The position numbers were made by a program, and so were the translations under genes. A stretch of DNA of 35,704 bases from Nitrosomonadales bacterium (lineage in GTDB: Bacteria > Pseudomonadota > Gammaproteobacteria > Burkholderiales > Gallionellaceae). The notes beneath the pieces were generated by a model. The model did not search any database. It was not told where the DNA came from and saw nothing but the letters and a program-made list of their open reading frames with translations. Shown in pieces: positions 1-35,704 of this stretch (position 1 is its first letter; each line of letters opens with the position of its first letter). The stretch spans positions 1-35,704 of the forward strand of contig JACPEI010000018.1 in assembly GCA_016183575.1 (NCBI GenBank), read 5' to 3'.

Positions 1-338
1 ACCCTGATGATCAACTGGTCACCCGGCGTGACCGGGCGCTTGAAGCGCGCACCGTCGATGCCGGCGAAGTAATACACCGACTTGTCGTCCGGCTTGCTGC
101 CCATGGATTTGAACGACAGCAGCGCGGCGACCTGCGCCATCGCCTCGATGATCAGCACGCCGGGCATCACCGGATGGTGCGGATAATGGCCGGGGAAAAA
201 CGGCTCGTTGATCGTGACGTTCTTCAACGCGACAATATCCTTGCCCGGTTCGATCGACAATACGCGATCCACCAACAGGAACGGATAGCGGTGCGGCAGG
301 TGTTCGAGGATGGCGTGGATGTCCATTTGCGTGCTCAT
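1..338 (-). CDS. fabZ: 3-hydroxyacyl-ACP dehydratase FabZ, partial (3' end outside window)
   Basis: Hot-dog-fold dehydratase of type II fatty-acid synthesis, which removes water from 3-hydroxyacyl-ACP in the cytoplasm. The visible N-terminal 112 residues carry the family's active-site stretch ([14 protein letters not shown] followed by VLIIEAMAQ, around residues 49-71), with the His in the PGH motif. Start chosen at the ATG 338-336 because a GGAAAG Shine-Dalgarno-like stretch precedes it; a second in-frame ATG at 326 is four codons downstream. The gene follows lpxD, as in the common lpxD-fabZ-lpxA order, linking fatty-acid and lipid A supply. The coding frame runs off the left edge of the window, so the C-terminus is not seen. 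Identification is secure. Confidence 0.95.
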
Positions 339-360
339 TGATCTTTCCTTTGAATGATTA

Positions 361-456
361 TTCACCACGAAGCTCACAAAGAGCACGAAAAATCTGGCGT
401 CAAAGAATCATGAAATTGATGGGCAACCTTCGTGCCCTTCGTGATCTTCGTGGTGA
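361..456. repeat. Inverted repeat of CACGAAG type between lpxD and fabZ
   Basis: CACCACGAAG at 363-372 is the exact reverse complement of CTTCGTGGTG at 446-455. Further CACAAAG/CACGAA and CTTCGTG/CTTCGTG words continue inward on each side, so the two arms each contain two or three short iterated words. The element fills almost all of the 133-bp spacer between fabZ and lpxD. Its architecture (iterated heptamer, inverted, about 70 bp apart) resembles the CACAGAG element between selD and selU at 26738-26876. Confidence 0.75.
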
Positions 457-471
457 GTTTGCCCTTGTTCG

Positions 472-1506
472 TTATTTCCGTTTCAACGCTTCGAGTTCTT
501 GTTCCAGTGTCTTGACGCGCTTCACCAGATCGTCGAGGTGCCGCAGGTGCACGGCGTTCCTGCGCCAATCCTCGGTCTTGCTGAATGGAAATATTGCCGC
601 GTAAGAACCCGCTTCGCGGATCGATTTGCCAATCAGCGTAAAAGATGAAATTTCGACATGATCCGCTATTTGCAAATGTCCCAGAATACCCGCACTGCCG
701 CCAATCCGGCAATAACGCCCGATGGTAGTGCTGCCGGCAATGCCGACACATCCGGCGATCGCGGTATGCGCGCCGATGCGCACGTTGTGCGCAATCTGAA
801 TCTGGTTGTCCAGCTTCACTCCGTCCTCGATCACCGTGTCGTCCAGCGCGCCGCGGTCGATGGTGGTGTTCGCGCCGATCTCGACATCATTGCCGATCAC
901 CACGCGGCCGATTTGCGGAATCTTGATCCAGCGCCCCTCGTCCATCGCGATGCCGAAACCGTCCGAACCGATCACCGCGCCGGAATGCGCGATCAGGTTG
1001 TCGCCGATCACGCAGTCGTGATAAATAACCACATGCGGGTACAGCCTGGCATAGCTGCCGATGACCGCATTCGCGCCGATACAGCAACCCTCGCCGATGA
1101 TGCTGAATGCTCCTATCGTCGCGCCCTCGCCAATCACCGCCATCGCGGCGATGCTGGCCGTCGCATCGATTCGCGCGCCTGCACCGATCACCGCGCCGTG
1201 GTGCACGCCCGGCCTGGCTTCTGGCAAGGGATTGAGCAGGGCCGAGACCTTGGCAAAATAGGCGTAAGGGTTATCCGAAACGATGCGCGGCAGATCGGTT
1301 GCCTCCGCATCCGCCTCGCCAAGAATCACTGCGCCGGCAGAGGTATTGGCAAGCTGCGTGCGATATTTACTGTTGGTGAGAAAGCTGATGTGGTTTGCCT
1401 GCGCCTTTTCCAGCGTGGCGATTTGCGAGATGCGCACCTCGGCATCCCCCAGCACATGCCCGCCGAACTGCGCCGCGATGTCAGCCAACCGATAGGAAAT
1501 ATCCAT
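472..1506 (-). CDS. lpxD: UDP-3-O-(3-hydroxyacyl)glucosamine N-acyltransferase LpxD
   Basis: Third step of lipid A synthesis: transfers an R-3-hydroxyacyl chain from ACP to the amine of UDP-3-O-acyl-glucosamine. The 344-residue protein has the expected layout: an N-terminal uridine-binding domain (about 1-100), a long left-handed beta-helix of hexapeptide repeats (IGAGARI, IGANAVI, IGNDVEI and so on, about 105-300) and a C-terminal helix (LDDLVKRVKTLEQELEALKRK region). The catalytic His lies in the QIAHNVRIG segment. The start ATG at 1506 lies six bases after the skp stop codon, so the two are transcriptionally and probably translationally coupled. Length and motifs are typical; no oddities. 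Confidence 0.97.
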   Translation of the reverse strand: MDISYRLADIAAQFGGHVLGDAEVRISQIATLEKAQANHISFLTNSKYRTQLANTSAGAVILGEADAEATDLPRIVSDNPYAYFAKVSALLNPLPEARPGVHHGAVIGAGARIDATASIAAMAVIGEGATIGAFSIIGEGCCIGANAVIGSYARLYPHVVIYHDCVIGDNLIAHSGAVIGSDGFGIAMDEGRWIKIPQIGRVVIGNDVEIGANTTIDRGALDDTVIEDGVKLDNQIQIAHNVRIGAHTAIAGCVGIAGSTTIGRYCRIGGSAGILGHLQIADHVEISSFTLIGKSIREAGSYAAIFPFSKTEDWRRNAVHLRHLDDLVKRVKTLEQELEALKRK

Positions 1507-1512
1507 TGCCGC

Positions 1513-2034
1513 TTATTTTGCATCCTTGCCGTCGGTAGCTTCACCAGCGAGATGCTTGATCACCTTGTCGGTGATGTCTATCCTGGGATTGCGATATACC
1601 GCTTCCTGCAGGATCAGGTCGTATTTTTCCGCTTCGGCAATCGCCTGAATCGCCTTGTTGGCCTGCTCCAGAACGATGGACAGCTCTTCGTTCTTGCGCA
1701 GGTTCAAATCTTCGCGGAACTCGCGCTGCATGCGCTGCAGGTTTACATTCATCGCGGTCAATTCGCGCTCCTTGTTGCGATGATCCGCATCCGACAGCTT
1801 GCTGCCATCCTTCTCCAGCAAGGATTGCAGCTCTTTCGCCTGCCTCATCAGCTTCTTGATTTCCTGATCACGCCCGGAAAATTCCTTTTCAATCTTTTTT
1901 TCCGCCTTCGCCGCCGGCGCGGACTCACGCAACACGCGCTCGGTGTCCACCACACCCACCCTGAAATCCGCGGCCTGCGCCGACCCCATGCCCAGCAATA
2001 TAACCAGCGTACATATTTTAATCGCCATCTTCAT
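1513..2034 (-). CDS. skp: Periplasmic chaperone Skp/OmpH
   Basis: Periplasmic holdase that carries unfolded outer-membrane proteins to the BamA complex. The first 20 or so residues form a signal peptide (MKMAIKICTLVILLGMGSAQA, cleavage before ADF), followed by FRVGVVDTERVLRES and a long, highly charged coiled-coil arm (about residues 45-125), then a C-terminal strand-forming part. Length (173 aa) is normal. I chose ATG 2034 rather than the GTG at 2037 because AAGGAG at 2046-2041 sits six bases upstream, a proper spacing. It is placed directly after bamA and before lpxD, the standard arrangement. Confidence 0.95.
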   Translation of the reverse strand: MKMAIKICTLVILLGMGSAQAADFRVGVVDTERVLRESAPAAKAEKKIEKEFSGRDQEIKKLMRQAKELQSLLEKDGSKLSDADHRNKERELTAMNVNLQRMQREFREDLNLRKNEELSIVLEQANKAIQAIAEAEKYDLILQEAVYRNPRIDITDKVIKHLAGEATDGKDAK

Positions 2035-2052
2035 CACGCACTCCTTACTCGT

Positions 2053-4326
2053 TTAGAACATCGAGCCCAAGTTAAACTGGAATTTTTGCAGTTTATCCAC
2101 CGGCTGCTTGTTGAGCGGCACAGCATAACTGAACTTGATCGGCCCCACCGGAGATATCCAGGTAATTGCCGCACCGGCAGAATAGCGCAATCCGGCGCTG
2201 CCCGGCAGATCGCCGGAGCCATAGACCGCGCCCGCATCAAAAAATCCGCTCAGGCGCACCGATTTTTCCTTGATTCCCGGAACCGGCATCAGCAATTCCA
2301 CATTACCGACCACGCGCTTTGTGCCGCCCAGCGCCTGATCATCGAAATCGCGTGGCCCCAGCGAGTTGGAATCATACCCCCGCACCGAGCCGGTTCCGCC
2401 GGCATAGAAATTCTTGAAGAACGGCATCGGCTTGCCACCGTAACCGCCTCCGACACCGGCCTCGCCGTTCAACAGCAGGGTGATATCGCTGCTCACCGGA
2501 TGGAACCATTGATGCTGGTAATTCAGCTTGTAATAGCGCATGTCGAACACCGGCAGCGCAATTTCCGCGTAGGCGTGCTGCACCGTACCCTGAGTGGTGT
2601 AAATCGCGCTGTCGCGGCTATCCCTGCCCCAGCCGATGCTCCCCAGCAAATTCCTGTTGGACGCGCCAAAAGTGTTGACGTACTGCGTCAAGCGTACCGG
2701 GGGATCCGTCAACAGCCCCAATTGGGTGCTTTCAAACGCCAGGCCGTAACTGATCGACTCATCCTCACCTATCGGCACGCCGAAACGCACCCCGCCGCCC
2801 ATGGTTTTAGATGAATATTGGCTCACCGCCGTACTGCTCGAATCGGTGTTGCGCCTATAAACATCGAAGCCACGGCTCACGCCGTCATCGGTGAAATACG
2901 GATTGGTATAGGAAAGCGAATAAACCTGGTTGACCTTGCTGGTGTTGATTTGCGTCGAAACATGGTTGCCGCTGCCGAACAGGTTGGCCTGCGTCACGCC
3001 GGCCGACAGCGTTATTCCTTCGTTGTCGGAAAAACCCGCACCCACCGAAATGTTGCCCGTGGATTTTTCTTTCACCGAGACATTCACATCCATCTGATCG
3101 TTGGTACCCTGCACCGGCGGGGTTTCCACGTTAACCTCCTCGAAGAAGTTCAGCTTGTCAACGCGCTGCTTGGACTTCTTGATTTTCTCCACATCGAACC
3201 ACGCCCCCTCGACTTGGCGGAACTCGCGGCGGATCACCTCATCGCGCGTCTTGTCGTTGCCCGCGATATTGATGCGGCGTATATACACGCGCTGCCCGGG
3301 GTCAATCACGAAGTTGAAAGCCACTTGGTGCTTTTCCTTGTCCAGCTCCGGGATCGCGTTCACGTTGGCAAAGGCGTAACCTTCTTGCCCCAGGCGCTCG
3401 CCAATCTTCTTGCTGGTTTCGGTCAATGCCTTGCGCGAAAAAGTGTCGCCCGCTTTTACCTGGATAAGCTTTTCGACCTCTTCCTTTGCGATCAGGGTAT
3501 TGCCGGATACCCCCGTCCTGGAAACCGTGTATTTCTCGCCTTCGGTGATATTGATGGTGATGTAAATGTCTTTTTTGTCCGGCGTAATCGAGACCTGCGT
3601 GGAATCGATGCTGAACTCCAGATAACCGTTGTCCATGTAGAACGAGCGCATGGCTTCCATATCGGCCGACAGTTTCTGCTTGGAGTACTGGTCGCTGTTG
3701 CTGAACCAGCTCATCCAGTCCGGCGTGCTGAGCTTCATCATGTCCAGCAACTCGTCTTCCTCGTAGGCGCGATTGCCGACCAGGTTGATCTGCTTGATTT
3801 TGGAGACTTCGCCTTCCGCCACATTAAACACGATGCCGACGCGGTTACGCTCCAGCTCGGTGACGGTCGTCGTGACGCTGACGCCGTACTTGCCGCGCGC
3901 CACGTACTGGCGCTTCAATTCCTGGACAGCCTTGTCCAGCGCGCCCTTGTCGAAAATGCGCGCCTCGGCCAGCCCGGCATATTTCATGTTGTCCTTGAGC
4001 TGATCCTTCGGGAAATCCTTGATGCCGTTGAGTTCGATGCTGGCGATCGACGGACGCTCGCGCACCAGCACGATCAGCACCCCCTGCTCGACTTCCAGGC
4101 GCACATCCTTGAAGAACCCGGTGGCATACAGCGCGCGGATCGCCGCGGCGGCCTGCTGGTCACCCATGGTATCGCCGACCTTGACCGGCAGATAGCTGAA
4201 CACCGTGCCGGCCTCGGTGCGCTGAACGCCCTCGATGCGGATATCCTTGACGGTGAACGGTTCAATTGCCCAAGCGGGAGACATGCAAAGCAGGGGAATA
4301 AGCCCCGCCAGTTTTCTTAATTTCAT
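2053..4326 (-). CDS. bamA: Outer-membrane protein assembly factor BamA
   Basis: Omp85-family barrel that folds and inserts outer-membrane proteins. The 757-residue protein begins with a Sec signal peptide (about 1-20, ending SPAWA), followed by five POTRA domains (about 21-420; the first begins FTVKDIRIEGVQRTEAGTVF) and a C-terminal 16-strand barrel. The conserved RGYD of barrel loop 6 is visible in GTGSVRGYDSNSLGPRD, and the chain ends in an aromatic residue (NLGSMF), as expected for a beta-signal. The ATG lies three bases after the rseP stop codon, so translation is probably coupled. Sits between rseP and skp as in most Proteobacteria. Confidence 0.97.
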   Translation of the reverse strand: MKLRKLAGLIPLLCMSPAWAIEPFTVKDIRIEGVQRTEAGTVFSYLPVKVGDTMGDQQAAAAIRALYATGFFKDVRLEVEQGVLIVLVRERPSIASIELNGIKDFPKDQLKDNMKYAGLAEARIFDKGALDKAVQELKRQYVARGKYGVSVTTTVTELERNRVGIVFNVAEGEVSKIKQINLVGNRAYEEDELLDMMKLSTPDWMSWFSNSDQYSKQKLSADMEAMRSFYMDNGYLEFSIDSTQVSITPDKKDIYITINITEGEKYTVSRTGVSGNTLIAKEEVEKLIQVKAGDTFSRKALTETSKKIGERLGQEGYAFANVNAIPELDKEKHQVAFNFVIDPGQRVYIRRINIAGNDKTRDEVIRREFRQVEGAWFDVEKIKKSKQRVDKLNFFEEVNVETPPVQGTNDQMDVNVSVKEKSTGNISVGAGFSDNEGITLSAGVTQANLFGSGNHVSTQINTSKVNQVYSLSYTNPYFTDDGVSRGFDVYRRNTDSSSTAVSQYSSKTMGGGVRFGVPIGEDESISYGLAFESTQLGLLTDPPVRLTQYVNTFGASNRNLLGSIGWGRDSRDSAIYTTQGTVQHAYAEIALPVFDMRYYKLNYQHQWFHPVSSDITLLLNGEAGVGGGYGGKPMPFFKNFYAGGTGSVRGYDSNSLGPRDFDDQALGGTKRVVGNVELLMPVPGIKEKSVRLSGFFDAGAVYGSGDLPGSAGLRYSAGAAITWISPVGPIKFSYAVPLNKQPVDKLQKFQFNLGSMF

Positions 4327-4329
4327 TTT

Positions 4330-5712
4330 CTAACCTGAGATTAGGCGATTAATATCGTTGTAGATCGCAAAGACCATCAGCATGCCGAGCAGCGCGATGC
4401 CGATTTTCTGGCCGACTTCCCAAGCCTGCTCGGAAACCGGACTGCCCTTGACCAATTCGGCGACATAATACAGCAAGTGTCCCCCATCCAATAAGGGGAT
4501 GGGCAGCAAATTCAACACACCGAGACTGATGCTGATCAGCGCCAGGAAGCCGAGGTAGGCCGCCACGCCCATTGCGGCGGACTGGCCGGCATAATCGGCG
4601 ATCGTGATCGGGCCGCTCAGATTTTTCATCGAAACCTCGCCCAGCACCATCTTGCCCAGCATCTTCAGGGTGACAGCGGAAGTTTCCCAGGTCTTGCGCA
4701 AAGACCGCTCGAACGCCTCAAACGGGCCATAGCTTACCTCGGTCAGCACCGCCTGCCAGGCCGCATTATCCACTTGCGGAGCCGCGCCGATCCTGCCCAC
4801 GGTCTTGCGGGTGCCCGGCAAAGAGTTTTTCGGACCGGATTCGGCGACCGACAGCGGCACCAGTTCGATGCTCGAAGTTATTTCGCCGCGCTGGATATCG
4901 AGCCGTACCGTTTGCCCGGGGTGCGTGCGTATCATCTCCACCAGCTCGTCCCAATGCTGCATTGCCACTCCATTGGCGCGCAGGATACGGTCGCCCTCCT
5001 GCAAGCCGGCGCGTTGCGCCACGCTGTTTTTGGCAATCTTGCCGATGACGGGCAGGATAACCGGCCGGGAAAGATGCAACCCCAATTTATCGAGAAACTC
5101 GCCGTCCAGATCTTTCGCCTCCAGGCCGCCGATGTCGAGCAGGTGGAAAAGCGGCTCACCCTGCGCGCTGCGCGCTTCGATCCTGACTTCCCCCTGCCGC
5201 AGGGCAAGCTCCAGCAACGACCAGCGCAATTCCTCCCAGCTCGGAATCGTCTCGCCATTGATGCTGACAATGGTTTCACCCGGCTGCATCTGCGCGAAAG
5301 CAGCCGGAGAGCCCGGCGGCACCTCGCCCAGCACCGGTTTCAATCCCGGCACGCCGTGCACGAACAAAATCCAGTACAGCATGATCGCCAGCAAAAAATT
5401 CGCCAGCGGCCCGGCCGCCACGATCGCCATGCGTTGCAGCACCGGCTGGCGATTGAAGGCATATGGCAAATCTTCCGCAGCGACTTCGCCTTCGCGTTCG
5501 TCCAGCATCTTGACGTAGCCGCCCAGCGGAATCGCGGAAATCACCCACTCGGTGTCGCTGTTGGCGAAGCGTTTGCGGTAAATCACCTTGCCGAAGCCCA
5601 CCGAGAAGCGCAGCACTCTTACCCCGCAGCGGCGCGCCACCCAGTAATGCCCGAGCTCATGGAACACCACCAGCAGCGCGATCGCGCCTACGAATGCAAG
5701 CAATGTAATCAT
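4330..5712 (-). CDS. rseP: Site-2 intramembrane zinc metalloprotease RseP
   Basis: Inner-membrane protease that cleaves anti-sigma factor RseA-like substrates and leftover signal peptides. The zinc-binding HELGH motif is at residues 18-22 inside the first transmembrane segment; two PDZ domains occupy roughly 115-300; the second metal-ligand motif is in LLPIPLLDGGHLLYY near residue 400; the final segment is hydrophobic. 460 aa, normal length. The ATG at 5712 begins one base after the dxr stop. There is no convincing Shine-Dalgarno sequence before it, because the preceding 40 bases are the palindromic repeat that forms the dxr tail; translation may rely on coupling to dxr. Confidence 0.96.
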   Translation of the reverse strand: MITLLAFVGAIALLVVFHELGHYWVARRCGVRVLRFSVGFGKVIYRKRFANSDTEWVISAIPLGGYVKMLDEREGEVAAEDLPYAFNRQPVLQRMAIVAAGPLANFLLAIMLYWILFVHGVPGLKPVLGEVPPGSPAAFAQMQPGETIVSINGETIPSWEELRWSLLELALRQGEVRIEARSAQGEPLFHLLDIGGLEAKDLDGEFLDKLGLHLSRPVILPVIGKIAKNSVAQRAGLQEGDRILRANGVAMQHWDELVEMIRTHPGQTVRLDIQRGEITSSIELVPLSVAESGPKNSLPGTRKTVGRIGAAPQVDNAAWQAVLTEVSYGPFEAFERSLRKTWETSAVTLKMLGKMVLGEVSMKNLSGPITIADYAGQSAAMGVAAYLGFLALISISLGVLNLLPIPLLDGGHLLYYVAELVKGSPVSEQAWEVGQKIGIALLGMLMVFAIYNDINRLISG

Positions 5713-5713
5713 T

Positions 5714-6931
5714 CTAAATATTCGGGCGTAGTAGGGGCACGGCGCGCCGTGCCCCTACAAGATCGCCGATGTGTTGTTGTGCCATACGGCGCGCGTCGGC
5801 ATCCGCGCCCAGCACATCGTCGAGGCTGCCGACCTTGCCGACCGGCAGCGCGTCCAGCACCGCCTCGATGACATGCGGAATCGACAGGAAGGAAATCCGA
5901 CTGTCGAGAAAAGCCGCCACCGCCGCCTCGTTCGCGGCATTCAGTATCGCCGGGGCCGTGCCTGCCGCGCGCAATGCCTGATAGGCCAAGGCCAGACACG
6001 GAAAGCGCCCGAAATCGGGCGCGGTGAAATCCATCGTCGCAACCTTGAACAAGTCCAGCGGCGCGACACCGGAATCGATGCGCTCCGGCCAGGCCAGGCC
6101 ATAGGCAATCGGTATGCGCATATCCGGATTGCCGAGCTGCGCCAGCACCGAACCGTCCACATATTCGACCAGCGAATGGATCACGCTCTGCGGATGCACC
6201 ACCACCTGGATATCGTCGGCGCCCGCATTGAACAGCCAGTGCGCCTCGATGACCTCCAGCCCCTTGTTCATCATGCTCGCCGAATCCACCGAAATTTTTC
6301 TGCCCATGCTCCAGTTCGGATGCGCGCAGGCCTGTTCCGGCGTGACATGCTGCAACTCTTCCAGCGGCGTATTGCGGAACGGCCCGCCGGAAGCGGTCAG
6401 CAGAATGCGGCGCACGCCGTTTTTCGCCAGGTCGCCGTCATAGCCGCGCGGCAGCGTCTGGAAAATCGCGTTGTGTTCGCTGTCGATGGGCAACAGCACG
6501 GAGCCGCTGGCGCGCACCGCATCCATGAACACGTTGCCCGCCATCACCAGCGTTTCCTTGTTCGCCAGCAGGATTTTTTTGCCGGCGCGCGCCGCCGCCA
6601 GTGTCGGCCGCAACCCCGCCGCGCCGACGATCGCCGCCATCACCGTATCGGTTTCGGGCAGGACGCAGACCTGCTCCAATGCCGCCGCGCCGCTCAATAC
6701 CTCGATACCCAGACCCGCTGCGCGCACGCGCTCGCGCAACTGCATGGCAGCATCCTCATCCAGCATTACCGCATAGCGCGGCTTGAACTGCACGCATTGC
6801 CGGAACAGCAAATCGGCCTGGCTGTTTGCCGTCAGCGCAACAATTTGGAATTTACCGGGATGGCGCGCCACCACATCCAGCGTGCTGGTGCCGATGCTGC
6901 CGGTAGAGCCTAATACGGTTAAATTTTGCAT
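5714..6931 (-). CDS. dxr: 1-deoxy-D-xylulose 5-phosphate reductoisomerase, with repeat-derived C-terminal tail
   Basis: NADPH-dependent conversion of DXP to 2-C-methylerythritol 4-phosphate, the committed step of the MEP isoprenoid pathway; it feeds uppS two genes upstream. The Rossmann nucleotide motif [13 protein letters not shown] is at the N-terminus and the catalytic/metal region ([21 protein letters not shown]) is present. The last 14 residues, [14 protein letters not shown], are encoded by a perfect 28-bp palindrome at 5731-5758 plus a few bases. I infer this tail is an in-frame repeat insertion replacing the native end, since it has no resemblance to the family's usual C-terminus. The enzyme core is intact. 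The start at 6931 has only a weak ribosome site. Confidence 0.95.
5731..5758. repeat. Perfect 28-bp palindrome with GTAGG/CCTAC ends, inside dxr
   Basis: The arms GTAGGGGCACGGCG and CGCCGTGCCCCTAC are exact reverse complements with no loop. The GTAGG start on either strand matches the other REP-like elements of this window. It is read through in frame as Dxr residues 392-401. Confidence 0.9.
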
Positions 6932-6967
6932 TAGAAATCAGTCAGCCACAATTTAATGGGGAAAGCC

Positions 6968-6995
6968 GTAGGGGCGATTCATGAATCGCCCGTAC
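6968..6995. repeat. GTAG-type palindrome at the cdsA stop codon
   Basis: GTAGGGGCGATTC and GAATCGCCCGTAC are inverted copies with one mismatch. On the minus strand the element begins with the G that is the last base of the cdsA stop codon TAG. It lies in the cdsA-dxr spacer and, if transcribed, would fold into a hairpin between the two genes. Confidence 0.85.
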
Positions 6996-7825
6996 TAGCC
7001 TATCCGTTGTAACAGCATCGCCATCGCGGCGAGCGGCAGGGTCGAGGTCAGCGCATCGATGCGGTCCAGCAATCCGCCGTGTCCCGGCAGCAACGCACCG
7101 CTGTCCTTGACACCTGCCTGGCGCTTGATCGCCGACTCGAACAAATCGCCGATCACCGCCAGCCCTACCCACCACCAGGCAGCCAGCAGCAAAACCGGCG
7201 ACACTTCGCGATGCGAAAAATAGGGGCTATAACTCCATACCAGCGCCACATAAACCGATACGCCGAGCAATGCGCCCGCCACGCCTTCCCAGGTCTTGCC
7301 CGGGCTGATGCTCGGGGCGAGCTTGTTCCTGCCGAATTTGCGCCCGGCGAAATAGGCCGCGATATCCGCCACCCATACCAGCCCCATCATGAACAGCAGA
7401 ATCCACGGCTCGGGGTTTGCGGCACGCAAGTCCAGCATCGCCAGGCCGGTCGGAACCAGCACCGCCCATCCGGTCAGCGCCATGAGCAGCGGCTGGCGAA
7501 CCTTCCAGCCTGCCATCAACCAGGCCGGCACGATGATCAGCCACAGCAAGGCCGATACGGCATAGACCGACAGATGAATATAAATCTGTTGCGCTTCGGT
7601 GGTGCCGGCATCCGCCCACAGCAGCCCCAGCATCGACAACAGGGTCAGCCCCCAGTAGAGATTCGCCTTCCCGCCGCTCAACCCGGACAGGCGCGACCAC
7701 TCGACGGCTCCCTGCACGACCATCGCCACGATCAGCGCCGCCCACACGGCAGGCGGCAGCGCAAACAGCACCGCCAACAGCAATGCCAGCAGGGCAGCGG
7801 CAGTAGCTATCCGCGTTTTAAGCAC
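6995..7825 (-). CDS. cdsA: Phosphatidate cytidylyltransferase CdsA
   Basis: Integral membrane enzyme making CDP-diacylglycerol from phosphatidate and CTP for phospholipid synthesis. About eight hydrophobic segments; the signature near the C-terminus is present ([19 protein letters not shown] followed by LLDRIDAL). I place the start at GTG 7825, which gives [17 protein letters not shown] and overlaps the end of uppS (stop 7820-7818); an upstream reading frame to 8053 is only the uppS shadow. 276 residues, normal length. The stop codon touches a GTAG-type palindrome (6968-6995). Neighbouring uppS and dxr place it in the lipid/isoprenoid block. Confidence 0.93.
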
Positions 7826-8600
7826 CGGCTTTACCCTGCGGCTGCCCGCCGCCCGGCAACTGTTCACTGGTCCGGCCAAAACGCCGTTCGCGCTTTTGAT
7901 ACGAGTCGATCGCCGCATCCAGCTCCTTGCGCCCGAACGCCGGCCACAAAACATCGGTGAAATACAGCTCGGTATAGGCCAGTTGCCACAACATGAAGTT
8001 GCTGATGCGCTGTTCGCCGCCGGTACGGATGAACAAGTCCGGTTCGGGCGCATCGCTCATGGAAAGATAGGGGGACAGATCCTCTTCCGCAAAACCTTGT
8101 ACCAGTTGCGGATGCTCCTTGAGCATGGCTTGCACCGCATGCATCACGTCCCAGCGCCCGCCATAATTGGCGGCGATGGTCAGCACCAGCCCGGTATTAT
8201 TAACAGTAAGGTGCTCGGCATGCTGCATGGCCTGCTTGAGCTTGTCGTCAAAACGGCTGCGGTCACCGATGATTTTCAGGCGAATGTCGTTTTCATGCAG
8301 CTTGGCGACTTCGCGCTCCAGCATCTTCAGGAACAGCGTCATCAGAAAGGAAACTTCGTCAACGGGGCGCCGCCAGTTTTCGCTGCTGAACGCGAACACG
8401 GTCAGATACTCCACACCCAGCTCGCGGCAACTTTTCACCACCTCGCGCAACGCTTCCACACCGCGCTGATGTCCCATCACACGCGGCAAAAACCGCTGCT
8501 TCGCCCAGCGTCCGTTACCATCCATGATGATGGCAACATGACGCGGGACGCGGGCAATATCCGGGATGATACGGGTGGAACTGGATGGGAGATTTGCCAT
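7818..8600 (-). CDS. uppS: Undecaprenyl diphosphate synthase (cis-prenyltransferase)
   Basis: Condenses isopentenyl-PP units onto farnesyl-PP to make the C55 carrier lipid of peptidoglycan and LPS synthesis. The 260-residue protein carries the family's first motif with catalytic Asp ([14 protein letters not shown], about residues 23-36), [11 protein letters not shown], and the C-terminal [19 protein letters not shown] block. The start ATG 8600 is preceded by a modest GGAA. Its 3' end overlaps the cdsA start by eight bases, indicating translational coupling. No oddities. Confidence 0.97.
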
Positions 8601-8620
8601 TATTCCAAGCTCGGTTGGAA

Positions 8621-9178
8621 CTAAACGGCCATCAGGTCGACTTCTTTGGCTGCCAATGCCTTGTCGATTTCTGCAACAAAGCGATCGGTCAATTTTTGTA
8701 CTTCATCCTGCAAACGCCGCTCCACATCTTCGGCGATCTCTTTATTTTTGAGCGCTTCTTTGAGCGAATGATTGGCATCACGGCGGATATTGCGCACCGC
8801 AATTTTGGCGTCTTCGCCCTCTGACTTGATTACCTTGATCAAGTCGCGGCGGCGTTCTTCGGTCAGCATCGGCATCGGCACGCGGATCAGATCGCCGTTG
8901 GTAGACGGATTCAGGCCCAGATCGGAATCGCGTATCGCCTTTTCCACTTTCGAGACCATGTTCTTTTCCCACGGCTGCACGCCGATGGTGCGCGAGTCAA
9001 CCAGCGTTACGTTGGCCACTTGAGTGATCAATGTCGGGCTGCCGTAGTAATCCACCATCACATGATCCAGCAAGCCGGTATGCGCCCGTCCGGTACGCAC
9101 CTTGCCCAAGTCCGCCTTCAACGCTTCCAGCGACTTTTGCATTTTTTGTTCGGTCGTTTTTTTGATTTCCACAATCAT
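8621..9178 (-). CDS. frr: Ribosome recycling factor
   Basis: Splits post-termination ribosomes together with EF-G. The 185-residue protein has the normal length and family signature ([30 protein letters not shown], and [14 protein letters not shown] near the middle). A textbook AAGGAGG lies six to seven bases before ATG 9178. It sits between pyrH and uppS in the usual order. A 67-bp repeat occupies the spacer towards pyrH. Confidence 0.98.
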
Positions 9179-9191
9179 GGTTTACCTCCTT

Positions 9192-9258
9192 AGCCGGACG
9201 AGCCGGAACCAAATGTAGGTCGGGCTCCGCCCGACATGGTGGGCGGAGCCCACCCTAC
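9192..9258 (-). repeat. GTAG REPIN-like double hairpin, copy A (67 bp)
   Basis: Read on the minus strand, this 67-bp unit begins GTAGGGTGGGC and matches 25581-25647 on the plus strand with about six differences. The first 44 bases (9258-9215) form two successive hairpins (GTGGGC/GCCCAC, then CGGGC/GCCCG), bounded by GTAGG and CCTAC. The remaining 23 bases (to 9192) contain CCGGCTCGTCCGG and are conserved in the second copy. It fills the pyrH-frr spacer. Confidence 0.9.
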
Positions 9259-9274
9259 AGCTACTTTTCCAAGA

Positions 9275-9991
9275 TCAATCCACCCGCACCAGCGTCCCTT
9301 CGCCTTCGCCCATCACCACCCGCTTCAACGCGCCCGTCTTGAAAATACTGAATACGATGATCGGCAGCTTCTGGTCGCGGCACAGCGTCAGCGCCGTCGC
9401 ATCCATCACCTTGAGATTCTTGCCGATCGCCTCATCGAAACTCAGGCTCTGGTAGCGGATCGCATCGGGGTCTTTCTTGGGGTCGGCGGTATAAACACCA
9501 TCCACCTTGGTGGCCTTGATCACCACATCGGCAGACATTTCCACGCCGCGCAACGCGGCAGCGGTGTCGGTGGTAAAGAACGGGCTGCCGATACCGGCCG
9601 CGAAAATCACCACCTTGCCGTCTTCCAGATAACGCAGCGCCTTGCCGCGGATGAACGGCTCGGCGACCTGCTCCAGACTCAGCGCGGACTGCACGCGGCA
9701 ATCCAGCCCGGCGCGCTTCATCGCGTCCTGCAACGCCATTGCATTCATCACCGTGGCCAGCATGCCCATGTAATCGGCAGTCGCGCGATCCATCCCCGCC
9801 GCAGCCGGAGCCACGCCGCGGAAGATATTGCCGCCGCCGATCACGATCGCCACTTCCACGCCCAGCCCGACTACTTCCGCAATCTCGGCGACGATGCGCT
9901 CGATCACCGTGCGATTAATGCCATAGCTGTCGTCGCCCATCAGGGCTTCGCCCGACAGCTTGAGTAGGATGCGTTTATAGGCCGGCTTCAT
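9275..9991 (-). CDS. pyrH: UMP kinase PyrH
   Basis: Hexameric bacterial UMP kinase of the amino-acid-kinase fold; makes UDP for nucleotide, cell-wall and LPS precursors. The N-terminus reads [19 protein letters not shown] (lysine and glycine-rich loop), with [13 protein letters not shown] and [17 protein letters not shown] following. I choose ATG 9991, six bases after the end of tsf, because AAGGG inside the tsf terminus is correctly spaced; a TTG at 10000 would add three residues but overlaps the tsf stop. 238 aa, the standard length. Confidence 0.97.
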
Positions 9992-9996
9992 GGCGT

Positions 9997-10896
9997 TCAA
10001 CCCTTGGCGGCAGCCGCTGCGGCAGCCACTTCCGCCGCGTAGTCTTCGACCTTCTTCTCGATACCCTCGCCCACCACGAACATCTGGAACGCGGTCACCG
10101 AAGCGCCCTTGCTCTTCAGCAATTGCTCAATGGTCTGCTTGCCGTCTTCCGCCTTGACGAACACCTGCCCGAGCAGCGTCACTTCCTTGAGGAATTTCTG
10201 CACCGTGCCATCGGCGATCTTCTCCAGCATCGCGTCCGGCTTGCCGCCTTCGCGCGCCTTCTCGATGGCGATGCGGCGTTCGGTGGCGATATCTTCCGGA
10301 TTCACGCCGGATGCGTCGATCGACTTCGGCTTGCTCGCCGCGATGTGCATGCAGAGGTCGCGTCCCAACGTCTCATCGCCGCCGGTAAAGTCCAGCAGCA
10401 CACCGATCTTGCTGCCGTGCAGGTAGCTGGACAGCTTGCCGGTGGTGGTCGCATAGCGCTCGAAACGACGGATGCTGACGTTTTCGCCGAGCTTCATCAG
10501 CAGCGCCTTGCGGGTTTCTTCCACGCTGGCGGAGCCGTTGGCAAGGGTCATGCCGGACAAGGCTTCAATATCGGCCGGATTGTTTTTCGCCACCGTCTCG
10601 GCGACATTTTTCGCGAACGCAACGAAGTCATCATTCTTGGCCACGAAGTCGGTTTCGCAGTTCACTTCCGCCACCGCGCCGGTCTTGCCGTCATTCGCGA
10701 TGAACGCGCTGACCACGCCTTCGGCGGTCACGCGGGAGGATGCCTTGCTCGCCTTCGCGCCGCTCTTGATGCGCATTTGCTCTTCAGCCTCTTTCATATC
10801 GCCGTTGGCTTCGACCAGTGCCTTTTTGCATTCCATCATGCCCAGGCCGGTTGCCTCGCGCAGTTCCTTAACCATGCTTGCAGTAATTTCTGCCAT
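9997..10896 (-). CDS. tsf: Translation elongation factor Ts
   Basis: Nucleotide exchange factor for EF-Tu. The N-terminal UBA-like domain ([20 protein letters not shown]) is followed by the conserved [14 protein letters not shown] stretch near residues 76-90 that touches EF-Tu, and a core domain with a coiled coil. The start ATG 10896 has GGAG seven bases upstream; the TTG two codons earlier is less likely. 299 aa. It lies behind rpsB, separated by an intrinsic-terminator-like hairpin, as is known for rpsB-tsf operons where only part of the transcripts continue. Confidence 0.97.
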
Positions 10897-10920
10897 CTTC
10901 AAACTCCATAATAAAACTTA

Positions 10921-10945
10921 TAAAAAAAGGGGCTCGCGCCCCTTT
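10921..10945 (-). terminator. Intrinsic terminator/attenuator between rpsB and tsf
   Basis: On the minus strand an 8-bp perfect stem (AAAGGGGC, loop GCGA, GCCCCTTT) is followed by an unbroken run of Ts, ending at 10922. It is 18 bases past the rpsB stop codon. Partial termination here would set the S2:EF-Ts ratio, the behaviour described for this operon in other bacteria. Confidence 0.85.
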
Positions 10946-10962
10946 GTGCGCCTGGTTAAAGC

Positions 10963-11694
10963 CTAGGCGGCTTGCTCTTCTGCTGCTGCAACCTGCTCGA
11001 CCAACTCGTTCAGGGCTTGCGCACGGCCTTCCAGTACCGCATCGGCGATGCCGCGGGCATACAGGCGGATCGCTTGCGTGGAGTCGTCGTTGCCCGGAAT
11101 GATGTAGTCCACACCGAGCGGGGAATTGTTGGTGTCGACGATGCCGATCACCGGGATGCCCAGCTTCTGCGCTTCGACGATGGCGCCCTTTTGATAGCCC
11201 ACGTCGATCACGAACAGCGCGGACGGCAAACCTGGCATATCCTTGATGCCACCCAGGCTGCGATCCAGTTTCTCCAGTTCGCGCTTCATCATCAACGCTT
11301 CTTTTTTGGAAATTTTTTCATTCGTACCATCGAGAGTCATCTGCTCCAGGTCGCGCAGGCGCTTGATGGATAGTTGCACGGTCTTGTAGTTGGTCAGCAT
11401 ACCGCCCAGCCAGCGATGATTCACGAACGGCGAACCCGCGCGGACGGCTTCCTCTTGCAGGATGTCACGCGCCTGGCGCTTGGTCGCCACAAACAGGATC
11501 GTGCCCTTCTTTGCGGACAGTTTGCGCACAAAAGCCTCGGCTTCGGCAAACAGCGTGACGGTTTTTTCCAGGTTGATGATGTGAATCTTGTTGCGGTGGC
11601 CGAAGATGAACGGCGCCATCTTGGGATTCCAGAAACGTGTTTGGTGGCCGAAATGAACACCGGCCTCCAGCATTTGACGCATAGTTACAGCCAT
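10963..11694 (-). CDS. rpsB: 30S ribosomal protein S2
   Basis: Structural protein of the small subunit. The N-terminus [20 protein letters not shown], the [13 protein letters not shown] stretch and [27 protein letters not shown] are diagnostic. 243 residues, normal length. GGAGTAATC precedes ATG 11694. First gene of the minus-strand cluster; a sigma70-like promoter sits about 115 bp upstream and leaves a leader of roughly 105 nt in which autoregulation by S2 would be expected from knowledge of the family. Confidence 0.98.
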
Positions 11695-11805
11695 GATTAC
11701 TCCAATCGTAAGGGTTAAAAACTACCACTCGCCAGCCTGACTCTTATGAGCACCCCAACTTGCGCGAGCGGGAAATTCGCTCCGGTCTATTCCGAAGCGG
11801 CGCGC

Positions 11806-11835
11806 ATTCTATCACTAATGCGACACTTCCCTCAA
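11806..11835 (-). promoter_or_regulatory. Sigma70-like promoter of rpsB
   Basis: On the minus strand TTGAGG (11835-11830) and TAGAAT (11811-11806) are separated by 18 bp, close to consensus. A start near 11799 would leave a leader of about 105 nt before the rpsB ATG. The 166-bp spacer 11695-11860 otherwise holds nothing I recognise. Confidence 0.7.
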
Positions 11836-11860
11836 TCGACACTTGCCTTGCATCACGACC

Positions 11861-14482
11861 CTACTCGCGCAAGATCGCCAGCGGCGGCAGCACGGCCAGC
11901 CGCCGCGTGCCCAGCCACCCCGCCAGCATCACTACCAGCATCCCGCCCAGCCCGCCGATCGGCCAGATGATCACGCTCGCTTGATACGGGATTTCCAGCA
12001 CGAAGCGCGCCAGCACCCAGCCCAGCAGCACCGCGCCGGTAGCGGCGAGCAGGCCGCTCAGCAACCCCAGCGCGGCGAATTCAGAGAGGTGCAAACGCCG
12101 CAGGTAGCGGCTGTCCGCGCCCAGGGTGCGCAGGATCGCCGCCTCGTTGATGCGTTCGTCCTGCGTGGCGAGCAGCGCGGCATACAGCACCGCGAGGCCG
12201 CTCAGCAGGGTGAACAGGAAGATCACGCTGGCGGCCTGCGCGATCTGCTCCATGATGCCGCGCACCTGCTCGATCATCGCGCCGGTGTCGATCACCAGAA
12301 GATTGGGGAACTCCCGCGCCAGCCGGTCGCCAGCTTTTACCTGGTCAGGCGGCAGATAGAAGCTGGTGAGATAGCTCGCCGGATAACCCTTCAGCAGCTC
12401 CGGCGTGGCGATCACGAAAAAATTCACCTTCATCGAATCCCACTGCACGCTGCGCAGACTGGTCACGCGCGCGGTGAAGCGGCTGCCGGCCACATCGTAG
12501 GCAAGCCCATCGCCGAGGCGGATGCCGAGCCGGTCGGCGATGCCTTCTTCGACCGAAAACTGCGCCAACCCCTCCCCAGCCCTCCCCTTTTCAGGGGAGG
12601 GTGACCACCAACTGCCGCTCACCAGCTCGTTCCACTCCGGCATCTGCTCGGCCCAGGAAAGGTTGAATTCACGCTCCACCAGATCGCGGGCGCGCGGGTC
12701 GGCATAACTTTCGGCATTAATGGGCGCGGCATTGATGGCAACCAGGCGCCCGCGCACCATCGGCAGCAACTGCGGCTGCGGCAAAGACTGGCGCGCGAAA
12801 AAATCCACCACCGCCTGTTGCTGGTCCGGCTGGATGTTCACGATGAAGCGGTTCGGCGTATCCGGCGGCAGCTTGCCCTGCCAGCTTTGCAGCAGGTCGC
12901 CGCGCACCAGCGTCAGCAGCAGCAGCGCCATGCCGCCCAGGCCGAGTGCCACCACTTGCAGCGCAGAGTCGCGCCCGTGCCGCGCGAGGTTGTTGAGCGC
13001 ATGCCGCAGTTGCGCGTGAAAGCGTGACGAATAGCGCGCCAGCCCGTGCAGCAGCAGCCAGGCCAGCAGGCCGAAGCCCAGCAGCCCGGCAAGCAGCCCG
13101 CCGAGCATCGTGAATCCCAGTTTGACCGAGCCGGAATGCCACAGGAACAAGGATGCCAGCACCAGCAAGGCGAGACCCCAGGCCAGCAAGGCGTTCGCCT
13201 GCGGCGCGCCGAGTTCGCGGCGCAGCACGCGCAGCGGCGACACCTTGCGCAATTGCAGCAACGGCAGGAAGGCAAAGCCGAGCAGCAGCGCGAAGCCGCT
13301 GGCCGCGCTCTTGATCGCGGGCAGCACGGAAGGCTGCGGCAGCTCCGTGTCGCGCATCGCTTCGATGTATCCGGCCAGCGCCGCCTGCGTGACATAGCCC
13401 AGCAGACAGCCGAGCAGCACCGCGACCACGCCGAGCAGCAGGAACTGGTACATGAACAGGCGCAGCACCTGCCCCTGCTGCGCGCCGAGGCAGCGCAGCA
13501 TCGCGCAGGTATCCAGGTGGCGCAGCACGAAACGCCGCGCCGCCAGCGCCATCGCCGCGCCCGCAAGGATCGCCGCGGTCAGCGCGGCAAGCCCGAGGAA
13601 ATGCTCGGCACGTTCCAGCGCGCTGCGTATCTCCGGCCGCGCATCGCGCACGTCTTCCAGCTTCTCGCCGTTCAAGAGTCCCGGCTTTAGCTCGTCGCGC
13701 AACGCCTCGACCTGCCGCGCCTCGCCTGCGACCATCAGGCGGTAGGTGATGCGGCTGCCCTCTTGAATTAGACCCGTCGCGGCGAGGTCGGCATCATTCA
13801 TCAGCACGCGCGGCGCGAAGCTGTAGAAACCGACCGCATGGTCGATGTCGCGCATGATGCGCGCCGCCACCGTGAAGCGCAGATTGCCGATGCCGACCTC
13901 GTCGCCGACGCGCAAATCCAGCCGGCGCAGCAAGCGCCCGTCCACCCACACCGTGCCACGCAGGGGAATGGAACCTTGCCTCTCACCCAATTGCAGGGGC
14001 TTGTAGGTTGGGTTAGCAGCTTTATCGCGTAACCCAACATCGCCATGTGCCGGAACACTGCTGACAGAATTCCCTCCCCCTGGCAGGAGGAGGGCTAGGG
14101 AGGGGGTCGAGCCGGCACCGTCGTCGATCTCGATCCTGCCGCGCAACGGATAACCCGCCCCGACCGCCTGGATTTCGGAGAGCAGGGTCTGCTCGCGATG
14201 CGCCACCATGCTCAGAAACGACCGGCTCTCCACCATTTGCAGCCCGTGCGCCTGCGCAGCAGCGCGATAGGCGGGCGGCAGCGGGCGCGCCGAAACGATG
14301 CGCAAATCCGCGCCGATCAGGCTGGTCGCCTCCTGCTGCAGCGCCAGCCGCACGCGGTCGGCGAACAGCCCGACGGTCGCGAGGCTGCCCACCGCGAGCA
14401 CCAGCGCCAGCAACAGCACGCGCCACTCGCCCGCGCGCCAGTCGCGGCGCAACAGGTTGAGGGAGAGGCGGAGGAGATTCAT
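11861..14482 (-). CDS. Large FtsX-type ABC transporter permease (YbbP/LolC-like), orphan, with in-frame repeat insertions
   Basis: Inner-membrane permease of the MacB/FtsX class, 873 aa. It has an N-terminal membrane segment (about 20-42), a periplasmic domain, a first FtsX block of three or more membrane helices (about 300-420; LTAAILAGAAMALAARRFVL and following), a second set of helices around 440-520, another periplasmic domain, and the C-terminal FtsX block (about 745-865). Such permeases pair with a LolD/YbbA-type ATPase and may extract lipids or lipoproteins; no ATPase gene is present next to it here. Residues 126-160 and 627-638 are encoded by palindromic repeats of two families, all kept in frame, so the periplasmic domains are longer than expected. 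The substrate is not deducible. Confidence 0.88.
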   Translation of the reverse strand: MNLLRLSLNLLRRDWRAGEWRVLLLALVLAVGSLATVGLFADRVRLALQQEATSLIGADLRIVSARPLPPAYRAAAQAHGLQMVESRSFLSMVAHREQTLLSEIQAVGAGYPLRGRIEIDDGAGSTPSLALLLPGGGNSVSSVPAHGDVGLRDKAANPTYKPLQLGERQGSIPLRGTVWVDGRLLRRLDLRVGDEVGIGNLRFTVAARIMRDIDHAVGFYSFAPRVLMNDADLAATGLIQEGSRITYRLMVAGEARQVEALRDELKPGLLNGEKLEDVRDARPEIRSALERAEHFLGLAALTAAILAGAAMALAARRFVLRHLDTCAMLRCLGAQQGQVLRLFMYQFLLLGVVAVLLGCLLGYVTQAALAGYIEAMRDTELPQPSVLPAIKSAASGFALLLGFAFLPLLQLRKVSPLRVLRRELGAPQANALLAWGLALLVLASLFLWHSGSVKLGFTMLGGLLAGLLGFGLLAWLLLHGLARYSSRFHAQLRHALNNLARHGRDSALQVVALGLGGMALLLLTLVRGDLLQSWQGKLPPDTPNRFIVNIQPDQQQAVVDFFARQSLPQPQLLPMVRGRLVAINAAPINAESYADPRARDLVEREFNLSWAEQMPEWNELVSGSWWSPSPEKGRAGEGLAQFSVEEGIADRLGIRLGDGLAYDVAGSRFTARVTSLRSVQWDSMKVNFFVIATPELLKGYPASYLTSFYLPPDQVKAGDRLAREFPNLLVIDTGAMIEQVRGIMEQIAQAASVIFLFTLLSGLAVLYAALLATQDERINEAAILRTLGADSRYLRRLHLSEFAALGLLSGLLAATGAVLLGWVLARFVLEIPYQASVIIWPIGGLGGMLVVMLAGWLGTRRLAVLPPLAILRE
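12569..12603 (+). repeat. CCCTCCCC-type palindromic repeat inside the ABC permease (second site)
   Basis: CCCCTCCCCAGCCCTCCCC followed by a short loop and AGGGGAGGG. It belongs to the same family as 14072-14106 but lies in the opposite orientation. Read on the minus strand it encodes SPSPEKGRAGEG between a WW pair and QFSVEEGIADRLG, where related permeases normally continue directly. Confidence 0.8.
14003..14038 (+). repeat. GTAG-type REP palindrome inside the ABC permease
   Basis: Starts GTAGGTTGGGTTA and ends TAACCCAAC; arms GTTGGGTTA/TAACCCAAC are exact inverted copies around an 18-base loop, with two further pairing bases possible. On the minus strand it is translated in frame as permease residues 149-160. 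Confidence 0.85.
14072..14106 (-). repeat. CCCTCCC-type palindromic repeat inside the ABC permease (first site)
   Basis: On the minus strand: CCCCCTCCCTAGCCCTCC, a loop, then AGGGGGAGGG. It is related to 12569-12603 (same consensus, inverted orientation in the gene). It encodes permease residues 126-137 (TPSLALLLPGGG). It lies 33 bp from the GTAG palindrome at 14003-14038. Confidence 0.8.
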
Positions 14483-14551
14483 TTTTTATTCACCATGAAA
14501 TCGTGGCCTGATTCCCGATTGTTTCTTACATTTCACCCGGGTTACTCTTAC

Positions 14552-14557
14552 TATAAT
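14552..14557 (+). promoter_or_regulatory. Consensus -10 box (TATAAT) of the first toxin-antitoxin module
   Basis: A perfect TATAAT lies 43 bp before the antitoxin ATG at 14601. No good -35 is seen at 17 bp; TTTCAC (14531-14536, spacing 15) and TTACAT (14526-14531, spacing 20) are poor candidates, so an activator or a weak -35 is possible. Confidence 0.55.
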
Positions 14558-14600
14558 TGTACCGGCTGAGTTGGTGCGTTAGTCATGGAAAAGGAAAAAT

Positions 14601-14825
14601 ATGAAGAACAGATTCGACGTTCCCATTGCGCAACTTTCATTCACCCAAAAACTGGATTTGATGGAGATGCTTTGGGCGGACATGATCGGCAACGAAAAAA
14701 ATCTGGCATCTCCAGCCTGGCATGAAGCCGTTCTCAATGATCGCGAGGCGGCCCTGGATGCAGGCAAGATAACCGTATCCAACTGGGAAGAAGCCAAGGA
14801 AAGAATCAAGAAAAACGTCTCATGA
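14601..14825 (+). CDS. RelB-like addiction module antitoxin (TIGR02574-type component)
   Basis: 74-residue protein of the putative addiction module component family: N-terminal helix LSFTQKLDLMEMLWADM, then SPAWHEAVLNDREAALDAGK and the closing WEEAKERIKK. These proteins neutralise a ParE/RelE toxin encoded immediately downstream. An AAGGAAAAAT sequence precedes ATG 14601. The stop codon overlaps the ATG of the toxin gene (ATGA at 14822-14825), the typical coupling of such pairs. The partner toxin is frameshifted. The N-terminus is probably the dimerisation and DNA-contacting part; that is inference. Confidence 0.85.
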   Translation: MKNRFDVPIAQLSFTQKLDLMEMLWADMIGNEKNLASPAWHEAVLNDREAALDAGKITVSNWEEAKERIKKNVS

Positions 14826-15116
14826 GGGTAAAAAATCCTCAGCGTTGCGGAGGACGACCTCGAAGAAGGTTACAGATTCCATGAGTCACAAGCAGACGGT
14901 CTCGGCACCTATTTTCTTGATACGCTTTACTCTGACATTGACTCGCTGGCCTATTTTGCGGGGATGCACCGCATCGTGCTGGGCTACCACCGGCTACTCT
15001 CCAAACGTTTCCCGTTCGCTGTTTATTATCGTGTCGCTGGCGATGAAGTCATCATATTCGCCGTGCTTGATTGCCGCCGAAATCCAAGCTGGATAAGGGC
15101 AAAGCTAACCAAGTGA
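14822..15116 (+). pseudogene. ParE/RelE-family toxin, frameshifted at an A6 run
   Basis: The ATG at 14822 overlaps the antitoxin stop. Reading from it gives a 20-codon dead end. Skipping one A of the run AAAAAA (14830-14835) gives a complete 97-residue plasmid-stabilisation toxin: MRVKILSVAEDDLEEGYRF and so on, with AVYYRVAGDEVIIFAVLDCR and NPSWIRAKL near the end, stop TGA at 15114-15116. The second part has no start codon of its own before residue 50. I therefore call it a frameshifted gene; slippage at the run, or an assembly error, could restore it. Confidence 0.8.
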
Positions 15117-15143
15117 TGAATTATGCCACGCTGGCTATGGGGC

Positions 15144-15183
15144 GCGAATTTAATCCGAACCTGACCCCCTTAAAATTACTTTA
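15144..15183 (+). repeat. Direct repeat, left copy
   Basis: CGCGAATTTAATCCGAACC (15144-15162) is identical at 19049-19067. The following C-rich and AT-rich bases to about 15183 are similar (TGACCCCCTTAAAATTAC versus CGCCCCCCCTTTAATTTCAC). Together the two copies bracket hicBA, prlF/yhaV and the three-gene cassette. Confidence 0.75.
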
Positions 15184-15239
15184 TCACCCTTGCTTTTAAC
15201 AACAAAGCGCTTAATATTGCCGCCATAAGGAGATTGATT

Positions 15240-15431
15240 ATGCGAACAGTCAAATTTACATCTTGGCAGGACGGCGAGTTTTTTATCGGCTTCCTGAATG
15301 AATATCCCGACTACCAAACCCAGGGAATGCATAAGGAAGAGCTTGCCGAAAATCTAAAGGACTTGCTGAATGATCTGGAATCGGGACATGTGCCATATGT
15401 CCGCAAGGTTGAAGAGTTGATGGTCGCGTAA
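15240..15431 (+). CDS. hicB: HicB-like antitoxin
   Basis: Short partial-RNase-H-fold antitoxin: VKFTSWQDGEFFIGFLNEYP, QTQGMHKEELAENLKDLLNDL. At 63 residues it contains the HicB fold but no DNA-binding C-terminal domain, so it is one of the minimal versions. Start ATG 15240 is preceded by AAGGAG at 15227-15232, seven bases away; the TTG at 15234 is less likely. The stop codon is directly followed by the hicA ATG, an arrangement with antitoxin first. It neutralises HicA by blocking its RNA-binding surface (family knowledge). Confidence 0.85.
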   Translation: MRTVKFTSWQDGEFFIGFLNEYPDYQTQGMHKEELAENLKDLLNDLESGHVPYVRKVEELMVA

Positions 15432-15605
15432 ATGAAAAGGCGTGACTTGGTCAAGGCGCTTGAAGACATGGGGTGCATCCTCGTCCGTCACGGTGGTCGG
15501 CATGACTGGTATACCAACCAGCAGACCAAACAATCCCAACCCGTTCCTCGTCACAACGAAGTCAACGATAACCTTGCAAAATCCATAATCAAGAAACTAA
15601 GCTAG
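15432..15605 (+). CDS. hicA: HicA-family mRNA interferase toxin
   Basis: 57-residue double-stranded-RNA-binding-fold toxin that cleaves mRNA. It begins MKRRDLVKALEDMGCILVRH, then GGRHDWYTN with the His expected to be catalytic in the family, and ends PVPRHNEVNDNLAKSIIKKL. Starts right after the hicB stop with no gap, so translation is coupled. Looks intact. It is shorter than many annotation cut-offs and easily missed. Confidence 0.88.
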   Translation: MKRRDLVKALEDMGCILVRHGGRHDWYTNQQTKQSQPVPRHNEVNDNLAKSIIKKLS

Positions 15606-15644
15606 CACCTGGCGATACAGCCGCTGAGCACTTAACCGTGGTCT

Positions 15645-15675
15645 GTCCCCGATTGTTTATGTCCCCGATTGTTTA
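15645..15675 (+). repeat. Two tandem copies of a 15-base word, period 16
   Basis: GTCCCCGATTGTTTA at 15645-15659 and again at 15661-15675. A related CCCGATTGTTT occurs at 14513-14523 upstream of the first antitoxin. The gap 15606-15891 between hicA and prlF contains this repeat, presumably the prlF promoter, and no gene I can support. Confidence 0.7.
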
Positions 15676-15891
15676 CGCGCGATGGGCAACGCATGACTCG
15701 CAGCCAAGACGGTTCGCTACTCCTTTCTTGTATCGGACTTTCACCGACTATCACTTGCCAGTTTGTGCTGGCGCACTCCCCTATTATTCCTTGGAACACA
15801 GCCCCTTTAATTCTGCGGGGTGCTTTTATTTGACGCGGCAATGCATTCGCATTACCATAAACGCTCAATATTTCACTGGAGGGAGCACGCC

Positions 15892-16221
15892 ATGGCTCAC
15901 GCGCTCAAACTCGAATCCACATTGACCGACCGCTACCAGACCACAGTTCCAAACGCGGTGCGCCACGCGCTCAAGCTGGGCAAACGCGACAAAATTCGCT
16001 ATCTCATCCAACCGGACGGAGGTGTGATGTTGGCGCGCGCATCCGGCGAGACCGGGGATGACCCTGTGCTGGGGAAATTCCTGAATTTTCTGGCGAGCGA
16101 CATGGCCACCCACCCCGAACACCTGAAAAGTATTGATGCCGGGTTGCGCAAGCGCATCAAGTCTCTGGTAAAAAATGCCAAGGTTGACCTTGATGCACCC
16201 TTGGCGGCTGAAGACGAATGA
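15892..16221 (+). CDS. prlF: PrlF-type AbrB-fold antitoxin
   Basis: 109-residue swapped-hairpin AbrB antitoxin (SohA/PrlF): LESTLTDRYQTTVPNAVRHAL, LGKRDKIRYLIQPDGGVML, then DPVLGKFLNFLASDM and a C-terminal tail that wraps the toxin. Start ATG 15892 has GGAGGG eight bases upstream; the longer frame from 15820 lacks a ribosome site. It should bind its own promoter and inhibit the YhaV toxin encoded next. The stop TGA overlaps an ATG at 16218. Confidence 0.9.
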   Translation: MAHALKLESTLTDRYQTTVPNAVRHALKLGKRDKIRYLIQPDGGVMLARASGETGDDPVLGKFLNFLASDMATHPEHLKSIDAGLRKRIKSLVKNAKVDLDAPLAAEDE

Positions 16222-16252
16222 GTTTGCCGTCGCCCACCTTGGTCATTCCAAA

Positions 16253-16717
16253 ATGGTAATTAATGGCTGGACGATTTTCGCACATCCGCTTTTTCTCGAT
16301 ACCCTTGAAGCACTTGCCGCCCAAGTAGCCGCGTTGCAGCAAAAAGACCCAAGCGGATATATCAACAAGAACGCAACCAAACGCCTGGCCGCCATCAATA
16401 AACTGGCATTTGAAGTCATCCCGCAGAATCCGGCGCGACCGGAATATCGTCAGGGAGCAACGCTGGGAGATGATCGCAAACACTGGTTCCGTGCCAAATT
16501 TTTCCAGCAATACCGTTTATTTTTCCGCTACCACGAGGAAAGCAAAATCATTGTTTACGCTTGGGTCAACGACGAAAAAACCAAGCGCGCATACGGCAGC
16601 GATACCGATGCCTACCAGGTTTTCCAGCGCATGCTGAAAAGCGGAAGCCCGCCAGATGATTGGCTGGATCTATTGGCCGAAGCGAAGCGTGCGGGTAAGA
16701 GGCTCAGAAAAAAGTAA
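16253..16717 (+). CDS. yhaV: YhaV-family ribosome-dependent RNase toxin
   Basis: RelE-fold toxin: MVINGWTIFAHPLFLDTLEAL, LGDDRKHWFRAKFFQQYRLFFRYH, KIIVYAWVNDEKTKRAYGSDTDAY and GSPPDDWLDLLAEAKRAG are close to E. coli YhaV. The first in-frame ATG is at 16253 with no Shine-Dalgarno. An ATG overlapping the prlF stop (16218) has the expected position but runs into a stop after MSLPSPTLVIPKW. The words GGTCATT (16241) and GGTAATT (16255) are 14 bp apart; removing one unit would join MSLPSPTLVI to NGWTIF. The domain itself is complete. Confidence 0.85.
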   Translation: MVINGWTIFAHPLFLDTLEALAAQVAALQQKDPSGYINKNATKRLAAINKLAFEVIPQNPARPEYRQGATLGDDRKHWFRAKFFQQYRLFFRYHEESKIIVYAWVNDEKTKRAYGSDTDAYQVFQRMLKSGSPPDDWLDLLAEAKRAGKRLRKK

Positions 16718-16747
16718 TGCGAAGCTGGCCACTTTAATTGCTAAATG

Positions 16748-17398
16748 TCATTGCTTCTCCCTGCGGCGAGTCAGCAACTTGTCATGCTGGAAGAATGAAC
16801 GCCTCGGTGCGATGCCCAAGTCGAGGAGTTCGTGCGGTGAAAGCTTCCTTGCTGCGTTAAGCACCTTATCGAGTTCCGCCATATACAGGGGCTCTATCTG
16901 CCCATCAACCCATGAGACGAGTTCCCGCAGCTTCGGTATCTCGGATTCGCCGATCGGGATAAGACGATGGCTGCGCGTGGTAGCTGAGATTACGCCCTGA
17001 GGAGTCATTCCCCTCATCTCGAATTCCAGCATCACGGCGTTGTCTTCAGACGAGTTGACTGAATGGGCAACGTGCTTGTTGCGAATCTCAATAAAATAGT
17101 TGTGTGTTTTATTGATATGCTCCGGCGCCGTATCAAGCAGGGTGTGCTCAAGTGAGCGACGAAAACCGGAAGCAAAGCATCGTGCATAAGCGATGACACA
17201 CGCGGTGGATACAGCCTCCCACACCAGCAATGGCTGGAGCGGTTCCTTCGACATTGGGGCGGGAGACAACGCCTCAAGCACTGAACAGTATTCAAGGACG
17301 CGATTCAAATCGTGTCGAATACCGCCGAGACAGGCAAGCTCCTCCGCTTCATCTGTGTCGAAGTGCCTGATTAGCGTAAATTCGCGGTCGGTGGTCAT
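16748..17398 (-). CDS. HEPN-like protein, third gene of the DUF4062/CoiA/HEPN cassette
   Basis: 216 residues, mostly helical. I see no close family, but residues 106-112 read RNKHVAH, an R-x5-H pattern of the kind that forms the RNase site of HEPN domains (R-x4-6-H). The surrounding residues (THNYFIEI before it, SVNSSEDN after) fit a helix-turn. The start ATG 17398 overlaps the stop of the CoiA-like gene (ATGA), so the two are made together. The C-terminus is basic (HDKLLTRRREKQ). Possible role: RNA-cleaving effector or its antitoxin-like partner in a defence cassette. The HEPN call is motif-based only. Confidence 0.55.
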   Translation of the reverse strand: MTTDREFTLIRHFDTDEAEELACLGGIRHDLNRVLEYCSVLEALSPAPMSKEPLQPLLVWEAVSTACVIAYARCFASGFRRSLEHTLLDTAPEHINKTHNYFIEIRNKHVAHSVNSSEDNAVMLEFEMRGMTPQGVISATTRSHRLIPIGESEIPKLRELVSWVDGQIEPLYMAELDKVLNAARKLSPHELLDLGIAPRRSFFQHDKLLTRRREKQ

Positions 17399-18150
17399 GA
17401 CAGATAAACCCCGCCGTTTTTGACAACCAGTGCACGCTTCCCAATGCGCTGCACACACCATTGCCCAGAATCTCCATATTGACAAAGACGGAGTAAAGTT
17501 TCATCGCCAAAATCAAAGAATACCGGCATGGTTGAATCAAACCAAACACTGCGTGGCTTCTTCCACGTAAAGAAATGATGCCCCCTGTAGTTCTCGGCCA
17601 CCTGATCGGCAATAAGTTTGGAATCGTGCAATTCTGCCAATGCCGAACCTACCATTTGTTCTGATTTCCTCCAGAACGCGGAAGCGCAGTTTGGGAAGAA
17701 GACTACGTCCTTTAGCAAATCCGCTTGGGGGTGTGGTAGCGGAGCTTTCTGTATTTCAAAGTTAGCCGCAAAGCCCTTGGCATCAACAATCCAGATCATC
17801 CTGCCGTAGAAGCGCTCTCTGGACTGAAGTTCTTCTAGTGGCATTGGAGAGTGCTGAAGTTCAATTACCAGACCTCTCTCGGTTTTGATATCCGCGACGT
17901 GTTTCTCACCGGTGCTACTGTCGAAATGAACAATTTCGCGCAACTTTTCCGGGAACAGCGATTTCCAGTTGCGATGCCAATCAGTTTCATTTTCCCACCA
18001 GGGGTCACAGTGAAATTTTCCATGATGAGCCCAATGCCAAGCGATTTTGCTACCACATTTCGGCAGGCATTCTCGTCCACATGCAGGACAAAGGCCGCGA
18101 AGTTGAGGTTGTGGCAAATGGCGCTCGTTATTTACAAGGGCGTACTGCAT
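17395..18150 (-). CDS. CoiA-like protein: zinc ribbon plus PD-(D/E)xK-type nuclease
   Basis: 251 residues. The N-terminus has a cysteine cluster CPACGRECLPKC (C21, C24, C28, C32) and WHWAHH, like the zinc ribbon of the CoiA competence family. Then ETDWHRNWK (about 54-63), HVADIKTERGLVIELQHS with D87, E97 and Q99 as likely nuclease residues of the restriction-like fold. The C-terminal 130 residues are unfamiliar (LWIVDAKG-like strand, then FDSTMPVFFDFGDETLLRLCQYG). Located 23 bp after a DUF4062 gene and overlapping the HEPN-like gene by four bases. No competence genes are nearby, which favours a nucleic-acid-degrading defence role; this is inference. Confidence 0.7.
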   Translation of the reverse strand: MQYALVNNERHLPQPQLRGLCPACGRECLPKCGSKIAWHWAHHGKFHCDPWWENETDWHRNWKSLFPEKLREIVHFDSSTGEKHVADIKTERGLVIELQHSPMPLEELQSRERFYGRMIWIVDAKGFAANFEIQKAPLPHPQADLLKDVVFFPNCASAFWRKSEQMVGSALAELHDSKLIADQVAENYRGHHFFTWKKPRSVWFDSTMPVFFDFGDETLLRLCQYGDSGQWCVQRIGKRALVVKNGGVYLS

Positions 18151-18173
18151 TAGTTGAAAGTGGTTGGAGGTGG

Positions 18174-19025
18174 TTATGGTCGGAGCAAATCAGCCGCATC
18201 GTAACCTTCACGGGTGACACGAAATATCTCTCCCTTGTGTCCGACCGACTGAACTAGGCCGTTTCGATCCAATTCATCAACTGCGCCTTCCCAGATTGCT
18301 CGCGACCGTGGGTCATTGGGTTCAACAAAATTTCGACCATTTGCCTGTACGGTAGAACCACCCATCCATGCAATAACTAAAATATCGCCGCCACCGGCGA
18401 CCGCTTCCAACAGCAGTTCTTTAGCTTCACGGGATAGGTTAGGCGCACCTGTTACTTTTGACGCTCCAGCCGGTGCAGCGATTATCCCGATGGCTGTCGG
18501 AAATAACGCAGTGAGGTATGGATTGCTGTTGAGCGTTATTGCGAGGTGCCGTCTGATTTTGTCATGGAACTCACTCGTTGATTCGTATGAATAAAATAAG
18601 CCACGAGCCTTGCAGTCATTCCTGAACTTGGTAAGCGCAGCGTATTGATCTTGATCGACACTATCCATCGCTACTGGCGCGGAAGAAAAATAGATCATTG
18701 CAGGCTTGCCTGCGGAAACATGCTCCTCAATCTCCTCGACGGTACCGCTTGCTGAGTTTTGTGTTGGCGTGCCAAGTCGAGTCCAAAAAACGGCAATGAG
18801 TAGATCACTATTTTTGAGAACCTGCCAATTTATAATTGATTGAGGATGATCGCCCATCAATGGCGAAGAGTGTGTCTCCCAGCCAACTGGTAGCAACACT
18901 ATGTGCCGAGTGAATGCATTCACCGCATTCCATTCATGGATAACCTCACGAACGATATTGCGCTCGATTTGGACATCGCTAGGTGAAGCGATCATTACAT
19001 TGCAAGCAGTTGCCTCAAATGTCAT
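18174..19025 (-). CDS. DUF4062/TIR-like N-terminal domain with C-terminal winged-helix-like region
   Basis: 283 residues. The N-terminal 120 residues follow the DUF4062 pattern: NVMIASPSDVQIERNIVREV, SIINWQVLKNSDLLIAVFW, TVEEIEEHVSAGKPAMIYF, a Rossmann/TIR-related fold that marks NAD- or nucleotide-handling or sensing proteins in defence loci. A proline/alanine hinge (IIAAPAGAS, about 186-194) separates it from a C-terminal helical part ending LDRNGLVQSVGHKGEIFRVTREGYD-like, typical of a winged helix. First gene of the three-gene minus-strand unit. ATG 19025 has no strong ribosome site. Function in the cassette could be sensing; not shown by sequence. Confidence 0.65.
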   Translation of the reverse strand: MTFEATACNVMIASPSDVQIERNIVREVIHEWNAVNAFTRHIVLLPVGWETHSSPLMGDHPQSIINWQVLKNSDLLIAVFWTRLGTPTQNSASGTVEEIEEHVSAGKPAMIYFSSAPVAMDSVDQDQYAALTKFRNDCKARGLFYSYESTSEFHDKIRRHLAITLNSNPYLTALFPTAIGIIAAPAGASKVTGAPNLSREAKELLLEAVAGGGDILVIAWMGGSTVQANGRNFVEPNDPRSRAIWEGAVDELDRNGLVQSVGHKGEIFRVTREGYDAADLLRP

Positions 19026-19048
19026 TTTTTATAGACCTCGTGCCTTTC

Positions 19049-19089
19049 CGCGAATTTAATCCGAACCCGCCCCCCCTTTAATTTCACTA
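19049..19089 (+). repeat. Direct repeat, right copy
   Basis: CGCGAATTTAATCCGAACC (19049-19067) is identical to 15144-15162, and the following bases are similar. It lies between the DUF4062 gene and the upstream HEPN-like gene. Confidence 0.75.
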
Positions 19090-19097
19090 CGCGGGCT

Positions 19098-19691
19098 TTA
19101 GGGCTCTTCGACAAGTGTTGCGCCATGCAGCCCCATTCCGAGAGTGAAGAGATTTTCTTTATCGTCTTGGCGAGCTTCATGGAGCCGCTCTAGGACAGTC
19201 CTGACGTCTTCGCGCGCACGCATTGGAAACTCCTTTGTCCTTGCCAACTGTTCCCAGTCTGTGAGCAACTCTTCATGGTAAGCAGCATGATAGTTCGCAG
19301 TGGTTCGCGTGATTGGCTTGGAGTGAATTTCGCCTGAACGACCGTGCGCCATAGTGTTCCGGAAGTTCAATAGTTTCGCGATCGTTTGTAGCGGTCGTGC
19401 TCCAGCACCATCTGAAAAGCAGACCCCAAGCTTCTCGGACAATAGTTCGAATTTCGACCATGGCGGCAAGCGCTCAACTTCATCCCAGCATGCGAACGTT
19501 CTTTCGCCAACGTGGTTGAGATAAGCCTCGAAGACAAAGGCCGTCATGACTACGCTGGAAAGAAACAGGTTCGGGGAGTTGTCTCGGCTTTCTATGGCAT
19601 CGTCGAGGAGGCACTTGGATGTGTGCCATAACTCGGCATACATGTGAACGGTACGCTGCTTAGTGACAATTACTTTTCGTGACTTAGACAT
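19098..19691 (-). CDS. HEPN-like hypothetical protein
   Basis: 197 residues, helical. RNTMAHGRSG at 111-120 contains R-x4-H, a strong HEPN RNase-motif candidate; MTAFVFEAYLNHVGER (about 49-64) before it fits the first HEPN helices, and a helix with NYHAAYHEELLTDWEQLAR follows. The start ATG 19691 has GAGAGG about ten bases upstream; upstream frame to 19742 lacks a ribosome site. It stands on its own between the DUF2971 gene and the DUF4062 cassette, with about 70 bp and a direct repeat separating it from the latter. Could be a co-regulated defence effector or an unrelated cargo gene. Confidence 0.6.
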   Translation of the reverse strand: MSKSRKVIVTKQRTVHMYAELWHTSKCLLDDAIESRDNSPNLFLSSVVMTAFVFEAYLNHVGERTFACWDEVERLPPWSKFELLSEKLGVCFSDGAGARPLQTIAKLLNFRNTMAHGRSGEIHSKPITRTTANYHAAYHEELLTDWEQLARTKEFPMRAREDVRTVLERLHEARQDDKENLFTLGMGLHGATLVEEP

Positions 19692-19842
19692 TATTGAAAG
19701 GCCTCTCGTTAATATCGCCCCAAAGTTCAACGGCGAACACACCTATATACGATAGTCGTTGCATCAAGGCGGCAAGTAGCCCACCCCTGACAACTCTATT
19801 TCACTCGGAGCAATAACGATTGTGCCCATGCAAGCAAGCCCT

Positions 19843-20547
19843 CTATCCGACATTTTTAAGATTGCTGACGCAAAGCGACTCAGGATGAATGCGTGCAATA
19901 TCTTTGATTGAGCCAATCAATAGCTTCTTTTCAGCCACTGTACCGGATTTCGCCTCTTCCTGAAAATCGTAGAGCTTGCTGATAACAATTTTCACTCCAA
20001 GCGGATCGATGCAAAAAGATTTCTTGCCTTTTCCAAATGCGAAACGAAATTCCTTTTGATCTGCGTAGGAAATGTTTTTCGCGAACGCGATCTTGGTGGG
20101 ATCCTTTACATCAAACTCGGCGCCCTTGCCCGGATCGTAATATATGGCTGGCCCGCAAAGCAATCCGATAGATTTATTGGTTGAAACCAGAGACATCACT
20201 TTTCGTCGAATCCGTTTTGCCAACTCTTCAGGATTGTATATTTCAATGCAACAATCCGCCTTGAAATCATGGAATAGCACCTTATCAAAAATTTCCGAAG
20301 TACAGAACACGAATACCAAATCAGAATCAATTTCGTTCAAGGATGTAAAGTCGCCATGAATCGTATTACCCGTACTCAAATTCTCAAGGGTTGCACCCCC
20401 TTCTGGTCTGTCGCGGTGGATGCCCTCCGTTACATCACCCCTATTTTTGCAATCCAATCGCTTGAAGTAGGAAAGATTTTTGAACAGTATCTCTCCGCGC
20501 AAAAATGCATTGGCATGTTGTGACGGGAGATATTTATAGAGAGCCAT
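19843..20547 (-). CDS. DUF2971-like protein
   Basis: 234 residues. The N-terminus MALYKYLPSQHANAFLRGEILFKNLSYF and the late YADQKEFRFAFGKG stretch fit the DUF2971 family, whose biochemistry is unknown to me. ATG 20547 lies four bases after the helicase stop codon, so it is the second gene of the helicase operon. The base composition is richer in A+T than the flanking housekeeping genes. Its coupling to a nuclease-helicase suggests a shared defence function; this is inference. The spacer 19743-19842 downstream of the next gene's start holds nothing recognised. Confidence 0.65.
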   Translation of the reverse strand: MALYKYLPSQHANAFLRGEILFKNLSYFKRLDCKNRGDVTEGIHRDRPEGGATLENLSTGNTIHGDFTSLNEIDSDLVFVFCTSEIFDKVLFHDFKADCCIEIYNPEELAKRIRRKVMSLVSTNKSIGLLCGPAIYYDPGKGAEFDVKDPTKIAFAKNISYADQKEFRFAFGKGKKSFCIDPLGVKIVISKLYDFQEEAKSGTVAEKKLLIGSIKDIARIHPESLCVSNLKNVG

Positions 20548-20551
20548 GCAG

Positions 20552-23500
20552 TTACTTCACTCGCCAAACCCAGCCAGGCAATGCTTCCAGCCGAGCTTTT
20601 CGCTCTATCGACAGGTTGGCTTTTGCTTTTCGTTGATTACTTACCCAGCTACCGAGTCGATAACCATCTGGTGTTTTACATAGTGCGGGAACCTTGGCAT
20701 GTCCTTCCCGGTCCGCGAATTCCTTGAGTAACTGGAACCATTCGTCCCACTGTTTTTTCTCCCCTGTAACTCTAACTCGTAATGCCCAGCTCCAACCTGG
20801 TAAGGCCTCCAGCCGTGCCTTGCGCTCCGGCGACAGGCTGTCTTTTGCAACACGTTGGGTACTTACCCAGTTACGAAGTCGATAACCATCTGCCGTCTTG
20901 TAATCTTGAGGAACCTTGGCATGCCCCTCCCGATCTGCGAATTCCTTGAGATGGCGAAATCCTTCATCCCACTTCTTATCTGCACGAGCATCTCGACCAT
21001 CCCAACTCCAACTAGGCAATGCCTCCAGCCGAGCTTGACGCTCTGGTGATATGGATAAATCATGTAACAGGTTGCCCCATCCGTTTGCTTCCAACCGTGA
21101 TTTGCTCTCCAATGAAAAGTTATCTTTCCCCGCACGTTGTGCAATTACCCAATTGCCAAGGCAGTATCCATCTGCTGTTTTATATCGCTTAGGAACATTA
21201 GCATGGCCTTCACGGTCTGCGAATTTTTTGAGGTGGCGAAAGCCTTCTTCCCACTTATCTAACAAGGGATCCCAACTCCATCCGGGTAATGCCTCTAGCC
21301 GAGACTGCTGCTCTGGTGAAAGTTGGTCTTTCACCACACGTTGTCTGCTTACCCAGTTACCAAGCTGATATCCATCAGCCGTTTTGTAACCCCCAAGAAC
21401 CTTGGCATAACCTTCCCGGCCTACATATTCACCGAGATAACGAAATCCTTCTTCCCAATGGCCTGCATGCCGATGCCTAACCTTCCAAACCCAACCGGGC
21501 AATGCTTCCAGCCGTGTCCTGCGCTCCGGCGACAGGTTATCTTTTGCCACTCGTTGATTACTTACCCAGAGACCAACTCGATAGCCATCTTCTGTTTTGA
21601 ATAGCGCAGGAGGCAAACAATGACCCTCCCGCTCCACAAACACCTCCAGCAACCCAAACCAGAAATTCCAGGACGCCGTGACCTGCTCAACCAGATGAGT
21701 GCGCAGCGCGCTGCCAAAATCCGCATCCACGGTGGCAGGCAGATCAATGGTGATTTTTCGCAGGCTCTCGGCGCTGACACCTGCGCCGGATTTTCTGCCC
21801 ATCTCAGTCCTGATCTGATCCAGCTCGCAGGCCAGCACATCGTCGTGCGCCTTCAACGCATCCAGCACCTCCCAGATGGGTTTGAAGTTGCTGGCCTCTA
21901 TCGTGTCTTCGGCATTTTCTCCGGCGGCAATAAACACCGGCAATACAATCGTACCTGCCTTCTTGTCCGGACTCAGGCGAATGGCGCGGCCCACGGCCTG
22001 GATGATGTCCACCTGGCTGCTGCGCGGATCGATGAACGCGACGCCGTCGAGGGAGGGTACGTCCACGCCTTCGGACAGGCAGCGCGCATTGCTCAGTAGC
22101 CCCCTCCTCAATCCGCCCCCGGTGCCCCCTATCCAACTTTCCCCCGCAGGCGGGAGAAAGGGCAAACGAGAAAGGCAATCTTCACTTCCTGCGGGAGAGG
22201 AGGCAAACGAGAGAGGCAAATTTGAATCTTCGCCGCGTTCATCTGCGCCTAAGTTTTTGAGTTGGTCGAGTTTGATCTTGCGTTTGTTGGCGGGCATGTT
22301 GCCGGATACGAAGTCGGTGCGCAGGGTTCCGCCGGGGCGGTGTTCGTCGCTGATCCACTGCATCGTTTGCTGAATGTCGGTGGCAAAGGCTTCGGCGCGG
22401 TTGACGCGGCTGTGGAAGCTGATGATGCGCTTGAGGTCGTAGTCCTTGATGGCCTTGAGCAGGCCGATCTGGGCGGCGAGCGATTCGCTGTCGGTTTCGA
22501 TGCCTGTGCCGGTGCTGACGAGTTCGCGGTTGGCGATCCACTGCGCGATGGTGGGGTCGTCCACGCCGATGATGACGACGCGGTAGTCGGTGAGCAGTTT
22601 GCGTTCGATGGCTTTGCCGAACGGCAGGGCATACAGGACTGCGCCAAACAGGGCGGCGTCATCCATGCCGACCACTTCGACGCCGCGATCTTCGGCGGCT
22701 TTATGGACGGTGCTGGAGTAGGTGCGCGGGGTGGCGGTGGCGAATAAGCGCTTGGCGCTGCGTATCTGGCCGTTGTCGAGGATGGCGGTGAAGTCGCTGC
22801 CTGCCTTGCCCGCGCAACGGTGGGCTTCGTCCGCCACAGCGAGGTCAAACGCGGGGATGGCCGAGTCGGCCTGGGCGGCGGCAATAACGAGCGAGGATTG
22901 GTAGGTGGAGAAAACCACGCGCTTGCCTGCACCGCCGAGAAAGCGTTTTACTTCCTCCGCATCCGAGGTGACGGGAAAGGCCAGGTCGGCCACGCTGTGG
23001 ATGGCTTCGTCGTTGTTCTTCGTGCCGACGGTTTGATCCGAGCAGACGCACAGCACTTCAAACGGTGTGGCGGCGGCGAATGTCCATTCGCGCAGGAGCT
23101 GGGACAGCAGCCCCAGGGACGGAACCAGCACCAGCGTGCATTGTGCATTTAGGGCTTCCTTGATCCACAGCGTGACGTAAGTCTTGCCCGTGCCGCAGGC
23201 CATGATGAGCTGGCCACGGTCGGCGGTTTGCAGCCCTTGCACCACGGCGGTTCTGGCTTCGATCTGGTGGTCGCGCGGTTCGGGGCGGGGTTTGCGCTTG
23301 GCTTGCGGCAGTGATTCAAAGTTGGCGGGATAGTCCAGCGCGGATTTATCGAAGTCGGACAGCAGAAAACGGATGACAGGTTTTTCCTGCGCATCGCAAA
23401 CTTGTTTTGCGTTACCGCCGATAAAGTCGGTGGTGGCGATCAGCAGGCGGTGCTGGATGCTTGGCCGGTTCGATTCGCTGAGGCATTTGTCCACATCGTG

Positions 23501-23761
23501 TTTGGTGATGTCGTAATCGGGCGAATAGCACTTGGCCTGCACCGCCCAGTTTTTGCCATCCTTGTGCTGAAACACCAGATCAATGCCGCAGTCCGCACCC
23601 CAGCGCCCCGGCCATTCATCCCACAGCCAGACCTGATCAACTTGCGTCGCCCATTCGGGATCGGCCTTGAGGAACCATTTGACGAAGCGCTCGAACTGCT
23701 TGCCGCGCTTGAGCGGGTCGGGGTCGAGGCTGTTGTAGAAATCGGAAAATTGGGTGGTCAT
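20552..23761 (-). CDS. Mrr-type nuclease / SF2 helicase with five helicase-associated repeats
   Basis: 1069 residues. Domains in order: Mrr-like restriction endonuclease (about 15-130; [16 protein letters not shown] with D61, then VQAKCYS with Q75 and K77); SF2 helicase core with Walker A MACGTGKT (187-194), DEAH box (311-314), ATATPR (341-346), motif [16 protein letters not shown] and motif [10 protein letters not shown]; then five helicase-associated (HA, PF03457-type) repeats from about residue 705 to the end. Helicases of this build are ATP-driven DNA translocases with an attached nuclease, plausible for restriction of foreign DNA. A 44-codon repeat-derived segment (22100-22231) lies in frame just before motif V. 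The HA part is visibly richer in A+T than the core. Operon with DUF2971. Confidence 0.88.
20555..21645 (-). repeat. Five tandem helicase-associated repeats (about 66 codons each) in the helicase gene
   Basis: Each unit has the plan W-x-x-x-F-x-x-L-x-x-[FY]-x-x-REG[HY]-x-x-[VL]-x6-KT-x-DGY-x-LG-x-WV-x-x-QR-x-x-K-x2[17 protein letters not shown]. Repeat 3 is about 20 residues longer: SRLEANGW and then [11 protein letters not shown], a partial internal duplication (around 21010-21110). DNA identity between units is high enough that recombination could change the count. Confidence 0.88.
22100..22231 (-). repeat. 44-codon repeat-derived in-frame insertion in the helicase
   Basis: The 132-bp segment encodes residues EDSNLPLSF to GLRRG between ERG and LLSNARCL. 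It contains two tandem half-units (TTGCCTCTCTCGTTTGCC and TTGCCTTTCTCGTTTGCC, minus strand), and CTCCCGCCTGCGGG, a palindrome typical of G/C-rich intergenic repeats. The boundaries are uncertain by one codon because both ends read Arg-Gly. Confidence 0.75.
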
Positions 23762-23778
23762 TTAGAGCTGCATTACCC

Positions 23779-23793
23779 GCCATGCAGCATGGC
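23779..23793. promoter_or_regulatory. Perfect 15-bp palindrome upstream of the helicase gene
   Basis: GCCATGC-A-GCATGGC, 18 bp before the helicase start codon. It could be an operator or an RNA hairpin sequestering the start region. The rest of the 23762-24008 spacer shows no gene. Confidence 0.4.
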
Positions 23794-24008
23794 AACGTCA
23801 TTGATTTTGGATTCGCTCTATCCAGTAATCCGGGCGACGGTGTTGGTGAGAAACTGCCATGAGCCAGACACGGGACTAAAAATACATCACCCGCAATCTA
23901 TCAGCAAAATCCCCTACACGCCATAGGACAAAATATCCAGGCCACCCTCCCCGCAAGCTCGACGCAATATCGCGGCACTACCGGATAAGCATTGTTCACC
24001 CGCAAAAT

Positions 24009-24362
24009 CTAGAACGAGTAGATAGCATAAGTCCTCCGGACAAATATGAGCGAAGCCAACGCGAGCGGAAGGAACATCCAGCCCAAGGCCACGGCCACCA
24101 GAAGCGCCCAACCCAGCTGTCTCACCGCCCCTTCCTTGTAAACTTTCCCTCCTACCCGCACACCGTAAATGTGGGCGCTGCAAATGAGCAACTCCATTTC
24201 CTTTCCGGTCTCCATGCAGTCCAGCAGGCATCTGGCGACGCGCACGCCTTGAAGGCTTTGCCCGCCAATTTCGATGGCCGATGCATCGAATGTATCGCCC
24301 GACCAGGCACCGTCACCGATCCCGGTTAGTTTGCCCTTTACAATCGCCTGACTCCAGATCAT
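24009..24362 (-). CDS. Small membrane protein of unknown function
   Basis: 117 residues. N-terminal 80 residues are soluble and beta-rich (AIEIGGQSLQGVRVARCLLDC, HIYGVRVGGKVYKEG), followed by one or two hydrophobic segments (LGWALLVAVALGWMFLPLALASLIF, about 83-107) and a short basic end. GGAG lies ten bases before ATG 24362. I do not recognise a family. An overlapping frame (23914-24231) is weaker in coding character and lacks a ribosome site. Confidence 0.55.
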   Translation of the reverse strand: MIWSQAIVKGKLTGIGDGAWSGDTFDASAIEIGGQSLQGVRVARCLLDCMETGKEMELLICSAHIYGVRVGGKVYKEGAVRQLGWALLVAVALGWMFLPLALASLIFVRRTYAIYSF

Positions 24363-24801
24363 TTTATTTCAACTCCAAACAGGTTTCAGATATGCGGCGC
24401 ATTTTCAGTACGGCTCTACGTACCGCTCGCTTATCCAAAATAATCCATTAACCCGCCATTCCCGCCTGCGCGGGAATGGCGCAGTTTTGTGCCAATAGAT
24501 TATTCAGGTTCATTGTAGCAATACGCTTTCGCTCCGAGGCGGTCTGCGGCGCAATATTCGCCATAACGATCTGCTTTACTCGCTTCCAAGCACGGCAGCT
24601 CGCACGAGATTCAAAAGATGCCGCCTGTTTTAAAGCAAATACGCCCGCAATTATGCAGACCTTTTCTTGCTATAGTTCATCCTGCTCAAACCCTCCAGAG
24701 GGAAAATGTCATGCAGACCATGCCGATCGCCGACCCGAAAGATGGAATCTGCCCCCGCGCGAGGCTGATTTCGCCTCACCCATGAATGGAGGAACGCATC
24801 A
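24363..24801. other. 439-bp gene-poor spacer
   Basis: Between two small hypotheticals. It contains the 26-bp inverted repeat at 24455-24480 and a TATAGT at about 24671 that could be a -10 for the downstream gene. A plus-strand frame 24476-24814 has no ribosome site and no recognisable protein, so I do not call it. Confidence 0.5.
24455..24480. repeat. Inverted repeat of CATTCCCGC type
   Basis: GCCATTCCCGC and GCGGGAATGGC are perfect 11-bp arms around a CTGC loop. This word is a common dispersed palindrome in betaproteobacterial spacers. Confidence 0.8.
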
Positions 24802-25233
24802 ATGGCTTCGATAAGCACAGGCGCAGCATTCGCTGTAGTGCTGACCGCGCTTGCCGGCGGACTGGACAAACCCCAAGCCAACTGGACAGAAGTGGACATC
24901 CAGATGCCTGCTACGCAGCACGCTTACCGCTTGCTCAATCAGCAGGGCTATCTCAGCAGCGACCGTGCCGATGGCAGCGCCCGGGTCGCCCCGTCCGGCA
25001 GCCGTGGAAAGATTTCACCACAGGATTTTTTTCGCATCGTCGAAATCGCACCCAAGGCGATCGGCTCTCCCGGCGTGCTGAAAGAACCGCCCGCCGGCGC
25101 CGACGCATTGCTGCGCATCAAGACCAGTGATGGCAAGAACTATTATTTCGTCGGCGAGCAGGGGCATTTCAAGGACGGCAATGCGCAGGAAATCTGGACG
25201 ATCCTGCGCAAATACCGCAGCGACGCATGGTGA
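24802..25233 (+). CDS. Hypothetical protein with N-terminal hydrophobic segment
   Basis: 143 residues. Begins MASISTGAAFAVVLTALAGG, which may be a poor signal peptide or anchor without the usual basic residues; the rest is soluble (DFFRIVEIAPKAIGSPG, ALLRIKTSDGKNYYFVGEQGHF, WTILRKY). GGAGGA lies nine bases before ATG 24802. Its end overlaps the start of the mazG-like gene by seven bases, so both are probably one transcript. No family recognised. Confidence 0.65.
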   Translation: MASISTGAAFAVVLTALAGGLDKPQANWTEVDIQMPATQHAYRLLNQQGYLSSDRADGSARVAPSGSRGKISPQDFFRIVEIAPKAIGSPGVLKEPPAGADALLRIKTSDGKNYYFVGEQGHFKDGNAQEIWTILRKYRSDAW

Positions 25234-25584
25234 CCGGCAACCTGTCCGACCTTCAGTTGCTGCGCGACAAGCTGCGCGCGTTCGCCGAAGCGCGCGACTG
25301 GGACCAGTTCCATTCGCCGAAAAACCTGAGCATGGCGCTGATGGTGGAAGCCGCCGAGCTGATGGAGCATTTCCAGTGGCTCACCGAGGCGCAGTCTGCC
25401 GAGCTGCCCCCCCGATGGCCTTCAGGCGGTCGGCGAGGAACTGGCCGATATCCTGCTGTATCTGGTGCGCCTGTCGGACAAGCTGGGTGTCGATTTGCGC
25501 GAAGCCGCGCTGCATAAGCTGGAGAAGAATGCGCTGAAGTACCCGGCGGAGCAGGTGCGCGGCAGCGCGAAAAAGTATTCGTAG
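25227..25584 (+). pseudogene. MazG-like nucleotide pyrophosphohydrolase, frameshifted at a C7 run
   Basis: All-alpha NTP pyrophosphohydrolase (MazG/dCTPase-like), a house-cleaning hydrolase of non-canonical NTPs. The first 60 residues are intact (RDWDQFHSPKNLSMAL, VEAAELMEHFQWL with the metal-binding EAAE). At the run CCCCCCC (25407-25413) the frame is lost. With one C less it continues DGLQAVGEELADILLYLVRL, a second metal site (E-E-x2-D), and ends RGSAKKYS. The TAG stop at 25582-25584 is part of a GTAG repeat. True pseudogene or sequencing error cannot be told apart here. Confidence 0.85.
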
Positions 25585-25647
25585 GGTGAGCTGTGCCCAC
25601 CATGTCGGGCGCAGCCCGACCTACATTTGCTTCCGGCTCATCCGGCT
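25581..25647 (+). repeat. GTAG REPIN-like double hairpin, copy B (67 bp)
   Basis: Matches the minus strand of 9258-9192 over 67 bp with about six mismatches, including the flank ACATTTG-x-TTCCGGCTC. It begins at the last codons of the mazG-like gene and supplies its stop codon. Confidence 0.9.
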
Positions 25648-25663
25648 GCTTAGGCCGAGAAGT

Positions 25664-26704
25664 TCAACTCACCGCCACACGCGGCGCGCCCTGCCGCATC
25701 GTGCCGATCACCGCAGCCTGCTCGAATCCGCCACGCTGAAACATCGCCAGCACTTCGTCCACCGCCTGCGGCGCGACACTCACCAGCAACCCGCCGCTGG
25801 TTTGCGCATCGGCCAGCAGGCGGCGCTGCCAGGTTTCCAGATGCGCGGCGAAATCCACTTCATGGCAGTAGCTCGCGAGGTTGCGCTCGATCGCGCCGGG
25901 GCCGATGCCCTGTTGCGCGAGCGGCAAGGCCTCGGACAACACCGGCACTTGGCAGAACTTCACTTCCGCGCCCAGCCCCGCGCCGCGGCACATCTCCAGC
26001 AGGTGACCAAGCAGGCCGAAGCCGGTCACATCGGTCAGCGCATGCACGTCGTTCAATTCGGACAGCGCGCTGCCCGCCGCATTGAGCTGGGTGGTGGTGG
26101 AGATCAGTTGCGCGTAACCCTCGGAAGACAGCGCGCCCTTCTTCAACGCCGCCGCCAGCACGCCGACGCCCAGGCCCTTGCCGAGAATCAGCTTGTCGCC
26201 CGCCCGTGCGTCGCTGTTCTTTTTCAGCCTATCGGGATGCACGATGCCGATGGCCACCAGCCCGTAGATCGGCTCGGTCGAGTCGATGGAGTGCCCGCCC
26301 GCGAGCGGGATACCGGCGGCCTCGCAGACCGCCTCGCCGCCTTGCAGAATTGCGCGAATCGTCTCGACTGGCAGCTTGTTGATCGGCATGCCGACGATCG
26401 CCAGCGCCATGATTGGCATGCCGCCCATCGCATACACATCGGACAGCGCATTGGTCGCGGCGATGCGCCCGAAGTCGAACGGGTCGTCGACGATCGGCAT
26501 GAAAAAATCGGTGGTCGCGATGACCGCCTGCTGGTCGTTGAGGCGATATACCGCCGCATCGTCACTGGTTTCCGTGCCGACCAGCAGGTTCGCAAATGGC
26601 AGTTTTTCTTTTGCTTCACCCAGAATCTGTTGCAGCAGCGCCGGTGCGATTTTGCAGCCGCAGCCGCCGCCGTGCGACAATTGGGTCAACTTCACTTCTG
26701 GCAT
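25664..26704 (-). CDS. selD: Selenide, water dikinase (selenophosphate synthetase), Cys form
   Basis: Makes selenophosphate from selenide and ATP. N-terminus MPEVKLTQLSHGGGCGCKI carries the catalytic Cys15 (Cys where some species have Sec) and Lys18; then TSDDAAVY, TTDFFMPIVDDPFDFGRIAATNA, GGHSID and DVTGFGLLGHL. I set the start at ATG 26704 because GGAGGAAGA precedes it; the frame extends nine codons further upstream without a ribosome site. 346 aa, normal. Divergent from selU, which uses its product. No selA or selB is seen in the window, so selenium may be used only for tRNA modification; absence elsewhere is unknown. Confidence 0.97.
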   Translation of the reverse strand: MPEVKLTQLSHGGGCGCKIAPALLQQILGEAKEKLPFANLLVGTETSDDAAVYRLNDQQAVIATTDFFMPIVDDPFDFGRIAATNALSDVYAMGGMPIMALAIVGMPINKLPVETIRAILQGGEAVCEAAGIPLAGGHSIDSTEPIYGLVAIGIVHPDRLKKNSDARAGDKLILGKGLGVGVLAAALKKGALSSEGYAQLISTTTQLNAAGSALSELNDVHALTDVTGFGLLGHLLEMCRGAGLGAEVKFCQVPVLSEALPLAQQGIGPGAIERNLASYCHEVDFAAHLETWQRRLLADAQTSGGLLVSVAPQAVDEVLAMFQRGGFEQAAVIGTMRQGAPRVAVS

Positions 26705-26737
26705 TCTTCCTCCATTTACCTTTATAAACAAAATATA

Positions 26738-26876
26738 GCCACAGAGATCACAGAGTTCACAGAGAAAGACGGAGCAACATTACCTATTATAGGTTTACCA
26801 ATAATTCGGCATGATGTACCAACCGCAAACAGTTTTGTGTCTGCCTGATTTTGCCTTTCTCTGTGTCCTCTGTGGC
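26738..26876. repeat. CACAGAG-type inverted repeat between selD and selU
   Basis: GCCACAGAG-AT-CACAGAG-TT-CACAGAG-AAAG at 26738-26768 faces CTTTCTCTGTGTCCTCTGTGGC at 26855-26876. The outer arms are complementary apart from a missing unit, with 86 bp between. It occupies most of the divergent promoter region. Confidence 0.8.
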
Positions 26877-26897
26877 AAATAGCTTTTGGGATTACTA

Positions 26898-27932
26898 ATG
26901 CTTTTCAGAACCGCGAACCTATCACAGCTCGGCGAATTTGACGAAATTATCGACGTGCGCACCCCGGCGGAGTTCGCCGAGGATCATATCCCCGGCGCAA
27001 TCAATTGCCCGGTACTGTCCGACGAAGAGCGCATCACCGTCGGCACGCTGTACAAGCAGGTTTCGCCGTTCGAGGCCCGCAAGGTCGGCGCGGCGCTGGT
27101 CGCAAAGAATATCGCACAGCACCTGCAAACCCGCTTCCGCGACCACCCCAAGTCGTGGCGTCCGCTGGTCTACTGCTGGCGCGGCGGGCAGCGCAGCGGC
27201 GCGATGTGCATCATCCTCGCGCAGGTCGGCTGGGCGGCGCATAAGCTGGAAGGCGGCTACAAGACTTACCGGCGCGACGTGCTGGACAAGCTGGCGACCC
27301 TGCCGCAAAACTTCTCGCTGCGCGTGATCTGCGGCCCGACCGGCTCGGGCAAGAGCCGCCTGCTCGCCGCACTCTCTCATAGCGGACATCAGGTTCTCGA
27401 TCTGGAAAACCTGGCGCAGCATCGCGGCTCGGTGCTGGGCAGGCTGCCGGAACAGGCGCAGCCGTCGCAGAGATGGTTCGACAGTGCGTTGCTGCAAGCC
27501 CTGCAAAAGCTCGACCCGGCGCGCCCCGTGTATGTCGAAGCGGAGAGCAACAAGATCGGCACCATCACCCTGCCCGACGCGCTGGTCACCGCGATGCACG
27601 CCGGCGCATGCCTGCTGCTGGAAACGCCGCTCGAAAAGCGCGTCACCGGGCTGCTGGAAGACTACCGCCATTACCTCGCAAACCCGGAAACGCTGATCGC
27701 GCATTTGCAGGCCCTGCACCGTTTTCACGGCGGCAAACAACTGGAACACTGGATCGCGCTGATCCGCGCCGGAGACTTTGCCGCACTGGTTGCCGAACTG
27801 CTCACGCTGCACTACGACCCGAGCTACTTCCGCGCGACCTCCAGGCACTACGCGAATCTCGACCAGGCGCGGCGCATCCCGCTGGACAGCCTGTCGCCGG
27901 ATGCGTTGGGAGAAATTGCAAAGAGCCTGTAG
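26898..27932 (+). CDS. selU: tRNA 2-selenouridine synthase
   Basis: Also called MnmH; replaces sulphur of 2-thiouridine at tRNA wobble position 34 with selenium from selenophosphate. N-terminal rhodanese domain (IIDVRTPAEFAEDHIPGAIN, active-site Cys in VYCWRGGQRSG at about 92-102), then a P-loop domain with GPTGSGKS (about 149-156). Start ATG 26898 preferred over the TTG at 26886. 344 aa. The stop TAG (27930-27932) is within the GTAG that opens the repeat 27929-27983, so the exact C-terminus may have been set by the repeat's insertion. Confidence 0.96.
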   Translation: MLFRTANLSQLGEFDEIIDVRTPAEFAEDHIPGAINCPVLSDEERITVGTLYKQVSPFEARKVGAALVAKNIAQHLQTRFRDHPKSWRPLVYCWRGGQRSGAMCIILAQVGWAAHKLEGGYKTYRRDVLDKLATLPQNFSLRVICGPTGSGKSRLLAALSHSGHQVLDLENLAQHRGSVLGRLPEQAQPSQRWFDSALLQALQKLDPARPVYVEAESNKIGTITLPDALVTAMHAGACLLLETPLEKRVTGLLEDYRHYLANPETLIAHLQALHRFHGGKQLEHWIALIRAGDFAALVAELLTLHYDPSYFRATSRHYANLDQARRIPLDSLSPDALGEIAKSL

Positions 27933-27983
27933 GAGCGGGCCATGCCCGCGAACCTCTCATTCGCGGGTATGGCCCGCTCCTAC
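27929..27983. repeat. GTAG REPIN-like inverted repeat after selU
   Basis: GTAGGAGCGGGCCATGCCCGC and its inverted copy (one mismatch) are separated by 13 bases. Each arm is itself a small hairpin (GCGGGC/GCCCGC). Supplies the selU stop codon and may act as a transcript end. Confidence 0.9.
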
Positions 27984-28005
27984 ACAGCTTTCGTGGGTTG
28001 TTTTT

Positions 28006-28137
28006 CCGTTCGCCCTGATAACCAGCGACTTGGGCGTCGTTCTTTGACGGCCTAGTCGAATGGCTAGTTGTTTCATCAGCTTGTCGAAGGGCTATGGATG
28101 AACGGCTGGTGGTTCGACAGGCTCACCACGAACGGTT
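28006..28137 (-). repeat. TTCGACAAGCTC-type REPIN, interrupted by 60 bp
   Basis: CCGTTCGCCCTGA (28006-28018) and the remainder from 28079 to 28137 together match the reverse complement of 34731-34801. The intervening 28019-28078 is absent from that copy. Lies directly upstream of the aldo/keto reductase gene. Confidence 0.85.
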
Positions 28138-28161
28138 GAATAAAAAGTATTAGAGGTGAAC

Positions 28162-29097
28162 TTGGAATACCGACAGCTAGGCACCAGCGATTTAAAAGTA
28201 TCGGCATTGGCCCTCGGCACGATGACCTTCGGCGAGCAGAACAGCGAGGCGGAAGCGCATGCGCAGCTCGATCTGTCGGTGGCGCACGGAGTGAATTTCA
28301 TCGACACCGCCGAGATGTATCCGGTCCCGCCGCGCGCCGAAACTCAGGGGCGTACCGAAAGCTACATCGGCACCTGGCTGAAGCGCCAGCCACGCGACAA
28401 GCTGATTATCGCCAGCAAAATTGCCGGACCGGCGCGCGGCTTCTCGTGGATACGCAACGGCCCGCGCATCGACCGCGCGCAGCTCACCGCCGCGTTGGAC
28501 GACAGCCTGCGCCGTCTGCAGACCGACTACGTTGACCTCTACCAGATCCACTGGCCGGACCGCTACGTGCCGATGTTCGGCGCAACCGGCTACGACGCGG
28601 CGCAGGAACGCGACAGCGTGCCGATTGCCGAACAACTGCAAGCGCTGGCTGATCTGGTCAAGGCCGGCAAGGTGCGCCACATCGGCCTGTCCAACGAAAC
28701 GCCGTGGGGCGTTTCCGAATTCCTGCGCTGCGCCGAAATGCTCGGCCTGCCGAAAATCGTCTCGATCCAAAACGCCTACCACCTGATGAACCGCACCTTC
28801 GAGGCCGGGCTGGCGGAAGTCTGCCATCACGCGAATGTCGGGCTGCTCGCCTACAGCCCCTTGGCGTTCGGCCATCTCACCGGCAAATACCTCGCCGACC
28901 CGCAGGCGCCAGGAATCACTACGAGGGGGCGCGTCACCCAGTTTCCGGGATTCGGCCAGCGCTACCACAAACCCAACGTGCCTGCCGCAAGCAGAGAATA
29001 CGTGCGCATCGCACAGGAGGCGGGATTCAGCCCGGCGCAGATGGCCCTGGCCTTCGCGCGCACGCGCTGGTTCACCGGCAGCGTCCTGCTCCCGTGA
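28162..29097 (+). pseudogene. Aldo/keto reductase (Tas-like), truncated at the 3' end
   Basis: NADPH-dependent TIM-barrel oxidoreductase. MEYRQLGTSDLKVSALALG, FIDTAEMYPVPPR (Asp and Tyr catalytic), IIASKIAG (Lys), VDLYQIHWPDRY (His) and RHIGLSNETPWG are all present. The chain stops at RWFTGSVLLP, where relatives continue for some 40-45 residues including the NADPH-contacting segment (usually reading IGATS...), so cofactor binding is probably damaged. Start is ambiguous: GTG 28156 or TTG 28162; the latter has AGAGG five bases upstream and gives the normal family start. A GTAG REPIN follows 22 bp after the stop. Confidence 0.8.
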
Positions 29098-29118
29098 TGG
29101 TTTGCATAACGTAGTTGT

Positions 29119-29162
29119 GTAGGGTGCGCTGTGCGCACCATGGTGCATGAAATGCACCCTAC
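29119..29162 (+). repeat. GTAG REPIN-like double hairpin, divergent copy (44 bp)
   Basis: Same length and plan as the first 44 bases of the copies at 9258-9215 and 25581-25624: GTAGGGTG start, CACCATG centre, CCTAC end. Its stems (GTGCGC/GCGCAC; GGTGCAT/ATGCACC) differ in sequence but still pair. Confidence 0.85.
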
Positions 29163-29275
29163 GCCCGCTGCAAAAACTGGCCGCGCGCCTGCTCAGCCCG
29201 CAACAGATCATGGCATTGGGGAAAAGCATGACGGAACGGCGCGGCGTGAAGTTTCCTTCGGCACCGACTGCTTGA
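29147..29275 (+). pseudogene. Orphan 3' gene fragment after the aldo/keto reductase
   Basis: From about 29160 the frame reads RPLQKLAARLLSPQQIMALG and then KSMTERRGVKFPSAPTA, stop TGA at 29273-29275. It looks like a protein C-terminus, not noise, but it does not resemble the missing end of the aldo/keto reductase and I do not recognise it. The only ATG (29147) lies inside the repeat 29119-29162 with no ribosome site. Probably the remnant of a deleted neighbour. Confidence 0.4.
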
Positions 29276-29282
29276 CCTGAAG

Positions 29283-29678
29283 TCACTTCCTGTCGCGGAA
29301 TGCGCTTAGCAGCAGCGCCAGCGCAGCGACCCAGAACAGCAAGGCGACCCAGAATTGCGCTTTCATCGAAGTTGACCATTCCGCGCTCTGGTTGGTCAGG
29401 CTTGCCGCGACCGGCGCAATCTGAATATCACTGCCGTCCGGCAGTATCAGGTGTCCGCCCGGGACGAGTCCGAGCGGTCGGAACGGCGCTGTAATCACGC
29501 AACTGTCGGAAGGCGTCAACCCGAGCGTCCTTACCCGGTGGCACGTTTCCGCGTCCAGGCGCAATTCGTAAATGTCCGCAGTGTGCGCCGCGATGTTCCA
29601 GATAAAAATAAAACCGGCAAACAGGCAAATGAGGGCGGCGATTATTTTCCGGTTATCACTTTCCTTGCGAAGTTCCAT
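29283..29678 (-). CDS. Hypothetical two-helix membrane protein
   Basis: 131 residues with a hydrophobic segment near each end (IIAALICLFAGFIFIWNIAA, about 12-31; FWVALLFWVAALALLLSAF, about 109-127) enclosing a domain of about 75 residues that likely faces the periplasm (two cysteines, ETCHRV and DSCVIT, could form a disulphide). AGGAGG lies five bases before ATG 29678. 90 bp downstream of nnrS on the same strand, so possibly co-transcribed. Family not recognised. Confidence 0.7.
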   Translation of the reverse strand: MELRKESDNRKIIAALICLFAGFIFIWNIAAHTADIYELRLDAETCHRVRTLGLTPSDSCVITAPFRPLGLVPGGHLILPDGSDIQIAPVAASLTNQSAEWSTSMKAQFWVALLFWVAALALLLSAFRDRK

Positions 29679-29768
29679 TTACTCCTCCTGACCAAGCTGT
29701 AAGAAAAGTCCCTGCTGCCTGCATTCTGCCTTGAGCCAAACAGCATGGCAACAGCCCAAGGCAGGCCG

Positions 29769-30929
29769 TCAATGTTCCTTGCCGTCGATCCGCGGCTGCA
29801 TGAAGAAGGGAATATACCGCCAGGCGAGCAACGCAAAACAGGCAAACCAGCATAACGCCGCGAGGTAAATCCAGTGCGTGTAACCGGCGGGATAAATTTG
29901 CGGCGCGACGATGCGGAACAAAAAGGCCAGCAGCATGATCCACAGCGCCAGTTTGTCGAGCGCATCGAAGGCCACCTTCCTGCCCGTGTGCCCTTTCGAT
30001 ATCCTGACCAGCATCGCGGGAATGATCAGTCCCATCGCGCCGAAGGCGAACAGGTGGATCGATACGCTGCCGACCCATTCGATATGAGCGACATGGCCGA
30101 GGAACTCGACCACCAGTTGCGCGACGATGGCGAGGTAGCCCAGATACATGATGCCGATGTCGAGCCGCCGCATCGCCAGTTGCGGCTTCCAGAAAACGAA
30201 GCGTCCGGCCAGCAGCAGCGCGAGCAGCAGCGCGATCCAGCCGGACAGTTGCGCCGGCATCAGGCTTGCAAACACCAGCAGCAGCCCGAGCAGCTTGATC
30301 GCCTTGTTCAGCGCCGGGTTTTGCAGGATCGTCACGTTGAACACGCCCTTCATGAACTGCGCCAGCGTCCGCTCCAGCATCACCAGAAAGGCCATCCGGA
30401 ACAGCCCCAGCACCATGCTCCAGCCGATCTGCGCGTATTCGGCGCTGAGCATCAGGTTTTTCGCTATCAAAAAAACCGGCAGGATCAGCAGGAAGAAATA
30501 ATTGTCCGGATAAAAGTCGTTCTTGCGATTGCGGATCAGCGTCCATATCAGCATCGCGATGATCGCCCCGATGAACAGGTTGTTGGAAATCAAAAACAGC
30601 AAGGGCGGCCAGACACCTTCAAACCACATGCCGACACGTTCGAACAGCCACGCGGCGACCAGGAACATCAGCGCGTAACCATGATAGCCGCGCACCTTCA
30701 CCCAGTTCTTGGTCGAGGTCAGCAGGAAGCCGCCGAGCACCGCCCAGCCGAAGCCGAAGAACATCTCGTGCGCATGCCACTGCACTGCGGAAAACGAGGT
30801 CGTCGGCGCCGGGACAGCGCCCGAAAAGAACAATGCCCACAGGATCGGCAGACTCAACCCGGACAGACACGCCAATGCAAAAAACGGGCGGAAGCCCACC
30901 AGCCAGAGCGGATGCGCGGACAGTTTCAT
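29769..30929 (-). CDS. nnrS: NnrS family heme/copper membrane protein
   Basis: 386 residues with about twelve transmembrane helices. The family's conserved WHAHEMFFGFGWAVLGGFLL (about 50-69) and later HLFAFGAMGLIIPAMLVR are present; His residues are candidate heme/metal ligands. NnrS protects against nitric-oxide stress and is usually controlled by NO-responsive regulators; I see no clear binding site upstream. GGAGGGCAGG directly precedes ATG 30929. No nitrite or NO reductase gene is in the window. Confidence 0.93.
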   Translation of the reverse strand: MKLSAHPLWLVGFRPFFALACLSGLSLPILWALFFSGAVPAPTTSFSAVQWHAHEMFFGFGWAVLGGFLLTSTKNWVKVRGYHGYALMFLVAAWLFERVGMWFEGVWPPLLFLISNNLFIGAIIAMLIWTLIRNRKNDFYPDNYFFLLILPVFLIAKNLMLSAEYAQIGWSMVLGLFRMAFLVMLERTLAQFMKGVFNVTILQNPALNKAIKLLGLLLVFASLMPAQLSGWIALLLALLLAGRFVFWKPQLAMRRLDIGIMYLGYLAIVAQLVVEFLGHVAHIEWVGSVSIHLFAFGAMGLIIPAMLVRISKGHTGRKVAFDALDKLALWIMLLAFLFRIVAPQIYPAGYTHWIYLAALCWFACFALLAWRYIPFFMQPRIDGKEH

Positions 30930-31031
30930 CCTGCCCTCCGGCTGCCGGTTTCATTTTTGAATTTTGAGGCAGATTGAAACATTTGAACCCTTCCTATAAA
31001 TCACAAATTCGCATCGTTCCCACGGTTTGAT

Positions 31032-31080
31032 TGGAACGCGGGCTTCCAGCCCGCAAGCGGACAGGATGTCCGCGCTTCCA
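31032..31080 (+). repeat. TGGAA-type double-hairpin repeat (49 bp)
   Basis: TGGAACGCGGGCTTCCAGCC followed by CGC-AA-GCGGACAGGATGTCCGCGCTTCCA-type right half. Two hairpins (GCGGGC/GCCCGC and GCGGAC/GTCCGC) with inverted TGGAA ends: the same head-to-head plan as the GTAG elements but a different family. It sits in the 186-bp spacer between nnrS and the secretin-like gene. Confidence 0.8.
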
Positions 31081-31115
31081 GTGTCCATTTTTCGCCTTTA
31101 CCCACCACTTCAACG

Positions 31116-31982
31116 CTATTCAACCTCTTCGACCTTGATCAACACATTGCGCTGCTCACGCGTCCGGGATACGCCGCGCGTGGAGATGGTCGAGTCTTCA
31201 TGGTTTTTCTGCTGCCCCAGTCCGCCCACTTCCAGCCATTCGCCCAGGCGGCCCGATATGGTGCTGGAAGCCTGCTGGGCACGCACAGTCGGCTGATCGC
31301 CGCTGCCGGGCACGAGCGCGTCATTCTGCGTGCTGATTTCCAGCGTCACCCGGTCGCCGCTGATACGCGGCAGCACATAAAACCCGCTGCCCACTTCCTG
31401 ATATTGCGTACTGTCGATCACCTGTGTGCCCCACTGATTCTGTATCACCTGCCGCTGCGGAACAGGAACGGATTGCCCGCTGTGCACCAGCGCGCGATTG
31501 CCTTCCAGCACTTGCAGTTGCTGGGTGTTGCGCTCGTCTTCGAGCGAGCGGGTGGAGGTCACCCTGGTCCTCAACCTGTCCTGCCCCCGCCCGAGTTCGG
31601 CATTCAGGCCGCTGCTGTCGCCGCTGCCCGGCACGGAAATCCGCGCGTCGCGGCTCAAGCCGACATTGCCGGACACTTCAGTCAGCCGCGCTGCGGTTTC
31701 GCTGTCCACGTTTTGCATCACGGTGATCTTCAGGCGGCGCGGCGCGATGTCGATGCTCTCCAGCAGTTTCTTGATCTGCTCGAGATTGCGCGGCGAGGTG
31801 CGCAGGATGAGCTGGTAATTCATGCCGCTGGCGGTATCGCCCTTATCCAGCAACGGCCGGATGACGGGCAGCACTTCCTCCGCGCTGCGATGCTTGAGCG
31901 CGATGACCTCCAATTCCGCCCAGACGGGCGCGGAGAACAACAACAGCACGAGACTCGCGAGGATATTTTTCATGAAGAACAT
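31116..31982 (-). CDS. Short secretin-like exported protein
   Basis: 288 residues. A signal peptide (MKNILASLVLLLFSAPVWA, cleaved before ELEV; start ATG 31973 or 31982, both plausible) is followed by a secretin N-type domain (ALKHRSAEEVLPVIRPLL, LILRTSPRNLEQIKKLL, SIDIAPRRLKITV, about 25-90) and a beta-rich C-terminal half (GSGFYVLPRISGDRVTLEIS) like the first part of a secretin barrel domain. It is much shorter than a pore-forming secretin and no other secretion genes are nearby, so it is probably not a full outer-membrane channel. Divergent from the NlpC/P60 gene. Confidence 0.75.
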   Translation of the reverse strand: MFFMKNILASLVLLLFSAPVWAELEVIALKHRSAEEVLPVIRPLLDKGDTASGMNYQLILRTSPRNLEQIKKLLESIDIAPRRLKITVMQNVDSETAARLTEVSGNVGLSRDARISVPGSGDSSGLNAELGRGQDRLRTRVTSTRSLEDERNTQQLQVLEGNRALVHSGQSVPVPQRQVIQNQWGTQVIDSTQYQEVGSGFYVLPRISGDRVTLEISTQNDALVPGSGDQPTVRAQQASSTISGRLGEWLEVGGLGQQKNHEDSTISTRGVSRTREQRNVLIKVEEVE

Positions 31983-32022
31983 TTCTTTGCAAACAATGCC
32001 GCTTTGTCGTAAATTTTACACC

Positions 32023-32484
32023 ATGCAACGTCTCTGCCTTACTTTACTCATCCTGCTGCTCGGCGCCTGCGCCACGCCCAGCCGCGCGCCGGAACACGGC
32101 GGGCGCATGAACGATGTCGCGCTCTATGCGCTGAGCCTGGCCGACACACCCTATCGCTACGGCGGCAACTCAAGCGACAACGGCTTCGATTGCAGCGGCT
32201 TCGTGCAGTACGTCTATCTGAACACGCTGGAAATAAAACTGCCGCGCACCAGCACGGAGATGAGCCGGATGGGCGAGCATCTGGACGCCGGCCAGTTGCG
32301 CCCCGGCGACCTGGTGTTTTTCAACACGCGCCAGCAACCGTTCTCGCATGTCGGCATCTATGTCGGCGAAGAGCGCTTCGTGCATTCCCCCAGCAGCGGC
32401 AAGGCGATCATGGTGGCGAGCATGCGCGAAAAGTACTGGCGCAGCCGCTACAACGGTGCGCGGCGGATCACTTCGGCAAACTAG
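32023..32484 (+). CDS. NlpC/P60 family cell-wall endopeptidase lipoprotein
   Basis: 153 residues. MQRLCLTLLILLLGAC is a lipoprotein signal with lipobox LLGAC. The papain-like NlpC/P60 domain follows: YRYGGNSSDNGFDCSGFVQY (catalytic Cys), LRPGDLVFF, SHVGIYVGEERFVHSPS (catalytic His and third residue). These enzymes cut peptidoglycan stem peptides in the periplasm (Spr/MepS-like). The ATG at 32023 lacks a clear ribosome site, and the longer frame to 31822 is the secretin gene's shadow. Convergent with mltB. Confidence 0.93.
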   Translation: MQRLCLTLLILLLGACATPSRAPEHGGRMNDVALYALSLADTPYRYGGNSSDNGFDCSGFVQYVYLNTLEIKLPRTSTEMSRMGEHLDAGQLRPGDLVFFNTRQQPFSHVGIYVGEERFVHSPSSGKAIMVASMREKYWRSRYNGARRITSAN

Positions 32485-32535
32485 CCTTGCAAATCGTAAA
32501 TTACACAACATCATTTTGAACCTGCCCGCATTCTC

Positions 32536-32612
32536 GTAGGGCGGATGAGCGAAGCGTTATCCGCCGAATGGGATTCTCATACGGCGGAAGGCGCTGCGCT
32601 TTTCCGCCCTAC
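32536..32612. repeat. GTAG REPIN-like inverted repeat between nlpC-type gene and mltB
   Basis: 77 bp beginning GTAGGGCGGATGAGCGAAGC and ending with its imperfect inverse (CGCCCTAC). Each half folds into a hairpin (GGCGGA/TCCGCC). Lies between two convergent stop codons, where it could serve as a bidirectional transcript end. Confidence 0.85.
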
Positions 32613-32631
32613 AGGTTTTGAATATATTCCG

Positions 32632-33612
32632 TTAATTCTGTGACGCAATACTAGCCTTGCGCGCCGCCTTTAATTCCTCGGCCAGCTGGAACACCGACAT
32701 CGCGTAAAAATCGCTGTTGTTGTAGCGCGTGATGACCTCGAAATTATTGAATGCGAGCCAGAATTCCTTGCCCTGCTCCACCGTGAAATCGATCAGGCGC
32801 GCGGATTGATCCGGCGCGAAATCCGCGCCCGGCGCCACCCCCGCTGCCGTCCATTCGAGCAGCGTGCGCGGAGTCCTGATTTCACCAGTAGGAAGCTCCC
32901 CTCCAATCTGCGCACGCGCCGCGATCGGCCCGTTCCTGATCCAGCCGTAACCTTGCAGATAGTTGGCCACGCTGCCTATCGCATCGCGGTCTTCGCGCAA
33001 CAGGTCGATTTTGTGGTTGGCGTTGAAGTCCACCGCATAATTGCGGTAACTACCCGGCATGAATTGCGGGATGCCCAGCGCGCCGGCATACGAGCCGCGG
33101 ATCGCGAGCAAGTCAAACTGCTGTTCGCGCGCCAGCAGCAGGTAGTTTTCAAGTTCGCCGCGAAAAAAATCCGCACGGCGCGGATAATCGAACGCCAGCG
33201 TGGTCAGCGCATCCAGCACCAGGAAATTGCCGGCATTCTGCCCATAAATGGTCTCCACGCCGATCACCGCGATGATGATTTCCTGCGGCACGCCGTACTT
33301 CTGCTCGGCACGGCGCAAGGTATGCCGGTATTTATTCCAGAACTCCAGACCTAGCTTGACGCGCTTCGGGTTCACGAAAGCCGCGCGGTATTCCGGCCAC
33401 GGCTTGGTGGTCGCGGGACGGGAAATGAGCTCGATCACCGCTGGAAGATGCTGCGCACGGGCAAACACATTTTCCAGTTCGCCGCGCCTGAACTGATGCT
33501 TGGCAACCATTTCGTCAATGAATTCAGGGAGGCCCGGCAGCGTGGCGGAATGGACGGAATACGGCACCAGGAACAATGCCAGCAGCGCAATGGCGGTACG
33601 GATAATCTTCAT
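32632..33612 (-). CDS. mltB: Membrane-bound lytic murein transglycosylase B
   Basis: Cleaves the MurNAc-GlcNAc bond of peptidoglycan with 1,6-anhydro product. 326 residues: signal peptide (about 1-22, ending VHSA, no lipobox Cys, so soluble periplasmic form), catalytic Glu in AVIGVETIYGQNAG (about 120), GALGIPQFMPGSYRNYAVDF, and DAIGSVANYLQGYGW. Pairs functionally with the neighbouring NlpC/P60 endopeptidase in wall turnover, though the two genes converge. Confidence 0.95.
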   Translation of the reverse strand: MKIIRTAIALLALFLVPYSVHSATLPGLPEFIDEMVAKHQFRRGELENVFARAQHLPAVIELISRPATTKPWPEYRAAFVNPKRVKLGLEFWNKYRHTLRRAEQKYGVPQEIIIAVIGVETIYGQNAGNFLVLDALTTLAFDYPRRADFFRGELENYLLLAREQQFDLLAIRGSYAGALGIPQFMPGSYRNYAVDFNANHKIDLLREDRDAIGSVANYLQGYGWIRNGPIAARAQIGGELPTGEIRTPRTLLEWTAAGVAPGADFAPDQSARLIDFTVEQGKEFWLAFNNFEVITRYNNSDFYAMSVFQLAEELKAARKASIASQN

Positions 33613-33687
33613 GAAGCGATTTTAACCGATTGATGCTCGACAGGCTGCCGCAACTGCTGGTAGATTCCGCTTTTATTTAATTGCTGA

Positions 33688-34662
<975 letters not shown>

Positions 34663-34730
34663 CTCCGCGAGTCTCTCGCCGAGCCGTAAAGCGGCCTTTG
34701 ACAGGACAGGAAAACCAGGCCGAACCCTTA

Positions 34731-34801
34731 ACCGTTCGTGGTGAGCTTGTCGAACCACCAGCTACTAATCCAGAGCCCTTCGACAAGCTCAGGGCGAACG
34801 G
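34731..34801 (+). repeat. TTCGACAAGCTC-type REPIN, intact copy
   Basis: ACCGTTCGTGGTGAGCTTGT ... ending CAAGCTCAGGGCGAACGG; 71 bp. Two hairpins (GGTGAGCTTG.../CGAACCACC and AGCCCTTCGAC.../AGGGCG) head to head. Its last base directly precedes the ATG of the Smr gene. Reference for the interrupted copy at 28006-28137. Confidence 0.88.
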
Positions 34802-35362
34802 ATGAGTACTAAGGACAGTATTAAGATCGAACCCGAAGACGCCGCGCTGTTCCGCGCGACAGTCGGCGAAGTGAAACCGCTGCCCGAGCAGAACCGCATC
34901 AAGCCGCAAAAACCGCCGCGCAAACCCCTGCCACGCATCCCCGCCCCGCCCCCCGCGATCCACGACACACTGTCCGACTCCGGTGCAGAAAACGCGCCGG
35001 ACGAATTCCTGCGCAACGGCCTGCCGCGCATGACCCTGCGCAAACTGCGGCGCGGCAACTGGCCGGTGCAGGACAGCCTCGACCTGCACGGCAACACCAG
35101 CGACGCGGCGCGCAGACTGTTGCAGGAGTTCTTGCATGAGGCCGCGCAGCGCGGCTTGCGCTGCGTGCTGGTGATTCATGGCAAGGGAATGAACAGCCCG
35201 GGCGGCGAAGCGGTGTTGCGCAAGCTCACGCGCCACTGGCTGGCGCAGCGCCCGGATGTGCTGGCCTATTGTGACGCACCGCCCAGAGACGGCGGCAGCG
35301 GCGCGTCACTGGTGTTATTGAAGGCTATGTCGCTCCAGAATGGGTCATACGAACAGACTTGA
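34802..35362 (+). CDS. Smr domain protein (DNA endonuclease SmrA-like)
   Basis: 186 residues. An N-terminal charged, proline-rich linker (about 1-75) leads to an Smr domain: DSLDLHGNTSDAARRLLQEF (LDLHG motif), LRCVLVIHGKGMNSPGG (HGKG motif) and CDAPPRDGGSGASLVLLK. Smr domains bind or nick DNA or cleave RNA. The start abuts a REPIN, whose AGGG (34791-34794) is the only Shine-Dalgarno-like element, so the repeat has probably replaced the native 5' region. The frame is open upstream to 34769 but has no other start. Confidence 0.92.
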   Translation: MSTKDSIKIEPEDAALFRATVGEVKPLPEQNRIKPQKPPRKPLPRIPAPPPAIHDTLSDSGAENAPDEFLRNGLPRMTLRKLRRGNWPVQDSLDLHGNTSDAARRLLQEFLHEAAQRGLRCVLVIHGKGMNSPGGEAVLRKLTRHWLAQRPDVLAYCDAPPRDGGSGASLVLLKAMSLQNGSYEQT

Positions 35363-35400
35363 TGTGCGAATGAATTCGCGCCTGCAACCCCGCGAAACGC

Positions 35401-35704
35401 TTATACAGAGATTGTTTTCGGCATAATACCGGTTGGCAAGGGTTGCGCCAAATCCTTATCCACCTGCTCACTGATGCGGTCCAGCAGCGGGCGCATTTGG
35501 CTTACAGCGCCCCGAATCTGCTCCATGCTTCCGCCATCCTTGCCATATTCTTGCAGTGCCTCGCACAGATTGGCAAACCCCATCGCGCCCGCCATTCTGG
35601 CCGGTGACTTGATGTGGTGCCCCAATGCGCCCAATGCCGCCAGATCTTTGCGTTCCAGCGCCGCTTCAACTTCGGCCATGTCTTGCCGGGCTGATGCCAG
35701 AAAC
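35401..35704 (-). CDS. Hpt (histidine phosphotransfer) domain, C-terminal part of a larger protein
   Basis: The frame is open to the right edge, so only the last 100 residues are visible. FLASARQDMAEVEAALERKD, then LGALGHHIKSPARMAGAMGF, with the His of the HHIKSPAR segment as phospho-acceptor, and FANLCEALQEYG. This is the four-helix Hpt fold found at the end of hybrid sensor kinases or chemotaxis-type relay proteins. The ATG at 35679 is internal to the domain, so the real start is outside the window. Convergent with the Smr gene. Confidence 0.85.
   Translation of the reverse strand, partial: FLASARQDMAEVEAALERKDLAALGALGHHIKSPARMAGAMGFANLCEALQEYGKDGGSMEQIRGAVSQMRPLLDRISEQVDKDLAQPLPTGIMPKTISV

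Follow-up and report, generated by a model that had tools for sequence, protein, structure and literature searches.

Three closely spaced genes in a variable toxin-antitoxin and defence island of a Gallionellaceae bacterium are probably separate stand-alone modules

Organization of the locus

The window analysed here is the whole 35,704-nucleotide stretch of contig JACPEI010000018.1 (positions 1 to 35,704, forward strand) from the Nitrosomonadales bacterium assembly GCA_016183575.1, family Gallionellaceae. Near its center lies a stack of three minus-strand genes: gene 1 (18174–19025), coding for a 283-residue, Swarozyc-like DUF4062 protein with a putative TIR-like N-terminal domain and a C-terminal domain; gene 2 (17395–18150), coding for a 251-residue CoiA-like protein with a zinc ribbon and a PD-(D/E)xK-type nuclease core; and gene 3 (16748–17398), a near-orphan coding for a 216-residue HEPN-like protein with the motif R106-N-K-H-V-A-H112. 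Genes 1 and 2 are separated by a 23-nt gap, and the start of gene 3 overlaps the stop of gene 2 through the tetranucleotide ATGA (17395–17398), so that the layout proposed by an earlier reading of the sequence alone (hereafter the sequence-only reading) is present in every detail. All three genes have relatives elsewhere and are therefore not chance open reading frames.

The surroundings of the stack are rich in toxin-antitoxin and restriction-like genes. Upstream, and also on the minus strand, are a gene for a protein with an RNTMAHG motif (19098–19691), a gene matching a PHROG of unknown function (19843–20547; E 1.2e-13), and a gene for a 1069-residue protein with Mrr_cat_2, a ResIII helicase and five HA stretches (20552–23761). 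The match of this last protein to a type IIG enzyme model (E 2.4e-143) covers the leading portion of the model, with no methylase domain among the matches listed. Downstream, Pfam identifies a PrlF/YhaV module, a HicA toxin with its presumed partner, and a pair (14601–15116) composed of an Unstab_antitox gene and a weakly matching ParE-type gene. In this pair only the last 50 residues of the toxin frame are in an open stretch; the same pair in a relative, G016 (locus L155, 2693–3207), has a toxin frame of 97 residues. The three toxin-antitoxin modules, the nuclease-helicase gene and the defence-related setting described by the sequence-only reading are thus all borne out by the neighboring genes. 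The GC content is 0.47–0.53 across 15–21.5 kb, against 0.56–0.67 in most other windows, and no Rfam family was found within 14500–24500. Scans for promoters and terminators returned 7 and 13 candidates where 7.1 and 11.5 were expected; neither count is above chance, and we therefore only infer that the three genes are co-transcribed.

A direct repeat around the stack

A 35-nt direct repeat on the minus strand is located just upstream of the stack (19049–19083), and a second copy in the same orientation, 86% alike, lies at 15143–15177. Together the copies bracket a 3.9-kb segment that contains the HicA pair, PrlF/YhaV and genes 1–3. The gene with the RNTMAHG motif, directly upstream of the repeat, is a second gene in this region with a HEPN-type motif, with a weak match to HEPN_MAE_28990 (E 0.098).

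The 19-nt core of the repeat, GGTTCGGATTAAATTCGCG, occurs three times in the window's genome, at 15143, at 19049 and on another contig (G000:C54:11184–11202), and by chance it would be expected 0.00 times in the window, even when three mismatches are allowed. With at most one mismatch it is found in eight of 60 other genomes of the genus (nine of 61 with the window's own) and in none of 40 genomes outside the genus; controls gave 0 matches. Outside the window the core was seen in ten places, five of which, chosen by eye from their open reading frames, were scanned with Pfam; in these five the repeat has ParE, PIN with MazE, HigB with HTH_3, PIN, or TumE genes no more than 0.7 kb away. The similarity between the window and G016 stops 23 nt from the repeat copy at 15143. 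Folded as single-stranded DNA, eight copies of the repeat are no more stable than shuffled sequences (z -0.62 to 1.38). It is a fair guess that the repeat is a cassette boundary.

Gene 1: a DUF4062 protein resembling Swarozyc

The N-terminal part of gene 1 is matched by the PADLOC candidate model PDC-S60 over residues 9–165 (E 1.7e-27) and by Pfam DUF4062 at E 1.6e-4, with a score of 22.2 bits that is below the family cut-off of 24.7. DUF4062 is also matched by six of six gene 1 family members at E ≤1 (best 5e-6), and the relative on plasmid pANL exceeds the cut-off with 27.1 bits. Full-length relatives of 277–282 residues, with 44–52% identity, are present in three genomes of the phylum, on pANL and on one viral contig. 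With the PDC-S60 match, the family-wide DUF4062 matches and these relatives, the DUF4062 domain that had been proposed for gene 1 is well founded.

The winged-helix-like end proposed for the same protein fared less well. Profile searches with six family members gave HTH_45 in one (E 0.083) and RQC in one (E 0.16), and no winged-helix or HTH family in the protein of the window; other, unrelated weak matches in family members, such as GyrB_insert (E 0.0033) and DUF7833 (E 0.0066), outscore HTH_45. Sequence searches against solved structures gave no significant match, either with gene 1 (best E 0.14) or with its profile (best E 0.19).

A 2026 preprint (PMC13174449) presents DUF4062 as a family of TIR-like NADases, and Swarozyc as an anti-phage protein that joins a DUF4062 domain to a C-terminal HTH or winged auxiliary domain and works as a single protein. 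In the same account the phage portal acts through the auxiliary domain to trigger Swarozyc, and the Klebsiella protein, KpSwz, requires its E97. Gene 1 shares with KpSwz, as described there, a DUF4062 N-terminal domain, a conserved glutamate, a C-terminal auxiliary part and a defence-island setting, the two having been likened through the published description. Glu97 and Glu98 of the gene 1 stretch SGTVEEIEEH are invariant in nine of nine aligned family sequences, and one or the other may be the equivalent of KpSwz E97. In domain order and glutamate position, gene 1 thus fits the Swarozyc build as published; unlike Swarozyc in that description, it is followed by two further genes. By analogy, we suggest that gene 1 is probably a stand-alone NADase defence gene, predicted to be sensor and effector in one, and not a bare sensor acting for its neighbors.

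Gene 2: a CoiA-like nuclease

Gene 2 resembles the CoiA-like PD-(D/E)xK nucleases in its zinc ribbon, its D-x9-E-x-Q active site and the order of its modelled structural elements, and differs from the Pfam members in scoring below the family cut-offs, both for CoiA_N (E 4.6e-5, 23.3 bits; cut-off 26.3) and for CoiA_nuc (E 0.054, 14.1 bits; cut-off 20.3). Two of its relatives (L006 and L007) reach 33.9 and 30.8 bits with CoiA_N. All 24 aligned sequences keep, without exception, the zinc-ribbon residues C21, C24, C32, H39, H42 and C48 and the nuclease-core residues E55, D87, E97 and Q99. A structure model of good quality (pLDDT 86.4) has the element order of a PD-(D/E)xK nuclease, and structural matches to it were found; a sequence-based search of solved structures with the gene 2 profile gave nothing better than E 0.42. 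The zinc ribbon and CoiA-like D/E-x-Q nuclease named by the sequence-only reading therefore hold, and the protein is predicted to cut DNA, probably foreign DNA.

The family of gene 2 is widespread, with 303 relatives returned by an alignment-based scan of the genome_contigs collection, and their settings vary. On a Vibrio plasmid the CoiA-like gene is in two pieces and is surrounded by small genes, DUF3265 among them, with neither a DUF4062 nor a HEPN-like neighbor, in what we take to be an integron-like setting. In loci L034, L045 and L047 a related gene for 325–347 residues, presumably DUF2971-like as judged by eye, follows the CoiA-like gene directly or closely. In L086, L095 and L099 a gene for a protein of about 920 residues precedes the CoiA-like gene and a common protein, helicase-like by eye, is encoded downstream, and L092 has the upstream gene without the common downstream protein; this arrangement is possibly a multi-gene system of its own.

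Pfam and plasmid annotations name the family competence protein CoiA, and gene 2 could accordingly be read as a competence or DNA-uptake gene that lies in a defence setting by accident. Neighbors of CoiA-like genes were sampled as 78 open reading frames of at least 150 residues, from 24 of 50 long loci; this sample has no control set and is illustrative only. Housekeeping genes, such as EarP and a sugar transporter, do occur among these neighbors, but the matches listed for them also include two GajA-type, one Mrr-type and three integrase proteins. The distribution of the family is moreover patchy, with relatives in five of 398 genomes of the phylum and two of 76 of the genus (the window's own genome counted in both) and in 43 plasmid records, and one of the anti-phage systems recovered in E. 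coli is a CoiA-domain protein (PMC9519451), to which gene 2 is likened by the shared domain. We regard a competence role as most improbable.

Gene 3: a near-orphan with a HEPN-type motif

Gene 3 carries an R-x5-H motif (R106 and H112) with a polar asparagine after the arginine. The HEPN superfamily RNases are characterized by Rx4-6H with a polar residue following the arginine, as that rule is given in PMC3710099, and the gene 3 stretch R-N-K-H-V-A-H fits it. The searches yielded a single relative, encoded on an Arthrobacter plasmid (32.7% identity over 110 residues, E 4e-6); it keeps the motif as R-N-K-Y-V-A-H within a common block, YFI-x2-RNK-x-VAH-x-VN. At E ≤1 there is one further plasmid match, from Aureimonas (E 0.3). 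Searches of 101 near relatives and of 398 genomes of the phylum gave no relative beyond the window's own genome, tblastn gave none in phages, and pattern scans of the genome_contigs and viral_contigs collections, whose reach is close relatives only, gave none either.

In contrast to its motif, the family membership of gene 3 finds no match at the level of profiles. Pfam, PADLOC, NCBIfam and PHROGs contain no family that matches it at E ≤1, HEPN families included, and its profile gave nothing better than E 0.43 against the sequences of solved structures. HEPN_AbiU2 was tried as a candidate family and is not supported, the hhalign comparison with two proteins of that family giving a non-significant probability of 0.6%, although two-sequence profiles are weak. 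A single-sequence structure model (mean pLDDT 44.5) is too poor to use. Of the earlier HEPN-like designation, the R-x5-H motif thus stands, and is kept in the Arthrobacter relative, whereas a HEPN profile match is absent from the four libraries; we therefore treat gene 3 as a putative HEPN protein at the level of its motif.

Gene neighborhoods of the three families

The sequence-only reading interpreted the stack as one defence system, in which a DUF4062 sensor would govern DNA- and RNA-cleaving effectors. Such a system would account for the common order, strand, spacing and overlap of the three genes; their families suit defence, and the stack reaches from directly behind the repeat to the toxin-antitoxin block. 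The neighborhoods of the three families argue against it. The best 80 of the 303 CoiA-like relatives were read together with their flanks, 69 of the 81 loci (window included) having flanks of 1.5 kb or more on each side. With tblastn (1e-3), none of the 80 shows a relative of gene 1, of gene 3 or of either of the next two genes upstream, and profiles of genes 1 and 3 recovered no relative from 760 open reading frames in and around these loci. When open reading frames within 5 kb were clustered, the largest cluster besides the CoiA-like gene itself was present in only five of 81 loci, window included; the family has no constant neighbor. As the best 80 of the 303 loci share no partner consistently, the CoiA-like protein probably works alone.

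The DUF4062 loci give the same picture: relatives of gene 2 or gene 3 are absent from all 28 records, which represent 27 distinct places and extend to distant members of the family; most of these records have flanks of only about 1.5 kb. Within the genus, the only other genome with gene 2 (G011) has different neighbors around it. Gene 1 is likewise present in two of 76 genomes, the window's own counted, and the other carrier (G040) has a remnant of 51–70 residues adjoining genes that resemble restriction genes by eye. No partnership among the three families is conserved in any locus examined, and we found no literature that joins CoiA with HEPN and TIR. To this is added that DUF4062 proteins of the gene 1 build, as presented in PMC13174449, already combine sensor and effector. 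The three-component interpretation, whose combination recurs in none of the loci examined, is in our view very unlikely; this is also the result that the sequence-only reading had itself set as its refutation.

A narrower grouping would join genes 2 and 3, a nuclease and a HEPN protein, in a two-gene unit, perhaps an effector with its regulator or a pair resembling toxin and antitoxin; the DUF4062 gene would then be an independent neighbor. The ATGA overlap suggests translational coupling of the two genes, and other CoiA-like genes overlap their neighbors too, by -3 nt with the downstream gene in L034, L043 and L047 and by -3 nt with the upstream gene for about 920 residues in L086, L095 and L099, the partners being various. 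A gene 3 relative occurs in none of the best 80 of 303 CoiA-like loci, and the 8.3-kb locus around the sole gene 3 relative found, on the Arthrobacter plasmid, is free of CoiA-like genes. The rarity of gene 3 makes its partnership hardly testable; on this evidence we consider the pairing unlikely.

The island as a whole is variable among relatives. Stretches that lie past the conserved FtsX gene were compared in six relatives. The stretches of five contain nothing of the window at 14.5–24 kb; that of the sixth, G016, has 14064–15119 of the window together with 178 nt of the start of the helicase gene.

Discussion

We propose, with a probability of roughly 0.7, that genes 1–3 are three separate stand-alone modules stacked in a variable, low-GC toxin-antitoxin and defence island, and not one three-part system. 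The ATGA overlap and the 23-nt gap speak against this proposal, in that they look like the spacing of co-evolved operons. A related possibility is that, in this lineage, the three genes form one newly assembled operon, in which a NADase of the Swarozyc type is joined by a DNase of the CoiA type and, through translational coupling, by a HEPN-type RNase whose family is outside the searched libraries. Such an operon would provide three layers of action, on NAD+, DNA and RNA, from one transcript, and would be moved as a block between copies of the genus-limited repeat that also mark toxin-antitoxin cassettes; we consider this distinctly unlikely.

On the preferred reading of separate modules, three horizontally moving single-gene modules would have been stacked head to tail in the island and would probably be transcribed together only through their position. 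For gene 1, by analogy with Swarozyc as described in the preprint, the C-terminal part may bind to a component of the phage, which for the published relative is the portal, and binding would release the TIR-like N-terminal domain, which would degrade NAD+ and halt the infected cell. Gene 2 would act as a zinc-ribbon PD-(D/E)xK nuclease on DNA that is probably foreign, and gene 3 may act as a HEPN-type RNase.

In a defence island, close spacing and codon overlap thus need not mark genes as one system. Gene 1 adds a full-length member, from a probable iron bacterium, to the DUF4062 NADase defence family newly described in the preprint, and the repeat, which adjoins toxin-antitoxin and defence genes, may offer such islands a route of assembly.
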